Shown here: positions 1 through 64,000 of the stretch, in pieces | Position numbering within the stretch: the first letter of the stretch is position 1 | Layout: each line of letters begins with the position of its first letter | Origin: an uncultured Synergistales bacterium | GTDB lineage: Bacteria; Synergistota; Synergistia; Synergistales; Aminobacteriaceae | Assembly (NCBI GenBank): GCA_905234075.1 | Contig: CAJOGI010000001.1 | Span: forward strand, 186,001 to 250,000 | Length of the DNA: 64,000 bases | Direction of reading: 5' to 3' | Program-made: the position numbers and the translations under genes | The notes under the pieces: model-generated | Databases searched by the model: none | What the model was told of the DNA's origin: nothing | What the model saw: only the letters and a program-made list of their open reading frames with translations

Positions 1-416
1 TCGAGTCTGTGAACTATTCCCGGCCTCAGCCAGTTCGTTAATAATTTTAATTCCGGGTAGCGGTACACGAGACCATTAACGAGAGTGTTGCGCCAGTTGC
101 CCGGCGATGGGTGAACGACAAGCCCGGCAGGTTTATTAATCACTAATAAATATTCGTCTTCATAGACAACTTCAAAATCAACCGGCTCGGCTCGTAAATA
201 CATGGCATTTTCAGAGACTTGGACATCAACGAGAAATTTATCGCCCTTCTGAACATTCATTGAGGACTTTAGCTTTCTTCCGTCGCTCCGTATGTGCCCG
301 CGCTTGATTAAATTTTGTACGCGGTTGCGGGTAAATTCGAGCTCTTCAGCTAAAAATACGTCGAGCCTGTCAAAATTTTCTTCGGCTGTAACTTCTATTT
401 TTTGTATCGTTGTCAT
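1..416 (-). CDS. rluD: RluD-family 23S rRNA pseudouridine synthase, 3' part beyond window
   Basis: Reading the minus strand from an ATG at 416 gives about 138 residues that run off the left edge. The N-terminus (LDVFLAEELEFTRNRVQNLI) is an S4-type RNA-binding domain. It is followed by the start of the pseudouridine synthase fold (VVYEDEYLLVINKPAGLVVHP) and ends in RPGIVHRLD, the block that holds the catalytic Asp in RluA/RluD enzymes. The start overlaps the stop of the upstream ATPase gene by four bases (ATGA), so the two are probably translationally coupled. RluD is the usual S4-containing member, but RluC also carries S4, so the exact rRNA target is inferred. Confidence 0.85.
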   Translation of the reverse strand, partial: MTTIQKIEVTAEENFDRLDVFLAEELEFTRNRVQNLIKRGHIRSDGRKLKSSMNVQKGDKFLVDVQVSENAMYLRAEPVDFEVVYEDEYLLVINKPAGLVVHPSPGNWRNTLVNGLVYRYPELKLLTNWLRPGIVHRL

Positions 417-2509
417 TTTTTCACAATCTCAAAGGCTTTTTCAAAATCAATAAACTTTAACAAAAAATTATTTTCATCGCGTTTCAAAGCCTCCATTGAA
501 GCTCTGCGGCATATCAAAGAAATATCTCCGCCCGTAAAATTTTCGCTCATGTCCGCAAGTTTTGAGAGCTTTACGTTTTCATCGAGGGGCTTTTTGCGCA
601 GGAGAATATCAAAAATTTTTTCGCGTGTTGCTTTATCCGGCAATGGCAGCTCAAATTTTAAGTCGAACACTCCAGAATTTAATAACGCTCTGTCGATTAG
701 ATCAATCCGGTTTGTTGTCGCTATGACAGTAACGCCGTTAAGCTCTTCAATTCCGCGCATCTCCGCCGTAAATTGTCCCGTCAGTCTGCTTTCAGTCGAG
801 GCGAACTGCGAGCCCGTTCCCCCTGAACGTTCCGGGAATAAATTTTCAATCTCGTCAAAGCATATTATCGAGGGCGCGGCCTGCTTTGCAATTCTGAAAA
901 TATTTTTTAGAGCGCGTTCGGATTCGCCCAAGTAACGTGAAAGAACATTCGCGCTTTGAACGTTTATAAAATTCACTCCGCTTTCATGGGCCAGTGCCTT
1001 AACGAGCAAAGTCTTTCCTGTTCCCGATGCCCCGTGCAGTAAAATTCCCCGCGTTGCCTGAATACCATAGCGTTCAAAAATTTCAGAGCGTCTCATCGGC
1101 CACATAACGGCGTTCATTAATTCGTCTTTGATATTTTCAAGCCCTCCAACGTCTTCCCAAGTTGCTTCAGGAATTTCAACGAAGACCTCGCGTGTTGCGG
1201 ACGGCTCTGTCTCTAAGAGAGCGTTTAGAAAATGTTTCATGCCGACCTCTAAATTTGAAATTTTTTCGTAGGGAATTTCCTGGCTTTGAAAATTTACGTA
1301 GGGCAGAATATCCCGGACACAAGACATTGCCGCTTCTTTAGCTAACTCTTCGAGGTCGGCCCCGACATAACCGTGAGAGAGGTCAGCAATTTTTTTCAAG
1401 TCCACGTCTTTAGCCAAAGGCATTCCGCGAGTATGAATTTTTAGAATTTCCAAGCGTCCTTTTCTGTCAGGAATAGGAATAGAAATTTCCCTGTCGAATC
1501 TTCCCGGTCTCCTCAGCGCAGGGTCAAGAGCGTTAGGAATATTTGTCGCTCCGATTACGATTAACTGTCCGCGTGATTTCAAGCCGTCCATCAAGGCCAA
1601 GAGCTGTGCTACGACTCGACGCTCAACCTGTTTTTCTCCGCCCATGTCCTCGCGCTTCGGGGCAATCGCGTCAATCTCGTCAATAAAAATTATCGAGGGC
1701 GCACGATCTTGAGCTTCTTCAAAAATTTTCCGCAGACGTTCTTCGCTCTCGCCGTAAAATTTTCCGATTATCTCAGGCCCGGATATGTGAGTGAACCATG
1801 CGTCAGTCTCATTAGCAACCGCACGGGCGATTACAGTTTTTCCGGTGCCCGGAGGCCCGTACAGAAGCACGCCGCGCGGAGGCTGTATCCCTAATTTTTC
1901 AAAGATCTGCGGAAATCTTAACGGCAGCTCTATCATCTCGCGGACTTTTTTAATTTGCGAACTCAATCCGCCGATGTCCTCGTAAGAAATTTTATGAACG
2001 TGTTGAGCGTTTGACGGTTTAAGGATATTCAGATAAGTTGACTTGTTGAAAATTACAGTGCCTTCGGGCGTTGTAGCGTTGACTAAAAAATCACAGACCC
2101 GTGTCCCGAAAAAATTTACTCGTATTCTGTCGCCCGCCCTCACTGCTTGTCCCTCAAGCATGGAAAGAATATAACTCTCGTCTTTTTCTTTGTCGGTAAG
2201 TTTTACGTCTCCGAGCGGCTGAATTGTCGCACTCCCTGCAAAATGATGATTGACTGCGCTTTCAACGTTTATCATCTCATCGAGAGAAGTCCCTGCGTTT
2301 TCCCTTATAAGCCCATCAATTTGAATGACATCGCGCCCGACTTCCCTGTCTCCTGCACGAACTCTCGCCGGAGTCGTTTTTCGTCCTGTGATTTCGATTA
2401 AATCACCCTCGCTTAAATTTAACTCTGCCATGTCGTCAGGGTGAATACGCGCAAGACCTTTCATAGCGTCGCCGGAGTAGGCTTCTTGAACTTTGAAAAT
2501 TTTTTGCAT
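413..2509 (-). CDS. Cdc48/VCP-like double AAA+ ATPase
   Basis: A 698-residue protein with Cdc48 architecture. It has an N-domain of the double-psi barrel type (about 1-165), a D1 AAA module with Walker A GPPGTGKT (218-225), Walker B IIFIDEID and an intact RRPGRFDR arginine-finger block (333-340), and a D2 module with Walker A GASGTGKT (493-500) and Walker B ICFDEIEN. In the family these hexamers unfold or extract proteins with ATP. D2 is unusual: where the finger block RPGRFDR is expected it reads NSGVFDLK (611-618), so both arginine fingers appear to be lost, and the Walker A has Ala-Ser in place of Pro-Pro. The C-terminal HbYX-type tail of p97 is not evident. It is probably cotranscribed with rluD through an ATGA overlap. 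Confidence 0.9.
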   Translation of the reverse strand: MQKIFKVQEAYSGDAMKGLARIHPDDMAELNLSEGDLIEITGRKTTPARVRAGDREVGRDVIQIDGLIRENAGTSLDEMINVESAVNHHFAGSATIQPLGDVKLTDKEKDESYILSMLEGQAVRAGDRIRVNFFGTRVCDFLVNATTPEGTVIFNKSTYLNILKPSNAQHVHKISYEDIGGLSSQIKKVREMIELPLRFPQIFEKLGIQPPRGVLLYGPPGTGKTVIARAVANETDAWFTHISGPEIIGKFYGESEERLRKIFEEAQDRAPSIIFIDEIDAIAPKREDMGGEKQVERRVVAQLLALMDGLKSRGQLIVIGATNIPNALDPALRRPGRFDREISIPIPDRKGRLEILKIHTRGMPLAKDVDLKKIADLSHGYVGADLEELAKEAAMSCVRDILPYVNFQSQEIPYEKISNLEVGMKHFLNALLETEPSATREVFVEIPEATWEDVGGLENIKDELMNAVMWPMRRSEIFERYGIQATRGILLHGASGTGKTLLVKALAHESGVNFINVQSANVLSRYLGESERALKNIFRIAKQAAPSIICFDEIENLFPERSGGTGSQFASTESRLTGQFTAEMRGIEELNGVTVIATTNRIDLIDRALLNSGVFDLKFELPLPDKATREKIFDILLRKKPLDENVKLSKLADMSENFTGGDISLICRRASMEALKRDENNFLLKFIDFEKAFEIVKK

Positions 2510-2586
2510 TCTTTATGGATTTATTCCCTTCAAGTTTAATTAATTTAATTAATTCGATTGAACAAATAATAATGAAAAGTTTATCA

Positions 2587-2595
2587 TGCTATAAT
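2587..2595 (+). promoter_or_regulatory. candidate extended -10 promoter reading antisense to the small peptide gene
   Basis: TGCTATAAT on the plus strand is a good extended -10 element with no clear -35. A transcript from it would run through 2692..2796 antisense to the peptide gene. Whether it is active is inference. Confidence 0.35.
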
Positions 2596-2620
2596 AGCGA
2601 AAACGTCCGGGAGAGCTTCG

Positions 2621-2662
2621 GACAAAAATTGATTGTCGGCTGAGGTTGCAGCCTCAACCAAC
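2621..2662 (-). terminator. terminator hairpin after small peptide gene
   Basis: On the minus strand an 11-bp stem (2652..2662 with 2635..2645) closes a six-base loop and is followed within a few bases by ATTTTT. Two of its pairs are G-U when read on the minus strand but would be C-A mismatches on the plus strand, so it is built to fold in minus-strand RNA. A second short hairpin (GTCCG with CGGAC, 2605..2623) follows before the ATPase gene. Confidence 0.6.
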
Positions 2663-2691
2663 AAGAAAAAATTCGGATAGTTGAAGGCGCA

Positions 2692-2796
2692 TTATTCTTT
2701 TGTTGAGCGGATAAACTCTGTCAACGCCCTCACAGCTTCGGCAAAGTATTTGAATACCGACGCTAATACTTTAAGAAGTTCAACGAGGGTTTTCAC
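2692..2796 (-). CDS. small amphipathic peptide, 34 residues
   Basis: A GTG start at 2796 gives a 34-residue peptide. It begins MKTLVELLKVLASVFKYF, continues AEAVRALTEF and ends IRSTKE. It is preceded by a purine-rich Shine-Dalgarno (AAAGGGGTG), with eight bases between the GGGG and the start. Leu, Val, Ile and Phe recur every three to four residues between Lys, Glu and Arg, so the chain would form a strongly amphipathic helix rather than a classical membrane segment. It has its own upstream promoter-like -10, a structured leader and a downstream terminator, so it looks like a stand-alone gene. I do not recognise it. Length and character resemble phenol-soluble-modulin-like or type I toxin-like peptides, but no homology is claimed. 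Confidence 0.5.
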   Translation of the reverse strand: MKTLVELLKVLASVFKYFAEAVRALTEFIRSTKE

Positions 2797-2890
2797 GGCT
2801 CTCACCCCTTTCAAGCGGGGCAGATATACTTCAGCGACAACTCCCCTGCTTTGAATTGCCGGGGGCTCTCCTGATCCGTGAGATACTTTT
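2797..2890 (-). promoter_or_regulatory. structured leader with four alternating C and G tracts
   Basis: Read on the minus strand, the leader holds four tracts in order: CCCCC (2861-2865), GGGG (2843-2846), CCCC (2817-2820), GGGG (2805-2808). The last GGGG is the Shine-Dalgarno of the small peptide gene. Pairing 1:2 with 3:4 buries the ribosome site; pairing 2:3 leaves tract 4 free or pairs it with tract 1. TCTCACGG further upstream can also pair with GTGAGA or CCGTG around the start codon. This is the layout of a translational switch or a self-inhibited toxin mRNA. Confidence 0.45.
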
Positions 2891-2906
2891 TCACGAACTG
2901 AAAGTT

Positions 2907-2915
2907 ATTTTATCA
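2907..2915 (-). promoter_or_regulatory. candidate extended -10 promoter of small peptide gene
   Basis: The minus strand reads TGATAAAAT, an extended -10 element, about 110 bases ahead of the peptide start. No convincing -35 is seen. The rest of 2920..3040 is AT-rich and holds a TATAAT at 2989..2994 pointing toward nhaC, likewise without a clear -35. Confidence 0.35.
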
Positions 2916-3040
2916 TGCTTGTTCGCGTCTAAAATTTTTTATTTTATAATTTTCAAATTTTTCTAAATTTCATAAAATTTTTCCCGTGTATAATTATCAA
3001 GCGAAAAGATTAAAATTACGTAAGGGGGACTTACATAATT

Positions 3041-4555
3041 ATGCACGGTACTATTTGGGCGTTAGTGCCTTCGTTCTTTGCGATAGGCTTGGCACTGTTC
3101 ACAAAAGAAGTTTATTCTTCGTTATTTCTTGGAATTTTATTGGGAGCATTATTTGCTGCAGACTTTAATATCGTCAATGCTTTCAACGTTGTTGTAGTTA
3201 AGGGCTTGTCGTCTTCTGTTTCTGAACTCGGCGGAATAATCTGCTTCCTAGTTATCTTGGGAATATTAGTCGGGCTCATCAACAAGTCAGGGGGAAGTCA
3301 GGCGTTCGGGCGTTGGGCTGAAAAAAATATTAAATCCCGTGTTGGAGTACAGCTCGCAACGTTTATATTAGGAATTTTGATTTTTATCGACGACTATTTC
3401 AACTGTCTCACTGTCGGTTCAGTCATGCTGCCCGTTACTGACAGAGCAAAAATCTCGCGTGCGAAGCTGGCATATTTGATTGACGCAACGGCTGCCCCCG
3501 TCTGTATGATAGCTCCGATTTCGTCATGGGCCGCAGCAGTTTCAGGAGTTGCCAATGATTTAGGAACGGGAATTACCGGAATACAGCTCTTCATAAGAGC
3601 CATACCCTATAACTTTTATTCGCTCTTGACGTTTGTATTTATTATTTCTATTGTTCTCATGAAATTTGATTACGGCAAAATGCGCACCGCTGAAATGAAC
3701 GCAACACTCAACGGAGATTTAGGAGGCTTAAAGGGCTCTGAAGCTACTGCGGGAAATTCAAAAGGAATGATTATCGACTTAGTATTGCCCGTCTTGGCAT
3801 TAATAGTCGTTGTGTTTTTTGCAATGTTATACGCCGGCGGATATTACGGCAAAACTGACTGGATAGGCGATGAAAATATCGGAAACTTAATCGGGGCATT
3901 CGGCGACACTAACGCCATGATAGCCCTTCCGTGGGGAGGCCTTGCCGTTTTATTGTGCTCGTTTATTTATTTTATCCTTAGAAGGACGATAAAATTCAAA
4001 GAGATGGGCGATTGCATACCGCAAGGCTTTATAGCTATGGTGCCGTCAATTTTGATATTAATCATGGCTACGACGTTAAAGACCATCACGTCGAATTTAG
4101 GCGCGGCACAATTCGTTCACGATCTCATGCTTGGAGCTTCTGCAAATCTCTATAGCCTGTTACCCGCAGTAATTTTCCTTGTTGCTATAGTGCTGGCCTT
4201 CGCTACGGGGACATCATGGGGAACTTTTGGAATTTTAATCCCGATAGTAACGGCAATTTTCCCTCACGACAGCGAATTATTAATTATCGGAATTTCAGCC
4301 TGTCTGGCCGGAGCGGTCTGCGGAGATCACTGCTCGCCGATTTCAGACACGACGATTATGTCTTCAGCCGGAGCGCAGGTCGAACACGTCGAGCACGTCG
4401 CTACACAGCTTCCTTATGCTATAACGGTCGCGGCGGTCAGCTTCGTAACGTATGTGCTTGCCGGCTTCATAAATAACTGGGTTGTGTGCTTGGCCTTTGG
4501 AGCAGTCTTAACTGTAGTAACGCTGGCATGTATTAAAAGAAAAACAGCGAATTAA
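3041..4555 (+). CDS. nhaC: NhaC-family Na+/H+ antiporter
   Basis: A 504-residue inner-membrane protein with about eleven to twelve hydrophobic segments. Family landmarks are visible: GGIICFLVILGILVGLINKSGG, the loop IDDYFNCLTVGSVMLPVTD with its paired acidic residues, DATAAPVCMIAPISSW, and near the C-terminus GTSWGTFGILIPI and CGDHCSPISDTTIMSSAGA followed by the His-rich HVEHV. Such carriers exchange Na+ for protons and some relatives couple to organic substrates. It stands alone, is preceded by AAGGGGGA eleven bases before the ATG, and is followed by a strong terminator, so it is a single-gene unit. Confidence 0.9.
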   Translation: MHGTIWALVPSFFAIGLALFTKEVYSSLFLGILLGALFAADFNIVNAFNVVVVKGLSSSVSELGGIICFLVILGILVGLINKSGGSQAFGRWAEKNIKSRVGVQLATFILGILIFIDDYFNCLTVGSVMLPVTDRAKISRAKLAYLIDATAAPVCMIAPISSWAAAVSGVANDLGTGITGIQLFIRAIPYNFYSLLTFVFIISIVLMKFDYGKMRTAEMNATLNGDLGGLKGSEATAGNSKGMIIDLVLPVLALIVVVFFAMLYAGGYYGKTDWIGDENIGNLIGAFGDTNAMIALPWGGLAVLLCSFIYFILRRTIKFKEMGDCIPQGFIAMVPSILILIMATTLKTITSNLGAAQFVHDLMLGASANLYSLLPAVIFLVAIVLAFATGTSWGTFGILIPIVTAIFPHDSELLIIGISACLAGAVCGDHCSPISDTTIMSSAGAQVEHVEHVATQLPYAITVAAVSFVTYVLAGFINNWVVCLAFGAVLTVVTLACIKRKTAN

Positions 4556-4580
4556 AAAAAATTTTTGCTGATATAATTTT

Positions 4581-4621
4581 GAGCGGAGCTTATAAATTTT
4601 TAAGTTTCGCTCTTATTTTTT
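4581..4621 (+). terminator. Rho-independent terminator of nhaC
   Basis: A 12-bp stem starting GAGCGGAGCTTA pairs with TAAGTTTCGCTC and is followed by TTATTTTTT. The two G-U pairs exist only on the plus strand, so it belongs to nhaC. Confidence 0.85.
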
Positions 4622-4642
4622 CAAAAGGAATTTATTTACGAA

Positions 4643-5272
4643 ATGATTAAAGTAAAAATCTGCGGCATATGTCATGAACTTGAAGTAGGAATAATGAATG
4701 AATTAATCCCGGATTATGTCGGTTTCGTCTTTCTTCCCAAGAGCCGTCATTTTATCGCGCCCGAACACGCCGGCCTGCTGCGTTCAAAACTCCGCAAGGG
4801 TATTCAGACCGTAGGAGTTTTTGCAAACAGCTCTCTAAAATCCGTAGCAATGTGCGCCGAAGTTGCCGGACTTAATTTAATTCAGCTGCACGGCAACGAG
4901 ACGGGCGAATATATAGCCGCGTTACGCGAATATACGCGCTGTAAAATCATAAAAGTTTATAAAGTCGCGAACAAAATCGACGCTGAAAAAGCTATGTACT
5001 CTACCGCCGATTATGTCATGCTTGACGGAGGCAGTGCTGGCGACGGAAAAATTTTTGACTGGTCATTGATCGGAAAACTTCACAGAAAATATTTTCTCTC
5101 AGGAGGACTTACGCCTGATAACGTCGAGCAGGCTCTTGCTCTCGCATCACAGCCCTATGCTCTGAACGTCAGCTCAGGCGTTGAAGCTAACAAGACTAAA
5201 GACTACAGAAAAGTCATGAAATTTATTTCAAGCGTCAGAAATTTCAAAAGTCAAAAAGCAGTTTCAGTGTAA
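4643..5272 (+). CDS. trpF: phosphoribosylanthranilate isomerase
   Basis: A 209-residue TIM-barrel enzyme that converts N-(5'-phosphoribosyl)anthranilate to the deoxyribulose form in tryptophan synthesis. Seen are the N-terminal VKICGI with the catalytic Cys, QLHGNE after the third strand, the catalytic Asp in VMLDGG, the phosphate-binding LSGGLTPDN, and NVSSGVE near the end. The ATG is preceded by AAAGGAA. It stands apart from other trp genes, between nhaC and a converging methyltransferase gene, so its expression is not obviously tied to a trp operon here. Confidence 0.93.
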   Translation: MIKVKICGICHELEVGIMNELIPDYVGFVFLPKSRHFIAPEHAGLLRSKLRKGIQTVGVFANSSLKSVAMCAEVAGLNLIQLHGNETGEYIAALREYTRCKIIKVYKVANKIDAEKAMYSTADYVMLDGGSAGDGKIFDWSLIGKLHRKYFLSGGLTPDNVEQALALASQPYALNVSSGVEANKTKDYRKVMKFISSVRNFKSQKAVSV

Positions 5273-5289
5273 AAAAGATTGAAAAACTT

Positions 5290-6639
5290 TTATCGTCTAA
5301 GCTCTGCGACTGTCTCAACGTGAGCCGTCTGCGGAAACATATCGAACGCTTTAATTTTTACAAGCCCGTAGCCGTGCCCGCAAAGAATTTTACAGTCTCG
5401 TGCAAGCGTCGCCGGATTACATGACACGTAAATTATTTTTTTCACGCCGAATTTATTTATGGCCTCTAAAACTGTTCTTTCACAGCCGTCTCTCGGAGGG
5501 TCTAAAACTACAGCATCGTAATTATTTTTCAGGTCGTTTATTATTTCTTCAGAGCGTCCGCAAAGAGCATTGACATTTTCAAAATTATTCGCGCTCAGAT
5601 TTTTTGCGGCCATTCTCACTGCTCCGCGCCATTCTTCAACGCTTGTAACACTCTTAGCCTTTTCAGCAAGGTAGCAGGTCAAAGATCCCGTGCCGCTGTA
5701 AAGCTCTAAAATATTTTCAGCTCCTTCGGCCAAGCTCGAGGCATAAGCAAATAATTTTTCAGCCTGTCCCGTATTAACCTGAAAGAATGAAGCCGTATCG
5801 AACATTAATTTATATTTGCCAAGTCTTTCAGAAATTATTCCTGAGCCTAATAAATTTTCAGTGTATGTTCCTAAAATCACGTTGCCGGGCTTTGAATTAT
5901 GATTTATCGTAAGAGTGTCGGGGCGTGCGGAATTTCCGAGATTTGCTAGAGCTTTTACGCTTTTCGCTGATAATTTGCCGTTGATCACGAAAGACAATAA
6001 ACTCTCGCCCGTATTAATTCCCGTCCGTGCTATTAAGTGTCTTAATTTGCCTTTATTCTCGCGTTCGTCATAACCGTCAAAGGGAAATTTATTTTTAGGA
6101 TTTTCGAGCCCGTCTAAAATTTTTCCGTAGATTTCATTTAATTTTTTTGCGTTGACGGGACATTGACGGATTAATTCAAGCCTGTGAGTCCCTGCGCGGT
6201 AGAAGCCCGTTATTATTTTTCCTTTGAAATTTTGAACGGGGAAGGCGGCTTTGTTTCGATAGCCCCAGAAATCCGGCGAAGGTTCGCAAGTTAATTTTTC
6301 AAATAATTCCGGCTTAAAGCCCCCCAATCTTGTCATAGCGTCGCGGACTATATCGGCTTTTAAGTTTAACTGCGTTTCGTAATTTGCGTGTTGAAGCTGA
6401 CAGCCCCCGCAGTGTCCGTAATATTTGCACTTGGGGACGGCTCTGCCCGATGAATTTTTTATGATTGAAACCGTATCGGCGATTGAAAAATCTTTTTTCC
6501 GCGCAACTATTTCGGCCTTGACTGTTTCGCCGGGCAACGCTCCATGAACGAAGACAACGCCTTTTGAAGTTCGCGCTATGCCTGCCGCATCCGTTGAAAG
6601 AGCTGTGATATTTAATTCTAAAATTTCGTTATGGGTCAT
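5290..6639 (-). CDS. rlmD: TrmA/RumA-family uracil-C5 RNA methyltransferase
   Basis: A 449-residue SAM-dependent enzyme. It has an N-terminal TRAM domain (1-60), the iron-sulfur cysteines C71, C77, C80 and C160 (CKYYGHCGGC and RQCP), the SAM loop LYSGTGSLTC (313-322), DPPRDGCERT (380-389), and the catalytic SCNP with C407. The cluster and TRAM domain point to a 23S rRNA m5U enzyme (RlmD or RlmCD type). The exact target uridine cannot be told from sequence. It follows lptB directly, with no bases between the two genes. Confidence 0.9.
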   Translation of the reverse strand: MTHNEILELNITALSTDAAGIARTSKGVVFVHGALPGETVKAEIVARKKDFSIADTVSIIKNSSGRAVPKCKYYGHCGGCQLQHANYETQLNLKADIVRDAMTRLGGFKPELFEKLTCEPSPDFWGYRNKAAFPVQNFKGKIITGFYRAGTHRLELIRQCPVNAKKLNEIYGKILDGLENPKNKFPFDGYDERENKGKLRHLIARTGINTGESLLSFVINGKLSAKSVKALANLGNSARPDTLTINHNSKPGNVILGTYTENLLGSGIISERLGKYKLMFDTASFFQVNTGQAEKLFAYASSLAEGAENILELYSGTGSLTCYLAEKAKSVTSVEEWRGAVRMAAKNLSANNFENVNALCGRSEEIINDLKNNYDAVVLDPPRDGCERTVLEAINKFGVKKIIYVSCNPATLARDCKILCGHGYGLVKIKAFDMFPQTAHVETVAELRR

Positions 6640-7446
6640 TTATTTTTCTTCCTCTTCATGATTTTCGTTATTCGCCTCTTCACTCCTACCTCCTAACTCC
6701 TCACTCCTACCTGTTTCCTTGTGTCCTTCCCACTCGAAATTTTCGCCGAGATAGAATTTGCGTGCTAACTCATTGCTGACGATTTCATCAGGAGTGCCGG
6801 ATAAAAATATTGCCCCGTCATGAATTAAATATGCTCTGTCAGTAATTGAAAGAGTTTCGCGGACGTTGTGGTCAGTTATTAAAACTCCATAGCCCTGCGC
6901 CTTCAAATCCTGAATCATTGATTGGATATCTGCGACTGCGATCGGGTCAATGCCGCTGAAAGGTTCGTCAAGCAAAATAAACTTCGGCTTCAGAGTCAAA
7001 GCCCGTGCAATTTCAACGCGCCTGCGTTCACCGCCTGAAAGCGAATAGCCTTTTGTGTCGGCTATGTGAGTTATTTTGAACTCGCGCAGTAATTCGTCAG
7101 TCAGTTCGTTCATGTAACGCCGCTGTCCCGTTTCTTCCCAGACGAGATTAATATTTTCACGCACCGTTAAATTTCTGAAGACCGAAGCCTCCTGCGGAAG
7201 ATAGCCGATACCGGCGCGGGCTCGTTCGTAAACTGCCAAGCCTGTTACGTCCTTGAAGTCAAGAAAAACGCTTCCCGAGTCGGGCTTAATTAATCCGACT
7301 ATCATATAAAACGAAGTTGTCTTTCCTGCGCCGTTGGGGCCGAGCAGTCCGACGACCTCGCCGGCATTAACTGACAAAGTTACTCCGCCGACAACAAGAC
7401 GGCCGTTATATTCTTTTCTTAAATCAGAAGCTGTCAGAGTGTTCAT
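6640..7446 (-). CDS. lptB: LPS-export ABC ATPase LptB with repeat-derived tail
   Basis: A 268-residue cytoplasmic ATPase. Walker A GPNGAGKT (36-43), the Q-loop PQEASVF, signature LSGGERRR (136-143), Walker B FILLDEP and switch His in TDHNVRE match LptB, which drives lipopolysaccharide transport with LptFG. The normal family end is near FYLGENF (about residue 237). It then runs 25-30 residues further into an acidic tail (GRSEELGGRSEEA and on) written by the heptamer repeat at 6681..6713, so the tail is probably acquired rather than functional. It lies directly downstream of the lptA-like gene, as expected for an LPS-export operon. Confidence 0.92.
   Translation of the reverse strand: MNTLTASDLRKEYNGRLVVGGVTLSVNAGEVVGLLGPNGAGKTTSFYMIVGLIKPDSGSVFLDFKDVTGLAVYERARAGIGYLPQEASVFRNLTVRENINLVWEETGQRRYMNELTDELLREFKITHIADTKGYSLSGGERRRVEIARALTLKPKFILLDEPFSGIDPIAVADIQSMIQDLKAQGYGVLITDHNVRETLSITDRAYLIHDGAIFLSGTPDEIVSNELARKFYLGENFEWEGHKETGRSEELGGRSEEANNENHEEEEK
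6681..6713 (-). repeat. heptamer repeat array inside lptB 3' end
   Basis: Read on the minus strand this is CAGGTAGGAGT followed by GAGGAGT, TAGGAGG and TAGGAGT units. It is in frame in lptB and codes the GRSEELGGRSEE tail. Confidence 0.8.
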
Positions 7447-8415
7447 TTATTTCTCCGTCTGTTTCTTTGTTCGTGATCTTGAATTTCTTGAGCGCGTCGA
7501 AGATTTTTTCTTCGGCTCTTCCTTTTTGACTTCTTCCTGTTTTTCTTTTTTAGGCTCGGGCTTTTTTAAGTTTATATTTTCGCGTGAGAGGTCAATCGTA
7601 ATTTCAGCTCTGTCGGAACTTACAACGCCGTTTCTCTCGCGTGTTAAACCTCCGAGTGCTTCAACTCGGTTTTGAGCAGGAAAATATACAACAGAGTCCG
7701 AGCGCAAAGTTCTTCCGCCCTGAACGGCTACAACATGACCGCTCACGACAACGCTTCCGCGCTCAAGAGAGTAAACCGCGTGATCTCCTTTGAGGCTCAC
7801 CGCGTCGCCCTTAGCTTTAGGCTGGCCTCTGATTGAAATTTTTTTATCGGCTGTCATTTCCTGAACGTTGCCGTTCATTAACATTCCCTCGACTGAATTT
7901 GCGCTGAACGTCAAACCCTGCGAGCTGTCCTCTAAATTTCTGACGTTAGCTAAAATAAATCGCGTGTGAGTGTCCGCTGCTGTAGGCTCCTGAAAACCAC
8001 CGACACCGACAATAATTAATCCGTCCGAGTCAAGTTTCATCGGCCCGTATCCTCCTCGAACGCCGTTTCTAAATCTGCACGTGGGAACGTCATTGAATGA
8101 AAGCTCAAGCTGTCCGGCTCTCAAGTCAATTTTATCGCCCTGCCATTTTCCCGAAGCAGTTATGCCTTTGTCAAAATTAACTTCGCGTCTGTCAACGTTG
8201 CCTGAACCGACTGGAGCCGCAACGTTCAAATCTCCGGCCTGTATCGTTACGTTTCCGTCAGCTAAAAAATCTCCCGTCTGAGCATCAAATCTCATTCGGT
8301 TTGCTGAAAGCGTAGCGGTGTCGGGCAAATCGTCATCATCAAGCGAAAAAACAGGTGCAGCGGAAAAAAATAACAAAGCAACAACAAACGCTATGATTTT
8401 ATTTTTTTTATTCAT
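7447..8415 (-). CDS. lptA: LptA/OstA-like periplasmic LPS transport protein
   Basis: A 322-residue exported protein. A signal peptide (IIAFVVALLFFSAAPVFS) is followed by two stretches of OstA-like beta-jellyroll, recognisable in LSANRMRFDAQTGDFLADGNVTI near residue 40 and GDHAVYSLERGSVVVSGHV near 210. The family bridges the periplasm by carrying LPS on a slide of stacked strands. The last 50 residues (from about 273) are a Lys/Glu/Ser/Arg-rich low-complexity tail, unusual for LptA. It lies immediately upstream of lptB. It is longer than typical LptA (about 185 residues) and may combine LptA and LptC-like parts. Confidence 0.8.
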   Translation of the reverse strand: MNKKNKIIAFVVALLFFSAAPVFSLDDDDLPDTATLSANRMRFDAQTGDFLADGNVTIQAGDLNVAAPVGSGNVDRREVNFDKGITASGKWQGDKIDLRAGQLELSFNDVPTCRFRNGVRGGYGPMKLDSDGLIIVGVGGFQEPTAADTHTRFILANVRNLEDSSQGLTFSANSVEGMLMNGNVQEMTADKKISIRGQPKAKGDAVSLKGDHAVYSLERGSVVVSGHVVAVQGGRTLRSDSVVYFPAQNRVEALGGLTRERNGVVSSDRAEITIDLSRENINLKKPEPKKEKQEEVKKEEPKKKSSTRSRNSRSRTKKQTEK

Positions 8416-8436
8416 CTCTTGAAAAATTTTCCTTTC

Positions 8437-8718
8437 TTAACTCACGGCAGCCTCAAGAACGCGCCTGACGTTTTCTTTGCACTCGTCAAAACTTTCTCCG
8501 CGATGAGCCTCGTAAATTTTTTCGTCCTCAATGAACATTGAAGGCACGTTGTAATAATTATATTTTTCTGAAATTTCCGGGTGCTGTCTTTCTTCAATCC
8601 ACTCAATGAAAATATCAGAGTACTTTTCATTTTCGCTTGTTAATTCTTTCAAAGCCTCACGGGCTTGTCTGCAATAGGGGCAGCCCTCAAGATAAAACGC
8701 GGTAATTTTTTTCGACAT
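8437..8718 (-). CDS. glutaredoxin-like protein
   Basis: A 93-residue thioredoxin-fold protein with the dithiol motif CPYC at residues 15-18 and the cis-proline block NVPSMFIEDEKI in the second half. Such proteins reduce disulfides or mixed glutathione disulfides in the cytoplasm. It lacks a signal peptide and sits upstream of lptA, separated by about twenty bases that carry an AAGGAAA ribosome site for lptA. The physiological reductant is unknown. Confidence 0.85.
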   Translation of the reverse strand: MSKKITAFYLEGCPYCRQAREALKELTSENEKYSDIFIEWIEERQHPEISEKYNYYNVPSMFIEDEKIYEAHRGESFDECKENVRRVLEAAVS

Positions 8719-8824
8719 TGTTTATTTCCTCCATGATTGAAATTTTATGTCAGAGTATGTATTTTTTAATAGTATATAATAAACTTTAATAAAAAATTTT
8801 TTTAGACAGAGAGGTTTTTGAACT

Positions 8825-9394
8825 GTGCACAAGTCAATAACGGCTCGTTCGTCGTTCATTTTAATGATTGACATGCAGGAGAAGCTTTTGCCTGCTGTTT
8901 TCAATAAAGACGAAGTTATAAAAAATTCCGTCCGTATTCTCACGGCCGCGCACGAACTTTCAATCCCTATGATTGTAACTGAACAATATCCGCAGGGGAT
9001 CGGCGCGACAATTTCGGAGCTGAAAAATTTAATCCCGGACGACACAGAAATTATGGACAAGGTAGAATTTTCCTGCTGTGCCTCTAAAAAATTCGGAGAT
9101 GTTTTTTTAAATCTCAGCTTCAATTCCGGCACTAAAGACACTGCAATTTTATTCGGCGTTGAAACTCATATCTGCGTGCTTGCAACCGCGATTGACTTAA
9201 TCGAAAAATATAATTTGAACGTTGTAATAGCGGCCGACGCTTGCGGAAGCAGAGACGAGAAAAATCACACGCTTGCTCTTGATGCCGCCAGAGCGTTAGG
9301 CTGTCTTGTCGTTCCGGCAGAGACGGTCGTTTATCATATGCTTGAGAAGGCCGGCACGCCGCAGTTTAAGGCACTCCTGCCGCTGTTAAAATAA
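8825..9394 (+). CDS. isochorismatase-family cysteine hydrolase
   Basis: A 189-residue cytoplasmic hydrolase of the isochorismatase/nicotinamidase fold. The catalytic triad is visible as D16 (LMIDMQEKL), K79 (MDKVEFSC) and C117 (GVETHICVLAT), and the fold's cis-peptide region is in FGVETH. Substrates in the family range from isochorismate to nicotinamide and oxidised metabolites; nothing here selects one. The start is a GTG with GAGAGG about ten bases upstream. It is followed four bases later by the membrane glycosyltransferase, so they share a transcript. Confidence 0.85.
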   Translation: MHKSITARSSFILMIDMQEKLLPAVFNKDEVIKNSVRILTAAHELSIPMIVTEQYPQGIGATISELKNLIPDDTEIMDKVEFSCCASKKFGDVFLNLSFNSGTKDTAILFGVETHICVLATAIDLIEKYNLNVVIAADACGSRDEKNHTLALDAARALGCLVVPAETVVYHMLEKAGTPQFKALLPLLK

Positions 9395-9398
9395 AATC

Positions 9399-10967
9399 TT
9401 GCGTAACTGGATAAAAACTCACAAGGCTGTAATATTTTTTGCAATTCTTCTTTCATATTTATATTTTAGGGGAATTGGAGATCACGGCCTCATAGATAAC
9501 GTTGAGGGGGTAAACGCTTCCGTCGCTGTCCACATGCTCGGCGGAGAAAATTATTTTTCGCCCAAGATCGGAGAAAATTTAATTGCCGGTTCAACGATGG
9601 GAACGTGGTGGATTTTTGCTCTAGCTCTTGAAATTTTCGGCTGGGGAGAATTTGCCGTGCGTTTCTGGCCAGCTCTTGCCGGGCTCGGAATGATTTTAGC
9701 GGCGGCGTTGCTTGCAGAAAGAAGATCATGGCTTGCAGCGAGCATATGCGCCTCAATGATAATATCCTTCACTGTGTCGCAGATTGCTTCGCCCCATGCA
9801 ATTTTTTCGTGCCTGACTTCTTTTGCTCTGCTCGGCGTGATACGTTCCAAAGAAGAAAAAGACTGGCTGATATTTTCTCACGCGGCCATAGCTTTTGCGT
9901 TTATCTTTCACGGGCCTGCAGGGTTATTCATGCCTTTCATAGCTGTGTCGGCTTATTGTGTTCTGTGCGAAGACTTTGAACTCTTAAAAGATTTTTTCAC
10001 TTGGCCCTTTGGAATAGTAACCGATTTAATTTTGTCGGGCCTGTATTTTATGGCGTTAATGGCTGTGAATCCGCAGATAATTTTTTTCATGCTCTGTCAA
10101 AATCATGTTTACTCATTCGGAGGATTTTTAGGGGCTGCGGCGTTTTTATTTATAAGTTTTGCTCCGTTTCATGGATTTTTGATACAGGCATTGATTGAAA
10201 TTTTTCCGAGAAAATATCCGGCTGAAAAATCTCCTGAATTTTTTATGTTCATATGGGCGGTAACTTTTGCGGCTTACGGAATTTTTTCCGGCGATGTCTT
10301 GGCGGTCTCAGCTTCAGCTCCGGCACTGTCGGTAATAATTGCGACAAGGCTCGATTTTTGGCTTCAAGGTAAAATGCTTCCGGTGCGTTACGCAGTTTTG
10401 TTGAACATTTTAATTTTAGTCCCGGCATTTTTTGTAATCCTGCCGCTGACAGCAAAATTTTTCCCTGTAATAAGCGGCTCGCTGATGTCGTTAATTCCAT
10501 ACGAAATAACTTTAGCAATATTTTTATTTGCCTGCTGGTATTACACAAAGACACGACAGAGCGGAAAATGGGCGCACAACGTCCCTGCGGCGGCTCTGCT
10601 TTGCTTAATGCCTTTGGCCGGAATTTTTAATCTAACGTCAAATTTATATTCCGTCCGTGAAATCGGCTTAAAGCTCCGCGACTCCATTCAAGATAAAAGC
10701 GATGTTGTCATTCAGTATGAAGTCAATCACCCGTCGCTGTATTTTTATACGTTCAGAAATTCTGTTTTAATAAATGCGCCTTTAACTCCCGGAGTTGAAG
10801 AAAAAAAATTCATAGCGAACGCAGATTTTATAGGCTCGCAATGGGTCAGAAGGAACAGAATATTTTTAATCACTCCGTCCGCAAAAGTGTCAGACGCAAA
10901 ACTTCCAAGTAAAAATATCTTTCCATTGCTTGAAAGCAAAGGACTGATCTTAATAACAAACAAATAG
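9399..10967 (+). CDS. GT-C (ArnT/PMT-like) membrane glycosyltransferase
   Basis: A 522-residue protein with about ten to twelve membrane segments. The first periplasmic loop carries the GT-C type acidic pair region GDHGLIDNVEGVNASVAVHM and then GSTMGTWWIFALALEIFGWGEFAVRFWPAL, typical of the GT39/ArnT group that moves sugars from polyprenyl phosphate to lipid or protein acceptors. The C-terminal part (about 415-522) is a small extracytoplasmic domain. The start is a TTG only four bases after the preceding stop, with no strong ribosome site, so coupling is likely. The acceptor is unknown. Confidence 0.75.
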   Translation: MRNWIKTHKAVIFFAILLSYLYFRGIGDHGLIDNVEGVNASVAVHMLGGENYFSPKIGENLIAGSTMGTWWIFALALEIFGWGEFAVRFWPALAGLGMILAAALLAERRSWLAASICASMIISFTVSQIASPHAIFSCLTSFALLGVIRSKEEKDWLIFSHAAIAFAFIFHGPAGLFMPFIAVSAYCVLCEDFELLKDFFTWPFGIVTDLILSGLYFMALMAVNPQIIFFMLCQNHVYSFGGFLGAAAFLFISFAPFHGFLIQALIEIFPRKYPAEKSPEFFMFIWAVTFAAYGIFSGDVLAVSASAPALSVIIATRLDFWLQGKMLPVRYAVLLNILILVPAFFVILPLTAKFFPVISGSLMSLIPYEITLAIFLFACWYYTKTRQSGKWAHNVPAAALLCLMPLAGIFNLTSNLYSVREIGLKLRDSIQDKSDVVIQYEVNHPSLYFYTFRNSVLINAPLTPGVEEKKFIANADFIGSQWVRRNRIFLITPSAKVSDAKLPSKNIFPLLESKGLILITNK

Positions 10968-10986
10968 TAAAGAAGGTTAATCGATA

Positions 10987-11736
10987 ATGCGTAAATTTTT
11001 ATTAATTATCCAAGCAATTTTATTTTTTTCATGTTCAGCTTACGCCGTTCCCGTTGTCGAGAACAATGTCGAATTACACAGGATAATCGGCGGACTTTAC
11101 ACGCTTGCTTCAGCGGTCGAACTGAACGCTTCCTCCAAGCCTGATATTAATTCGCTCGTGAGATTTTTTGAGCGTATCCCGCCCGGCTGGCAGGACGAAG
11201 TTGAAATCAAAACTGACAAGGATAAAAAAATAATATGGGTCGGAATTTCGGCCGGAACAGATTCAGAGGCAAGGAGCTATCTGCGCTTAAATTCAAAAGA
11301 GCTTGGAATTTTAGATAAGCCCGGCGGAGATGCCTGGCTCGGCGGAAAGTTTGCTTGGATTAAGGCGGCGGACGTTGCTAAGAAAAAAATCAAGCCCGTA
11401 AATTTTTCAGCGGCTCAAGGCGATGACACGATATTCTTCAATGCTCCCGGCACTGATACATGGTGGGCGGCCTGGCCTGCTTTAACGTCGAGAGCAAAGA
11501 AAGATATTTTAGAGGCACGCGGAGTTGAGAACGCTGTAGAACTTCACGCGCCTGCTGCGTCAGAAAAAAATAAAAATTCAAGTGCCATGACGAGCATCTA
11601 TGACGAGGTAAAGCCGTCTTCAGTCAGGGTGCCGGATAAAATGTACATGAGCCGCAAAAAAAGCAGCTTCGATATGTCTGTCGAGGTCGGCGATGTGATT
11701 TTCAATCCGATCCCGAGCGTTCAGAGAAACAGGTAG
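10987..11736 (+). CDS. exported protein of unknown function
   Basis: A 249-residue protein with a clear signal peptide (FLLIIQAILFFSCSAYA, cleavage near residue 20). The mature part contains RFFERIPPGWQDEV, a segment WVGISAGTDSEARSYLR, and a Trp-rich patch TDTWWAAWPAL. The last 60 residues are polar and probably disordered. I do not recognise the family. It is third in the run with the hydrolase and the glycosyltransferase, so an envelope role is possible. Its stop codon TAG is part of a heptamer repeat. Confidence 0.65.
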   Translation: MRKFLLIIQAILFFSCSAYAVPVVENNVELHRIIGGLYTLASAVELNASSKPDINSLVRFFERIPPGWQDEVEIKTDKDKKIIWVGISAGTDSEARSYLRLNSKELGILDKPGGDAWLGGKFAWIKAADVAKKKIKPVNFSAAQGDDTIFFNAPGTDTWWAAWPALTSRAKKDILEARGVENAVELHAPAASEKNKNSSAMTSIYDEVKPSSVRVPDKMYMSRKKSSFDMSVEVGDVIFNPIPSVQRNR

Positions 11737-11745
11737 GAGGTAAAA
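11730..11745 (+). repeat. heptamer repeat at stop codon
   Basis: CAGGTAGGAGGTAAAA overlaps the TAG stop of the exported protein gene and shows the same two boundaries (CAGGTAGGAG and GGTAAAA) as the longer arrays. Confidence 0.7.
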
Positions 11746-11790
11746 AAATTTTTTACGCTTAAAACTTTAGGGCACGAAAAATTTTTCATA

Positions 11791-11897
11791 GGCTCGAAAA
11801 AAATTTGCAGCTTTATTTTTTTAATGACGCTGTAAAATTTTATGAAGTCAAAAAAATTTGAAGATTTTTGTAGTGCCCAAAGTAGTCCCCAAAATAT
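11791..11897 (-). repeat. dispersed TAGTCCCC element, copy A
   Basis: In the minus orientation this copy reads GGGGACTACTTTGGGCACTAC, then an AT-rich stretch with CATAAAATTTTAC and ATTAAAAAAATAAA and a trailing AAATTTTTTTCGAG. The order of blocks is the same as in copies B and C. It lies between the exported protein gene and galE. The remainder of 11737..11971 is AT-rich and presumably holds the galE promoter. Confidence 0.65.
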
Positions 11898-11971
11898 TTT
11901 TTCTCTGGATTTTTTATTGAATGGATTTAAGTATTATAACATAAACTTTTTATTAAGGGAGGCAAAAAATT

Positions 11972-12961
11972 ATGTCCGTATTAATTTGCGGAGGAGCAGG
12001 CTATATCGGTTCGCACAACGTCAAAGCGTTCAAAGCTAAGGGCGAAGACGTGGTTGTCGTTGACAGTTTATACACAGGCCATAGGGCTTCAGTTCCTGAA
12101 GGCGTAAAATTTTATGAGGGCGATATCCGCGACGGAAAATTACTCGACAAAATTTTCGCTGAAAATAGAATTGAGGCTGTAGTGCATTTTTGCGCGTTCT
12201 CACTGGTCGGCGAAAGCGTCGAACAGCCGCTGAAATATTTTGATAACAACGTTGGCGGCATGATTTCATTACTCGAAGCAATGCAGAGAAATAACGTTAA
12301 ACGAATAATATTTTCATCGAGCGCGGCAACTTACGGAGAGCCTAAAACAGTTCCAATTCTCGAAACTGACGAGACAAAGCCGACAAACCCCTACGGCGAA
12401 AGTAAATTAATCATGGAAAAAATGATGCACTGGGTCAGCAGACGTCATGATATTCGTTACGTCTCATTGAGATATTTTAATGTCGCAGGAGCGTGGCACG
12501 ACGGCTCAATCGGCGAAGATCACAGGCATGAAACGCATTTAGTCCCGATAATTTTACAGGTCCCGTTAGGAAAAAGAGAACACGTTACCGTTTACGGCGA
12601 CGACTACCCGACAAAAGACGGCACTTGCATACGCGATTATGTTCACGTTGAAGATTTAGCGCGGGCGCATATTTTAGCACTCGAATATTTACGCAGCGGA
12701 GGCGAGAGCAATATTTTCAATCTCGGCAGCGGAGACGGCTACTCCGTCATGGAAATGATTAACGCCGCAAGAAAAGCAACGGGCCAAGACATTGCCGTAG
12801 AGATCGGCGAGCGTCGCGCAGGGGATCCGGCTAAACTCGTGGCCGACAGCACAAAGGCTCATGAAATTTTACACTGGCAGCCGGAAATTACGCGCATGGA
12901 AGATATTATCGCAAGTGCTTGGAAATGGCATAAGACCCACCCGAACGGCTATAGTGATTAA
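11972..12961 (+). CDS. galE: UDP-glucose 4-epimerase
   Basis: A 329-residue short-chain dehydrogenase/reductase. It has the NAD-binding GGAGYIGSH (7-15), the SSSAATYG segment (115-122), the catalytic Tyr141 and Lys145 in YGESK, and RYFNVAGA, HLVPIILQVPLG and DYVHVEDLA typical of GalE. It interconverts UDP-glucose and UDP-galactose for the Leloir pathway and for surface sugar synthesis. The ATG has an AGGGAGG site. The galactose-type ABC transporter at 35538..40485 would supply its pathway, although galK and galT are not in the window. Confidence 0.93.
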   Translation: MSVLICGGAGYIGSHNVKAFKAKGEDVVVVDSLYTGHRASVPEGVKFYEGDIRDGKLLDKIFAENRIEAVVHFCAFSLVGESVEQPLKYFDNNVGGMISLLEAMQRNNVKRIIFSSSAATYGEPKTVPILETDETKPTNPYGESKLIMEKMMHWVSRRHDIRYVSLRYFNVAGAWHDGSIGEDHRHETHLVPIILQVPLGKREHVTVYGDDYPTKDGTCIRDYVHVEDLARAHILALEYLRSGGESNIFNLGSGDGYSVMEMINAARKATGQDIAVEIGERRAGDPAKLVADSTKAHEILHWQPEITRMEDIIASAWKWHKTHPNGYSD

Positions 12962-12980
12962 AAATTAAAATAAAAAAATT

Positions 12981-14231
12981 ATGGAGAGTTGGAGCGGAAT
13001 TTTAGACAGTTGTCCCGGACTTCTTTGCTGCATAATAAATCTGAAGGGCAAATTATTATATGCGTCCGCCGGTTACAAAGCAGTAGCCGCTAGAATTTTT
13101 GGGCATAAATGCACTGAAGGGAGCAATTATCCGCCGTTAATAACGGAACTTGACAGAGCTTTTCATGAAATTTTAACGGCGGCGTGTCTTGGCGAGGCCA
13201 ACGCGATAGAAATTTCTGAGCACGGAAAAATTTGGGAGCTCACTGCCTCGCCTTTACGAAGCAATCATAAAAAAATTGACGGCGTTGTCGTCCGGGTAAA
13301 TTCTGAAATTCTTGCCGAGCCTGTAAAGAATCTTCCTCCCGTCGTTCAGAGCAACCCGGAAATTTTAGAGGCCGTGCCGTTCCGGGCGTGCGTCGTCAAT
13401 CAAAAAGGTTTAATTCTTGCGACGAATAAATTTTTTTCTGCATCGTCAAAAGAAAATTTAACGGGGAAAAATATCATAGAAATTTTTAAGCCTTCCGAAA
13501 GTTTTAGCATGATGAAAATTATTTCTAAACGTTTCGGAAGCGTTGAGGGCCGAATACCTGATTTTTATATTAATGAAAATTTCTGCGAAGATTTATTTTT
13601 AGATGAAAATCTCAACGAGCCTCCTGAAAAAAAATCCGAAGAGTTTAGAAATTTGAAGGCTCACGCAACGCCGATTAAATGGCACGATTTAGAATGCGTC
13701 ATGCTGACGTTTGAGGACATCACAGAAATTAAAAGAACTCATGAGCAGCTGCGAAGGCTTTTAACTTTTGACACGTCAACGGGAATATTAAACCGCAGGG
13801 GCATTGAGCATGTGATCCTGCGCGAGTTCGGCAGGGCTATACGGAGCGGAGAGGACTTGAGCCTGATAATGATTAACATTGATAATTTTACGGCGATTAA
13901 TGAAACTATGGGATATACGGCAGGAAGCAGAACTATTCGCAGCTTCACGGCTATCATGAAGCGCACGCTGTCAAACAGAGCCAAGAGCGTTATATCACGC
14001 TGGAGCGGCGACGAATTTTTAATAATGTCGCATTGTTCGGGGGCGGCGGCCGTCGTGCTTGCGAACGAGATACGCGAAAAAGCTCAAGGAATTTCGATAA
14101 GCGCAGGAATTTCGGACCTGCAAAGCGGAAGTTACGCGGGAGTTAATGATTTTATCGGAGCGGCTTACGACGCAATGACGGAAGCAAAAATTTCCGGCAA
14201 AAATAATACCGTTCTGGCGAAAAAAAATTAA
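12981..14231 (+). CDS. PAS-PAS-GGDEF putative diguanylate cyclase
   Basis: A 416-residue soluble protein. Two PAS-like sensor regions are seen at about 5-110 and 125-240 (VPFRACVVNQKGLILATNKFF; VMLTFEDITEIKRTHEQL), then a GGDEF domain (about 255-416) with the substrate loops TFDTSTGILNRRG, MINIDNFTAINETMGY and the signature SRWSGDEF. The signature is SGDEF instead of GGDEF; such variants can keep activity, but this is unproven here. No inhibitory RxxD is seen just upstream. It follows galE by about 20 bases without an obvious ribosome site. It converges with truA, overlapping its stop by four bases. Confidence 0.85.
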   Translation: MESWSGILDSCPGLLCCIINLKGKLLYASAGYKAVAARIFGHKCTEGSNYPPLITELDRAFHEILTAACLGEANAIEISEHGKIWELTASPLRSNHKKIDGVVVRVNSEILAEPVKNLPPVVQSNPEILEAVPFRACVVNQKGLILATNKFFSASSKENLTGKNIIEIFKPSESFSMMKIISKRFGSVEGRIPDFYINENFCEDLFLDENLNEPPEKKSEEFRNLKAHATPIKWHDLECVMLTFEDITEIKRTHEQLRRLLTFDTSTGILNRRGIEHVILREFGRAIRSGEDLSLIMINIDNFTAINETMGYTAGSRTIRSFTAIMKRTLSNRAKSVISRWSGDEFLIMSHCSGAAAVVLANEIREKAQGISISAGISDLQSGSYAGVNDFIGAAYDAMTEAKISGKNNTVLAKKN

Positions 14232-14989
14232 TTTGCTGACTTCTTTAACTCCTCGCCGTAAATAACCCTCCAAAACCACAAGCCGCAGGCCGGAGCAGTC
14301 ATCGCGGAGTCGCTTCTTTCGCTGCCGGTCAATAAATTTTCGAGCCATTCAAGAGAATTTTTTTCAAGCGCGATTGAATTTATATTTCCCGTTATTATTC
14401 TGACCATGTTAGTTAAGAATGACGGAGCTTTTACGCTGATTATTGAAAGTCTGCCGCGATTTTTAATTTTCAGGCTTTCAATAGTTCTAAAGGGGTCGTC
14501 AGGACATTCGACGGCTCTGCAAAAAGCTTTGAAATTGTGCCGGCCCTCGATTAATTTGCAGGCCTGTTTAGCAAGCTCCATGTTCCACGCTTTGCCCTTC
14601 CGCCACCATACGAAATTATTTAACATCGGGGGACAAGCTGCGCCGTGCCATATAAAATATTTATATTCTCGTGAAATTGCACTGTACCGTGCATTAAAAT
14701 CTTCGGGGACTATAAAAATTTTCATTATTCTAATATCTTCCGGCAGATAAAAATTTATCGCAAGGCGTAATTTATCGGGCTCAAAAATTTTTTCCATTTT
14801 GAACGAGGCGATCTGCCCCCATGCGTTTACGCCCTTGTCAGTCCGTCCGGCTCCCGTCAGCCGCACTGAATGCCCGGCGATTTTTTCTAAAACTCTCTCG
14901 ATAATTTCCTGAATGCTGACCGCGTCGGGCTGAACCTGCCAGCCGGAATAATTTTTCCCTACGTAAGAAATTTTTGCGGCGTAGTTCAT
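14228..14989 (-). CDS. truA: tRNA pseudouridine synthase A
   Basis: A 253-residue enzyme that makes pseudouridine at positions 38-40 of tRNA anticodon arms. Seen are YVGKNYSGWQVQP near the start, the catalytic Asp51 in GAGRTDKGVNAWGQ, the middle DFNARYSAISREYKYFIW, and SFLTNMVRIITGNI near residue 190. Its start overlaps the stop of the upstream DUF4230-like gene (ATGA), so the two are coupled. Length is normal for the family. Confidence 0.95.
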   Translation of the reverse strand: MNYAAKISYVGKNYSGWQVQPDAVSIQEIIERVLEKIAGHSVRLTGAGRTDKGVNAWGQIASFKMEKIFEPDKLRLAINFYLPEDIRIMKIFIVPEDFNARYSAISREYKYFIWHGAACPPMLNNFVWWRKGKAWNMELAKQACKLIEGRHNFKAFCRAVECPDDPFRTIESLKIKNRGRLSIISVKAPSFLTNMVRIITGNINSIALEKNSLEWLENLLTGSERSDSAMTAPACGLWFWRVIYGEELKKSAN

Positions 14990-15633
14990 ACAAGCTGTAA
15001 AGTTTCAGCCGCGTTATTAATTAAGGCAGCGTGCTGTTCTTTTTCCGTAAAAATAATTTCCGCTTCCATTCCCGTTGAGGCTACGACAGACGTTAAAATT
15101 TTTCTCACGTTCTCGTCAGATTGAGCGAGTATTCCGTTTTGTACGGAGTGAGCTTTTACTTTTTCAAGGTCCGCGTCAACTTCTCTGTTCTGGTCTTCAA
15201 GTTTAACACTGGTAAAAATTCCCGCGCTCTGGTCATAAACTTCAAAGCTGTGAACATCGGCGTAAACGTCAAGAATTTCGCTGTGCGGCAAAGTAATTCT
15301 CACTCTGTTTATGTCGTACCGCTCTGAAATCTGCGCCTTAGATAAATCGCAGCCGCATACTATCGTGCCGTAATACTTAAGCATAAATTTCTTCGTCGTG
15401 CCGGGAAAATTTATATTGACGAAAGGAATTTTTTTTCCGTCGGAAAAAGTTACTATCGATTGAAATCTCTCGCGGAGCGTGGCAAGTTCGCTGACGTTTT
15501 CAATGCCTGCCAGAATTGTAGATCTGATTGAGCGGTTCTGATTTATTCCTACCGGTTTTTTGTGCGTGAATAAAATCACGTTTAACGTTATTGAAATTAC
15601 AAGTGCGAGTGTGATAGCGATCGCTGCTCCCAA
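14986..15633 (-). CDS. DUF4230-like membrane-anchored protein
   Basis: About 215 residues from a TTG at 15633, which has GGAGG seven bases upstream. A longer frame opens at 15705, but that start lies inside a terminator hairpin, so the internal TTG is preferred. One N-terminal membrane segment (AAIAITLALVISITLNVILF) is followed by an extracytoplasmic domain with YYGTIVCGCDLSKAQIS and ITLPHSEILDVYADVHSFEVYDQ, which resembles DUF4230 proteins. Function is unknown. It is cotranscribed with truA. Confidence 0.65.
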   Translation of the reverse strand: MGAAIAITLALVISITLNVILFTHKKPVGINQNRSIRSTILAGIENVSELATLRERFQSIVTFSDGKKIPFVNINFPGTTKKFMLKYYGTIVCGCDLSKAQISERYDINRVRITLPHSEILDVYADVHSFEVYDQSAGIFTSVKLEDQNREVDADLEKVKAHSVQNGILAQSDENVRKILTSVVASTGMEAEIIFTEKEQHAALINNAAETLQLV

Positions 15634-15690
15634 AATTTTGCCTCCAGTTAAAAAAATTTTTCTCGAATTATACAACAGAGAAGAAAAATA

Positions 15691-15727
15691 AAGACAGCTC
15701 CCCAAATTTTAGAGAGCTGTCTTTTTT
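15691..15727 (-). terminator. terminator of the 346-residue protein gene
   Basis: A perfect 10-bp stem AAGACAGCTC with GAGCTGTCTT, followed by T-rich sequence on both strands. On the minus strand it lies directly after the stop at 15764 and isolates the truA unit from the gene upstream. Confidence 0.8.
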
Positions 15728-15763
15728 AAGAAGTTACTTTTATTTTTAAGAAAATGCTATTTC

Positions 15764-16804
15764 TTAGCGTAGGAAAAAATATCTAATGACGAACAGAAGA
15801 ATTATAAGGGCCATTCCTAAAACTCCGAAGAAGAAAATATCTCCGAAGAAAGAAAGGCTGGCCGCAGGGGGCTCGTCAGGTTTATCGTTTTTAGTTTTTA
15901 TTTTAATGTCCTTTGTTATTGTTACTATTCCGCGAATTTCATCGCTGATCTTTACGTAAAGAAATTTTTTGCCGTTTGTGTCCTTAATTTCGACAATCGG
16001 GAACACCGGCTCAATATTATTTTCATCTAGAAATTTTTTAACAAGTGCACTCGTTCCTTCGCCGTCAATCCCGACCGCGATAATATCTCCCGGAACTAAC
16101 ATTGAGGACGCTTTGCCCCTCACCGGGTCAAGAACAGGCGTGCACATTATCAAAGTCCCTTCAAAAGTTCCGTCCTTCTGGGCTTCTTCTCTCTCTTTTG
16201 CTTCCCGTTCTTCTCTCTCGCGTGCTTCCTGCTCGCGTTTCTGACGGGCGACCTCTTCGGCACTGGGCGGCAGAGGCTTGATTACCTTAGCGCGTTCAAG
16301 CTCGTTGCGTGCCACCGGCTCAACGTCAATAACAGAGCTGAAAACACACTGCGCCGTATTTTCAAAACTTCTGCGTATAATGCTGTCAAGCTGTCTCAAT
16401 TTTGCCTTTGCGTAATTTTCAAATAATTTCTTCTTCTCATTAGGCGTTAAAATTTCTTTCAGCTGCTCTTGAAGTTTTTCGCCCCAGTCTTTTTCCAGCG
16501 GGCCTAACTGCGGAAGCCTTTTGACGAACGTCCGCCAGTCCTTTGAGGGCTCAATCATGACTCCGGTTGCGTAAGGCTTGGCAAGCCACAAGACTTGGAA
16601 AACGGTCTTGCCGGTCTTTCCTTCAAATATGACGCAAAAACCTCCGCCCATATCTCCGCGGCTGGGAGTGAAAGTCGATTTAATAGCAAGAAATTCCGGC
16701 GTTGCACTTTTATTTTCTTCCTGCTCCGTCTCGGACTTAGAGAGCTGTGCAACCGTTTCTGCTGCTATGTCATTTACGTCCGTAAATTTAATTTCGTCAG
16801 GCAT
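15764..16804 (-). CDS. tail-anchored protein of unknown function
   Basis: A 346-residue protein without a signal peptide. The N-terminal domain (about 40-170) contains SRGDMGGGFCVIFEGKTGKT and KRLPQLGPLEKDWGEKLQEQ. A charged coiled segment of RE/KE repeats (about 180-210) follows, then a second domain (215-310) with LVPGDIIAVGIDGEG, and a single hydrophobic segment at the very end (FFFGVLGMALIILLFVIRYF). The topology suggests a cytoplasmic protein anchored by its tail. I do not recognise it. It is divergent from the flagellar operon and could share its upstream region. Confidence 0.6.
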   Translation of the reverse strand: MPDEIKFTDVNDIAAETVAQLSKSETEQEENKSATPEFLAIKSTFTPSRGDMGGGFCVIFEGKTGKTVFQVLWLAKPYATGVMIEPSKDWRTFVKRLPQLGPLEKDWGEKLQEQLKEILTPNEKKKLFENYAKAKLRQLDSIIRRSFENTAQCVFSSVIDVEPVARNELERAKVIKPLPPSAEEVARQKREQEAREREEREAKEREEAQKDGTFEGTLIMCTPVLDPVRGKASSMLVPGDIIAVGIDGEGTSALVKKFLDENNIEPVFPIVEIKDTNGKKFLYVKISDEIRGIVTITKDIKIKTKNDKPDEPPAASLSFFGDIFFFGVLGMALIILLFVIRYFFLR

Positions 16805-17001
16805 AATAATTTTCTCTTTACACTATAAAAATTTTTGAACGATAAAAATTATAGACGCTAAAATCTTTCAATGCAAACAAGAAAAAAGACCGCAGCAATT
16901 TATTTTTTCTGAGACAAGCTATAGTGTATAATCAAAAAAATTTTTGCACCCGTGTTAAAAATAAAAGCAAAGGGTGTAAAATTATCGTGATAAAAAAATT
17001 A

Positions 17002-17144
17002 GAAGGGACGAAAAGAATTTTATGACCGGTGGGCCTCAGGAAGAAGGAGCCGGCTTTCCTAGCAGTACATCATTAAAATAAAATTTGAAAATTATGAAGC
17101 ATATCGAAGGAGCGAGAAAAATAAATTATCTGACCGGGAGGCCT
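17002..17144 (+). repeat. imperfect direct repeat ahead of fliE
   Basis: Block 1 (17002..17036) and block 2 (17106..17144) share GAAGG, CGA, an AT-rich run and GACCGG(T/G)(G/A)GGCCT in the same order. Block 2 contains the GGGAGG that serves fliE. Short frames run through both: 17022..17081 (19 residues starting MTGGPQEEG) and 17094..17153 (19 residues, MKHIEGARKINYLTGRPII), the second ending one base before the fliE ATG. Confidence 0.5.
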
Positions 17145-17153
17145 ATTATTTAA
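17094..17153 (+). CDS. possible leader peptide before fliE
   Basis: ATG to TAA gives 19 residues, MKHIEGARKINYLTGRPII, ending one base before fliE. The related upstream block reads IKKLEGTKRIL in one frame and MTGGP in the next, so the EG(T/A)(K/R)(R/K)I and TG(G/R)P pieces recur. No strong ribosome site precedes it. It may be a translated leader, or simply part of the untranslated region. Confidence 0.25.
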   Translation: MKHIEGARKINYLTGRPII

Positions 17154-17154
17154 T

Positions 17155-17502
17155 ATGGAGCGTCTTTTAATAGATTTTTCACATATATACGAAAAAAACG
17201 GAACTCAGGGAACAGCCAAGAGTGTTTATAACACATACACAAATCCCTTGAAGGAGCGGGATGTCACGCAGGAAGCTCCGAGAGTATCGTTTGAAGATAT
17301 GCTTTCGGACTCAATCAAAAATGTAAATACTTTACAGTTGGAGGCAGAGAAAAAAATACGCGACATGGCGATCGGCGACGTTGATGACATTTCGGAAGTA
17401 GTCTTGGCATCATCGAGGGCTGATACTGCGCTGCGGCTTGTCATGGAAATGCGCAACAAATTCCTTGACGCTTATCAGGCCTTGTCGAGAATTACGGGTT
17501 AA
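17155..17502 (+). CDS. fliE: flagellar hook-basal body protein FliE
   Basis: A 115-residue protein that joins the MS ring to the rod. The C-terminal two thirds is recognisable: SFEDMLSDSIKNVNTLQLEAEKK, then DIAIGD-type IRDMAIGDVDDISEVVLASSRADTALRLVMEMRNKFLDAYQALSRI. The GGGAGG in the repeat block lies thirteen bases before the ATG. It opens the flagellar operon. The usual partners flgB and flgC, which often precede fliE, are not upstream. Confidence 0.93.
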   Translation: MERLLIDFSHIYEKNGTQGTAKSVYNTYTNPLKERDVTQEAPRVSFEDMLSDSIKNVNTLQLEAEKKIRDMAIGDVDDISEVVLASSRADTALRLVMEMRNKFLDAYQALSRITG

Positions 17503-17518
17503 ATCCGCGTAAATCATC

Positions 17519-19096
17519 ATGGACAGCATAAGACGCTGGTTAGCCTCATTCCTGAATTTTTGGGCCTCGTTAAAACTCTGGCAGAGAGCGTCAATAATTT
17601 TAGCGGTACTTTTTGTTTTTGGAGGACTAGGGGCTTTAATTTTTATGACGGGCTCAACTAATTACGAGCCTCTGTACGCTGGTCTTGAAGTCGGGGATCA
17701 GGCGGCTATTGTTGACTACTTAAAAGAAAATAATCTGCCTTACCGTCTCGACCCGAAAGCGAACGCAATTTTAATGCCCGGCGGAGCGATTTATGAAACG
17801 CGCTTGACTCTTGCTCAAATGGGCCTGCCTAAGGGCGGCACGACGGGCTTTGAAATTTTCGACGACTCTAAAATGGGAATGAGCGAATTTCAACAGAGAA
17901 TAGCTTATATGAGAGCCATTGAAGGAGAATTAGCGCGGACTATTTCGCAGATGGCTTCGGTTGAAAATGCGAGAGTGAGCGTAGTTATTCCCGAACAGAG
18001 ATTATTTTTAGAGCAGCAGAAACCTTCGACAGCTTCGGTCTTGTTAAGATTAAGGCAGGGTGCGACGATCGGGCCGACTCAGGTTAAATCAATAATTCAC
18101 TTAGTAGCTCACAGCGTGGACGGCCTAGAGCCTGATTCAGTTACGGTCGTTGATACAAACGGGCGTATACTTTCCGACATGGTCTCAGACTCAATGATAA
18201 TGTACAATCCCGACGGCACGAACACTGTTACTTCAGTGCAGAGAGAACTTGAACGCCAGCACGAGAAAGAACTTGAAAATAAAGTCCGCGTTATGCTTGA
18301 ACAAGTTTTCGGGCCGGGTACGGCGGTTGTCAGAGTCAAAATAGATCTAGACTTCGACAAAAAAACAAGCTCATATGTTGAATACACGCCCAACCCCGAA
18401 ACGGGCACGGGAGTTCCCAGAAGCAACGAACGTCAGGAAGAAAGTTATACCGGGCAGGGAAATCCCGTCAACGGAAATCCCGGAACGACAACAAATATTC
18501 CCGGCTACGCGATAAATTCAAACACTGTTGAAAGCGAATATAACAGATCGAACGCGACAACAAACTACGAAATCAGCACGCGGAAGGGCGATCAGGTAGT
18601 AACGCCCGGCGGAGTCCGCAGGCTGTCGGCTTCGGTCTTGATTGATGATAAATATAACGAAATAACGGAAGAAAGATTAGAGTCATTGCAGGAAGTAATT
18701 TCTTCTGCGATCGGCTTTAGCAGGGAGCGCGGGGACAGTCTTGTCGTTAGGGCCATGAGATTTTCAACTGCATTCGCTGATTCTATGGCTGAAGAGCTTA
18801 GACAGGAAAGAATGTGGAAAATAATTTACGGCTCCGTTGCGGCGTTATTTGTTCTGTTGATTCTTGCGATAGCGTTCTATGTCTGGGTAAGAATGAAGCG
18901 CGCTAAACTTGCTATTCAGGAAATCGAAGCGGAGGGCAAGAAAGTTCCGACCATTCAGGAAATGCTCACGTCGCCGGATTTACTCGCGTTTCAGGGTGAA
19001 ATGGCGGTGCTTGAAGAACAGCTCAAGGCGTACGCTAAGAGCCACCCGGACGAAATTGCGACGCTTGTTAATGAATGGCTGTCGAATGACGGCTAA
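17519..19096 (+). CDS. fliF: flagellar MS-ring protein FliF
   Basis: A 525-residue protein with two membrane segments (about 26-46 and 440-462) and a large periplasmic part between. Family blocks include YEPLYAGLEVGDQAAIVDYL, KGGTTGFEIFDDSKMGMSEFQQRIAYMRAIEGELARTI and ARVSVVIPEQRLF. The C-terminal cytoplasmic tail ends IATLVNEWLSNDG, the FliG-binding helix. It forms the MS ring. Directly after its stop comes a heptamer array and a toxin gene in place of fliG. Confidence 0.96.
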   Translation: MDSIRRWLASFLNFWASLKLWQRASIILAVLFVFGGLGALIFMTGSTNYEPLYAGLEVGDQAAIVDYLKENNLPYRLDPKANAILMPGGAIYETRLTLAQMGLPKGGTTGFEIFDDSKMGMSEFQQRIAYMRAIEGELARTISQMASVENARVSVVIPEQRLFLEQQKPSTASVLLRLRQGATIGPTQVKSIIHLVAHSVDGLEPDSVTVVDTNGRILSDMVSDSMIMYNPDGTNTVTSVQRELERQHEKELENKVRVMLEQVFGPGTAVVRVKIDLDFDKKTSSYVEYTPNPETGTGVPRSNERQEESYTGQGNPVNGNPGTTTNIPGYAINSNTVESEYNRSNATTNYEISTRKGDQVVTPGGVRRLSASVLIDDKYNEITEERLESLQEVISSAIGFSRERGDSLVVRAMRFSTAFADSMAEELRQERMWKIIYGSVAALFVLLILAIAFYVWVRMKRAKLAIQEIEAEGKKVPTIQEMLTSPDLLAFQGEMAVLEEQLKAYAKSHPDEIATLVNEWLSNDG

Positions 19097-19097
19097 G

Positions 19098-19122
19098 CGA
19101 GTTAGGAGTTAGGAATTAGGAA
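19098..19122 (+). repeat. heptamer repeat between fliF and hicA
   Basis: GTTAGGAGTTAGGAATTAGGAATG: three TAGGA-type units run into the hicA start codon, the last AGGA acting as or close to its Shine-Dalgarno. A lone TAGGAGTT follows hicB at 19602, so both sides of the hicAB pair carry the same octamer. Confidence 0.8.
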
Positions 19123-19376
19123 TGAGCCGTTTTGATAAAGTAAAAGAGCGGTTACGCTCTGTTCCTAAAGACTATACGTACACGGAAGCAAAAGCACTCT
19201 TGAAACAGTTAGGCTTTGAAGAAAGTAATAAAGGCAAAACGTCCGGCTCTCGTGTAAAATTTTTTAGAATATCGGACAAGAAAATAATATTGCTGCATAA
19301 ACCGCATCCGTCTGATGTAATGTCTCCTAAGAGCATTAAAAGTTTAGCGGAAGTGTTGGAGGAAGAATTATTATGA
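19122..19376 (+). CDS. hicA: HicA-family mRNA interferase toxin
   Basis: An 84-residue basic protein of the HicA double-stranded-RNA-binding fold. Family blocks are PKDYTYTEAKALLKQLGFEE, KGKTSGSRVKFF and the active-site region ILLHKPHPSD with its His residues, followed by MSPKSIKSLAEVLEEELL. Relatives cleave mRNA and are neutralised by HicB. The ATG at 19122 sits at the end of a heptamer array. The stop overlaps the hicB start by four bases (ATGA). It lies inside the flagellar operon in the same orientation, so its transcription should follow that of fliF. Confidence 0.85.
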   Translation: MSRFDKVKERLRSVPKDYTYTEAKALLKQLGFEESNKGKTSGSRVKFFRISDKKIILLHKPHPSDVMSPKSIKSLAEVLEEELL

Positions 19377-19603
19377 GCAACATTTTAGAATATAAAGGCT
19401 ATCATACGAATATAGAAATTGATTTTGAAAATCATTCTTTATACGGAAAAATTGAGGGAATAAGCGACCTTGTAAATTTCGAGAGCGAAACTATAGCAGG
19501 CATTGAAAAAGAATTTCATGATGCCGTTGATGATTATCTTGATTTTTGCGATGCTGTAGGAAAAATTCCCGAAAGTGAAAAATATGTTGCTGAATACGCA
19601 TAG
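19373..19603 (+). CDS. hicB: truncated HicB-family antitoxin
   Basis: A 76-residue protein matching the N-terminal RNase H-like domain of HicB: LEYKGYHTNIEIDFENHSLYGKIEGISDLVNFES, then IEKEFHDAVDDYLDFCDAVGKIPE. Typical relatives of this subtype are about 110 residues and continue into a ribbon-helix-helix or similar DNA-binding domain. Here the frame stops right after the toxin-binding domain. It should still bind HicA but probably cannot bind DNA, so autorepression is likely lost and control handed to the flagellar promoter. The TAG stop is the first part of TAGGAGT, which is the Shine-Dalgarno of fliG. Confidence 0.82.
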   Translation: MSNILEYKGYHTNIEIDFENHSLYGKIEGISDLVNFESETIAGIEKEFHDAVDDYLDFCDAVGKIPESEKYVAEYA

Positions 19604-19614
19604 GAGTTTTTGCC

Positions 19615-20646
19615 ATGCCGAAAAATGATGAAAAAGCCGGAGACGCAAAAGGACTGACTGGTCGTGAAAAAACTGCGGTTCTAATGGTCTCGCTTGGGAG
19701 CGACGTAGCCCCCGAAGTTTATAAGAGGCTCGATGATTCTACGATTGAGTTAATAACGCTTGAGATAGCGAATTTAAGAAAGGTAACGCCCGATGTAAAG
19801 CTCACGGTCTTGAAAGAAGCGCAGGAAATTTTAATGGCTCGTGAGTTTATGGCGCGTGGAGGTGTTGAATATGCCAGAGACGTACTTGAAAAAGCTCTTG
19901 GCCCGGAGAGAGCTGCCTCGCTGCTTGCAAGAATTACAGCAAGTCTTCAGGTTAAGCCGTTTGATTTCATGAGACACACGGACGCAGGCCAGATACTTGG
20001 CTTCATTCAGAACGAGCACCCGCAGACGATAGCATTAATTCTTTCATATCTTGAACCGCCTCAGGCCGCAATGATTTTAAGCGGCTTAAATCCGATTTTG
20101 CAGGCCGATGTTACGAAAAGAATTGCTAACATGGACAGAATTACTCCGGAAGTTTTGAGGGAGGTTGAGAGAGTGCTTGAGCGTAAATTAAGCAGCGTTA
20201 TGGGTCAGGACTTCACCGTTGCCGGAGGAATTGACGCGGTCGTCGCGATCGTCAACAGCACCGACAGAGCGACAGAGCGCAACATTATGGAATACTTAGA
20301 AGAAAACGATCCGGAACTCGCCGAAGAAATTAAAAAGAGATTATTCGTCTTTGAAGACTCTATGCGTCTTGACGACAGATCATTACAGCGCGTACTGCGT
20401 GAGGTTGATATGAAAGAACTCAGCCTCGCTCTTAAAGGCGCGACTGAAGACCTTAAAACAAAATACCTCAAGAACATGTCGAAGCGTGCGGCGGAAATGT
20501 TACAGGAAGATATGGACTTCATGGGCCCGGTGCGCGTGAAGGACGTGGAAGAGGCACAGCAGAAAGTCGTCAACATAATACGCGGACTGGAGGAACAGGG
20601 CGAAATCGTCATAGCTTCCGGCGGAGGAGACGATATGATTGTCTAG
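19615..20646 (+). CDS. fliG: flagellar motor switch protein FliG
   Basis: A 343-residue protein of the C ring. The N domain (GREKTAVLMVSLGSDVAPEVYKRL) binds FliF. The middle has the EHPQTIALILSYL motif. The C domain carries the charged torque helix, DDRSLQRVLREVDMKELSLALKGA, with family-typical Arg and Asp/Glu residues. The ATG is preceded by AGGAG from the hicB stop region. Order after hicB is normal, fliG-fliH-fliI-fliJ. Confidence 0.97.
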   Translation: MPKNDEKAGDAKGLTGREKTAVLMVSLGSDVAPEVYKRLDDSTIELITLEIANLRKVTPDVKLTVLKEAQEILMAREFMARGGVEYARDVLEKALGPERAASLLARITASLQVKPFDFMRHTDAGQILGFIQNEHPQTIALILSYLEPPQAAMILSGLNPILQADVTKRIANMDRITPEVLREVERVLERKLSSVMGQDFTVAGGIDAVVAIVNSTDRATERNIMEYLEENDPELAEEIKKRLFVFEDSMRLDDRSLQRVLREVDMKELSLALKGATEDLKTKYLKNMSKRAAEMLQEDMDFMGPVRVKDVEEAQQKVVNIIRGLEEQGEIVIASGGGDDMIV

Positions 20647-21583
20647 TCTTGCTCATCAGCGCGTGCTGCGGACGGTCAGACTTCTGCCGCAGGCCGTTAA
20701 AATCGGTATTCTTGAAAGTGAGATTAAGCAGTCGGGCGTGAAGCCTCAAGAGCCTAAACAGACAGCCCCTGAGAAAAAAGTAACGCCGCCCCCGTCTGCC
20801 CCTAAAGTCGTTCAGGTTAAGATGTCCGAGCGGAACTCGAAAGAGCTTGAAGAATTGACGGTACAGATAAAAGCCCTCACTAACAGCCTAAGCAATGCCG
20901 AAGTAGCTAACGCGGAACTCACGGAAGCTAAAAAGAAACTTGAGAGCGAAATCGGCGGCATTAAGTCGGACTACGAGAAGCGCAGAAAGACTCTCGAATC
21001 CGAAGCTCAGGCCAACGCAAAAAAAATCGCCGACAAAGCACGCGATCAGGCAATTTCCGAAGGGCAGATTAAAGGCTATGAGGACGGCTTAAAAAAAGCA
21101 CGCGAAGAAGTTGAGCAGGAATATTTAGAAAAATTTTCGAGCCTCGCAGGAATTATTGAGGGTGTCGGAAAAAAACTTGATGAAAATTTCGCCGAGCTTG
21201 TGAAACTTCATCAGCCCCGAATGATCAGAATGTGGACGGAAATGCTGCGGAGAATGTTACACCGTCAGGTTGAATTAAATCCCGACACTATAGACAATGT
21301 TTTATCGGAATTATTGTCGCGCTTGAGCGATAAAAATCAGATTTTAATTTACGTGTCTCCTGATGACATAAAAGACCTTGAGGGAAAACTTGACACAAAA
21401 TTTCAAGAGGCTCTGCGCGGTGCAAAGCGCGTCGAGTTAAAATCAGACCCCAACGTTCAAAACGGAAGCTGTATAGTTGAAACGTCTTTGGGCGTTTATG
21501 ACGCTCGCTGGAAAACCCAAATGAATCAGGTTGAGTCGGTCGTCGATGAGATTTTTCAACAAGTGAATAAAGAGGAAAAGTAA
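20639..21583 (+). CDS. fliH: flagellar export ATPase regulator FliH
   Basis: A 314-residue protein starting at a TTG at 20639, eight bases inside fliG, with GGAGGAG about nine bases upstream. It has a Pro/Lys-rich stretch (35-60), a long coiled coil (about 65-180) and a C-terminal domain (PRMIRMWTEMLRRMLHRQVELN; IYVSPDDIKDLEG; SCIVETSLGVYDARWKTQM) typical of FliH/YscL. It holds the FliI ATPase at the export gate. The overlap with fliG and the abutting fliI start imply coupled translation. Confidence 0.88.
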   Translation: MSSLAHQRVLRTVRLLPQAVKIGILESEIKQSGVKPQEPKQTAPEKKVTPPPSAPKVVQVKMSERNSKELEELTVQIKALTNSLSNAEVANAELTEAKKKLESEIGGIKSDYEKRRKTLESEAQANAKKIADKARDQAISEGQIKGYEDGLKKAREEVEQEYLEKFSSLAGIIEGVGKKLDENFAELVKLHQPRMIRMWTEMLRRMLHRQVELNPDTIDNVLSELLSRLSDKNQILIYVSPDDIKDLEGKLDTKFQEALRGAKRVELKSDPNVQNGSCIVETSLGVYDARWKTQMNQVESVVDEIFQQVNKEEK

Positions 21584-22954
21584 ATGAGTGCCGTTGATAC
21601 AGATATAAATATTGACGCTGATTTATTTCAATTATTTTCCGTTGACCTTCTTCAAAAGCCTTTAATAAAAATTAACGGGCGCATTGTTCAAGTTGTCGGT
21701 CTTGTCGCGGAGTCTCAGGGCCCTGATGTCCGAGTCGGCGATTTATGCCACATATGCTTTCGGGACGGCTCTCACGAACTTGATGCGGAGGTCGTAGGTT
21801 TTAGGGAGAACAGAGTTTTATTAATGCCGCTCGGAGCTTTGCAGGAAGTCGGGCCGGGCTGTGATGTAATTTCAACTAACAGGCCGCTTGAAGTTCCTGT
21901 CGGCGAATCTCTTTTGGGGCGCGTACTTGACGGTCTAGGCAATCCCATTGACGATAAAGGGCCGATCGTCGCTAGCGATTTTTATCCGTTATACGCAACT
22001 CCGCCTCACCCATTAAAACGCAAAATGGTAGATACTCCGCTTTCTGTCGGAGTCCGTGTTATTGACGGAATGTTGACGCTCGGCAAGGGACAGCGTATAG
22101 GAATTTTCGCAGGCTCCGGCGTTGGCAAAAGTACTCTCATGGGAATGATGGCACGCTACACAACTGCGGATATAAATGTAATTTCACTAGTCGGCGAACG
22201 TGGCCGCGAAGTCCGTGAATTTATTGAGCGCGATTTAGGCCCGGAAGGTCTCAAGCGTTCAGTCTTAGTCATAGCGACTTCTGACCAGCCTGCTTTAATC
22301 AGATTAAAATCAGCAATGACGGCAACGGCAATCGCAGAATATTTCAGGGATCAGGGCAAGGACGTTTTATTAATGATGGACACAGTAACACGTGTAGCGC
22401 GTGCACAGCGTGAAATCGGACTTGCTATAGGCGAGCCTCCTGCAACACGCGGCTATACTCCGTCAGTTTTTGAAATGCTGCCGAGATTATTAGAGCGTGC
22501 CGGAGCCGGAGAGGTCGGGAGCATTACGGGAATTTATACGGTCTTAGTTGACGGCGACGACATGAACGAACCTGTAGCTGATACAGTGCGCGGAATTTTG
22601 GACGGGCATATAGTTTTGTCGCGAAAAATTGCCGCAAGAAATTTCTATCCTGCCGTGAGCGTTCTCGACAGCGTTAGCCGTGTAATGCCTGCTCTGGTTT
22701 CTCGTGAGCATTTAGACGCGGCCGGGCGTGTACGTGATTTATTAGCAACTTACGCTGAAACCGAAGACTTAATAAATATAGGCGCGTATAAATCCGGAAC
22801 TAATATGCGCGTTGATTGGGCATTAGCTAACATGGAAGAAGTAAGGCATTTTTTATCACAGCGCGTTGAAGACCCGACTAGCTTTGAAGAAACTGACAAG
22901 AGATTATTAAGTCTTGCGCCATATCCAACGCAAGGACAAGCACAGGAAAATTAA
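21584..22954 (+). CDS. fliI: flagellar protein export ATPase FliI
   Basis: A 456-residue F1-beta-like ATPase. Walker A is GSGVGKST (177-184). Other landmarks are SLVGERGREVREFIERDLGPEGLKRS, Walker B VLLMMDTVTRVARAQREIGLAIGEPPATRGYTPSVF and the C-terminal DLINIGAYKSGTN. It powers or opens the type III export apparatus together with FliH and FliJ. It starts directly after the fliH stop. Confidence 0.96.
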   Translation: MSAVDTDINIDADLFQLFSVDLLQKPLIKINGRIVQVVGLVAESQGPDVRVGDLCHICFRDGSHELDAEVVGFRENRVLLMPLGALQEVGPGCDVISTNRPLEVPVGESLLGRVLDGLGNPIDDKGPIVASDFYPLYATPPHPLKRKMVDTPLSVGVRVIDGMLTLGKGQRIGIFAGSGVGKSTLMGMMARYTTADINVISLVGERGREVREFIERDLGPEGLKRSVLVIATSDQPALIRLKSAMTATAIAEYFRDQGKDVLLMMDTVTRVARAQREIGLAIGEPPATRGYTPSVFEMLPRLLERAGAGEVGSITGIYTVLVDGDDMNEPVADTVRGILDGHIVLSRKIAARNFYPAVSVLDSVSRVMPALVSREHLDAAGRVRDLLATYAETEDLINIGAYKSGTNMRVDWALANMEEVRHFLSQRVEDPTSFEETDKRLLSLAPYPTQGQAQEN

Positions 22955-22965
22955 AATAATTTAAC

Positions 22966-23415
22966 ATGCAGCAGAGGATATCAAAATTTAATCGAATATT
23001 AAAAATCCGTGAGGACAGCCGCAAAAATGAGCAGGCCATTTTAGCCGCAGAACGCAGCGAGGAGCGTGCTGTCATCAATCATATAACACAGCTCGAAGGC
23101 GAAAAAGCCCAAGCTATTCGAGATTTCAGCACGACGGGCGAAAAAATTATTTCGGCTACGGATTTATGGTTTCAACGTCAATTTATTGACGCGATAGACA
23201 CTGACATTCACAAAGGCAAAGAGTCTTTGAACGAAGTACGCGGAAGAATTATTAACACCGAAGCAAGATTAGTAGAGCGTCATAAGGACGTTAAAATCAT
23301 GGAGACTTATATAGGCCGCTTAAAAGAATTAAATTTTCAAGAAGAATTAGGAATAGAACAGAATGAACTTGACGACGTAGCGACAATGCAGTTTTCACGG
23401 AAGGGAGATAATTAA
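22966..23415 (+). CDS. fliJ: flagellar export protein FliJ
   Basis: A 149-residue, almost wholly alpha-helical coiled-coil protein directly after fliI. The N-terminus (RISKFNRILKIREDSRKNEQ) and spacing fit FliJ, the gamma-subunit-like stalk of the export ATPase. Sequence identity in this family is low, so position is the main evidence. Confidence 0.8.
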   Translation: MQQRISKFNRILKIREDSRKNEQAILAAERSEERAVINHITQLEGEKAQAIRDFSTTGEKIISATDLWFQRQFIDAIDTDIHKGKESLNEVRGRIINTEARLVERHKDVKIMETYIGRLKELNFQEELGIEQNELDDVATMQFSRKGDN

Positions 23416-23419
23416 ATTC

Positions 23420-23986
23420 ATGGGGCCGAATTTTACGAATATAAGCAGAGTTTTAACACGCATAGACGAAATTAACAGGCAGTTTAATATGTACCAGCAG
23501 CCTGCCGAGCCGTTAAAGAGCAGATTTGTTGACGTTCTCAATGACGTTGAAAGAGTTAAAAGAAAATCCGGCGGTGCTAAAAATATTTCAGGCAAGACAA
23601 GTTATATAGAACTTCAGGACGTAATTGACGAGTGCGCCGAAAAATATAATATCGACAACGAATTAATCCGCGCAATGATACAAGTTGAATCAGGCTGGAA
23701 CACTGACGCGGTCTCAAACAAAGGAGCGCAGGGACTTATGCAGCTTATGCCGAGAACTGCGGCAATGCTGGGAGTTAATGACCCGTTCGACCCCGTGCAG
23801 AATATCGAGGGCGGAGTAAGATATATTTCAGATTTAACCGATAAATATCGCGGGGACATTGAAAAGGCTCTCGCGGCTTACAACGCCGGCCCGGCGCGGG
23901 TGGACTCTGGAAATATTCCCGACGTTTCAAGACGTTACGTGAAAAATATCATGGCTATTTACCGCAGATTAAGGGAGGTTGGCTAG
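23420..23986 (+). CDS. lytic transglycosylase (SLT) in flagellar operon
   Basis: A 188-residue protein. The C-terminal domain (about 65-185) is a soluble lytic transglycosylase: catalytic Glu90 in QVESGWN, then GAQGLMQLMP, NIEGGVRYI and ALAAYNAGPARV. It would cut peptidoglycan so that the rod can pass, the job done by FlgJ or similar enzymes elsewhere. The first 60 residues resemble a short helical export or docking segment and there is no signal peptide, so it may leave by the flagellar export route. It follows fliJ by four bases. Confidence 0.85.
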   Translation: MGPNFTNISRVLTRIDEINRQFNMYQQPAEPLKSRFVDVLNDVERVKRKSGGAKNISGKTSYIELQDVIDECAEKYNIDNELIRAMIQVESGWNTDAVSNKGAQGLMQLMPRTAAMLGVNDPFDPVQNIEGGVRYISDLTDKYRGDIEKALAAYNAGPARVDSGNIPDVSRRYVKNIMAIYRRLREVG

Positions 23987-23987
23987 T

Positions 23988-24686
23988 ATGGCGGAAGAAC
24001 GACCGGCGGCAGGTGAGCAGGCTCAAACACCGTCTGAACCGATAGTGCGCAAGAAAAAAAAGAAAAAGAAGCTCGGAAAATTAACTTTCTTTTTTTGGCT
24101 GATTTTGTTGGCACTAGGCACGGCAACGGGAATGCACTTGAGCGGAATTTGGGACGGAAGGCCGCTTTTCTGGACAGTCATTCCTAACGTTCCATACGTC
24201 GGAAAACAGCTCTCGGAATTTTTCCAAGTCCCGGAATATTACGCGCTCAGTGTCGGAGAACGCAGAGCGGTTGAGCTTGAGCAGTGGCAGAGGAGGCTTG
24301 ACGCTCAGGAGCGTGCGCTTCAAAGCCGAGATGTCGAGCAGATGACAATCTATGAAAACCGGGAACTCGCTCTCGTTGAGATGTCGCGTGATATAGCAAG
24401 GGGGCAGCGGAGACTGCGGGCACAGCAGGCCGAACAGGCCGCGCACGGGCAAGCCGAAGGAGCTACTGAAGCAGAGCAGGAATTAATGAATCAGGTTGCG
24501 CGTACTTATCAAAATATGTCAGCACGAAATGCCGCCGCAATAGTTGAACAGCTCCGCGACAGTCTGGCAGTCGAGTTGATGATGAAGCTGCCGAACGATG
24601 TCAGAGCTTCTATCATGGGAAAAATAAAGCCTACTAAGGCCGCGAGAATTACGGAATTAATGTCCCGTCCTCAACAGCAAAGATAA
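23988..24686 (+). CDS. MotE-like flagellar coiled-coil protein
   Basis: About 232 residues from the ATG at 23988, which has AAGGGAGG nine bases upstream (a TTG three codons earlier is also open). A Lys-rich N-terminus is followed by one membrane segment (LTFFFWLILLALGTATGM), a long Glu/Arg/Gln-rich coiled coil (95-160), and a C-terminal domain AAAIVEQLRDSLAVELMMKLPNDVRASIMGKIKPTKAARITELM, which resembles the MgtE N-terminal-type domain of MotE/FliG-related proteins. It may chaperone or connect motor parts. It overlaps nothing but follows the transglycosylase gene immediately. Confidence 0.65.
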   Translation: MAEERPAAGEQAQTPSEPIVRKKKKKKKLGKLTFFFWLILLALGTATGMHLSGIWDGRPLFWTVIPNVPYVGKQLSEFFQVPEYYALSVGERRAVELEQWQRRLDAQERALQSRDVEQMTIYENRELALVEMSRDIARGQRRLRAQQAEQAAHGQAEGATEAEQELMNQVARTYQNMSARNAAAIVEQLRDSLAVELMMKLPNDVRASIMGKIKPTKAARITELMSRPQQQR

Positions 24687-24713
24687 AAATAATTTTTACA
24701 GGAGGCATTAATT

Positions 24714-26303
24714 ATGGGTGATTTATTAGCGGTTGACATTCAGACGCAGGCACCGAAGCATACAGCAAATTCAGCAGTAAATAATAATAAAACAGAAAAC
24801 AAATCTGGATTTTTTGACAGCTTAATAACTGAATACACGAACCCGGAAAATCTTCAGACGGCAAATAATGAAAATACTACAGTGTCAACAGCCTTCAAGG
24901 GCATAAATTTATTCTCCGGCTCTGTTATTGACGTGCTTGCGAATATGGACGCGCCGGAATTATTAAATAATTTTCCTGAAGCTGAAGGCACCGAAAATCT
25001 TTTCGCACAGTTGAAAATTTCTTTGTCTGAACTCAAAAATTCACAGCCCGAAGTTTTTTACACTGAAGAAGAAATAAATTTTAATGAAAATATTTCACAG
25101 CTTCTTAACATGACTGAAGAGGAGCTAAACGAAAAATTATCGTTGCTTCCCGAAGAAACTCAGCAGGAAATAAAAAATCTCATTGATGAAATTATTAACT
25201 CCGTCAATAACAATCAAGATATAAAAACGGCTGTCGCAAAATTGGCTCACGTATTGAGTGATAATGAAATTAAATTTGAGCCTGAAAATAAAAATAAAAT
25301 CGAAATAGAAAATGAAAATGATGACGACAGCGAAATAAAATCGGACGAGGGCAAAGAGCTTGACCGTGAAATTGTTAATGCTGCCGGGCTAGCAGGAGTT
25401 CAGGGAGTAAATAATAACAATTCCGAAAATGTCGAGGCCAAGCCGGAAAAAAATTTCTCTCTCAAAAATGACGAGCCTCACTCAAAACAAGTTCAGCATA
25501 CTGTAAATAATGACGCACAGAAAGTTGAAAACAAAGCTGAAAGCGAAAACGTGAACACCGACGCTGAATTTAATAAAATTCTTGAAGAACGCGAAAATTC
25601 TGAGCAAAATAATTTTTCAGATATGAATGACAATGACGAAAACGAAAAACAAAATTTCAGTCAGGCTCGTGAAAATTTTTCGGACAGCCGCAATCAATCA
25701 CGCTCACGCGGCGACACTCGCAGAACTTCAAACGATATTCAACGTACTGATGACGATCGGGGAACGGACTCGAACTCTCACAGAACAGAACGCAGCGATT
25801 TTCAAAATTTTCTTGAGGGTGTATTGAATAGCCGCAGGACTTCGCAGACTTCGACACAGCCGTTAAATCTTCGTGAAAATTTGAATTTCAATCAGAGCGA
25901 AACTTTACGCAACGGCCTTGTTAATGTCGTGAGATTTATACGCGCCGACGGAGTGCAAAGAGCTAACGTTATCGTTGACCCTCCGGCACTCGGCAGAATT
26001 TCCGTAGAGCTTACGTCAAGTTCTTCGGGCGTTGAAGCGTCAATTAAAGTCGCAAGCGAGCAAATCCGACAATTAGTGCAAGACCAGTTGTCCCAGCTCC
26101 GAATGAATTTAGCTGAACAGGGCGTTCAAGTCGCAGAATTTACGGTTGACGTTCAGCAGGACAGCCAACAGAACGGAAGAAACTCTCAGGACGAGAATAA
26201 TAATCAGAACGGACGCGCAGGAATTGTCGCAGGAGCTGAAGAGGACGACACGGAAGAATTTAGAGTTGACCTTGAGGAAGGATTATTATACTGGGTAGCA
26301 TAA
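24714..26303 (+). CDS. fliK: flagellar hook-length control protein FliK
   Basis: A 529-residue protein. Residues 1-390 are low complexity, rich in Asn, Glu, Asp and Ser, as usual for the ruler part of FliK. The C-terminal domain (about 400-490) is conserved: NVIVDPPALGRISVELTSSSSGVEASIKVASEQIRQLVQDQLSQLRMNLAEQGVQVAEFTVDV. It measures hook length and switches export specificity. It is placed before flgD and flgE as expected. Confidence 0.9.
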   Translation: MGDLLAVDIQTQAPKHTANSAVNNNKTENKSGFFDSLITEYTNPENLQTANNENTTVSTAFKGINLFSGSVIDVLANMDAPELLNNFPEAEGTENLFAQLKISLSELKNSQPEVFYTEEEINFNENISQLLNMTEEELNEKLSLLPEETQQEIKNLIDEIINSVNNNQDIKTAVAKLAHVLSDNEIKFEPENKNKIEIENENDDDSEIKSDEGKELDREIVNAAGLAGVQGVNNNNSENVEAKPEKNFSLKNDEPHSKQVQHTVNNDAQKVENKAESENVNTDAEFNKILEERENSEQNNFSDMNDNDENEKQNFSQARENFSDSRNQSRSRGDTRRTSNDIQRTDDDRGTDSNSHRTERSDFQNFLEGVLNSRRTSQTSTQPLNLRENLNFNQSETLRNGLVNVVRFIRADGVQRANVIVDPPALGRISVELTSSSSGVEASIKVASEQIRQLVQDQLSQLRMNLAEQGVQVAEFTVDVQQDSQQNGRNSQDENNNQNGRAGIVAGAEEDDTEEFRVDLEEGLLYWVA

Positions 26304-26306
26304 AAG

Positions 26307-26345
26307 CAGGTAGGAGTTAGGAAGTAGGAGGTAGGAAGTAAAAGA
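26307..26345 (+). repeat. heptamer repeat array between fliK and flgD
   Basis: CAGG, then TAGGAGT, TAGGAAG, TAGGAGG, TAGGAAG and TAAAAG. It is nearly identical in order to the minus-strand array at 36833..36858. It is non-coding here; flgD has its own AGGGAGA site further on. Confidence 0.85.
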
Positions 26346-26384
26346 CTTCGCCCCTTCCTGATAAGATAAAGGGAGAATAAAATA

Positions 26385-26840
26385 ATGCCGGTAACGAATA
26401 CAAATAACTATACAGACTTAACAAATTTAACCGTAACGAATAACACGACAGCTACGACAACAAATTCTACGTCGTCAGCAACTACGGCGACTAATAATGA
26501 ACTTGGCAAGGACGCTTTCTTAAAATTATTAATCGCTGAACTTTCTAATCAGGACCCGCTTAACCCGGTAGAAGACCGCGAATTTATTTCACAGATGGCA
26601 ACCTTCTCAAGCCTTGAACAGATGCAGAACATGAACAAAACTCTTGAGAGCATGTCTGAAGCAAATAAATTCTCCGCCGTAAGTTATATAGGCAAGGCGA
26701 TAGCTTTCACTAATGACGAGGGCAAACAGGTCCCGGCACTGGTCAACGCCGTATGGTTTGAGAAAGGTAAAACAATTCTCGACACAACAGAAGGCGATGT
26801 GCCTCTTGAGAAAGTCGAAGGAATATCCGAAGTAAGTTAA
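26385..26840 (+). CDS. flgD: flagellar hook capping protein FlgD
   Basis: A 151-residue protein. A Thr/Asn-rich start is followed by the FlgD N-terminal domain LGKDAFLKLLIAELSNQDPLNPVEDREFISQMATFSSLEQMQNMNKTLE. The C-terminal Tudor/FnIII-like part is short (VSYIGKAIAFTNDEGKQVPALV), giving a compact FlgD. It caps the growing hook so that FlgE can polymerise. flgE starts about 110 bases later. Confidence 0.93.
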   Translation: MPVTNTNNYTDLTNLTVTNNTTATTTNSTSSATTATNNELGKDAFLKLLIAELSNQDPLNPVEDREFISQMATFSSLEQMQNMNKTLESMSEANKFSAVSYIGKAIAFTNDEGKQVPALVNAVWFEKGKTILDTTEGDVPLEKVEGISEVS

Positions 26841-26948
26841 TAGAATAAAAAAAATTGCTCTCACGGACGAGACATAAGGCAGGAACAGGAAGAACGCCCG
26901 CCGAGAAAAATAAATAACTTGAAAAAAATTCAGAGAGGAAATTAAAAA

Positions 26949-29375
26949 ATGCTAAGATCATTGATGACAGCAGTAACGGGTGTTCGCGCTCATCAGACCA
27001 TGCTCGACGTTACGGGCAATAACATAGCCAACGCAAACACGACGGGATTTAAGAAAGACAATACAATTTTCGCGGATTTAATGTATCAGGCGAACAAATA
27101 CGCTTCAGGTGCAGGCGACACACGCGGAGGAATTAACCCGGCTCAGGTCGGTTTGGGCGTAAGCGTCTCCGCAATCGAAACGATACACACTCAGGGCTCA
27201 GGCTCTTTCACCGGCAACGCTTCAGACATGATGATACAGGGCAAGGGTTTTTTTGTTTATGCTAACGGAAATTCACAGCTCTTCAGCCGTTCGGGCGCGT
27301 TAGTTCTTGACAATAACAGCGACGTTGTTATGTCTGGTCAGGGCTATAAGCTTCAGGGCTACAAAATGGAAGATACTCCGCTTGATGGTTATCAGCAGGC
27401 CGCAGAACTTTCGACAGTAAATATCCCGTTAGGACAAAAAATTGACGCGAAGGCCACAACACGGGTTGACTATCAATGCAACTTGGACAGCAGGAGCAGT
27501 GCTTATCTTTCATACGGGTTTGCCGACCTTCCTTTTAACGTTGTCGCAGGCTGGAAAGGAAATTCAACCGGCACAGCTCAAATCAACATGGACGGAACAA
27601 ATTATGACATGAGCTTCATGACGGATTTTCAGGCTACAACAAATGCCGACACATCGGGCGTAAATTACTTAAATATTACCATTGCCAACGGCGATAACCA
27701 GACACAAGTTACTTTTGATATGGTCAACGTAGATAATACAACGGGGCTTCCGAAATTAGCATTGCCGAAAATTAATTCGACTACACCGGCCGGAGGCGGA
27801 GCGGCAACAATAACAGCTTCTCAGGCTGTAGGCACAAATAATTTCGTAGGCTGGCTCAGTCCTGAAATGACTTTTGTTGATGACCCAACAACGGTTACGG
27901 CAGCCGATCAGGCCGTTCTCGATAAATATATTCCCGTCTATCAGTTCCCCGGACAGGTTCCTCCGACGTATTTTGCGGCTCAGTATGACGACACGACGGG
28001 CTCATTAAAATTCCGCAAAGTAGATTTTACTCCGGCTGATGAAGATGCCCCCGTGCTTGACACTGACGCAACGAATATTAAAGCCAATCCGACGCTGTTC
28101 ACTTACAACATTAAAGACAACATGAAATATACAAACTTCCAGCTCTCCGGCACGGCAACCGTTGAAGACGGCGAAGACCCCGTTAATGTCTCGTATAATT
28201 TCATCGCTGAATTTGATGAACATGTAACGACAGGCGGCACAAATTCAGAGCTTTCTAAAATGTCCTCAAAAATGACGCTCTGGTATTACGGTTTAAGCCA
28301 AGCTGACGGCGTTGACGGAACACCGGCAATGCACAAGTTAGACGCTACGGTTTATTTCAATGCTGACGGAAGTTTTGACAGCGTTGAATGGGCCGACACG
28401 ACAAACGATAACGCGCCTTTAGGCTATCGCATTGTTGACGACGACACTGGAGCGGCAAATTTCAGAGTGAGTGCAGGACAGTCAAGCCAAACAAGCAGCA
28501 AGACAGACACTTTGAATTTTGAACAGGCTCAGAACCTCGACACGCCTGCCGACAAATGGAACACAATGGGCACTGCTTATCAGGGTGGTTATCACGCAAC
28601 TAAATTAACGATTTATGACGACAACGGCAAAAATCACACCCTCGAAGTAACTTTCAAGAAAATCACTGAAAACCGCTGGCGTTGGGAAGCGTTCTTAGTT
28701 GAGAAGAACGACGCGGACGAGGACGTTTTGTCAAATATAATTCCTCAGCCAAGCTCAGGAGAAATTGAATTTGACGGCTCAGGGCGTATCAGCAACGCAG
28801 TAACAAGCGAAAACTCAAGGCGCGGCGACGGCAACGACAGATACCCGAACGCTGAAGTCGAATTAACAATACCGTTCAGCCTCAACGGTCAGCCTAACAG
28901 CGTTGTAACTTTGAACTTTGGCGGGGGCGTAGGGAGCGGCGGATCGGCTCTTGACGGGGTAACCCAGTTTGCTTCAGAGACAACTACAAAGCCCGTTTAT
29001 CAGGACGGCTACACGATGGGAGTTCTTGAAAACTATTCAGTCGCTGAAAACGGAATAATTACAGGCTCATATGACAACGGCGTTAATATTCCGCTTTACC
29101 GCGTGGCCATAGCGACGTTTGCAAACGAGCAGGGACTTGAAAAAGTCGGAAATACAATGTTCCAAGCGACAGTGAACTCAGGCAACGCTAACATTGACGG
29201 CGCAACTACGAACGGCAAAGGGAAAATCATGTCGCAGTACGTTGAGATGTCAAACGTTGATTTAACGGAAGAGTTTACGCATTTAATCATTGCTCAAAGA
29301 GGCTTCCAGGCCAATGCCCGAACGGTTACGGTCAGCGACCAGATACTTGAAGAAGTCGTGAACTTGAAGAGATAA
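26949..29375 (+). CDS. flgE: flagellar hook protein FlgE, long form
   Basis: An 808-residue secreted protein. The N-terminus MLRSLMTAVTGVRAHQTMLDVTGNNIANANTTGFK and the C-terminus MSNVDLTEEFTHLIIAQRGFQANARTVTVSDQILEEVVNLKR are the paired D0 helices of FlgE. The middle (about 180-690) is much longer than the roughly 400 residues of enterobacterial FlgE, so the hook surface should carry large extra domains. A terminator follows, making it the last gene of the operon. Confidence 0.95.
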   Translation: MLRSLMTAVTGVRAHQTMLDVTGNNIANANTTGFKKDNTIFADLMYQANKYASGAGDTRGGINPAQVGLGVSVSAIETIHTQGSGSFTGNASDMMIQGKGFFVYANGNSQLFSRSGALVLDNNSDVVMSGQGYKLQGYKMEDTPLDGYQQAAELSTVNIPLGQKIDAKATTRVDYQCNLDSRSSAYLSYGFADLPFNVVAGWKGNSTGTAQINMDGTNYDMSFMTDFQATTNADTSGVNYLNITIANGDNQTQVTFDMVNVDNTTGLPKLALPKINSTTPAGGGAATITASQAVGTNNFVGWLSPEMTFVDDPTTVTAADQAVLDKYIPVYQFPGQVPPTYFAAQYDDTTGSLKFRKVDFTPADEDAPVLDTDATNIKANPTLFTYNIKDNMKYTNFQLSGTATVEDGEDPVNVSYNFIAEFDEHVTTGGTNSELSKMSSKMTLWYYGLSQADGVDGTPAMHKLDATVYFNADGSFDSVEWADTTNDNAPLGYRIVDDDTGAANFRVSAGQSSQTSSKTDTLNFEQAQNLDTPADKWNTMGTAYQGGYHATKLTIYDDNGKNHTLEVTFKKITENRWRWEAFLVEKNDADEDVLSNIIPQPSSGEIEFDGSGRISNAVTSENSRRGDGNDRYPNAEVELTIPFSLNGQPNSVVTLNFGGGVGSGGSALDGVTQFASETTTKPVYQDGYTMGVLENYSVAENGIITGSYDNGVNIPLYRVAIATFANEQGLEKVGNTMFQATVNSGNANIDGATTNGKGKIMSQYVEMSNVDLTEEFTHLIIAQRGFQANARTVTVSDQILEEVVNLKR

Positions 29376-29377
29376 AA

Positions 29378-29388
29378 GTTAGGAGTTA
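29378..29388 (+). repeat. short heptamer repeat after flgE
   Basis: GTTAGGAGTTA lies just past the flgE stop and before the terminator. It is a minimal member of the TAGGAGT family. Confidence 0.6.
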
Positions 29389-29399
29389 AAAAATAAAAA

Positions 29400-29437
29400 T
29401 CCCCTTTCTGATTTAATTTCAGGGAGGGGAATTTTTT
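29400..29437 (+). terminator. terminator of flagellar operon
   Basis: A 12-bp stem TCCCCTTTCTGA with TCAGGGAGGGGA, including two plus-strand G-U pairs, is followed by TTTTTTT. Confidence 0.88.
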
Positions 29438-29449
29438 TAGCATTTAATT

Positions 29450-31546
29450 TTAATCAGCTTTGCACTTCACGTTATAATTCCACGTGTTCTGATCATAGGG
29501 CTGTCCTGTCGCAACAAGCGAGAGAATGTGATTGCCTCTATTCATGTTTTCGGCTTCAGTTTCGGGACGGTAGGCGTATTGATAATCGGGCTTATCCGTC
29601 AGCTTCACACTGACTTTGAAAGAATACTTGCCCTCGCCTTCTGATTTAATTTCTGCGGCGTAAGGCGTAATGATCGGTGCTTTTTTGCCGGGCTCTAGTG
29701 TTCCTCTGTCAAGGAAGGCATTTACTGTTCCCTTGCCGTCTGCAAAAGCCGCGTCCTTCGTCGTAATTGTGCCGGTGATTGTAACGTTTTTATTTTTGTC
29801 AAAGTCATCGGGCATTTCTAGCTTTGCGCCCTCCGCTAAATTATATTCTTTTCCGTCCGCAATGAGTTTCACTCCGCTGATTTCAATCGCTTCAGTGTTT
29901 AACGTTTCAAGTTTCGCAGGGTCTGAAATAAGGCTTATTTTAACGTTATGAAGCTCAAAATTTTTCACGTTCGATAAACTGATAGCGTTCTCAACTCCAT
30001 AGACTGTAACATCTTTGACTTTAATATTAGTCATCGGTGCGCGTTCGTATGCCTTCCATAAGATAGCATTCTTGGCCTTTACGGGGTCATCAGGTTTTCC
30101 GGCCGTGATGTTCGACATATAAACGCCTTTAAGCTGCGGAGTGTAAGGCCCTAAGTCGCCCTCTTTGTCCTGCGCAGAGCCTAAAGTATACTGCGTCTCG
30201 CCGTACATTAAAGCATTTGAACACTTTGCGACGGTGTTGTCTTTGAAGTAAATATTTTCGATTAAACCGCCTCTGTAGGAATTTGTCTTGAAGCGCAAGA
30301 CCTGCTGTAAATTTAAGCTGTCGAAGTGATTATCATGTGCAAATACGTTGCTGATGCCGCCGGTGCATTCTGAACCGCAGGTAACTCCGCCGTGTCCGTC
30401 AGCAAAAACGCAGTTCCTTATAATAATTTCTCCGCATGACTCCCCGCCGACTTTGCCGCGATTGTAGCCGTCTCTGTTCTTGCCGGATTTAATCGCTATG
30501 CAGTCATCGCCGGTGCTGAATGAACAGTTCTCAATCAGGACATAGTGAGTCGACTCGGGATTTACGCCGTCGTTATTATGCCCATGAGAATCAATTTCAA
30601 GACCGCGCACCCAGACATTTCTGCATCTTAACGGGTGGACTTCCCACATCGGAGAATTAATTATGCGAATGCCCTCAAGTAAAATATTTTCGCAGGCGTA
30701 AGGCTCAACCGTGCACGGCCTTAAAAGCGAGCGAAGCGGCGTTACGTCTTTGGGAGTGTCAATATAAGTTACTTCTTCAATGTTGTCCCAGTTAATGGCC
30801 ATTGTCGGAATTTTATCTGGGGGCGGCGTTACTCCGTCAGTTAATAATCTTCTTTCAACAGGGCAAGCCTTATCGCTCCATTCTTTAACGAGAACGTCAA
30901 CGACTTTTGACTGTTTTTCAAAACCGTTTACGCCGTTCTTCCAGCCCTGCCAGTTAAAAAGATCCGCCTGAGGGTTTAATGTGCCCTTGCCTGTTAAAGC
31001 AATGTTCTTTGCGTGGAAGGCGTGAATAGGAGCGGCATAATTATATGTGTCGTTGCCCTCGAAGCTCGTAAGTACCATAGGATAATATTTGTTTGAAATA
31101 TTCCTCACAAAACGAAGCTCCGTGCCTTCTTCGAGATGAAGATTAACGTTGCTCTTCAGCTCTATCGCTCCGGTGTAATATACGGTCGGATTTTCTCTCG
31201 TTGCTCCTTTTTTTGCCGGGACTATAACTTTTCCGCCGCCTGCCGAGTTCGCATCATTAATAGCGGTCTGTATAGCCTTCGTGTAATCTTTTACTTTCTG
31301 CGTTTTTTTGAGATGTCCTTCTTTGCCGTCGCTCACAAAATATTCTTCCTCCATGTCGGAGACTAAGGCCGAATATTTTTCGGACGTTACGACAAAATTA
31401 ACATCAGGGAACGAAGGCGCGTTAGCCTTGACGGTTTTTTCAATGGAGCTGTAAATTTCATCGTTCCAGTATTCGTCGGAAGCAAAAGCAGCGAGCGAAA
31501 ACACTGCGACAAACAGTACAGCTAAAAATAAAGACAGCTTTCTCAT
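29450..31546 (-). CDS. GH28 polygalacturonase-like exported enzyme
   Basis: A 698-residue protein with a signal peptide (LSLFLAVLFVAVFSLAAFA). From about residue 90 a pectate-lyase-like N-terminal cap (IQTAINDANSAGGGKVIVPAKKG) leads into a right-handed beta-helix with the GH28 catalytic signatures: HGHNNDGVNPEST, CSFSTGDDCIAIKSGKN and GHGGVTCGSE. The last strong block is RFKTNSYRGG. It should hydrolyse polygalacturonate or related pectin oligomers in the periplasm or outside. A C-terminal extension of about 150 residues is a separate beta domain. It stands as a single gene. Confidence 0.88.
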   Translation of the reverse strand: MRKLSLFLAVLFVAVFSLAAFASDEYWNDEIYSSIEKTVKANAPSFPDVNFVVTSEKYSALVSDMEEEYFVSDGKEGHLKKTQKVKDYTKAIQTAINDANSAGGGKVIVPAKKGATRENPTVYYTGAIELKSNVNLHLEEGTELRFVRNISNKYYPMVLTSFEGNDTYNYAAPIHAFHAKNIALTGKGTLNPQADLFNWQGWKNGVNGFEKQSKVVDVLVKEWSDKACPVERRLLTDGVTPPPDKIPTMAINWDNIEEVTYIDTPKDVTPLRSLLRPCTVEPYACENILLEGIRIINSPMWEVHPLRCRNVWVRGLEIDSHGHNNDGVNPESTHYVLIENCSFSTGDDCIAIKSGKNRDGYNRGKVGGESCGEIIIRNCVFADGHGGVTCGSECTGGISNVFAHDNHFDSLNLQQVLRFKTNSYRGGLIENIYFKDNTVAKCSNALMYGETQYTLGSAQDKEGDLGPYTPQLKGVYMSNITAGKPDDPVKAKNAILWKAYERAPMTNIKVKDVTVYGVENAISLSNVKNFELHNVKISLISDPAKLETLNTEAIEISGVKLIADGKEYNLAEGAKLEMPDDFDKNKNVTITGTITTKDAAFADGKGTVNAFLDRGTLEPGKKAPIITPYAAEIKSEGEGKYSFKVSVKLTDKPDYQYAYRPETEAENMNRGNHILSLVATGQPYDQNTWNYNVKCKAD

Positions 31547-31650
31547 AATTTTTTCCTCCTTGGGGAATTTTGGAATTTAGGCAAAATTATAAATGAGCGA
31601 ATTAAAAAAAGATAACGTAAAAATAAGGGGCTGCCCGCCCCCTGTTACTC

Positions 31651-33270
31651 TTATGCCCGTCTTATTACGATTGCCTCGTACGGACGCAGAACGGCTGAAT
31701 TATTTTTCGCTGCGTAGTTTGAAATTAAAATATCTCCGTCAAAAGAAATATTATTAACGCTCTCATCATTGCCGCTGAAATTACAGACCGTGAAAATTTT
31801 TTCAGTGCCGAGCGTCCTTTCGTAGGCAAATATTTTTTCGCTGCCTGTGTCGAGAAATTTTATCCCGCCTTCAGCAATGACTTTATATTTTTTACGAAGC
31901 TCAACGAGTTTTCTGTAATAATTAAGAATTGAATCCGGGTCGCTCTCTTCGGCTTCGACATTAATCCGCGTGTAATTTTCAGGAATGCTGAGCCACGATT
32001 CACCGTCAGAAAAGCCTGCGTTTTTTTCGGCGTTCCATTGCATAGGGGTGCGCCCGTTATCCCTTGCACGCTGTGAAAGAACTTTCAGAGCGTCATCTTT
32101 TGTGCGCCCGTTCTCAAGCATTATTCCGTAGTAATTTATCGCCTCTACGTCTTTATAATCTTCAATGCTTTTGAAGTGAGCATTAGTCATTCCGAGTTCT
32201 TCGCCCTGAAAAATATACGGCGTGCCTCTCAGCATGTGAATGAATGTGCCTAGCATTTTTGCGGACTGCTTCCAGTACTCGCCCTCAGAGCCCAAGCGCG
32301 ACACTATTCGCGGCTGGTCGTGATTGCACCAGAAAACAGCGTTCCAACCGCCGTGAGCCGTCATTTTTTCCTGCCATTCTTTGAAAAGTTCACGCAGCTT
32401 TGTTAAATCGGGAGGCATCAGCGACCATTTATCGCCGTCCTTGTAATCGACTTTTAAGTGATGAAAGCTGAAGCACATTGAAAGCTCATGGCTGTCGGGA
32501 TTTGTGTACTTGATACAATTATCGAGAGTTGTCGAGGCCATTTCGCCTACCGTTACCATATTTTCAATACCTGTATCGGCAACAAGCTCGCGTATGAACT
32601 CGTGAACGTGCCGGCCGTCCTTGCAATATCTATGCGCACTTCCTGAAGGCAGATTAAAATTTTCGGGCTTCGAGATTAAATTCAAAACATCGAATCGAAA
32701 ACCTTTAACGCCTTTATTTTTCCAGAAGCGTATAACATTTTTCAACTCCTCGCGGACTTTTGGGTTTTCCCAGTTCAAATCCGGCTGCTTAGGGTCGAAC
32801 AAATGAAGATACCATTTATCAAGAGCCGGGACGTATTCCCACGCAGGGCCGCCGAAACTGCAGGTCCAGTCCTTATTAATTTCGCTGCCGTCTCTGAAAA
32901 TATAGTAGTCCATGTAGTTTTTATCACCGGCCAGAGCCTTTTTGAACCATTCATGCTCAGATGACGTGTGATTGAAAACCATGTCGAACATAAAGCCGAG
33001 CCCCAGTGCATTGGCTTCAGCTATCATGGCTTCACAGTCCGACATCGTGCCGAACATAGGATTGACGTTTTCATAATCTGAAACATCGTAGCCGTTATCG
33101 ACCATAGGAGAACAAAAGAAAGGCGTTATCCATATGTAATCAACGCCTAATTTCTTTATGTAACCGAGTTTTGAGCGTATGCCGTTCAAATCCCCTATGC
33201 CGTCTCCGTTAGAGTCGCAGAAAGATTTAACGTATATTTGATATACGGTGCTGTTTTGAAAATTTTTCAT
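31651..33270 (-). CDS. treC: trehalose-6-phosphate hydrolase (GH13)
   Basis: A 539-residue alpha-amylase-family enzyme. The nucleophile is D194 in GFRFDVLNLIS, the acid/base E243 in VGEMAST, and the stabiliser D318 in CNHDQPR. MCFSFHHLKVDYKDG is characteristic of TreC/TreA rather than of other alpha-glucosidases. It splits trehalose-6-phosphate into glucose and glucose-6-phosphate in the cytoplasm. It lies eight bases after the PTS gene, so the two form one operon. Confidence 0.88.
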   Translation of the reverse strand: MKNFQNSTVYQIYVKSFCDSNGDGIGDLNGIRSKLGYIKKLGVDYIWITPFFCSPMVDNGYDVSDYENVNPMFGTMSDCEAMIAEANALGLGFMFDMVFNHTSSEHEWFKKALAGDKNYMDYYIFRDGSEINKDWTCSFGGPAWEYVPALDKWYLHLFDPKQPDLNWENPKVREELKNVIRFWKNKGVKGFRFDVLNLISKPENFNLPSGSAHRYCKDGRHVHEFIRELVADTGIENMVTVGEMASTTLDNCIKYTNPDSHELSMCFSFHHLKVDYKDGDKWSLMPPDLTKLRELFKEWQEKMTAHGGWNAVFWCNHDQPRIVSRLGSEGEYWKQSAKMLGTFIHMLRGTPYIFQGEELGMTNAHFKSIEDYKDVEAINYYGIMLENGRTKDDALKVLSQRARDNGRTPMQWNAEKNAGFSDGESWLSIPENYTRINVEAEESDPDSILNYYRKLVELRKKYKVIAEGGIKFLDTGSEKIFAYERTLGTEKIFTVCNFSGNDESVNNISFDGDILISNYAAKNNSAVLRPYEAIVIRRA

Positions 33271-33278
33271 GTTGTGTT

Positions 33279-35210
33279 TTATTCCGCGTGGGCGATGACT
33301 GTCTCTCCGGCCTGCACATCAATTTCTGCGTTAAAGCTGAAATTCTCATAGCCTGAGTTATTCGTTATAACCATTATCGTAGTCAACGGGTGTCCTGCGG
33401 CTTTTATTTTTTCGGGGTCAAACGTTATGAGCTTCTGCCCAGCCTTAACTCTATCGCCCTCTTTAACGTGAATTGTAAAGCCTTCGCCCTTCATATCAAC
33501 CGTATCTAGGCCTATATGCAATAAAATTTCAAGGCCGTTAGACATTGTAAGGCCTATAGCGTGATTGCTGCCCTCCATAGTCTGCTCGACAATGCTGTCA
33601 ACGGGAGCAACGAGAACATTATCAACAGGTTCAATGGCTATTCCGTCGCCTAAAACTTTTTGAGCGAATGTAGCGTCAGGGACATCTTCAATAGCAGTGG
33701 TTTTTCCCGTTAAAAATGCTTTGAAATCTACCGGCGCATGTTCTAAGGCTGCTTTCTCTTCAACAGCTCTCAAAGCGGCTTCTTCTGCGGCTTCTTTGTC
33801 AATTCCTTTGCGCTTGCCTACTGCATAAGTTAAAGCAAAAGGAACCGCTACGGCTATGGCCATACAAATTGCAAACCAGGCAATGGAACCGGGCTTTATT
33901 GATAAAATTCCGGGAAGCCCTCCGACACCGATTGCGCTTGCAGTAACATTCGTGGCAGTACTCAAAATTCCCGCAACGCATGAACCAGCCATGCCGCAGA
34001 TAAACGGGAAGACATATTTTAAGTTTACACCGAACATAGCAGGCTCAGTAACGCCCAAATAACACGAAATACACGACGGAATATTAAGTTCTTTTGCTTT
34101 CGCGCTTCTTCTCTGGAGGAAAATCATTCCAAGAACCGCGCTTCCCTGCGCAATATTTGACAACGCTATCATAGGCCATAACATAGTGCCTCCGAAATCT
34201 GCTATTAATTGAATATCGATAGCGTTGCTCATGTGGTGAAGTCCCGTTATGACGAGAGGAGCATAGAAGAAACCAAATACAGCTCCGAATAAAACTCTGA
34301 ATGAGCCGCTTATTCCTGCATAGACCGCCGCAGAAATCCACGAAGCTATTTTCCAGCCTATAGGACCTAAAACAAAGTGAGCCGCCATTACAGCAAGCAA
34401 TAAACTGAAAAACGGCACGAGTATCATCTGAACAACCTGCGGAATAATTTTTTTGAAGAAACGTTCAAGATAAGCAAGCGTAAAAGCCGCCAGCATTGCC
34501 GGAAGAACCTGAGCCTGATAGCCAATCATGTTAATTTTAGCAAAGCCGAAGTTCCATTGATTAATCGTTCCTTTTGCTAGGGCATCGGCGACGGCGTAAG
34601 CGTTAGTCAACTGAGCAGACACAAGAGTTAAGCCAAGTATTAATCCAAGCATCTCAGTTCCGCCCATTTTCTTCATGATTGTCCAGCAAATTCCTACAGG
34701 TATTCCGACATGGAAGACAGCTTCGCCCAAGAGCCAAAGGAAATGGTCAACTCCTGCCCAAAATTGACTCTGACTGACAAGCGTAGCACCGTTGAAAATT
34801 TCCATGCTGTCGATAACATTGCGGAAGCCTAAAATTAAACCGCCTACGACTATGGCAGGAATTAAAGGAGCAAAAATTTCAGCGATTGATGTCATCAGAC
34901 GTTGAAGAATATTCTGATTCTGCTTCGACATGCTTTTTACTTCGGACTTTGAAACACCGGAAACGCCGGAAACTTCTGTGAAGTCATTATAAAAGTCCGC
35001 GACTTCATTGCCTATAATAACCTGAAACTGCCCGGCTTGAGTGAAAGTTCCCTTGACGGCGGAAATTGCCTCAATGCGTTTAATGTCGGCCTTCTTAGGG
35101 TCGCCCAGAACGTAGCGCATTCTTGTGATACAGTGAGAAACTGCAACGATATTCTCTTTTCCGCCGATGGCTTCGAGAAGTTCTCGTGCGTCAGATATAA
35201 ATTTACCCAC
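33279..35210 (-). CDS. treB: trehalose PTS permease, EIIB-EIIC-EIIA fusion
   Basis: A 643-residue protein. The EIIB domain (1-90) carries the phosphorylated Cys27 in HCITRMR. The EIIC domain (about 110-460) has ten or so membrane segments and the family block YLGVTEPAMFGVNLKY. The EIIA-Glc-like domain (about 510-643) has its active His565 in LLHIGLDTVDMKG. It imports and phosphorylates trehalose (inferred from the partner treC) using HPr. Enterobacterial TreB lacks the EIIA part and borrows Crr, so the fusion makes this system self-contained apart from EI and HPr, which are not in the window. Confidence 0.87.
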   Translation of the reverse strand: MGKFISDARELLEAIGGKENIVAVSHCITRMRYVLGDPKKADIKRIEAISAVKGTFTQAGQFQVIIGNEVADFYNDFTEVSGVSGVSKSEVKSMSKQNQNILQRLMTSIAEIFAPLIPAIVVGGLILGFRNVIDSMEIFNGATLVSQSQFWAGVDHFLWLLGEAVFHVGIPVGICWTIMKKMGGTEMLGLILGLTLVSAQLTNAYAVADALAKGTINQWNFGFAKINMIGYQAQVLPAMLAAFTLAYLERFFKKIIPQVVQMILVPFFSLLLAVMAAHFVLGPIGWKIASWISAAVYAGISGSFRVLFGAVFGFFYAPLVITGLHHMSNAIDIQLIADFGGTMLWPMIALSNIAQGSAVLGMIFLQRRSAKAKELNIPSCISCYLGVTEPAMFGVNLKYVFPFICGMAGSCVAGILSTATNVTASAIGVGGLPGILSIKPGSIAWFAICMAIAVAVPFALTYAVGKRKGIDKEAAEEAALRAVEEKAALEHAPVDFKAFLTGKTTAIEDVPDATFAQKVLGDGIAIEPVDNVLVAPVDSIVEQTMEGSNHAIGLTMSNGLEILLHIGLDTVDMKGEGFTIHVKEGDRVKAGQKLITFDPEKIKAAGHPLTTIMVITNNSGYENFSFNAEIDVQAGETVIAHAE

Positions 35211-35290
35211 GATTTTTTATCCTCCTAAAAAAAATAAATTTTGGAAAAAATAAATTTGAAGTTGAAGTTTTATGAAGTACTGGTTGCGTG

Positions 35291-35319
35291 ATTGTAGCAA
35301 AGATAAAATAAATTCACAA
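35291..35319 (-). promoter_or_regulatory. sigma-70-type promoter of tre operon
   Basis: On the minus strand TTGTGA (35314..35319), a spacer of exactly 17 bases and TACAAT (35291..35296). It lies 80 bases before the PTS start codon. Confidence 0.7.
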
Positions 35320-35369
35320 TGATTTTTCATGCGATACGGATAAGAATTTAACGCAAAATTTTTTTTCAG

Positions 35370-35478
35370 AGCCTCGTGAAAAAATTTCAAACTTTATTTT
35401 TTTAATCAGCTTCGTAAAATTTTATGGACGCTAAAAAATTTTAACTCTTGTGTAGTCCCCATTGTAGTCCCCAAAAAT
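35370..35478 (-). repeat. dispersed TAGTCCCC element, copy B
   Basis: In minus orientation it runs GGGGACTACAATGGGGACTAC, ACAAGAG, TTAAAATTTTTTAGCGTCC, ATAAAATTTTACGAAG, ATTAAAAAAATAAAG and AAATTTTTTCACGAGG. It starts right at the T-tract of the mgl terminator. With the terminator and the tre promoter it fills 35211..35537. Confidence 0.7.
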
Positions 35479-35507
35479 AAACAGTCCCCGATTTTTTCGA
35501 GGACTGT
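35473..35507 (-). terminator. terminator of mgl operon
   Basis: An 11-bp stem (35481..35491 with 35497..35507) contains one G-U pair that exists only in minus-strand RNA. It is followed by TTTATTTTTG. It ends the binding-protein and transporter operon. Confidence 0.85.
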
Positions 35508-35537
35508 CAAAAATTCGCAGAGATTATAACACAGAAA

Positions 35538-36761
35538 TTATTTTCTGCGGTATTTTGTTAAGTCAATCGCAACTGCGACGGCAATAATTACGCCCTTAAT
35601 AACCTGCTGCCACATGGGCGACACGTTAATGAACTGCAGGCCGTACTGAATAATCGTGAAGATCAAAACGCCCATGACAATTCCGCCGACCTTGCCGATA
35701 CCTCCGCTAAGAGAGACACCGCCGACAACGCACGCCGCTATAGCGTCAAGTTCGTAACCGTTGCCGTAGTTGTTCGTCGCTCCTGCCGTTCTTGCGGCTT
35801 CGAGAACTCCGGCTATGCCGTATAAACATGACGCAAGAATGAAAATTCCCATGATGTTTCTGAAAACGTTAATGCCTGCGACGACAGCCGCCTCTCTGTT
35901 TCCGCCGATAGCATAGACGTTTTTGCCGAAGACTGTTTTATTCAGAACGAACCAGATTATTACGCAGATTACTAAGGCTATCGGGATTAAGATAGAAATT
36001 CCCGGAAAGCCCTGATAAATTCCTGCGAATAATCTCATCTGCCCAAGCTGCGCGAAGTCCGGCCTGATGCCTCCGATAGGCTGTGAGTTGTTGGGCGGCA
36101 TGTCGAAATAAAGCGAGCAGGCTCCGTAAATAATAACCTGAACGGCCAATGTCGCTATGAAAGGGTGCATGTCGTATTTAGCGACTAAGAAGCCGTTTAA
36201 CGCTCCGAAGATCATGCACGCAACGATAGCGATTAAAATCGGCATCCATAATTGAACCTGCGGAAGGTCGGGGAAAAATCTGTTCGCATATGTAGCAGTC
36301 TGGAGCATTGAGGCCGACACGACCGAAGCGAGACCGACCATGCGTCCGGCTGAAAGGTCAGTGCCTGCGATTAAAAGAGTGAAACAAATTCCCAGTGCCA
36401 TTATTAATTTTGTTGACGACTGCGTGAGAATATCGAGAGCGACTCTTATCTGCATGAAGCGCGGCTGTAAAATACAAATTACGATGACCAAGACTAACAT
36501 TGCCAATAAAATCGCGTTGTTCGTCAAAAATTCGCCGAATGATTTTTTTGAGAGCTCAAGTTCTTTTGCGCCCGGCTTCATCATAAAGCCCTTGCAGGCA
36601 AAGCCGAGACCGATAATAATTAAAAATATCGGGAGGTCGTAAATTTTTCTGTTGAGTCCCATCGGTGCTTTTGCAAAGTAGAGAATTATTCCCAGCGCAA
36701 GCACTACAAGTCCGCAGACTGTGAACAATTTTTTTGTTTTTGAAACGTTGTTTTCTGCCAT
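35538..36761 (-). CDS. mglC: galactose/methyl-galactoside ABC permease MglC
   Basis: About 407 residues from the ATG at 36761, which has AAAGGAG upstream (the open frame extends a few codons further but without a better site). It has about ten to eleven membrane segments and the RbsC/MglC family blocks LGICFTLLIAGTDLSAGRMVGLASV, GALNGFLVAKYDMHPFIATLAVQ, GKNVYAIGGNREAAVVAGINV and ELDAIAACVVGGVSLSGGIGKVGG. It is the membrane channel for sugar uptake with MglA and MglB. It is somewhat longer than E. coli MglC (336), with an extra N-terminal part. Confidence 0.9.
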   Translation of the reverse strand: MAENNVSKTKKLFTVCGLVVLALGIILYFAKAPMGLNRKIYDLPIFLIIIGLGFACKGFMMKPGAKELELSKKSFGEFLTNNAILLAMLVLVIVICILQPRFMQIRVALDILTQSSTKLIMALGICFTLLIAGTDLSAGRMVGLASVVSASMLQTATYANRFFPDLPQVQLWMPILIAIVACMIFGALNGFLVAKYDMHPFIATLAVQVIIYGACSLYFDMPPNNSQPIGGIRPDFAQLGQMRLFAGIYQGFPGISILIPIALVICVIIWFVLNKTVFGKNVYAIGGNREAAVVAGINVFRNIMGIFILASCLYGIAGVLEAARTAGATNNYGNGYELDAIAACVVGGVSLSGGIGKVGGIVMGVLIFTIIQYGLQFINVSPMWQQVIKGVIIAVAVAIDLTKYRRK

Positions 36762-36832
36762 GATAAAAATTTTTCTCCTTTCATTATTTTCAGCTAGAAG
36801 CAAAGAGCAAAGAGTAAGATTTTTTACCTCCT

Positions 36833-36858
36833 ACCTCCTACTTCCTAACTCCTACCTG
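36833..36858 (-). repeat. heptamer repeat array between mglA and mglC
   Basis: In minus orientation: CAGG, TAGGAGT, TAGGAAG, TAGGAGG and TAGGAGG, then TAAAA. Same unit order as at 26307..26345. It sits directly after the mglA stop. Confidence 0.85.
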
Positions 36859-36861
36859 TTG

Positions 36862-38400
36862 TTACGCCGCTGTATTTTCTTTACGGCCTGCGAACTGTGT
36901 CGCTAGTGCCATGATTTTTTCTTGAGTATATTCGCCCTTGTTCAAGAAGCCCGTTACGCGCCCTTCGCACATTACCATAATGCGGTCTGACATTCCCATG
37001 AGTTCCGGCATTTCTGACGAGATCATAATGATTGAACGCCCTAAAGAAATTTGCTCAAGCATGATGTTATAAATTTCGTACTTTGCTCCAACGTCAATGC
37101 CTCGTGTGGGCTCGTCAAGAATGAGAATATCCGAGTTAGTCAGAAGCCAGCGGGCTATTAAAACTTTCTGCTGATTTCCGCCTGAAAGATTTTGAATTAA
37201 AGTTTCAAGCGAAGGCGTTTTGACGTTTAACTTTTTACATTCTCTGTCAGCTTCAACGCGCATTTTCTTTTCGTTCAAAATTCCTAAATTCGCGTAGTGT
37301 TTTTGATTAGCTATGACGGTGTTCTCAAGTATCGGCAAAATCCCGAAAATTCCCGTCGCTCTTCGTTCCTCTGTTAAAAGAGCGAGTCCCTTTGATTTAG
37401 CAAAGCCGGGATTTTTATTTGTGTACTTCGCGCCGTTCAGATAAATCTGTCCTGAAGCAATGCCGCGAAGTCCGAACAGAGCCTCGACAAATTCCGTCCT
37501 CTGGGCTCCGACAAGTCCGCCGATGCCTAAAATTTCCTGCTTATGAAGTTCAAAGCTGACATCTTGGAAAGATTTTTTCAGCGGCGAGCAGACATGTTCA
37601 ACTTTCAAAACTACATCATCGCTCGGCTTGCCCTCACGCGGCGGGAACTGGTTAGTCATTTCGCGCCCGACCATTTGTTTAATTATGAAGTCGATCGTTA
37701 ATTTTTCGCCCGTTGCTTTATCAGTAACAGGCCAAGTGCCGACATACTGACCGTCCCTCATGATTGTAACTTCATCGGAAATTTCGAGAATTTCTTTCAT
37801 CTTGTGAGAAATATAAATGAAAGCAACTCCCTGTGCGCGAAGCCTGTTAATAATTTTGAAAAGGTGTTCGACTTCTCTGTCTGAAAGCGATGAGGTAGGC
37901 TCGTCAAGAATTATTATTTTTGCTTTCATATCGACAGCACGGGCAATCTCCATCATCTGAAGAATAGCGGCTGACTGTTCGCCGGCGAGAGCTAACGGAT
38001 CAACGTCAAGCTCTAAGTCATCAAATAATGCCTTAGTCTTATCGTACATTGCTTTATGGTCAACAACGCCCATATGGCCGGGAAATCTTCCTAAGTAAAC
38101 ATTTTCCATGACCGAACGGAATCTAATCGGGTGAAGTTCCTGATGAACCATAGCGATGCCCTGATCCATTGCCTGACGCGCTGAATGAATGTTTGCTTTT
38201 TTGCCATCAAGGAAAATTTCTCCGCCGTCGGGGTTATAAATTCCGAAGAGACATTTCATTAACGTTGATTTTCCTGCGCCGTTCTCACCCATTAAAGCGT
38301 GAACAGTTCCGGCTCTGACGTTCAAGTTTACGTTATCGAGAGCTTTAACGCCGGGAAATGTCTTCGTAATGTTTTTCATTTCGAGTAAATACTCGCTCAC
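36862..38400 (-). CDS. mglA: galactose/methyl-galactoside ABC ATPase MglA
   Basis: A 512-residue ATPase with two ABC modules, as in the ribose/galactose class. The first has Walker A GENGAGKS (38-45) and DEPTSSLSD. The second has LSGGNQQKVLIARWL and DEPTRGIDVGA, and a degenerate P-loop region (GIGGLVGAQRTE), as is normal for these proteins. It energises uptake with MglC. It overlaps the upstream mglB stop by four bases. Confidence 0.94.
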   Translation of the reverse strand: MSEYLLEMKNITKTFPGVKALDNVNLNVRAGTVHALMGENGAGKSTLMKCLFGIYNPDGGEIFLDGKKANIHSARQAMDQGIAMVHQELHPIRFRSVMENVYLGRFPGHMGVVDHKAMYDKTKALFDDLELDVDPLALAGEQSAAILQMMEIARAVDMKAKIIILDEPTSSLSDREVEHLFKIINRLRAQGVAFIYISHKMKEILEISDEVTIMRDGQYVGTWPVTDKATGEKLTIDFIIKQMVGREMTNQFPPREGKPSDDVVLKVEHVCSPLKKSFQDVSFELHKQEILGIGGLVGAQRTEFVEALFGLRGIASGQIYLNGAKYTNKNPGFAKSKGLALLTEERRATGIFGILPILENTVIANQKHYANLGILNEKKMRVEADRECKKLNVKTPSLETLIQNLSGGNQQKVLIARWLLTNSDILILDEPTRGIDVGAKYEIYNIMLEQISLGRSIIMISSEMPELMGMSDRIMVMCEGRVTGFLNKGEYTQEKIMALATQFAGRKENTAA

Positions 38401-39389
38401 TTGTTCTCACCTCTCGTAACTTTCTGATAAGGTATCCAGATATATTTATTGTCTGTAATTTCGTAGCCGATTGATTTCACATCGCCGCCTGAAGCTAAAG
38501 CATAAGCAAGTTTTACGGCAGCGGCTCCCTGATTGTCGGAGTCATTAAGGACTGTTCCGAGCATTTCGCCCTTGTTCATAGCGTCAAGAGCTGAGGCGTT
38601 CGCGTCAACTCCTACAACGGGAATATAAAAATTTTTATCGCCTTTGTTATAGTCGCTGTTCTTTAACGCTTCGACTGCGCCTAAAGCCATTTCGTCATTA
38701 TTTGCGATGACGGCTTCAATATTTTCCGGGCCGATTGCCATTGTAAAAGCGTTCATAATCTGCATGGCCTGAAGTTTATCCCAGTTAGCAATCGCGCTTG
38801 CAATTTCGACGGGTTCAATGCCTGCGTTTTTAATTGCCTCGACAGAATATTTTGAGCGCAAAATCATATCTTGATGTCCGTTCTGGCCTTTTAATAAAAC
38901 GAATTGAATTTTGCCGTCGTGATTTTTATCTGCTGCCGGGTTTGCTTTGAAGTAATCTGCGATAATCTGCCCTGCTTCTGTCCCGGACTCTTCAGCTTTT
39001 GCTCCGACATAGTAAGCCTTTTCGTAAGAGTTCAAAATTTCTTCGGGCGGCTCTCTGTTTATAAAAACTACGGGAATATTTGCAGCCTTTGCTTTGTCGA
39101 TTATTAACTGCGATGACATTCTATCGACGGGATTAACGATTAAAACTTTTACGCCGTCAGCAATGAATTTATCAATCTGTTCGTTCTGTGTTATCTGATT
39201 GTCTTGGCCGTCAGCGTGTTCAATTTTTGCGCCGAGTTTCTCACTTTCCGCGCTCATTGCATTTCTGAAGCGGAGCATGAAAGCGTCATTAAATCTGTAA
39301 ATACACGAGCCTATTTTTATTTCGTCTGCTGAGGCCGTAAATGAAAAGACAAGCAAAAAAGTTAATGCAAGTATAAAAACTTTACGCAA
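38397..39389 (-). CDS. mglB: galactose-binding periplasmic protein, second copy
   Basis: A 330-residue periplasmic binding protein with a signal peptide (VFILALTFLLVFSFTASA). Sugar- and fold-specific blocks are IGSCIYRFNDAFMLRFRNAM, VLIVNPVDRMSSQLIIDKAK, INREPPEEIL, NWDKLQAMQIMNAF, NNDEMALGAVEAL and VGVDANASALDAM. It is close to the adjacent 39469..40485 protein. The start is a TTG with GGAGAGGTGA upstream. It feeds MglAC. Confidence 0.9.
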   Translation of the reverse strand: MRKVFILALTFLLVFSFTASADEIKIGSCIYRFNDAFMLRFRNAMSAESEKLGAKIEHADGQDNQITQNEQIDKFIADGVKVLIVNPVDRMSSQLIIDKAKAANIPVVFINREPPEEILNSYEKAYYVGAKAEESGTEAGQIIADYFKANPAADKNHDGKIQFVLLKGQNGHQDMILRSKYSVEAIKNAGIEPVEIASAIANWDKLQAMQIMNAFTMAIGPENIEAVIANNDEMALGAVEALKNSDYNKGDKNFYIPVVGVDANASALDAMNKGEMLGTVLNDSDNQGAAAVKLAYALASGGDVKSIGYEITDNKYIWIPYQKVTRGENK

Positions 39390-39410
39390 GAAAAATTCAC
39401 CTCTCCGTTC

Positions 39411-39450
39411 TAAAAAAATAATCCCTCCACCTGCCTAAGGCAGGCGAGGG
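39411..39450 (-). terminator. intra-operon terminator or attenuator between tandem mglB genes
   Basis: A GC-rich stem (39423..39450, core CCTGCC-TTA-GGCAGG, extended by CCCTC with GAGGG around a bulge) is followed on the minus strand by ATTATTTTTTT. It lies between the first binding protein gene and the rest of the operon and should raise the level of the first product over the rest. Confidence 0.75.
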
Positions 39451-39468
39451 GGGTCAATAAAAATATTT

Positions 39469-40485
39469 TTATTTCATAAATTCTTTGTAATTTTCAACAG
39501 TAACGGGTCTGTAAGGGATCCAGATATATTTTCCGTCAGTAATTTTGTAGCCGATTGACTCATCAGTTACTGCTTTGCCGTCAGCGGCGACTACTGCAAC
39601 TTTAACTGCTGCGAAGCCCTGATTGTCCGCGTCATTGAGAACTGTGCCGAGCATTTCGCCCTTGCTCATTGCCTCAAGAGCCGGTGCCGTCGCGTCAACT
39701 CCAACGACGGGAACATATTTTGAAGCGTCGCCGAGATTGTAGCCTTCAGCTTTAAGAGCCTCGATCGCGCCGAGTGCCATATCGTCGTTATTTGCAAGGA
39801 CTGCTTCAATGTTGTCAACGCCGACTGCGGAAATAAAGCCCTTCATTTTGTCGGTAGCCTGAACTTTGTCCCAGTTTGCCGTGTCGCTTCCAAGCTCGAC
39901 GATTTCAAAGCCGCCCTCTTTCATTGCCTTCGTTGAGTACTCTGTGCGGAGAACTGCGTCCTGATGTCCCTGCTCGCCGCGAAGCATAATGTACTGGATT
40001 TTGCCGTCTTTGTTCTTATCTGCTTCCGGGTGTGATTTGAAGTAGTCAACGATGATCTGGCCTGACTGCGTGCCGGACTCTTCGGCTTTTGCTCCAACGT
40101 ACCAGATTTTGTCGTAAGCATTCATAACTTCAGCGTAAGGCTCGCGGTTAATGAAGACTATCGGAAGTCCTTCGGCCTTTGCCTTATTCATGAGAGGCTC
40201 TGCGGCTGTACGGTCAACGGGGTTGACGATAAGAGCATTTGCACCCTTTGAAATATAAGCGTCAACCTGATCGTTCTGCATGGGCTGACGGTTCTGGGAG
40301 TCAACGATTTCAAGCTCTCCGCCTTCTCTGTCCATTTCGGCCTTCATTGCATTACGAACGCCGGTCATAAACGTGTCGTCAAACTTGTAAATGCACGCGC
40401 CAACAAGAGCGTCAGTTGCTGCGAAAGCCGCGACTGACGATACTGCCAAACAAACTGCTGCGAATAATACAACATGCTTTTTCAT
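39469..40485 (-). CDS. mglB: galactose-binding periplasmic protein, first copy
   Basis: A 338-residue periplasmic binding protein with signal peptide (VVLFAAVCLAVSSVAAFA). It matches its downstream neighbour block by block: GACIYKFDDTFMTGVRNAM, ALIVNPVDRTAAEPLMNKAK, INREPYAEVM, NWDKVQATDKM, NNDDMALGAIEAL and VGVDATAPALEAM. These are the residues that line the sugar pocket and hinge in MglB. It has a strong AGGAGG site. It is the first gene of the operon, followed by an attenuator, so it is probably the most abundant product. Confidence 0.92.
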   Translation of the reverse strand: MKKHVVLFAAVCLAVSSVAAFAATDALVGACIYKFDDTFMTGVRNAMKAEMDREGGELEIVDSQNRQPMQNDQVDAYISKGANALIVNPVDRTAAEPLMNKAKAEGLPIVFINREPYAEVMNAYDKIWYVGAKAEESGTQSGQIIVDYFKSHPEADKNKDGKIQYIMLRGEQGHQDAVLRTEYSTKAMKEGGFEIVELGSDTANWDKVQATDKMKGFISAVGVDNIEAVLANNDDMALGAIEALKAEGYNLGDASKYVPVVGVDATAPALEAMSKGEMLGTVLNDADNQGFAAVKVAVVAADGKAVTDESIGYKITDGKYIWIPYRPVTVENYKEFMK

Positions 40486-40515
40486 GATAAAAAAACAACC
40501 TCCTGAAAATTTTTT

Positions 40516-41631
40516 TTATTTTCCAACGCGCTCAAAACTAATTTTTTTTACGCGAGGGATTCCTAAAATTATTAATAATGAAAACACCTCAAGCCCGGCA
40601 TTACAGCCGCCGCTGTTATTTTTTTTCGTGTAATAAGTTACACTTCCGCTCGAACTTTCCGGAATATCGCTGTCATATCCTGTTGAGGCATTCGTAAATT
40701 TTACGTCGTAATAAAAAGTTCCCGCGCCGCCGTCTTTACGGGTAAGACCCGAAACATTTACGCGCCATTCTTCGCCGTTGTTATAGCCTGAAATATTATT
40801 CGGCCTGAAAATTATGCACTCGTCATAAGCATAACTCTCTTGATTATCATAAAAATCTCCGTCGCTGTTTGAGCTTGAAAAATTCCAAGACTTGCCGTCG
40901 CTCAAGCGAGTCAGCGTTACTTTCACGGAGCTTTTTGTGCTTTTATCAAAAATATCGCTGTTTAATACGACGCACCACGCCGTATCGGTATAAAAATATG
41001 TCAAAGGGTGCTCGCGCTTATTCGTCGGCCATGTAATAAACTCGTCGCTTATGGGCCACGAACCGTTATTATTTTCTTCGATTACGTAAGTTGCTGAATA
41101 GCCTCTCCGCGTACTGATGCCGAAGCCCGTCTGTTTTAATCTTGGGTTCATGAGCCAACGCCTGTGGCCTATACGCGAAATGTTAGAATTGTCCGAGTCG
41201 TCCATGTAGCCTTTGAGGCTCTTGCTTATCGTCATGTTACCGTAAGTCTGTCCGCCGGTAATTATTTTGCCCACCGCTAAATTTCCGTGCGTCGTAGCGT
41301 CATAGCCAAGCTCATAAAATGACTGGCTCATGTCGGAAGGCTTTGACGGCGTGTGAGTGAGAGTGTCTATAGCATCAAGCAAAACCGCTCCGTGCTGTGC
41401 CTTATTCGTATAGTCTGAATTTAATGTTACGTTGTTAGGAACTCCGATAAGCCAGCGAATGTAATTTAATTCTTGAAGCGCATTATTAAGAACTTCCGCT
41501 TTGACTGACCCTGCGTAATACGGCGAGAACGTCGGCGCAGAATTATACGTATCATCAGCCGCAGCCGATGACACACAGAAAAATGAAAACAGCAAAACTG
41601 CTACAAAAGTTCTCAGCTTCAAAAATGACAA
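40516..41631 (-). CDS. CAP-domain exported protein with Synergist-CTERM sorting signal
   Basis: A 371-residue protein with a signal peptide (TFVAVLLFSFFCVSSAAA). It has a CAP/SCP-type domain: ALQELNYIRWLIGVPNNVTLNSDYTNKAQHGAVLLDAI, then LGYDATTHGNLAVG and RIGHRRWLMNPRLKQTGFG. The tail has GGCNAG, the hydrophobic LEVFSLLIILGIP, then RVKK and a few further residues, which fits the Synergist-CTERM signal thought to direct cell-surface sorting. The extra residues after the basic cluster (ISFERVGK) are a little longer than usual. It identifies the phylum. Confidence 0.85.
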   Translation of the reverse strand: MSFLKLRTFVAVLLFSFFCVSSAAADDTYNSAPTFSPYYAGSVKAEVLNNALQELNYIRWLIGVPNNVTLNSDYTNKAQHGAVLLDAIDTLTHTPSKPSDMSQSFYELGYDATTHGNLAVGKIITGGQTYGNMTISKSLKGYMDDSDNSNISRIGHRRWLMNPRLKQTGFGISTRRGYSATYVIEENNNGSWPISDEFITWPTNKREHPLTYFYTDTAWCVVLNSDIFDKSTKSSVKVTLTRLSDGKSWNFSSSNSDGDFYDNQESYAYDECIIFRPNNISGYNNGEEWRVNVSGLTRKDGGAGTFYYDVKFTNASTGYDSDIPESSSGSVTYYTKKNNSGGCNAGLEVFSLLIILGIPRVKKISFERVGK

Positions 41632-41824
41632 CCCCCTGAAAAATTTTTTTATTTTCCGTCGCGTAGAAAATTTTTGAAGTTCGGCGGAGATTTTTGTTTT
41701 ATGAAATTCTGGATTGCGTATATTATAAATAAAATTTCTAAAAAAAAATTGCGTAAGTTACACGAAAATTTTTTCACATGATAAAATTTTTTCGTCTAAA
41801 ATTTTTTAGGAGGTTAAGATTTTT

Positions 41825-42847
41825 ATGAAAGTAAAAAAGTTTTTTCTTTCTGCTGTTTTATTTTTATTCTTCGCGCTGCTGCCGGCCGGAAAAGTTTTTG
41901 CCGATCTTCCCGAAGCGTCGGTGGAGCTCGCAAAGATGTACGTTACTTATGACTACGACAGGCCATTCTTCATAAACACTAATAAAGACTCTCAAGCTGC
42001 ATATCAATCGCTGAACGACAAGACGATAGCGAATGAAATTGCTCTCATGCAGAACAGGGAAATTTACACTCAAGTGCAGGCTGAACAAGAAATTCAGAAG
42101 TTAATTGATGCCGGACTTGTTCCTGCTTATATTTTAACTAGGGGCACATATTCTTATGACGGAAATATCAACGCCGTTTGCCCGACAATAAACTTGAAGC
42201 TCCGTTCACAGCCGAATAATACTTCAAGAATAGTTGCGGAACTTTTTGGCGGAGAAGTTCAGGAGATCGGTTACATAGCTTACTGTGCCTGCTCGTATCT
42301 AGGCGAATGGACAAACCCTAACGGCAAAAAATGGGTCGCCGTTGAATATACCGATGCTTTTCTCAATGAGAAGCATAAGAGTATCGGCTGGCTTGATAGA
42401 GATTACGTGCGTTTTGTAACAAACGATAATATATTAGAAATTTCACGGCTCATTAATGATATTAAAAGATCAAGCGGCACTCATAAATATGTAAGCACAT
42501 CAACCGGACCGGGCGCGATTATTAACAGCGTTGAAGCAGTACCAGCTGAAACACTAGCAAAGGAATTTGACAACAATCCTTTCAAAGCTGAAAGAATTTA
42601 CAAGGGCAGGACCATAAAAATTACGGGCAAAATTGATAACATCACTATGAAAAACGGAAGCCCTGCAATTCAGTTATCGTTCAGTCCTAAAATTTTGTGC
42701 CTCGTCGCAAATGATGAGCCTTTACTCACTGAAATTGACAGAGGCGATGAGATTGCCATTGAGGGTACTGTCGTAAGCCTCAACGCTCAATCAAAAAGCA
42801 CGGAAGGAATTACGCTGACGGACTGCAAAATAATTTCAGCGGAGTAA
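41825..42847 (+). CDS. exported protein with SH3-like and OB-fold domains
   Basis: A 340-residue protein with signal peptide (FFLSAVLFLFFALLPAGKVFA). The middle (about 115-200) has an SH3-like segment, LKLRSQPNNTSRIVAELFGGE then IGWLDRDYVRFV. The C-terminal 100 residues (KEFDNNPFKAERIYKGRTIKITGKIDNI and GDEIAIEGTVVSLN) match the tRNA_anti-like OB fold seen in small exported proteins. It probably binds an envelope ligand. The start has AGGAGG. The upstream 41632..41824 is AT-rich and lies between divergent genes. Confidence 0.65.
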   Translation: MKVKKFFLSAVLFLFFALLPAGKVFADLPEASVELAKMYVTYDYDRPFFINTNKDSQAAYQSLNDKTIANEIALMQNREIYTQVQAEQEIQKLIDAGLVPAYILTRGTYSYDGNINAVCPTINLKLRSQPNNTSRIVAELFGGEVQEIGYIAYCACSYLGEWTNPNGKKWVAVEYTDAFLNEKHKSIGWLDRDYVRFVTNDNILEISRLINDIKRSSGTHKYVSTSTGPGAIINSVEAVPAETLAKEFDNNPFKAERIYKGRTIKITGKIDNITMKNGSPAIQLSFSPKILCLVANDEPLLTEIDRGDEIAIEGTVVSLNAQSKSTEGITLTDCKIISAE

Positions 42848-42924
42848 AAATTTTCTCTTGACATGAAGTTTGCTTTAAGATTTATTTTTTAATAAAGTTT
42901 ATATTGAAAGGGAGAAAATTTTTC

Positions 42925-43851
42925 ATGAAAAGTTTTTTAGCGTTATTATTAATTTTAGTTTTCGCGGGCACGTCGTTCGCGGAAAGCTCACAGGTCTTTT
43001 TCACAAAGGACATTTCACCGGCCGGCCTTATGGCGATTTACAACAAGCTCGGACGCGAGGCAGAAGGCAGAGTCGCGGTGAAGCTCAGCACGGGCGAGGC
43101 AGGCAACACTCATTATCTTTCGCCTGATTTAATTAAAGAGCTTGTTCAAAAAGTCAAAGGCACTATCGTTGAGTGCAACACTGCTTACGGCGGTTCGAGG
43201 GCATCAACGGCTCTTCACATGCAGGTCGCTGAGGATCACGGCTTCACAAAAATTGCTGACGTTGACATTCTCGACGCAGAAGGCGAAGTCTCTTTGCCTG
43301 TTACCGGCGGCAAGCACTTAAAAGAAGACGTAGTAGGCTCGCACTTCAAAAATTATGACTTCGTTTTAGTTTTAACTCACTTCAAAGGCCATGCTATGGG
43401 CGGTTTCGGCGGAGCGTTGAAAAATATTTCAATCGGTTTTGCATCGCCTCGCGGAAAAGTCATAATTCACACGGCCGGCACGAAAGAAAGCGGCTCAATC
43501 TGGTACGACAAACAGGACGACTTTTTAGAGTCAATGGCTGAAGCGGCTAAGGCAGTTTCCGACAGCATGGACGGCGGCAAAAAAATCATGTACATCAGCG
43601 TGATGAATCATTTAAGCGTTGACTGCGACTGCGACGGAAATCCGGCAAAGCCCGACATGCACGACATCGGCATACTTGGCTCGCTTGACCCTGTTGCGCT
43701 TGATCAGGCTTGCGTTGATTTAGTCTACAAAGCCCCCGACGGCCAGTCTTTAATTAAGAGAATGGAATCAAGGCACGGCATTCACACTGTCGAACACGCC
43801 GCAGAAATCGGACTTGGAAATAGAGAATACGATTTAATTAGCATTGATTAA
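42925..43851 (+). CDS. exported DUF362-family protein
   Basis: About 308 residues from the ATG at 42925 (AGGGAG upstream; an earlier TTG in frame lacks a site). It has a signal peptide (SFLALLLILVFAGTSFA) followed by the DUF362 domain: VAVKLSTGEAGNTHYLSPDLIKELV, VGSHFKNYDFVLVLTHFKGHAMGGFGGALKNISIG and GSLDPVALDQACVDLVY. Cytoplasmic relatives often carry 4Fe-4S clusters; here the only Cys-rich spot is DCDCDG, without ferredoxin repeats. It is likely in an operon with the permease gene that follows by ten bases. Confidence 0.8.
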   Translation: MKSFLALLLILVFAGTSFAESSQVFFTKDISPAGLMAIYNKLGREAEGRVAVKLSTGEAGNTHYLSPDLIKELVQKVKGTIVECNTAYGGSRASTALHMQVAEDHGFTKIADVDILDAEGEVSLPVTGGKHLKEDVVGSHFKNYDFVLVLTHFKGHAMGGFGGALKNISIGFASPRGKVIIHTAGTKESGSIWYDKQDDFLESMAEAAKAVSDSMDGGKKIMYISVMNHLSVDCDCDGNPAKPDMHDIGILGSLDPVALDQACVDLVYKAPDGQSLIKRMESRHGIHTVEHAAEIGLGNREYDLISID

Positions 43852-43860
43852 AATTTTAGT

Positions 43861-44766
43861 GTGAAGATTTTTTACAGAGAGTTTATTTATCTTTGGTATT
43901 ATTTCACCCTTCAGCTTGAGCAGATTTATATTTACTGGCTGCTGGGAATGGCTATAGGCTCTTTTGTCTCAGTCTTCGGCAAGAAAAAAATTCACGAAAT
44001 TTTTTCATCGTTGAGCGAAAAAAAATTGAGCCTCTTCGGGATTGTTCCTGCGTGTATTCTGGGCATAGCTTCGCCGCTCTGCATGTACGGGACAATTCCT
44101 ATAGCCGCGTCATTTTCAGAAAAAGGCATGAGGGAAGATTGGCTAGCGTCCTTCATGATGGCTTCGATTTTATTAAATCCTCAATTAATAATTTACAGCA
44201 CCGCGCTTGGCCGGACGGCATTAATAATTAGAATAGCATCGTGCTTTTTTTGCGGAGTCTGCGCCGGGCTTGCGGTAAATCTTTATAAAAAGCTGACGGG
44301 CAAAAATTTTTTCAGCTTTTCAGGATTTTATGAAATTTCCAACCGCGACACGGATCCTAATATTTTTTTGCGTTACATAAAAAATTTCGGCAGAAATGTA
44401 AAAGCGACGGGATTATATTTTTTGCTTGGAATTTTTTTGACGGCGTTATTCATGCGTTACGTGCCGGCTGAAAGTTTTGCGCGTTTATTCGGGCGTAAAA
44501 ACGGCTTCGGGGTTTTAATGGCGGCGACAATCGGCGTACCTTTATATGCCTGCGGAGGCGGAACGATTCCGCTGTTAATTCAATGGCTTGCTGACGGAAT
44601 GAGCATGGCGAGCGCGAGTGCTTTCATGATTACCGGCCCTGCTACAAAAATTACGAATTTAGGCGCGTTAAAAATTGTCTTAGGCTTTAGAAAATTTATT
44701 GCTTATCTGCTTTTCGTCATAGCTTACTCGTTAATTAACGGGCTTGTCGTTGATATTTTATCGTAA
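43861..44766 (+). CDS. permease of the DUF318/ArsP-like superfamily
   Basis: A 301-residue membrane protein starting at a GTG. It has about eight membrane segments, with the two paired family signatures GIASPLCMYGTIPIAASF and GVPLYACGGGTIPLLIQWL, and MITGPATKITNLGALKIV near the end. Relatives transport arsenicals or divalent metals; Cys residues in CMYGT and ACGGG fit such a role. The substrate is not determined. It lies ten bases after the DUF362 gene. Confidence 0.8.
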   Translation: MKIFYREFIYLWYYFTLQLEQIYIYWLLGMAIGSFVSVFGKKKIHEIFSSLSEKKLSLFGIVPACILGIASPLCMYGTIPIAASFSEKGMREDWLASFMMASILLNPQLIIYSTALGRTALIIRIASCFFCGVCAGLAVNLYKKLTGKNFFSFSGFYEISNRDTDPNIFLRYIKNFGRNVKATGLYFLLGIFLTALFMRYVPAESFARLFGRKNGFGVLMAATIGVPLYACGGGTIPLLIQWLADGMSMASASAFMITGPATKITNLGALKIVLGFRKFIAYLLFVIAYSLINGLVVDILS

Positions 44767-44826
44767 ATACAACTGCTTCCCATTCTATTAGTGTTTATTT
44801 TATCACATGTATTTTCACCCCTCTGC

Positions 44827-44832
44827 TATAAT
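44827..44832 (+). promoter_or_regulatory. extended -10 promoter ahead of 44873 gene
   Basis: TGCTATAAT with an AT-rich upstream region and no strong -35. It lies about 40 bases before the start codon. Confidence 0.45.
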
Positions 44833-44872
44833 TCTTTCAGCATTAAAATTTTTTAACAGGAGGGAATTTTTC

Positions 44873-45493
44873 ATGAAAAGAAAAATTTTAGCGGTCTTGT
44901 TAGTTCTTGCTGTAATGTTCTCAATGGGCGCGGCCAAGAAAGATGATGAAATAAAGCGCATGGGAATTTTTATCAGCAACTTCACGGAGCTTGGAATGCT
45001 TGATTTTGATTTAGAGGAAGAAGGCCCGGACGAAATTTTACACTTGGGCGACCCGTATAACATGGGCGAGTTAATCAAGTTCGGAATCGGCCACAACATA
45101 ATCAACAATAAAAAATTGATTCAAAAATGCACACGGAAAAATTGCGAGTTCGGCTCTTCGACAATCGCAAAAGAAAGCGTCGCTGCGTCAGTCCGAAAAT
45201 ATTTTGACCTGCCCGTTAAACATCAAAAAGTAATGGGCGACATTCCTCAAGTTGATTATGACGGCAAGTTATATCACTTCGACAAACGCGACTGGGCAAA
45301 CGACACGATTTATTATGCTGACGTTCAGCACGTTGAAAAGGGCAAAAATTTTGTAACTATGGAGGGCGAACTCTACGAGCTTGAAAACCCCAAGCACCGT
45401 CCGGCTACTTTCGTCGCGAAGGCCAAGCCCTATAAATTTAATAATAAAAATACGTGGGCTATTTTGTCGTTAAGCGTCGAATGGCAGGAATAA
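44873..45493 (+). CDS. exported protein of unknown function
   Basis: About 206 residues from the ATG at 44873, preceded by AGGAGG (the open frame runs further upstream without a ribosome site). It has a signal peptide (ILAVLLVLAVMFSMGAA). The mature part has ISNFTELGMLDFDLEEEG, RKNCEFGSSTIAKESV and YDGKLYHFDKRDWAND. I do not recognise a family. It is a single-gene unit with its own promoter and terminator. Confidence 0.6.
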   Translation: MKRKILAVLLVLAVMFSMGAAKKDDEIKRMGIFISNFTELGMLDFDLEEEGPDEILHLGDPYNMGELIKFGIGHNIINNKKLIQKCTRKNCEFGSSTIAKESVAASVRKYFDLPVKHQKVMGDIPQVDYDGKLYHFDKRDWANDTIYYADVQHVEKGKNFVTMEGELYELENPKHRPATFVAKAKPYKFNNKNTWAILSLSVEWQE

Positions 45494-45506
45494 ATTTTTC
45501 AGAGCA

Positions 45507-45537
45507 GCCGCAGATTTTTCATGCGGCACTTTTTTTG
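45507..45537 (+). terminator. terminator after 44873 gene
   Basis: GCCGCA pairs with TGCGGC around a nine-base loop, followed by TTTTTTT. Confidence 0.85.
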
Positions 45538-45542
45538 TCCAT

Positions 45543-45566
45543 AAAAAAAACCGCCCTTTAAGCGGT
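45543..45566 (-). terminator. terminator of tRNA-Cys
   Basis: On the minus strand ACCGC pairs with GCGGT and is followed by eight T residues. It lies 50 bases after the tRNA 3' end. Confidence 0.85.
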
Positions 45567-45617
45567 CTTAATAATATTCTATTTTTAAATTTTTCGTTCG
45601 ATTAGATTTCATTTATC

Positions 45618-45691
45618 TGGAGGCGGCACCCAGATTCGAACTGGGGGTAAAGGATTTGCAGTCCTCTGCCTTACCACTTGGCTATACCGCC
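45618..45691 (-). tRNA. tRNA-Cys (GCA)
   Basis: Minus-strand cloverleaf. The acceptor GGCGGTA pairs with TGCCGCC, the D-arm is GCCAAGTGGTAAGGC, the anticodon arm is GAGGA CTGCAAA TCCTT with anticodon GCA, and the T-arm CCCAG TTCGAAT CTGGG. T is the discriminator base and CCA is encoded at 45618..45620. Confidence 0.97.
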
Positions 45692-45706
45692 TTGTTACAA
45701 TGGATA

Positions 45707-45735
45707 ATTTTAATAAGTGATTGTTATTTCGTCAA
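45707..45735 (-). promoter_or_regulatory. tRNA-Cys promoter
   Basis: TTGACG (45730..45735), 17 bases, TAAAAT (45707..45712) on the minus strand, sixteen bases ahead of the tRNA. It begins right after the permease stop. Confidence 0.8.
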
Positions 45736-45748
45736 GATAGAAATTTAT

Positions 45749-46864
45749 CTAATTCACTTTTTTTCTTGACGCTTTAACTTTTTTAGCGGCATTTGAGATT
45801 TTTGCTTTCACTGTCTCGACAACATCAGACTTCTGAATTTTTTCGGACGGAATTTTTTTCACGGACTCTCCGCTTCCGATTAAAACGGCGATTGAATGAA
45901 GGCTCTGAATGTTTTCGCAGACAATCTTAATAATTGAGATTATCGGAGTTGAAAGCAGCGCACCGGGTATTCCCCAAATCATTCCCCATAATAATAACGA
46001 AAGCAAAATCACAACGGGACTTACGCCCAGCCTGTCGCCGACTACTTTAGGCGTTATTATATTTCCTATCGTAATTTGAATGGCTGTCAGCGAGAGCAAA
46101 ACTAGAAGAGGCTTGAAAAGTCCCGGTGAAAATTGAATAACCGCCATAATGACCGGCGGAATGGTAGCTATTATTGAGCCTACTGTAGGAATAAAATTCA
46201 AAAGGAACGTTAAAACGCCCCAGCCTGCAGCAAGCTGAACGCCGAACACCGTCAGGACTATCCATGCACACACGCCCGTAGCAAAGCTGATAAGAGCAAG
46301 CGTGCCTAAATATCTGCTGACCTGCTCTGAAATCGTCGAGAGAATTTTTTTCACGCGCTTGGCGTTCTGTCTGAAAGCCTTTTCGATTTTATCGTCAAGG
46401 TACGGTGCTTCAATCAACATGAACATCAAGAAAACGAACGTCATCACGAATTTACTTGAAAGCGCGATTATTAATGACGAAATATCTTTCGCGTTGTCTT
46501 TCAAAATTCCCATCCAGTTGAAATTTTTTACGGCTTCGGGCGGAACGCTCAAGACCTCCATTAAAGTACTAAGCCATTCAATTAATTTATCTGAATAAAG
46601 GGCGTAAACATGTCCAAATTCAACGACCTGTGCGGCAATAAATTTGAACCCTGCAAGCCCGATACATGTCAAAATCGAAAATACGAGAGCCACGTTAAGC
46701 CATGCGTTAAGACGCAGGGTTCTCCCTATCTGCACAACGGGCCGCAGCATCTGAAGAATAAACCACGCAATAACAAGAGGGATAAAAACATTGCTCGCTA
46801 TGTGAAGAACTGAGCAAAGCGCAATAGACGACAGAAAAATCAACAGGGCAAGAAGCATTTTCAT
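45749..46864 (-). CDS. AI-2E/PerM-family permease
   Basis: A 371-residue inner-membrane protein with about seven to eight membrane segments. Family blocks are FIPLVIAWFILQMLRPVV, a central loop region, LLNFIPTVGSIIATIPPVIMAVIQF and GNIITPKVVGDRLGVSPVVILLSLLLWGMIWGIPGALLSTPI. The family contains AI-2 exporters, Na+/H+ antiporters and proteins of unknown role. The ATG overlaps the stop of the TraF-like gene (ATGA), so it is translated as the last gene of the type IV secretion operon. A Lys-rich tail ends the protein. Confidence 0.85.
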   Translation of the reverse strand: MKMLLALLIFLSSIALCSVLHIASNVFIPLVIAWFILQMLRPVVQIGRTLRLNAWLNVALVFSILTCIGLAGFKFIAAQVVEFGHVYALYSDKLIEWLSTLMEVLSVPPEAVKNFNWMGILKDNAKDISSLIIALSSKFVMTFVFLMFMLIEAPYLDDKIEKAFRQNAKRVKKILSTISEQVSRYLGTLALISFATGVCAWIVLTVFGVQLAAGWGVLTFLLNFIPTVGSIIATIPPVIMAVIQFSPGLFKPLLVLLSLTAIQITIGNIITPKVVGDRLGVSPVVILLSLLLWGMIWGIPGALLSTPIISIIKIVCENIQSLHSIAVLIGSGESVKKIPSEKIQKSDVVETVKAKISNAAKKVKASRKKVN

Positions 46865-47418
46865 TGAGATTTTTTCATCTCCTGTTCTTTGTTCTCAAAT
46901 ACTAAATCCGAAGTAAATATCAGCACTGCTTTTCGGCACTTATCAATCCTTGCAGGTCCAAGATAACGAGAGTCAAAACCGCGAGCGACATCGCTTGTAA
47001 GCCACACTTCATCAGAAGCAAGTTTAATAGGGAGCGGGTATGTTTCTAATTTAGTGCCTATATTGTCCGTAGACAGTGCCACACTGTGATTAAGAATTTT
47101 TCCGGCTGCTATTTCGTAGCCCTCGCTTGAAAGTTCGATTAAGTCGCCGGGAAGTCCCGCAATGCGCTTCAAAAACGGAATCTCCCTGCCCCGCTTATCT
47201 TTCCAGCGATATATTTCGGGCACCCAGTCCGTAAATTTGAAAGCCTCAAGCGGAAGTTGAACAACGTCGCCGTAAGTAAATTCATCATCTGAAATCCACC
47301 AGAAACCTAAAGGGACAGACGAGCTGATATTAATCACAATTCTTCCAGTGAAAAACGGAGCGGCCAAGACCGCCCCGATAATAATCACTGAAAGTACAAA
47401 TTTTCTGTTGAAGTTCAT
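46861..47418 (-). CDS. traF: TraF-like S26 signal peptidase of the type IV secretion operon
   Basis: A 185-residue protein with one N-terminal membrane segment (LSVIIIGAVLAAPFFTG). The S26 catalytic Ser is in NISSSVPLGFWW and the catalytic Lys in IPFLKRIAGLPGDLIEL. The last block DVARGFDSRYLGPA is typical of TraF. In RP4, TraF trims the C-terminus of the TrbC pilin and closes it into a ring. Its presence with a trbC-like gene here supports the same maturation. It lies two bases after trbI. Confidence 0.88.
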   Translation of the reverse strand: MNFNRKFVLSVIIIGAVLAAPFFTGRIVINISSSVPLGFWWISDDEFTYGDVVQLPLEAFKFTDWVPEIYRWKDKRGREIPFLKRIAGLPGDLIELSSEGYEIAAGKILNHSVALSTDNIGTKLETYPLPIKLASDEVWLTSDVARGFDSRYLGPARIDKCRKAVLIFTSDLVFENKEQEMKKSQ

Positions 47419-47419
47419 C

Positions 47420-48715
47420 TTATCTGCGCCAGCTCTTCGGGAAAATCATGTCGCGCTGTACCATCATAACAAATCTGGTACCCGGCCTGATGGTTATGGT
47501 CGGCTGACGCTGCAATTCGCGCTGAATTATCTGCGTCATCACTTCTCCGATGGCAGTTGCAACTCTCGTAGATAAAACGTCTCCGACACTGCGGTTATTA
47601 TTATTGTTATTGTTGTTGTTATTATTATTGTTGTTGTTCGGCTGGGCAAGTTCAACGCCTGCACCGATTAACGACACCAATAACGCTGAAGACAGAAGCG
47701 AACCTAAATGATTGTTGACTTTTCCTTTTAAGCCCGCATAGCCTGACTGATCCGAAGCGTTAAGATTATCAAGAATAAGCGATGTGCCGTCCGGGAATAT
47801 CAGTCTGTTCCATACGATTAAAGCTCTGTTCTGCCCGTATGCTATCTGATTGTCATAATTTCCGATGACTCTGGTGCCTCGCGGAATTAAAAGATAACGC
47901 CCCGTAACAGTATCCCAGACGTTTTCAGAAACCTGCCCGATAGCATTGCCGGGTAAATCCGAATTAAGACCTGATACAAGCACGCACGGAATTATAGTTC
48001 CAGCTTTAACTTCAAATCTGCTGACAGGGTTACTCACTGAATTTTGAGAATACTCCACCGGCCTGGCTTGATTGCGGAAAGCGTCTTTCCTGCCCCAGCC
48101 GTTTGGGTCCATCGCAGAGATATTCGCGCTGGATCCGCCGCCTCCCTCGTCGCCCATATCCATTCCCATTCCTGACGACATAGCGGATTCGCTTCCGCCT
48201 GCCATTGCAGAGTCAACGGCCTCCACGTTTGACATCGCGTCAGTATTGCTGCTCGCGGCAGACACTGAAGTAGCAGAAGTAGCGGCTGCCATTCGGCTAT
48301 CATGAGCATCTCTCCTTACCTGTGAAATCCAAGGCATTCTTCCGTACGCAGGAACGACCGAACGGCGCGGCTGCTGAGGCACGGGCACATAAATAATCTG
48401 CGGCTGCTGCGGCTGAGGTGTCGGTGCGCCTAAATCTTCCGGCGGTTCAGGTTCAGGGTCCGGCTGACGAAGCTCAATAGGCGGAATAACTGCGGTACTC
48501 ATTGCAGGCTTGACAGTAATATCCTTCGGCGCACTTCCTCCGGTTATGGGCTGTTCTGAGGTCAGAATTGCTCCCGCTACGAGGAGAAAAACCGCCGCGC
48601 CCCCCGCAAATACAAAGAGAGCTATACGTTTTGCGGAAGAGCTTGCCATTTTCGTTTTACCGGCAAGCGGCTCAAAGCGGTCCAGCTTGTTCTGTTCAAA
48701 TTCATTTTCCTGCAT
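47420..48715 (-). CDS. trbI: type IV secretion protein TrbI/VirB10
   Basis: A 431-residue protein. It has a short cytoplasmic start, one membrane segment (IALFVFAGGAAVFLLVAGAIL, about 31-51), a Pro-rich periplasmic stretch (QPDPEPEPPEDLGAPTPQP), a Ser/Ala/Met-rich linker, and the conserved C-terminal domain from EVKAGTIIPCVLVSGLNSDLPG through RYLLIPRGTRVIGNYD and LQRQPTITIRPGTRF. It spans the envelope and forms the outer core ring with TrbG. A run of 15 Asn (codons AAC and AAT, 47594..47638) interrupts the domain near GAGVELAQP, where the antenna region is expected. Confidence 0.92.
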   Translation of the reverse strand: MQENEFEQNKLDRFEPLAGKTKMASSSAKRIALFVFAGGAAVFLLVAGAILTSEQPITGGSAPKDITVKPAMSTAVIPPIELRQPDPEPEPPEDLGAPTPQPQQPQIIYVPVPQQPRRSVVPAYGRMPWISQVRRDAHDSRMAAATSATSVSAASSNTDAMSNVEAVDSAMAGGSESAMSSGMGMDMGDEGGGGSSANISAMDPNGWGRKDAFRNQARPVEYSQNSVSNPVSRFEVKAGTIIPCVLVSGLNSDLPGNAIGQVSENVWDTVTGRYLLIPRGTRVIGNYDNQIAYGQNRALIVWNRLIFPDGTSLILDNLNASDQSGYAGLKGKVNNHLGSLLSSALLVSLIGAGVELAQPNNNNNNNNNNNNNNNRSVGDVLSTRVATAIGEVMTQIIQRELQRQPTITIRPGTRFVMMVQRDMIFPKSWRR

Positions 48716-48718
48716 TGA

Positions 48719-49951
48719 TTAACGATACCTCCGTTTTTCCGATTGCTTCGCTGTCTGCCGCAGAATTTCTTCCTCACGGTTCGCCTTTATATTAGTGTCA
48801 ACTAATTTTTCTTTGCGCGTGATTACTACAGTTCTTGAGCCTACTCTTAAATATGCCTTGTCGAAAAGTCTGTCAACGACATAATAGCGGCCCTTCACGC
48901 GATAGTTTGCCATAGCGGGCTTTCTGTCAACAACAATATAAAATGCCGGCGTTTCGCTAAATCTCAAAGGCATACGGATATAAGTTTTTAAGCCGTCGTC
49001 AAAAACAGCGGACGGGCACCAGTCAACCTTGCTCTTGTTTGTAATCGAGTACTGCGTGTAAAGGTCCTCAAATTCTAACGAGTCAGTGCCCGACTGAAGC
49101 TCATCTTCAAGCTCCTTTTGAGGGCGCGCAGCGGCTTGGCTGTTCACAAAGATCGTAGATAAATCATTCATGTTGTACGAGAACGCAACTCCGCGAAGAT
49201 AATTAGCTCCGTCAGTAGACGTGAAGTCAAGGTTATAAGTTCTTCTGTCGGTGTGAATAAGCATATTTGTTGAAATGCCAGGCTGTAACGGCTTGACAAC
49301 GATGTGAGAAACAGGCTGCCCGTTCTTCATTGACTGAGAGGGCGAGAACTGCCAGCGCGTAGTATCACCGGCGTGAATACCCATAATTGATTCGCCGGGC
49401 TCAAGGGCAATGTCAGTCATTCTGAGCGGTCTGCATGTTATGACGGGAACAACTTCGCCGTAAGGATAAATTACATAACCCTGCTCGCCGATGAAAGGAT
49501 TTGTAGCGTCTTTAGCATCGTCAAAGCCCTTTCTCATGTCAAAGACAAGCGAGTCATAGCGGCGCAGTTTTATTTCCTTGTCCATTTTTTCCCACTGCTG
49601 AATACGAGCGCGTTCCTCGCGGGCTTCCTGCAATGCGTGCTGATAATCTTCATACTGTCTATAATCATTCTGAGGATCATTCGTGGCAGTACTCAGCGGC
49701 GAACCGTCATTGAGAATATTCTGCTGCTGTTGCTGCTGTTGCTGCTGGTAGTAATAATTATAGCTGTCGCCGACTCCGATTTCAGAAGGAAGAATTATCT
49801 GCCCAGTTTCAGGATTGTAGCCTACCTCCATAGGAGCAGCCGGAGCAGGAGCCTGAGCCGCGTCAGGAGCAACAGCATCAGCCGCAAAAATTACGGCAGG
49901 GAAAGCAAGTAATACTAATAAAAACGTAACAATACCGCGAATTAATTTCAT
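48719..49951 (-). CDS. trbG: type IV secretion protein TrbG/VirB9
   Basis: A 410-residue periplasmic protein with signal peptide (IVTFLLVLLAFPAVIFAADA). An N-terminal low-complexity part contains nine Gln in a row (49721..49747). The VirB9 domain (from about 140) has YPYGEVVPVITCRPLRMTDIALEPGE, TNMLIHTDRRTYNLDF and the C-terminal FDDGLKTYIRMPLRF, YRVKGRYYVVDRLFDKAYLRVGSRTVVIT. It forms the outer-membrane core with TrbI. No lipoprotein VirB7 or TrbH gene is evident. Confidence 0.92.
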   Translation of the reverse strand: MKLIRGIVTFLLVLLAFPAVIFAADAVAPDAAQAPAPAAPMEVGYNPETGQIILPSEIGVGDSYNYYYQQQQQQQQQNILNDGSPLSTATNDPQNDYRQYEDYQHALQEAREERARIQQWEKMDKEIKLRRYDSLVFDMRKGFDDAKDATNPFIGEQGYVIYPYGEVVPVITCRPLRMTDIALEPGESIMGIHAGDTTRWQFSPSQSMKNGQPVSHIVVKPLQPGISTNMLIHTDRRTYNLDFTSTDGANYLRGVAFSYNMNDLSTIFVNSQAAARPQKELEDELQSGTDSLEFEDLYTQYSITNKSKVDWCPSAVFDDGLKTYIRMPLRFSETPAFYIVVDRKPAMANYRVKGRYYVVDRLFDKAYLRVGSRTVVITRKEKLVDTNIKANREEEILRQTAKQSEKRRYR

Positions 49952-49971
49952 AATTGAATTAACCTCATTCC

Positions 49972-50688
49972 TTAATTATTAACAATATCTTGAGCCATAT
50001 TTAACTCAGTTAAATAAATCCCCAAAGGATTTTTAATTATTTCTGCCACATCCTGAGCAGGCGAAATAGCTATCGATACAATAGCACGCCACTCGGTTGT
50101 ATTCTGTATAGTTCCGCCGCTAACTTCTTTCTCCGTCCAAAGTATCTGCCATGATTTTCCGTCAGTACCGACACCTAAGACTGAAACTATTTCAACCAGA
50201 ATTGCGCGCTTCTGCTCGTTGTTGAATGGGTCATTTTCACGATAATAGTGAGTTACTATATCTTCTGCCGCACTGCCTGTTGCCAAGTAGTTGTAGACTT
50301 CATCAACCATTCTGCGCTGTGCATAAGGATCGGCCACTATCGTCTTGAAGTTCGTGATAAAACGGCTCAAAGCGGCAATAATAACCCGCTGGTCATTCGG
50401 CGATACTTGGGTTGCCGGCTTTATCGCAACTGAATACCCCTGCTTGTCAACCTGCACGACGTAAGGCGTAACTTTGTTCTGGCTCGACTGCCATATCATT
50501 AATGCCCCGAAGCAAAGAGACAGCAGCAGCAGAAGAAAACAAATCTGTCTCCAGCGTGCTGCCTCGTTGACGGCCGCGCCATAGCGATCCCCGTATTCCT
50601 TCCGGGCGGAAAGGTAGGGATTTTCCATTGCCTCTTGCCTTTCCTTTTCCTTTTTTTTGCTAAAAAATGACATTTTAGGCTTATTCAC
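49972..50688 (-). CDS. trbF: type IV secretion protein TrbF/VirB8
   Basis: A 238-residue inner-membrane protein. It has a basic cytoplasmic start, one membrane segment (ICFLLLLLSLCFGALMIWQ, about 49-67) and a periplasmic NTF2-like domain with VTPYVVQVDKQG, FITNFKTIVADPYAQRRMVDEVYNYL and SWQILWTEKEV. It assembles the inner part of the channel. It is next to trbG as in other Trb systems. Confidence 0.92.
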   Translation of the reverse strand: MNKPKMSFFSKKKEKERQEAMENPYLSARKEYGDRYGAAVNEAARWRQICFLLLLLSLCFGALMIWQSSQNKVTPYVVQVDKQGYSVAIKPATQVSPNDQRVIIAALSRFITNFKTIVADPYAQRRMVDEVYNYLATGSAAEDIVTHYYRENDPFNNEQKRAILVEIVSVLGVGTDGKSWQILWTEKEVSGGTIQNTTEWRAIVSIAISPAQDVAEIIKNPLGIYLTELNMAQDIVNN

Positions 50689-50726
50689 TCCCTTATAAAA
50701 TTCCCAATAATAATAACACTAAACCG

Positions 50727-52007
50727 CTAACCTCTCGACACTGACTCGCTGTCAGCTGCGGCCCGTCCCGGAGCTGAAACGCTTGCCCCGTAGTCAAATC
50801 TCGGCTGAACAATATCTCTTGTTGTCGCTGTTCTCGGTGCGCCGCCAGTATCCGGCGGAACGTAATTGCTGAACGTTGCTCCGCCCGAAGACGCACGAAG
50901 TGCCGCTTCCCTCTGGTCAGGACGAAGATTTGTCGGATTCAAATTCGAGCCTCCGAACATAAGTTCATCTGCCCTTGCCGTGTATGCAGCCTGATTACTT
51001 TGAGCTTGGCCCGCCGCATAACTGCCGTAAGGTCTATTAGCATCCGTTACGCTTCTGACGGGCTCATACGGATGTCTGCTGACGTCATATACAGGATTAT
51101 ACGGCGTGTAGCCGATGACAGGCTCGTTATGTCCGAACGTCATTGAAGCTCCCGTTACGATTTTCTGCGCAATGCTCGGAATTATTATGACTATCATTAA
51201 TACGCAGATCGTTCCGCCAAGTATCTGGCCTGACTGAGTTATTAATGCCGTCATGTCCGTCGCGCTCTTAAATTCATTTTCCCAATTAGGAATGACTTTT
51301 ATAGCGATAGAATAGACAAACAGTATCATTAATAACTTCATGCCGACGGAAATTGAATAACGTATATAGCTCAACGCTATGTCCCGCGTATATTCAAAAC
51401 CTCCGAAGCCAAGCAGAATAGCTCCGCCGCTTATTACTAAGTGCATTTCAACTATCGCAACAGCTATAAATCCGGCCGTTATCGCAATAACAACTAAAAT
51501 CACTATGCCGATGAACGTTAAACCGACAAAATCTCCCCAGCCGGCGTTCCAGCCGCGCTCCACGATGATACCGTAAATTCTTATTCCTGAAGCTAAAAGA
51601 TTGTCCGGCGAAATATCGGCAGGGTTAGTGCCCATTTTTCCGCCGATAGCTACGAACGAGTTTACTATTATCTTAGGAATGAAAGACACGGTGTTGAGAT
51701 TTGCCAGCATCCACGTAAAAACTCCGACATAAATAATCCACTTGGCTATATGCGACATCAGCGAGCCGATGTTGCTTTCTCCCATCAGCAGCATTCTGAT
51801 TAATCCCATTGCCAGCGAGATTGTCGCAAGTCCGACAAATAAATTCCGCGCTATCGCCAAGAAATTTTCCGCCGTTTCCGATGAAAAATTCATCAGTTTT
51901 GCGGCTTCTTCTACCGTCGTATTCAGTCCCGAATCGTCCGCAAATGCCTGCGTGATTGAGATAAACAGCAGCGTAAATAAAATTATGCAAAATATTTTTT
52001 TTGACAT
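50727..52007 (-). CDS. trbL: type IV secretion membrane protein TrbL/VirB6
   Basis: About 426 residues from the ATG at 52007. TTAGGA, inside the 3' end of the preceding gene, is its ribosome site. It has an N-terminal signal segment, then six or so membrane segments (for example ITAGFIAVAIVEMHLVISGGAILLGFGGFEYTRDIALSYIRYSISVGMKLL) typical of TrbL, which forms the inner-membrane channel. The last 130 residues are polar and low complexity (DANRPYGSYAAGQAQSNQAA). It is coupled to the 52010 gene. Confidence 0.9.
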   Translation of the reverse strand: MSKKIFCIILFTLLFISITQAFADDSGLNTTVEEAAKLMNFSSETAENFLAIARNLFVGLATISLAMGLIRMLLMGESNIGSLMSHIAKWIIYVGVFTWMLANLNTVSFIPKIIVNSFVAIGGKMGTNPADISPDNLLASGIRIYGIIVERGWNAGWGDFVGLTFIGIVILVVIAITAGFIAVAIVEMHLVISGGAILLGFGGFEYTRDIALSYIRYSISVGMKLLMILFVYSIAIKVIPNWENEFKSATDMTALITQSGQILGGTICVLMIVIIIPSIAQKIVTGASMTFGHNEPVIGYTPYNPVYDVSRHPYEPVRSVTDANRPYGSYAAGQAQSNQAAYTARADELMFGGSNLNPTNLRPDQREAALRASSGGATFSNYVPPDTGGAPRTATTRDIVQPRFDYGASVSAPGRAAADSESVSRG

Positions 52008-52009
52008 TT

Positions 52010-53047
52010 TCAAAATCCTAACTTACATTTTTTCGTCTTCGGCTTGTAATTTTTCAAGTTCACGGCAACTTCATTAACGGCCTTCTGTCTGTCGTTGCGC
52101 TCGTCAATCTTGTCGAGTTTGCGCTCGATGTAACTTCCCATGATGCCCTGAAGAGCCTGCCCGTCGCGCTCAAACATTATATTCATGTTGTCAAGATAAC
52201 CGCCGATAGCCTGAAGAGCCTGCGTCTGCCCGGCAGGTTTTTTAACAATCTCCATGAGAGCGTTACGAATTTTCAAATCAATGTCCTTAAAATGCGAGGT
52301 GTTTCTATTCACCGCCCTGAGATATTCTTTAACGCTACTCTTCCATTTCGTCTGCCGATCGTTAATTCTTTTCGCCGACTGGGCAATCGTCATTCCAGAC
52401 TTCCATTCCGGGAACCGCTTACTCTTGTTAGGAGACATCAGTCCGTCAAGGTCTCTCGCAACTTCAGAATAAAATGGCGAATTATTCAAAATACTTGCCG
52501 CCACATAAAGATTTGTCAAAAGCTCGTCGCGGGGGTTGGTGATTACGCTTTCACTCCATGTCTCGAGCATTTTCTTCTGGTCGTCCCGAATGCCGTGCAG
52601 CTTCAGCATTTCAACTAACGTCAAAACGGCTATGGCGATCTGCGAAGGCTCCTGCGCCCAATAAAGTTTATTATCAGGCGATGTTTTCTGCTGGTCTTTC
52701 GAGTCCGGGTCCTTTGACCAGTCGTCAGGATTGGTAGGATCAACATCAATTTTTTCGGGGTCCAACCCCTTCACCTCTTTCAGCCATTCATTGAAAGACA
52801 TATCCTTCGAGCGCGGGTCTTTTTCGTATTCCTTATACCATTCCTTCTGACGCCTTTTTATTTCTTCTGCGTCGTCAGCGTATGCAGGGCGGAGTGAAAA
52901 AGACTGCTTCACAAATTCCTTGTGCGTCTCGTACCACTTCGCAAAATCAAAATTTTCTTTTCTATTGCCCAGCGTTGCAAAAGAACACAGCACCAGAAAA
53001 GCTACAAGCAGGAACGCAGCCGTAATAAATTTTTCAACCGTCTTCAA
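52010..53047 (-). CDS. TrbJ/VirB5-position exported protein 4, KLGF tail
   Basis: A 345-residue protein with a signal peptide or anchor (FITAAFLLVAFLVLCSFA). A charged, probably disordered part (about 60-125) precedes a helical region. WAQEPSQIAIAVLTLVEMLKLH, DRQTKWKSSVKEYLRAVNRNT and KPAGQTQALQAIGGYLDNMNIMF align with the next protein and resemble the QALQA block of TrbJ/VirB5 minor pilins. It ends KKCKLGF. The start is a TTG with GGAGGTGGTGA. It sits in the trbJ position before trbL. Confidence 0.7.
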   Translation of the reverse strand: MKTVEKFITAAFLLVAFLVLCSFATLGNRKENFDFAKWYETHKEFVKQSFSLRPAYADDAEEIKRRQKEWYKEYEKDPRSKDMSFNEWLKEVKGLDPEKIDVDPTNPDDWSKDPDSKDQQKTSPDNKLYWAQEPSQIAIAVLTLVEMLKLHGIRDDQKKMLETWSESVITNPRDELLTNLYVAASILNNSPFYSEVARDLDGLMSPNKSKRFPEWKSGMTIAQSAKRINDRQTKWKSSVKEYLRAVNRNTSHFKDIDLKIRNALMEIVKKPAGQTQALQAIGGYLDNMNIMFERDGQALQGIMGSYIERKLDKIDERNDRQKAVNEVAVNLKNYKPKTKKCKLGF

Positions 53048-53078
53048 AAATCACCACCTCCGAAAAAATTTCTCAAAG

Positions 53079-53816
53079 CTAAAATCCCAATTTACATGTT
53101 TTAATCGTGGGACTGTAGGCTTTCAGTTTCGCGCAGACCTGCATTGTCGTCTTGCTGAAGTCCTGACGGCCGTCCATTTCGTCGCGCTCGTATTCAGCGT
53201 ATGCCGTTATGAAGGACTGTATAGCCTGCTCGTTCAACGCCATCATTGTCGCCGCGTAATCCATAAAGCCTGCCAAGCTCTGAATGGCCTGCACCTCTCC
53301 GTTCGGCTTCTTGAGAAGGTCAAAGAGACGTTCTCTTAGTACCCTGTAGTCGGCGTTAAGGCTCTGTGTCGTATTTACGGATTTCAAATAAGCCTTGACA
53401 GTGTCCCTCCATTTCGTTTCGCGGTCGCGCTGACGTTTTTTAACATCATCAAGCGTCAGGTTGTCCTTCCATGCGGGGTGGCGTTCCTTCAGGCGCGTTT
53501 CGATTTCCTCCGACATGTGCGTCAATGCGCCGGAGCTAGTCATAGTTGCTCTTAAATTTTTAACGGCCTTAATCAGCGTATCGCGCTGTTCTTTCATTTT
53601 CTTATACTCGTAGCTGTCAGTCTTCCAACGCTTGAGCATTTTGTCCTGATCATTAAGGATTGTTTCAAGCGTCGAAATTTCTTCCTTAATCATGAGGGCT
53701 ATACCTATCTGCGTAGGCTCCTGCGCTAAAAGACATTCAGCGGCACGGGCAGACATAAAAATAAAATTCATCGCCATAACCGCCGTTAAACAGAACGCTA
53801 TAAATTTTTTATTCAT
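53079..53816 (-). CDS. TrbJ/VirB5-position exported protein 3, KLGF tail
   Basis: A 245-residue protein with signal peptide (FIAFCLTAVMAMNFIFMSARAA). It is the shortest and most TrbJ-like of the four: helical, with LAQEPTQIGIALMIKEEIS after cleavage, then DRETKWRDTVKAYLKSVNTTQ and KPNGEVQAIQSLAGFMDYAATMMALNEQ. These three blocks occur in the same order in the 52010 protein, so the two are duplicates. It ends IKTCKLGF. TrbJ/VirB5 proteins act at the pilus tip or in mating-pair contact. Confidence 0.75.
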   Translation of the reverse strand: MNKKFIAFCLTAVMAMNFIFMSARAAECLLAQEPTQIGIALMIKEEISTLETILNDQDKMLKRWKTDSYEYKKMKEQRDTLIKAVKNLRATMTSSGALTHMSEEIETRLKERHPAWKDNLTLDDVKKRQRDRETKWRDTVKAYLKSVNTTQSLNADYRVLRERLFDLLKKPNGEVQAIQSLAGFMDYAATMMALNEQAIQSFITAYAEYERDEMDGRQDFSKTTMQVCAKLKAYSPTIKTCKLGF

Positions 53817-53837
53817 TCAATCACCGCCTTCATAAAA

Positions 53838-55373
53838 TTAAAAGCCCAATTTCGCTTTCTTGCGCGTAATAGTCTTCGTGGCCGCATTATGACCCATTAA
53901 ATCAATATTCGTGTGAGCCGCATTCTTAATTGACCGCTTATTCTGCAAGGGAGTTAATCCCATTTCCGTGAGACTGAACGCCGTAAAAGCATTGCCCCAC
54001 GTCTGTGCGCCAAAAAGTTTCGCCCCGACACCTAAATATTGAAATTGCGCCGTCTGCGCCATTCCTGTTTTGCCCGACACCGGCACATATATCGTATAGG
54101 GTTCCTCGTGGGTTTCCGTATATTGTTCTATTCGGCTTTCCTCGTACTCTATAATTTCGGTTTCCTCGTAAAATTCAAGGTGCTTTTCCTCGTATGGTAC
54201 CTGGACTGTCCTATAGCCGATTCTAGTAGAAGTTTCCGTTTTTGTATCAAAATCATTTCTAATAAATGAAGGAATCTTACTATTAGGAATGAGCCAATGA
54301 CTCTTCATATACTTTACCAGATAATCATAGGAGTACCACGCATTAGACTTCAAAGTCGTATAAAACATATGTATCGCAATATTGTCCTTCATTCGATACA
54401 TGGTAATAGTTACTTCATATGTATATTCCTGCAATTCTGTCCGATATTTTATTTCTGTTACTTCCCTTGACTTTTTCACGGTTATCGGCTTTTTCTTTTT
54501 CTCGGTTACTATCCTTGACTTTGTTTCCGTTACCGTCCTTGTCCCTGTCTTTATCTCCTGTACATCGCTTTCAATAGAGAACATTTTTTCAAGGAGCAGA
54601 TTGCGCGAATTAAGAGAATCTTTATCAAACAAAGCATTGTGCATTATGCCCATGACCCATAAATGGCCGAGTTCGTTTTTGCGCCACCTTTCGGTCAGTC
54701 TGTCATCTTCACTAATAACCGAATTAAAGCCGCTGTAACTCGGATAAACGGAGTCATAAGGGTTGGCATTAAGTAAAAACGTAGGGCCGTACTGTTCGAG
54801 CCTCAAGTCGTAATATCTGTCAACCGCTCTGATAACTTCTTCGCCTAAGTCGGAAAATCCGCTGATGTCGTCTTTTACATTAGTCTGCGGCATTCTCGCT
54901 TCCCATCTGGGGAAAGTTTCTTTTCTGCGTTTTTCGACTTCTTTGCTGATGTAATTTTGAGCGAACCGCCAGTTCATCGGCAGGAACGTTGAGTCCTGAG
55001 TGTTGTCGTCGTCCTTGCAATGACAGCGCGGGTATATAGGGAGGTCAATCATCTCGCGAAAGACTTTCATACCGTCCCAAATTTTTCCGACTATGCCTCC
55101 GACATAGGGAATTAACCTGAGAGCCATTTCAACAACTTTATCTATTGCCCAGTTCGCCAGCTTCCTGATGAGCTTTTGAAGGTACTGAGGCCAGCACATT
55201 TCAACTAAGCGGAACAAGTGATCCCTGTTGACGTTCTCAAAAGGAAGTTCGCCCTTTGTAATGTCAGCGGCAAAAGCGGCAGTGGCGTTGAAAGCGTCAA
55301 CGGCTATAGGCGCAATCGTAACAAAAATCAAAACCGCCGTGATAATTTTTAACAAAAATTTTTTATTCCGCAT
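53838..55373 (-). CDS. TrbJ/VirB5-position exported protein 2 with Thr/Glu/Tyr repeats, KLGF tail
   Basis: A 511-residue protein with signal peptide (IITAVLIFVTIAPIAVDAFNATAAFA). The N-terminal half resembles a helical assembly domain with two Cys in YPRCHCKDD. Residues about 272-326 and 375-431 are short-period repeats rich in Thr, Arg, Glu and Tyr (TRTVTETKSRIVTEKK; YEEKHLEFYEETEIIEYEES) that would give long exposed beta strands. Between them is a globular piece, and after them a short helical block (MAQTAQFQYLGVGAKLFGAQTW). It ends RKKAKLGF. The function is unknown; an extended surface fibre is plausible. Confidence 0.65.
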   Translation of the reverse strand: MRNKKFLLKIITAVLIFVTIAPIAVDAFNATAAFAADITKGELPFENVNRDHLFRLVEMCWPQYLQKLIRKLANWAIDKVVEMALRLIPYVGGIVGKIWDGMKVFREMIDLPIYPRCHCKDDDNTQDSTFLPMNWRFAQNYISKEVEKRRKETFPRWEARMPQTNVKDDISGFSDLGEEVIRAVDRYYDLRLEQYGPTFLLNANPYDSVYPSYSGFNSVISEDDRLTERWRKNELGHLWVMGIMHNALFDKDSLNSRNLLLEKMFSIESDVQEIKTGTRTVTETKSRIVTEKKKKPITVKKSREVTEIKYRTELQEYTYEVTITMYRMKDNIAIHMFYTTLKSNAWYSYDYLVKYMKSHWLIPNSKIPSFIRNDFDTKTETSTRIGYRTVQVPYEEKHLEFYEETEIIEYEESRIEQYTETHEEPYTIYVPVSGKTGMAQTAQFQYLGVGAKLFGAQTWGNAFTAFSLTEMGLTPLQNKRSIKNAAHTNIDLMGHNAATKTITRKKAKLGF

Positions 55374-55388
55374 AGTTTCACCTCTTTG

Positions 55389-56807
55389 TTAAAACCCCAG
55401 CTTGACTTTTTTTGCGCTTGAAGCCGTTTGAGCTTTTCTGCCTGCAATGACCATGTTGTTACGGACGGCGGTCTGACGCGCTACTCTCGTGTGTTCGGCG
55501 GTGAGCTGCATTTCCAGGAAGCCGTTGAGTTCCCTGTTAGTTCTGTTTGCAGCCATAGCCATTTGAGCGGCCTGACTTCCGACAGCCTGAAGAACCTGCG
55601 TCTGTCCGTACTTATAAGCCTTCAAATCTAACAAGCCTTTCAGCTTGTCAAGAAAATCAGAAATTTTATCTAAGCCTAAAGCACTCGTAATTTTCTTTAG
55701 AAGATCCAGAACGTCGCTAGTGTCCGCATCTTTAAGTGAGGCGAGCTTTTTCAGCGTTTCCTCAAAATTCAGAATCATCTCAAGGGGGTTAAAACCGCCA
55801 AAAAGATTTCCCAAAATTTTATCTGCGTCGAGATTTTCATCAATATATTTTCCGAGCAGGTCCCCCACAAGAGGTATTTTTGAAGCTATATTTTTTACCG
55901 TATCCTTAATCTGATTAACTTTGTCCTTTATTTGCTGCACTACGGTAGTAGCTTTCTTTACAAAGTCTATGATCGGCTGGATAATCTTTGTAAGCTCTCC
56001 TGCAAGTTCTCCGACTTTGCGTACGATTTCCCCTAAATAGCCCAGTGCCGTTTTAACAAAATCCAGAACAGACTGCACAATGCCGCCGGGGTTAAGCCCT
56101 ATAATCTGCTCTATAACGTCATCAACCTTAGCAATGGCCAGGTCGTTTTCCCAAATTAATTTGTGAAGTTTGTTGAGGTTTTCCGCCTCTTCTTTCATCT
56201 GATTGCCGGACTTGTTGAGGCATATAACCCAGTTAGTTTCAAGGTCGATCCATTGCTGAGTGAGCCTGAGGTCCTCGACGGCCGCCGCAATGAAATTCAC
56301 GTATTCGGGGAAATAAACGTTGAACGCTTTGTCATAATCAGGGGCAACGCAAAGAGCATTAGCGGCTCTTAATATATTGTCGCTGTCAATCATGATCTGG
56401 TCGGAAGCAGATGTAGGTATTGCAGAATTTTTGCTTGAGTCCTTTACTTCCGTCCGTATCATGGCGGCGTAATTCATGCGGATACGGGACCACCATTTCC
56501 AGTGCCGCTCCCACTGTTTATTACGCCAGTCTTTTTGGGACTTGTACATTATGGGCTCCATAGCCCAGCCCAGAGGCCACCAGCAGGTACAGTATTGACT
56601 GCCCCACTTGTCGCCTGCTGATTTAAGACAGTTCTTGCGGTGTCCGCCGACCTGCCAGTAAGGCCACCACGAGGGGGTGCTTTTCTTGGGCTTGTCGTCG
56701 TCTGCCGCAAATGCCACGACAGGCTCAACGAGAGAGCCTATCAGGCATGTTAAAACAAGAATTGAAACTAACCTAACAAAAAATTTAGACCGCAGGTGCG
56801 GGAACAT
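55389..56807 (-). CDS. TrbJ/VirB5-position exported protein 1, KLGF tail
   Basis: About 472 residues from the ATG at 56807 (AGAGGG nine bases upstream; an earlier ATG at 56828 has no site). It has a signal peptide (VSILVLTCLIGSLVEPVVAFA). After it come Trp/Cys-rich blocks (WWPYWQVGGHRKNC; YCTCWWPLGWAMEP), a long amphipathic, coiled segment (about 235-385, rich in VDxIxxxVxxI periods), and a C-terminal GQTQVLQAVGSQAAQMAMAANRTNRE block shared in style with TrbJ. It ends SAKKVKLGF. It overlaps trbE by 23 bases. Confidence 0.68.
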   Translation of the reverse strand: MFPHLRSKFFVRLVSILVLTCLIGSLVEPVVAFAADDDKPKKSTPSWWPYWQVGGHRKNCLKSAGDKWGSQYCTCWWPLGWAMEPIMYKSQKDWRNKQWERHWKWWSRIRMNYAAMIRTEVKDSSKNSAIPTSASDQIMIDSDNILRAANALCVAPDYDKAFNVYFPEYVNFIAAAVEDLRLTQQWIDLETNWVICLNKSGNQMKEEAENLNKLHKLIWENDLAIAKVDDVIEQIIGLNPGGIVQSVLDFVKTALGYLGEIVRKVGELAGELTKIIQPIIDFVKKATTVVQQIKDKVNQIKDTVKNIASKIPLVGDLLGKYIDENLDADKILGNLFGGFNPLEMILNFEETLKKLASLKDADTSDVLDLLKKITSALGLDKISDFLDKLKGLLDLKAYKYGQTQVLQAVGSQAAQMAMAANRTNRELNGFLEMQLTAEHTRVARQTAVRNNMVIAGRKAQTASSAKKVKLGF

Positions 56808-59301
56808 AGTTAGCACCCTCTTCCTCATCGGGGTGTTCTGAATGTAATCGCTTGTCGATCTTCAGCCATTCTTCGGCCCAGTCCGAGAGACCTCTGAACT
56901 TCAGCCACTCAACGGGCCACGTGCGGCCGTACTTGGCTTTTAATTCCTCGACTTTAGCGAGCTCATGACCGCTGCTTGCTCCGACAAACGCAAGAGCAAC
57001 AGGGCCGAGACCTAAATTAAATACGCGCCTTCCGTCCGGCGAAAGAATGTAATACTCGCGCTTACGCACCATATGAGCCAGCAGATTAATCTGACGTTCA
57101 TTGAGCTGTAAGAAATCGCGGTAGAACGCTCCGAGCTGTGCGCCCCTTGCGTCCGGGTTTGCGAGCAGAATTTTCGTCGGGCAGCTTTCAAAGACCGGGT
57201 CCCTGATCGTACTGTTGACAACGTCGGCGATTGACTGTGTAGCAAGAATGACAGCGCAGTTTAATTTTCTGAACGTCTTTAGCCAGCCGCGAATTTTTTC
57301 GGCGAAAAGTTCATTTTTCAAAGCCGTCCATGCCTCGTCAACGACCAAGAGAGCAGGGTTGCCCTTCAATCTTCTTTGAATCTGGAAGAACAAATACGTC
57401 AAGACCGCCGGAGCTATTTTGTCGCGCTCGAGAAGTCCTCCGATTTCAAAAACGTTAAATGACGCATAATTAATATCATTTCTATCACCGTCAAGAATGT
57501 AGCCGCCGCTCTGGCTTAAACTGTAATAGCCTAAGGCTGCCTTCATTTCCTGATCTTGAAGCGAAGTAATATACTCCGTCAAAGTTCTTTCTTCCGCTTT
57601 TGTAGTGCTTGCCGCCAAGTTTTTGAGAGCGTCAGTCAATAAAATTCTTCTCTGGGGCGTAACAACGCCGGGCGAAACAAGTTCGGCGAGCATTTCCAGC
57701 CATTCCGCAGCCCAAGCCAAAACGTCGGGGTCGTCAATTTCTGCCAAAGGACATAAGCTGATTTCGCTTTCAGCCTTGCCCAAGTCATAAAAGACCGAGT
57801 CGTCAAGGGCTTGGCATAACGGGAATATTGAACGTCCGTTATCGAAGAAGAATAACATGCCGTTTCTGTAACGCTGGAACTGTGCCGCGAGCGTCGCCAA
57901 GAGAGTTGATTTTCCTGAGCCTGTAGGCCCTAAGATCAAAGTGTGCCCCAAGTCTCCGCTGTGAATGTTCAATGAGAACGGAGTGCCGCCGCTTGCCGCT
58001 GCCTGTAACAATGCAGGCGAATGAGGCGGATAGAACGGACACGGGCAGGTCTTTGAGCCGAGCCACTCGCTTGAAAGGGGCAGAATATCAGAATAATTTA
58101 TGCTTGTAACAAGCGGCTTTCTGACGTTTTCATGACCATGACCGGGCAATGAGCCTAAGAAAGCCTCTAAATTATTCAAGCTCTCAATCTGAGCTGAACA
58201 GCCTGCACGCTCAAAAACTTTGACAACTTCACGCGCAGCTTCTTCGAGACGTTCGGGGTCTCTGTCGCGCAGAATTACGACTGATGAATGGTTGCCGAAA
58301 GCCATATCGCCGCTTCGGGCATCTTTTAAGGCCATGTCCAAGTCCTGAACCATTGAGGCCGCGTCGTGGTCTATTCTGTTGCTTTCCGTGCCTGCGATCT
58401 GCGATGTAAGGCTTTTAACTTTCTGTTCCCACTGCCTGCGCTTTGCCTCTATCTGGCTTATCGAGTCCTGAATGTCAGTCATCAGGAGCCTGTTCGACCA
58501 CCTGAAGGCTATGGGCATAGTCTGAAGAGCATGAAGAATTGTCGGGAAAGTTCCGGCAGGATAATTCATCAGCGAAATGCACTGCACATATTCTTCATCG
58601 TATTTTAATCTCTGCCCGTTGAGACAGTCGCGGGCCAGGAAACAGTCAAGATAATACGGAAAGACCGGGAGCCTCGTCGGGTGCCAGTATCCGTTGACGC
58701 AGGCGTTCACGGCTTCTAAAAGTTCGGAAGTTCCTGAGTATTCTCTGTCCTCATCGGGATAAAAAGTCATTCTGCGGACTTTCATACTTAAAGACAGAGA
58801 GTCAAAAAGACGCTTCATTACAGCCTCAAAGCGAGCTAACTGTCTTTCTGTAGTCTCTTCCTCGCTTACCCTCGAAGCTCCGAACATAAACCGCCCTATG
58901 CGCTGAATAAATTTATTTCTCTCGTAAGCCGGCGGCGTATATGTAACGAACATGGCCTGAACGGACTCAAAGTGTCCCGACTCTTTATGAAACTGAAGAT
59001 CGCGTTCAAGGTCAATTAATTTCGTTGTCGTCTCCGTGAAATCTCCTGTAGGATATTCGCGGACTTCGCGTCGGAAAAATTCATAATGAATGCACCAGCG
59101 GACATCGAGCTGCGCAATCGTATGAGAGATCATCGAGCTTAAATGCTCAAGTTCCCGTGCGGTGGAACTTTCAAGATCAGGCCCGGCAAGCCAGAAGCCG
59201 CCCAGCAAGCCGCCGTCCTTTAATGCCATTACTTCGGGAGCTGCCATATGCGAGTAGCGAAGCAGTTCCGCAAAACCGTTCCCTTCCGGCTTTTTTGCCA
59301 T
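56785..59301 (-). CDS. trbE: type IV secretion ATPase TrbE/VirB4
   Basis: An 838-residue ATPase. The N-terminal CagE/TrbE/VirB domain spans about 1-430. The ATPase domain has Walker A LGPTGSGKST (457-466), Walker B ALLVVDEAWTAL, and AVILATQSIADVVNS, LLANPDARG and YYILSPDGRRVFNLGLGPVALAF. It powers pilus assembly and substrate transfer at the inner membrane. It lies in the standard place after the trbD-like gene. Length is normal for VirB4. Confidence 0.94.
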   Translation of the reverse strand: MAKKPEGNGFAELLRYSHMAAPEVMALKDGGLLGGFWLAGPDLESSTARELEHLSSMISHTIAQLDVRWCIHYEFFRREVREYPTGDFTETTTKLIDLERDLQFHKESGHFESVQAMFVTYTPPAYERNKFIQRIGRFMFGASRVSEEETTERQLARFEAVMKRLFDSLSLSMKVRRMTFYPDEDREYSGTSELLEAVNACVNGYWHPTRLPVFPYYLDCFLARDCLNGQRLKYDEEYVQCISLMNYPAGTFPTILHALQTMPIAFRWSNRLLMTDIQDSISQIEAKRRQWEQKVKSLTSQIAGTESNRIDHDAASMVQDLDMALKDARSGDMAFGNHSSVVILRDRDPERLEEAAREVVKVFERAGCSAQIESLNNLEAFLGSLPGHGHENVRKPLVTSINYSDILPLSSEWLGSKTCPCPFYPPHSPALLQAAASGGTPFSLNIHSGDLGHTLILGPTGSGKSTLLATLAAQFQRYRNGMLFFFDNGRSIFPLCQALDDSVFYDLGKAESEISLCPLAEIDDPDVLAWAAEWLEMLAELVSPGVVTPQRRILLTDALKNLAASTTKAEERTLTEYITSLQDQEMKAALGYYSLSQSGGYILDGDRNDINYASFNVFEIGGLLERDKIAPAVLTYLFFQIQRRLKGNPALLVVDEAWTALKNELFAEKIRGWLKTFRKLNCAVILATQSIADVVNSTIRDPVFESCPTKILLANPDARGAQLGAFYRDFLQLNERQINLLAHMVRKREYYILSPDGRRVFNLGLGPVALAFVGASSGHELAKVEELKAKYGRTWPVEWLKFRGLSDWAEEWLKIDKRLHSEHPDEEEGANYVPAPAV

Positions 59302-59344
59302 TATGAGCCCTCCTAAATTAAATCAATTAAAAATTAAATTAAAA

Positions 59345-59656
59345 TCAATATTGTTTATCAGGGTGTAATGCCCTTGATGTTGCTGAATAGGCGTCCTTGT
59401 AGTTCATGGCACGCTGAAAAACTTTCAGCATGTCAGGGTCGTACTTTGCCATACTGCCGAGAAATCTGACTCCTACAATAAAAAGCGCAATAGCTACAAC
59501 AACGTTAAGATAATTGCCGGCCGCAATTCCGCCGGTAAATCCCATTCCCATGCAGACCAAGAGCAATAAAAGGAAAGGGATACGGTCGCAGCCGAAAATC
59601 AGCTGAGGCCGTGTCAAACTCCTTCTTACGGGAGCAATCCTAATGTTTTCGTCCAT
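59345..59656 (-). CDS. trbD: type IV secretion protein TrbD/VirB3
   Basis: A 103-residue membrane protein with two close hydrophobic segments (IPFLLLLLVCMGMGFTGGIAAGNYLNVVVAIALFIVGV), preceded by APVRRSLTRPQLIFGCDR, the VirB3 signature. It is followed by MAKYDPDMLKVFQRAMNYKDAY. It associates with TrbE. It lies between the pilin and trbE genes. Confidence 0.88.
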   Translation of the reverse strand: MDENIRIAPVRRSLTRPQLIFGCDRIPFLLLLLVCMGMGFTGGIAAGNYLNVVVAIALFIVGVRFLGSMAKYDPDMLKVFQRAMNYKDAYSATSRALHPDKQY

Positions 59657-59676
59657 TTACTGCCAAATCTTAAATT

Positions 59677-60045
59677 TTAGAACAGTACGCAGCCGCTTGC
59701 ATTGGGGACAAACTTCAGTACGAGGGTAGAAATTCCCGTAAGCGATGAACCGACGATGATAACCATCATGAGCATTCTCGTAAAGTTTCCAAGCTCGCCG
59801 CCAAAAATCAAAATGCCGCCCGCGAAGAAAAGTCCGAGCATGGAAATAAAAAGAGCTGTCGGGCCGGAAAGAATGTTAACCAACTCACTGAGACCACTGC
59901 TCCACGGTACCGTCTTGTCGCCTTTAGGGTCAGTAGCTTTACCGGCGTGTGCCTCGAAGGGAGCGCAGACGATGAGGGAAATGAAAATTGCCGCAAAAAT
60001 TGCTGCTCTGTGAGCATTGAGAATTGAGAAAATACTTTTTTTCAT
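59677..60045 (-). CDS. trbC: type IV pilin TrbC/VirB2
   Basis: A 122-residue prepilin. The signal peptide probably ends at AHA (residues 32-34). Two hydrophobic segments (LVNILSGPTALFISMLGLFFAGGILIFGG and MLMMVIIVGSSLTGISTLVL) form the helical hairpin of VirB2-type pilins. The chain ends NASG-CVLF: a Gly at 118 followed by exactly four residues, as in RP4 TrbC, where TraF removes a tetrapeptide and joins the new Gly to the N-terminus. The mature ring would be residues 35-118. This is inferred from pattern. Confidence 0.88.
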   Translation of the reverse strand: MKKSIFSILNAHRAAIFAAIFISLIVCAPFEAHAGKATDPKGDKTVPWSSGLSELVNILSGPTALFISMLGLFFAGGILIFGGELGNFTRMLMMVIIVGSSLTGISTLVLKFVPNASGCVLF

Positions 60046-60132
60046 GATAAAAAGTAATAACTCCTTTTGATTAAAATTTAGATTTAATTAATAGCGGAAA
60101 CTTCAAAAATTCAAACTTCAAAATCCCCGCCG

Positions 60133-61107
60133 TTAATTACCGTTATTATTTTCGCGCAGGTCTCTGAAGATATAATCTCCGTTTTCAGTAAGACCATCGA
60201 CAGCTATTAATTCGGCGAGACGCGGCCCGATCTTCGGGTCTCTGACTAAGAACGCGACGACGTTAATAGCTTCCGCCACAAGTTCGCGCATCGGTGTCTC
60301 CGAAACTTCCGAAATAAGCTGCTCAATTCTTAACAAACCTGCACGTGCATCGTTAGCGTGAACGGTGCAAACCCCTCCAGGGTGTCCTGTGTTCCATGCC
60401 TTAATCATGTCGAGGGCTTCTTTGCCTCTGACCTCGCCGATGATAATTCTGTCGGGTCTCTGGCGCATTGTGATCTTTAATAAATCCTGCATGGAAATCT
60501 CGTCATTTGTCCTCATTGCAACGTAATTATCAACGGTGCATTGAAGCTCCTGAGTATCTTCAAGAATTAATAATCTGTGTCCGGGCGTGAGTAATTTAAT
60601 CTCATTAAGGATAGCATTAACAAAAGTTGTTTTGCCTGTTCCTGTTCCGCCGACGACGAGAATATTTTTGCGTTTTTTTACGGCATCGCGCAAAATTTCG
60701 ACATCGCTTGCCAGAGCGCGTCCGCTTTGAACGTACTGTTCGAGCGAAAAGACCGAAGACGCTTTCTTTCTCAAGTTAAAAGACGGCTTAGGAACGACGG
60801 GAGGAATGACTCCCTCAACACGGCTGCCGTCGCCTGGAAGTTCTCCTTCAACTTTGGGATTATGAACGTTGATAACAGTGCCGAGCATGTGCGCGATAGT
60901 TCCCAGCATTTGAAGAGCCTGAACTTCGGGCATGTCGCAAAGATATTTCATGCCTGCTCCGAGCCTGTCGGTCCAAACTGTTCCGTCAGGGTTCAGCATA
61001 ACTTCAACAACGGACGGATCGTCCATCGCTTCACGTACTGTCGGCCCCATCTCACGGCGCAGTTTATTCAAATTTCGTCTGGTTACTTCATCTGTTGCAC
61101 TGCTCAT
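60133..61107 (-). CDS. trbB: type IV secretion ATPase TrbB/VirB11
   Basis: A 324-residue hexameric traffic ATPase with N-terminal domain (1-130), Walker A GGTGTGKT (153-160), Asp box LLILEDTQEL, Walker B RIIIGEVRGKEALDMIKAWNTGHPGG, and the His box VHANDARAGL. It drives substrate and pilus switching together with TrbE. It is the first gene of the operon and has an AGGAGG site. The upstream 61108..61332 contains the divergent promoter region. Confidence 0.95.
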   Translation of the reverse strand: MSSATDEVTRRNLNKLRREMGPTVREAMDDPSVVEVMLNPDGTVWTDRLGAGMKYLCDMPEVQALQMLGTIAHMLGTVINVHNPKVEGELPGDGSRVEGVIPPVVPKPSFNLRKKASSVFSLEQYVQSGRALASDVEILRDAVKKRKNILVVGGTGTGKTTFVNAILNEIKLLTPGHRLLILEDTQELQCTVDNYVAMRTNDEISMQDLLKITMRQRPDRIIIGEVRGKEALDMIKAWNTGHPGGVCTVHANDARAGLLRIEQLISEVSETPMRELVAEAINVVAFLVRDPKIGPRLAELIAVDGLTENGDYIFRDLRENNNGN

Positions 61108-61223
61108 AAAATCCTCCTACTTTCAAAAAATCAAATCATCTTTTTATCTAAGTTGTTTAGAGCGAAAAAAATTTTACTCCTAAATTATCTAACGGGTCAA
61201 CACTCAAAAAAGCGTTATTTTTT

Positions 61224-61253
61224 TTGACAGACTTTATTTTTTTATTCTGTTAT
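61224..61253 (+). promoter_or_regulatory. candidate promoter of esterase gene
   Basis: TTGACA (61224..61229) and TGTTAT (61248..61253) with an 18-base spacer. A TATAAT lies on the opposite strand at 61265..61270 pointing toward trbB, with no good -35. Confidence 0.45.
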
Positions 61254-61332
61254 ACTTAGCTAAAATTATACAGTAAAAAAATTAAAATTGTTTTTAATTT
61301 TATTTTTTCAAAATAAATTTAGGAGGACTGCA

Positions 61333-62274
61333 ATGAAAAGAAAGATAATTTTTGCGATTACGGTTATGATGCTCTACGCCCTTCCGGCATTTTCGGCTGT
61401 TATGCCGTATCCTGACAAGACGCAGGATAAAGAGCTTCAGGCAATGATAGAGGAGACGCTCCCGAAATTTCAGACGATGACCTACAGCGACAAAGGTTTT
61501 GAAATTCCGTGCAACGTTTTTTTGCCCGATGATTATCCCGGCGACGGAAGGTATCCGCTAATAATTTTTATTGCTGACGGAAGCGTTGTGGGAAAGAGTG
61601 CGGACGCTCCGCTGCGTCAGGGTTACGGCGGAATAATCTGGGCAACGAACATGGAGCAGGCTGAGCAGAAATGTATTGTCGTTGTTCCGCAATATCCTAA
61701 ATTAATTTTAGACGACCATAGCGGCTACACGATAACGAATTACATTAAGAATACTGAAAATTTAGTCCGCGCATTAATCGCAGGTTTTAGGGTTGATCCT
61801 GATAGAGTTTACGCGACCGGGCAGTCGATGGGCTGTATGACGTTCCTTGTTATGGCGGCGAAAAATCCTGATTTATTTGCGGCGGAACTTTTTGTCGGAG
61901 GCCAGTGGGATATTCGTGCGCTTGACGGATTGAAGGGGCAGAAATTTTTCTACGTTGTTGCTGAAGGAGACAAAAGGGCTTCAACAGGGCAGAAGGCTTT
62001 GATGTCGCTTTTTAGAAACAGCAAGATACCTTTCAGCAGCGCGATAGGCTGGGACGCAAAAATGTCGCAGACAGATTTTACGAAGGCAATGAACACGGTC
62101 TTAATGGGCAACACGCTGGCGAATTTCGTTCAGTTTAGATTGGGCACTGTTCTTCCTGAGGGAATGCCTGTCGGGACAGAGGAACATATGTTCTCGTTCG
62201 ATTACGCATATAAAATCGATGCACTTCGTGATTGGCTGTTCAGGCAGAATAAAAAAGACAGACATGCAAGATAA
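61333..62274 (+). CDS. exported alpha/beta-hydrolase (esterase/PHB depolymerase-like)
   Basis: About 313 residues from the ATG at 61333 (AGGAGG upstream; the open frame starts earlier without a site). It has a signal peptide (IIFAITVMMLYALPAFS). The nucleophile elbow is GQSMG with Ser165; oxyanion-hole and strand blocks PLIIFIADGS and CIVVVPQYP precede it, and VDPDRVYATGQSMG is the typical esterase phrase. A His near the end (EEHMFSFDYAYK) could complete the triad. Relatives release acetyl or feruloyl groups from plant polymers, which would fit the pectinase in this window. It is divergent from the T4SS operon. Confidence 0.8.
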   Translation: MKRKIIFAITVMMLYALPAFSAVMPYPDKTQDKELQAMIEETLPKFQTMTYSDKGFEIPCNVFLPDDYPGDGRYPLIIFIADGSVVGKSADAPLRQGYGGIIWATNMEQAEQKCIVVVPQYPKLILDDHSGYTITNYIKNTENLVRALIAGFRVDPDRVYATGQSMGCMTFLVMAAKNPDLFAAELFVGGQWDIRALDGLKGQKFFYVVAEGDKRASTGQKALMSLFRNSKIPFSSAIGWDAKMSQTDFTKAMNTVLMGNTLANFVQFRLGTVLPEGMPVGTEEHMFSFDYAYKIDALRDWLFRQNKKDRHAR

Positions 62275-62297
62275 TCAAAACAGTGATATAATTTTCA

Positions 62298-62311
62298 CTA
62301 GGAGTTAGGAG
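62298..62311 (+). repeat. short heptamer repeat after esterase
   Basis: ACTAGGAGTTAGGA lies about 25 bases beyond the stop codon, just before the terminator. Confidence 0.6.
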
Positions 62312-62314
62312 AAA

Positions 62315-62353
62315 AAATAATGAGGGGTCGAAATCGGCTCCTCATTATTTTTT
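62315..62353 (+). terminator. terminator of esterase gene
   Basis: An AAATAATGAGG stem pairs with CCTCATTATTT around a GTCGAAATCGGC-type inner part and is followed by TTT and then the G-rich repeat. Confidence 0.8.
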
Positions 62354-62428
62354 GGGGGCTACAATGGGGACTACAGAAATCTTAAAATTTTTCAGCGTTC
62401 ATAATTTTTTTAAGAGGCGTAAAAAAAA
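62354..62428 (+). repeat. dispersed TAGTCCCC element, copy C
   Basis: Starting right at the esterase T-tract, it reads GGGGGCTACAATGGGGACTACAG, then AAATC, TTAAAATTTTTCAGCGTTC and ATAATTTTTTTAAGAGG. The order matches copies A and B. It lies between two converging terminators. Confidence 0.7.
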
Positions 62429-62457
62429 TAAACTCCCGAATTTTTTTTCGAGAATTT
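62421..62457 (-). terminator. terminator of binding-protein gene
   Basis: On the minus strand AAATTCTCGAA pairs with TTCGGGAGTTT (11 bp, G-U pairs only in this strand), followed by ATTTTTTTT. Confidence 0.8.
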
Positions 62458-62477
62458 ATTTTTTGCTTTGATTATTT

Positions 62478-63296
62478 TTACTTCAGCTTGATGTGTAAAA
62501 AATTATTCCACTTGTAATACGGTTCCGATAAAATGACTCCGGGAGGAATATCGGGCTGTACGTCGCTGTCCTCCGTGCCTTTGTACCAGAAAATAACGTC
62601 AGCTCTTCCGGAAGCGAGCGAGGAGGATCTGGCTATTGCCTCTATTTCGGATATTTCAAAATTAACTTTCAACTGTCTGCCGATCTCTGCAAGCATTGCG
62701 ACGTTGAAGCCTCTGGGGCCTCCGTTGGGTCCGATGAAATCGATCGGGGGCAGATCGCCCGTCAAAGCGACTTTGATTGTTTCTGCTCCGTCAAATTTTG
62801 TAAATCTTACGGGCTTGTCGCCGTTCTCCTTAAAATTTTCGATGTAATCTTTTCTGAGTTTTTCGAGAGTGCCGTTTTCTTTGAGAGCGTTCAAAGCCGT
62901 GTTGAATCTGTCCCGCAAGGCGGCATTTTTTTCCAAGAACCCCATAGCCAGATAAGTCGTTCGGACTCTGGATACGCATGCTAATGTGTACATAGCAGGG
63001 TTAGAGCTCAATAAATATTCGGCTACGACTTCGGGAAGCTGAACCTCAACGACCTCACGGCTGTTGAGAGCCAACTGCATTGCTAAAAGCGAATCGTAAT
63101 AGAAGAAACTGTCATTGCCGCTGCTCAAAAAATTCCAGCCGAAATTTTTTCTTCCGTCAATGACGAAAGCCTCGTATTCTCTTTCCGTCATGTTGAGCTG
63201 CGCAAGAACTCCGACATTGTGTCCATCCCTGATAGCAGCAGATGCACAAGTGGCCAGAGAAATTATTATTAAGGCAGCTAAAAAAATTTTTTTCAT
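62478..63296 (-). CDS. periplasmic amino-acid-type binding protein with swapped lobes
   Basis: A 272-residue protein with signal peptide (IFLAALIIISLATCASA). It belongs to the SBP type 3 fold, but the usual C-terminal lobe comes first: FFYYDSLLAMQLALNSREVVEVQLPEVVAEYLL, then FLEKNAALRDRFNTALNALKENGTLEKLRKDY (normally the very end). The usual N-terminal lobe follows: IKVALTGDLPPIDFIGPNGGPRGFNVAMLAEIGRQL, ending at SEPYYKWNNFLHI. It therefore looks circularly permuted at the domain level. It has no linked permease or ATPase genes here. Confidence 0.75.
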   Translation of the reverse strand: MKKIFLAALIIISLATCASAAIRDGHNVGVLAQLNMTEREYEAFVIDGRKNFGWNFLSSGNDSFFYYDSLLAMQLALNSREVVEVQLPEVVAEYLLSSNPAMYTLACVSRVRTTYLAMGFLEKNAALRDRFNTALNALKENGTLEKLRKDYIENFKENGDKPVRFTKFDGAETIKVALTGDLPPIDFIGPNGGPRGFNVAMLAEIGRQLKVNFEISEIEAIARSSSLASGRADVIFWYKGTEDSDVQPDIPPGVILSEPYYKWNNFLHIKLK

Positions 63297-63329
63297 GAAT
63301 TTTTACTCCTTTTTGTTGTTCAAAAAAAC

Positions 63330-64000
63330 TTAAAAGTCCATTGCGGCATATTCAGGAAGTTTGAAATTCTCCTGTGTAACTAGGATATAGCCCGACTCTG
63401 AAAATAATCCGTTCATTTCGGTGCCTTGCTCCATGTCAACGACAGCAGATATTGCCATTGCTCCCATATACCAGGGAATTTGAATCAAGCACGCGGATAA
63501 ACTTCCGTCTTCAAGAGCTGAAGCATTTTCATCGGAAGCGTCCCAGCCGACGCAGGAAGGCTTCTTGCCGTTCAGTGCGGTTGTTTCTCTTATTGCAGCG
63601 GTTGCTCCGATTGTGGCGTAGTTATCAACTCCGAAAATCGCGGCAATGCCGTTTTCAATCATGCCTTTTGCTATTTCTTTAGCTCTTGATGAATCAGTAT
63701 CTGAGTAAGTCTGAGTTACGAACATGAATTTTGTATCTTTGAATGCGGAGACAAATCCATCAATGCGTTTATGACATGACTCAGAATTTTCGTTAGTGTT
63801 GATTATTCCGATAATGCCGTTAGAAATTCCGTCTGCCTCTAAAGTTTTTTGCAAGTATCTGCCGACTTCAGCTCCTGCTGCAAAATTATCGGTCGCATAA
63901 GTTACGCTTGCCGGGAATGTCGCCGGAGAGTCAACGTAAATTATTTTTATGCCCGCGTCTGAGGCTTCTTTGAGAACGCCGTTTAAGGCTTCGGCATCGG
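63330..64000 (-). CDS. partial periplasmic sugar-binding protein (RbsB-like)
   Basis: This is the C-terminal part (about 223 residues) of a type I periplasmic binding protein that continues off the right edge. It reads ALNGVLKEASDAGIKIIYVDSP, TYATDNFAAGAEVGRYLQ, GISNGIIGIINTNENSESCHKRIDGF, FGVDNYATIGATAAI and CVGWDASDENASALEDG, the standard sugar-binding blocks. The true start lies outside the window, so an internal TTG at 63854 should not be taken as the start. It resembles RbsB/ABC sugar receptors more than MglB. Confidence 0.85.
   Translation of the reverse strand, partial: DAEALNGVLKEASDAGIKIIYVDSPATFPASVTYATDNFAAGAEVGRYLQKTLEADGISNGIIGIINTNENSESCHKRIDGFVSAFKDTKFMFVTQTYSDTDSSRAKEIAKGMIENGIAAIFGVDNYATIGATAAIRETTALNGKKPSCVGWDASDENASALEDGSLSACLIQIPWYMGAMAISAVVDMEQGTEMNGLFSESGYILVTQENFKLPEYAAMDF

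Follow-up and report, generated by a model that had tools for sequence, protein, structure and literature searches.

VirB5 is the pilus-tip protein of type IV secretion systems (T4SSs) and the first to meet the recipient. In behaviour, the closest described counterparts of the genes reported here are cagH, cagI and cagL of Helicobacter pylori, three adjacent genes whose products, according to the sections cited, have a common C-terminal hexapeptide that is written with divergent codons and does not occur elsewhere among the proteins of that genome (PMC3164655; PMC5399799). The same sections state that deletion of the hexapeptide in CagH, CagI or CagL abolishes T4SS function and CagA translocation, that pili are lost for CagI and CagL, that CagH and CagI mislocalise, and that CagL is regarded as VirB5-like (PMC3164655; PMC5399799). 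The Trw system of Bartonella, which is without a coupling protein, has several variant copies of TrwJ/VirB5 and TrwL/VirB2, and variant pili have been proposed in the part of the report cited here (PMC2610397). In the R388 system, a TrwJ/VirB5 pentamer sits on a TrwI/VirB6 pentamer, in which every copy is flanked by two VirB6 subunits and projects its N-terminal part outward; the TrwJ model spans residues 32-229 of the 229-residue chain, so that the C-terminal tail is ordered (PMC9259494). TrbJ of the IncP/Ti type (TIGR02780) occupies the same gene position in Ti-type loci as the genes described below. The TrbJ/VirB5 family is already known, and what is new here are arrays of several paralogs whose tails change in concert.

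The window, a stretch of 64,000 nucleotides from an uncultured Synergistales bacterium of the gut, contains a complete-looking Trb-type T4SS operon made up of trbB, trbC, trbD, trbE, four array genes, trbL, trbF, trbG, trbI and an S26 peptidase gene, all on the minus strand, to which all coordinates below refer. It comprises a trbB/VirB11-type ATPase (60133..61107; PF00437, E 5e-35), a trbC/VirB2 pilin ending ...SGCVLF (59677..60045; PF04956, E 9.5e-9), a trbD/VirB3-position protein assigned from synteny and homologs in relatives (59345..59656) and the trbE/VirB4 ATPase that forms the left boundary of the array (56785..59301; PF03135, E 1.1e-20). The right boundary is trbL/VirB6 (50727..52013; PF04610, E 7.9e-20), followed by trbF/VirB8 (49972..50688; PF04335, E 2.5e-38), a trbG/VirB9-position protein assigned from synteny and conservation in relatives (48719..49951), trbI/VirB10 (47420..48715; PF03743, E 3e-65) and, as the last gene of the operon, the TraF-like S26 peptidase (46861..47418; PF10502, E 2.3e-8).

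The array consists of four consecutive genes flanked by trbE and trbL. Gene 1 (U1 type, 55389..56828), the first after trbE, encodes 479 aa from the first ATG, or 472 aa if read from an internal ATG at 56807, the start used in the earlier note; its product carries the C-terminal GQTQVLQAVG helical domain common to the TrbJ-type paralogs and ends KKVKLGF. Gene 2 (U2 type, 53838..55373; 511 aa, ending KKAKLGF) has the most divergent body of the four. Gene 3 (J1 type, 53079..53816) encodes 245 aa ending KTCKLGF, and gene 4 (J2 type, 52010..53047), which has a TTG start and precedes trbL, 345 aa ending KKCKLGF. The four endings noted earlier, CKLGF, CKLGF, AKLGF and VKLGF, were thus recovered from the ORFs, and the codons for KLGF and stop differ among the genes exactly as had been listed: AAG CTG GGG TTT TAA in gene 1 (55389..55403), AAA TTG GGC TTT TAA in gene 2 (53838..53852), AAA TTG GGA TTT TAG in gene 3 (53079..53093) and AAG TTA GGA TTT TGA in gene 4 (52010..52024), where this segment overlaps the start of trbL. 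A Shine-Dalgarno-like sequence follows three of the four stops, again in agreement with the first reading.

A search of the whole genome of this bacterium (1,838,289 bases) with the pattern AARYTNGGNTTYTRR gave six matches. Four are the array genes, one has TGG in place of a stop, and the last coincides with the end of no ORF of at least 60 aa. The array genes are therefore the only genes ending in KLGF, and all four are adjacent in one operon. Neither refuting condition of the earlier note was borne out: in this 1.84 Mb genome KLGF is confined to the array genes and is not common at the ends of unrelated ones, and each orthologous multi-gene locus has some variant of it. The KLGF pattern is real, non-random and functionally suggestive. 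Chance as the origin of the KLGF ends was ruled out by the genome-wide pattern count together with the background of gene ends.

Alignment revealed a common C-terminal helical domain of VirB5/TrbJ type in all four array proteins, which differ mainly in their N-terminal parts. Genes 3 and 4 are paralogous, with 35% identity across the last 216 residues; genes 1 and 2 have diverged further, and their alignment gives the same C-terminal architecture of GQTQALQ, helix and tail. Gene 2 has orthologs in three relatives (support 100/99), and its C-terminal region aligns with other U-type proteins. The earlier statement that the bodies differ widely consequently holds for the N-terminal parts and fails for the C-terminal domain. 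Since the four proteins are paralogs with a common C-terminal domain, it would be wrong to see the tail as a tag that unrelated proteins have acquired. Among the TrbJ profiles used (TIGR02780, NF010448, NF010416), TIGR02780 (TrbJ_Ti) matched 10 of the 13 members of the J class (best E 4.6e-11), that is, most J-class relatives, and 3 of the 15 members of the U class (best 2.7e-11). The 245-aa and 479-aa proteins of the window itself gave no TrbJ profile match reaching E 0.1, and a Pfam search with the four array proteins returned only sub-threshold chance matches, with none for the 511-aa protein.

The 245-aa protein was modelled by AF2, as a single chain, as all-helical (pLDDT 74), its last helix spanning residues 174-233 before a short tail; the single-chain model of the 511-aa protein is unreliable (pLDDT 43). 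For the 245-aa protein, the model thus shows a long C-terminal helix within an all-helical fold, as in TrbJ/VirB5. Foldseek with this model found no match at E <= 0.001, including to the solved VirB5 structures TrwJ and TraC; among the top 50 matches CagL was the sole T4SS machine subunit (E 0.69). A profile search of the PDB yielded nothing relevant, a scan of IMG/VR with the J profile no confirmed relative, and tblastn against plasmids weak matches to rhizobial TrbJ only. On sequence grounds, which include the position between trbE and trbL and the profile matches in relatives, we assign the array genes as TrbJ/VirB5 paralogs.

Relatives were gathered first by TrbJ-type similarity and then by a criterion independent of the tails, TrbE similarity, in GTDB genomes. 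The nearest are Fretibacterium-like Synergistaceae, mostly of ruminant stomachs. Four array genes lie between trbE and trbL in the window genome, G014, G020, G025 and G019, three in G013, G097, G098 and G171, and two in G009 and G030; wherever the contig covers both flanks, the array occupies this position between trbE/VirB4 and trbL/VirB6. In proteobacterial Trb loci examined, unlike in these arrays, TrbJ is single-copy. Every array protein (38/38) ends [LIMVFP]-G-[FL]-x0-2-COOH, an ending that also closes 2 of 181 other ORFs, of which one proved to be an array member that the list had overlooked. The Gly is invariant in this phi-G-[FL] family. Some members carry further residues after GF (N, K, MR), so that Phe does not strictly need a free carboxyl. 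Each system has its own exact tail, common to its paralogs: KLGF/KIGF/KMGF in one set, and RKLGL/RKLGF/RKFGF, SYxxGF/SHKIGF, FxLG[FL] or FTPGFK in others.

A separate T4SS lineage of termite-gut Synergistaceae, so labelled from the isolate names of a few loci, has VirB5-like arrays at the same place, with proteins ending ...W...(G)xY. Nine such arrays were found by profile search of 183 Synergistales genomes and locus inspection. All six whose contig includes trbE as well as trbL (L190, L192, L195, L196, L197, L198) contain exactly five genes, as do the three with one flank. Tyr is the last residue in 38 of the 40 proteins, preceded by a stretch rich in Ser, Thr, Gly and Gln. These arrays gave no library match; their position, architecture and weak similarity to a TrbJ (E 5e-4) suggest that they are of VirB5 type. 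Their tail similarity follows the system and not the gene position, and they are an independent recurrence of the concerted-tail behaviour.

In the phi-G-[FL] arrays, paralogs within a system were more similar in their last 8 residues (0.60) than were orthologs at the same position in different systems (0.42), a degree of likeness reached in 0/2000 permutations, and the result persisted with just one KLGF system kept. Residues -20 to -12 showed the opposite trend, 0.11 within systems against 0.35 for same-position orthologs. No within-system similarity was detected for the tails of TrbE, TrbL, TrbF, TrbG and TrbI from the same loci (407/1000), and these control tails rule out the amino-acid composition of the genome as the cause of the common tails. 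In the tree, the J and U classes are split by a 100/100 branch. Both classes nevertheless have FTPGFK in G009 and G030, RKLG[FL] in G019, and SYxxGF or RKLG[FL] in systems other than G009 and G030. Given the depth of this split, the common tails imply a later change that occurred in all copies together.

A common ending that changes in all copies together points to a single socket that receives each of them. We consider it probable that the tail is a system-specific docking peptide by which VirB5/TrbJ paralogs occupy a common repeated site in a heteromeric tip, where docking, partner and assembly are what we infer. Each paralog retains the VirB5-type C-terminal helical domain and closes with a short extended tail (KLGF in the window), and this tail would seat it in one equivalent binding site repeated in the machine. 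The likeliest site would be the VirB6/TrbL platform, or the first pilin (TrbC) ring on it; from the geometry of R388 we favour TrbL/VirB6 as the putative partner of the tail, with the pilin ring as the alternative. Together the paralogs would form a heteromeric stalk or pilus tip, with N-terminal parts diversified probably for target contact. Under this proposal all tails have to fit one site and must therefore change together.

Like the Cag hexapeptide, the array tails form the very last residues of several products of a single operon, are written with different codons and are absent elsewhere in the genome. The Cag peptide, as given in the cited sections, reads SK[IV]IVK in CagL and CagI, whereas the array tails read phi-G-[FL] or ...G-x-Y; they may thus work like the hexapeptide but are not members of that group. 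CagL, CagI and CagH have no detectable sequence relation to VirB5, whereas the array paralogs align, and a concerted change across many systems is not reported for the hexapeptide in those sections (PMC3164655; PMC5399799). As in R388, the VirB5-type subunit is encoded close to VirB6, although R388 has one VirB5 gene, a homopentamer and a TrwJ tail, GMPTIQ, that is not aromatic. The arrays amount to a natural experiment in which each machine has many paralogs whose bodies can diverge freely while their tails stay locked together. They suggest that VirB5 proteins in general dock by a short C-terminal peptide, in which case the H. pylori hexapeptide would be an instance of a wider rule and not an oddity of one species.

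The best surviving alternative, though an unlikely one, is plain inheritance, in which the tail would be no more than a conserved terminus of the TrbJ domain, passed on from the ancestor of the tandem duplicates, with no common receptor. The paralogs do have their C-terminal domain in common, and the aromatic ending may go back to an ancestor: in the loci examined an aromatic residue closes 19 of 40 distinct tails of single-copy or distant TrbJ, against 5.5% of other ORFs. Proteobacterial TrbJ, too, frequently has an aromatic last residue (e.g., ...SPARTW). What speaks against inheritance is its prediction that the tails should track orthology as the adjacent segments do, whereas they track the system across the deep J/U split.

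The earlier note had proposed a docking or a processing tag. The tail is specific to these T4SS genes, and docking fits its concerted change within systems. Processing is possible but weaker, and we think it improbable that the operon's TraF-like S26 peptidase cuts the array proteins after the conserved Gly, as would be expected for the TrbC pilin. The peptidase gene does close the operon, Gly is invariant in the phi-G-[FL] tails, and the pilins end in Gly and a hydrophobic tetrapeptide (SGCVLF, EGCMLL, SGMLLL). However, four residues follow the Gly in the pilins of these operons and only one to three in the array tails, the array proteins do not show a TrbC-like leader, and the five-gene family has no conserved Gly at this place even though S26-like peptidases turned up in two of these systems.

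Homogenisation by gene conversion between the tandem 3' ends, with no selection on the tail, is very unlikely. Identical tail residues were encoded by the same synonymous codon in 80 of 164 cases against 72+/-6 expected, and in 90 of 212 against 93+/-7, that is, no more often than codon usage predicts, which argues against recent conversion as the cause and bears out the earlier reading that the tail is kept at the amino-acid level. The segment upstream of the tail is not homogenised either. The tandem arrangement would permit conversion, and G009, where a single codon distinguishes the two FTPGFK tails, would allow it if taken alone. The suggestion of an outer-membrane assembly signal, either a mimic of the BAM beta-signal or a sorting tag, can hardly be upheld despite the hydrophobic residue at -2 and the final Phe, for the sole confident model is all helix with no C-terminal beta-strand, the relatives are TrbJ/VirB5, the tails KLGFN, KIGFMR and FTPGFK break the register, and the proteins of the sister arrays have a final Tyr behind a polar stretch rich in Ser, Thr, Gly and Gln.

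Returning to the docking peptide, the exact number of five VirB5-like genes per Tyr-tail system matches the five-fold VirB5/VirB6 stalk, which suggests a heteropentamer. More tentatively, then, and with less confidence than in docking itself, we raise the possibility that the VirB5 stalk or tip is a heteropentamer in which each paralog has a fixed seat and is held by the common docking tail, the four-gene KLGF machine being a four-component version. Five genes for five seats is an idea that can be tested directly and that bears on the possibility of heteromeric T4SS tips.

The window genome (100% complete, 18 contigs) gave no coupling-protein match to PF02534, PF12696 or PF10412 and no relaxase match to PF03432, the profile used for relaxases. 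Since neither was found, the KLGF machines may have left conjugation, a reading that is limited by the incompleteness of the MAGs for the relatives and less so for the window genome. By analogy with Bartonella Trw, which left conjugation, they may have another role such as adhesion, pilus formation or protein export. Tandem VirB5 variants in a T4SS without a coupling protein are a further likeness to that system; according to the part of the report cited, Bartonella amplifies a trwJ-trwI-trwH block, whereas the window operon multiplies the VirB5-type gene only, and that part does not mention a C-terminal tail common to the TrwJ copies (PMC2610397). In G009 and G030, the two-gene systems, both a relaxase and a coupling protein are present in the genome.

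Six T4SS loci of Synergistales carried exactly five consecutive VirB5-like genes in the interval from trbE to trbL (L190 4699-9290, L192 2684-8037, L195 1071-5130, L196 1707-5766, L197 4765-9091 and L198 5305-9356), and nearly all of the encoded proteins ended in Tyr. These arrays form a second family, separate from the KLGF type of the window. Several of the loci came from termite guts, as judged from a few record titles and isolate names. The TrbL of L190 (2729-4732) and L192 (7791-10214) had long C-terminal repeats (PDAMARGG, PDARGGVI). The single-trbJ systems of Synergistaceae (L093-L104, L111 and L112) exhibited conserved C-termini of their own, ...PDxSLIDRLGN or ...SPVxWxW, so that the C-terminus of TrbJ is, as a general rule, a signature of its lineage.

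The TrbC pilins of the window (59677-60045) and of loci L029, L030, L031, L032 and L034 had a Gly followed by four hydrophobic C-terminal residues (SG-CVLF, EG-CMLL or SG-MLLL), as would be expected of a cleavage substrate of the S26/TraF-like peptidase of the operon; this ending was absent from the pilins of the five-gene systems. In the core complex of the window, TrbI and TrbG (47420-48715 and 48719-49951) contained low-complexity stretches, an Asn run (NNNNNNNNNNNNNNN) and a Gln run, respectively.

Neither a coupling protein nor a PF03432 relaxase was found in the whole genome of the window, despite its complete Trb operon, and the same was observed in six relatives with a complete operon (G014, G013, G019, G097, G098 and G171), within the limits that MAG incompleteness sets for these relatives. 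Both proteins were present in the two-paralog relatives G009 and G030. The two-paralog T4SS copies of G030 and G017 (L036 6111-11061 and L039 9860-13716) look broken, i.e., decaying, with trbE interrupted and trbL and the array genes truncated.
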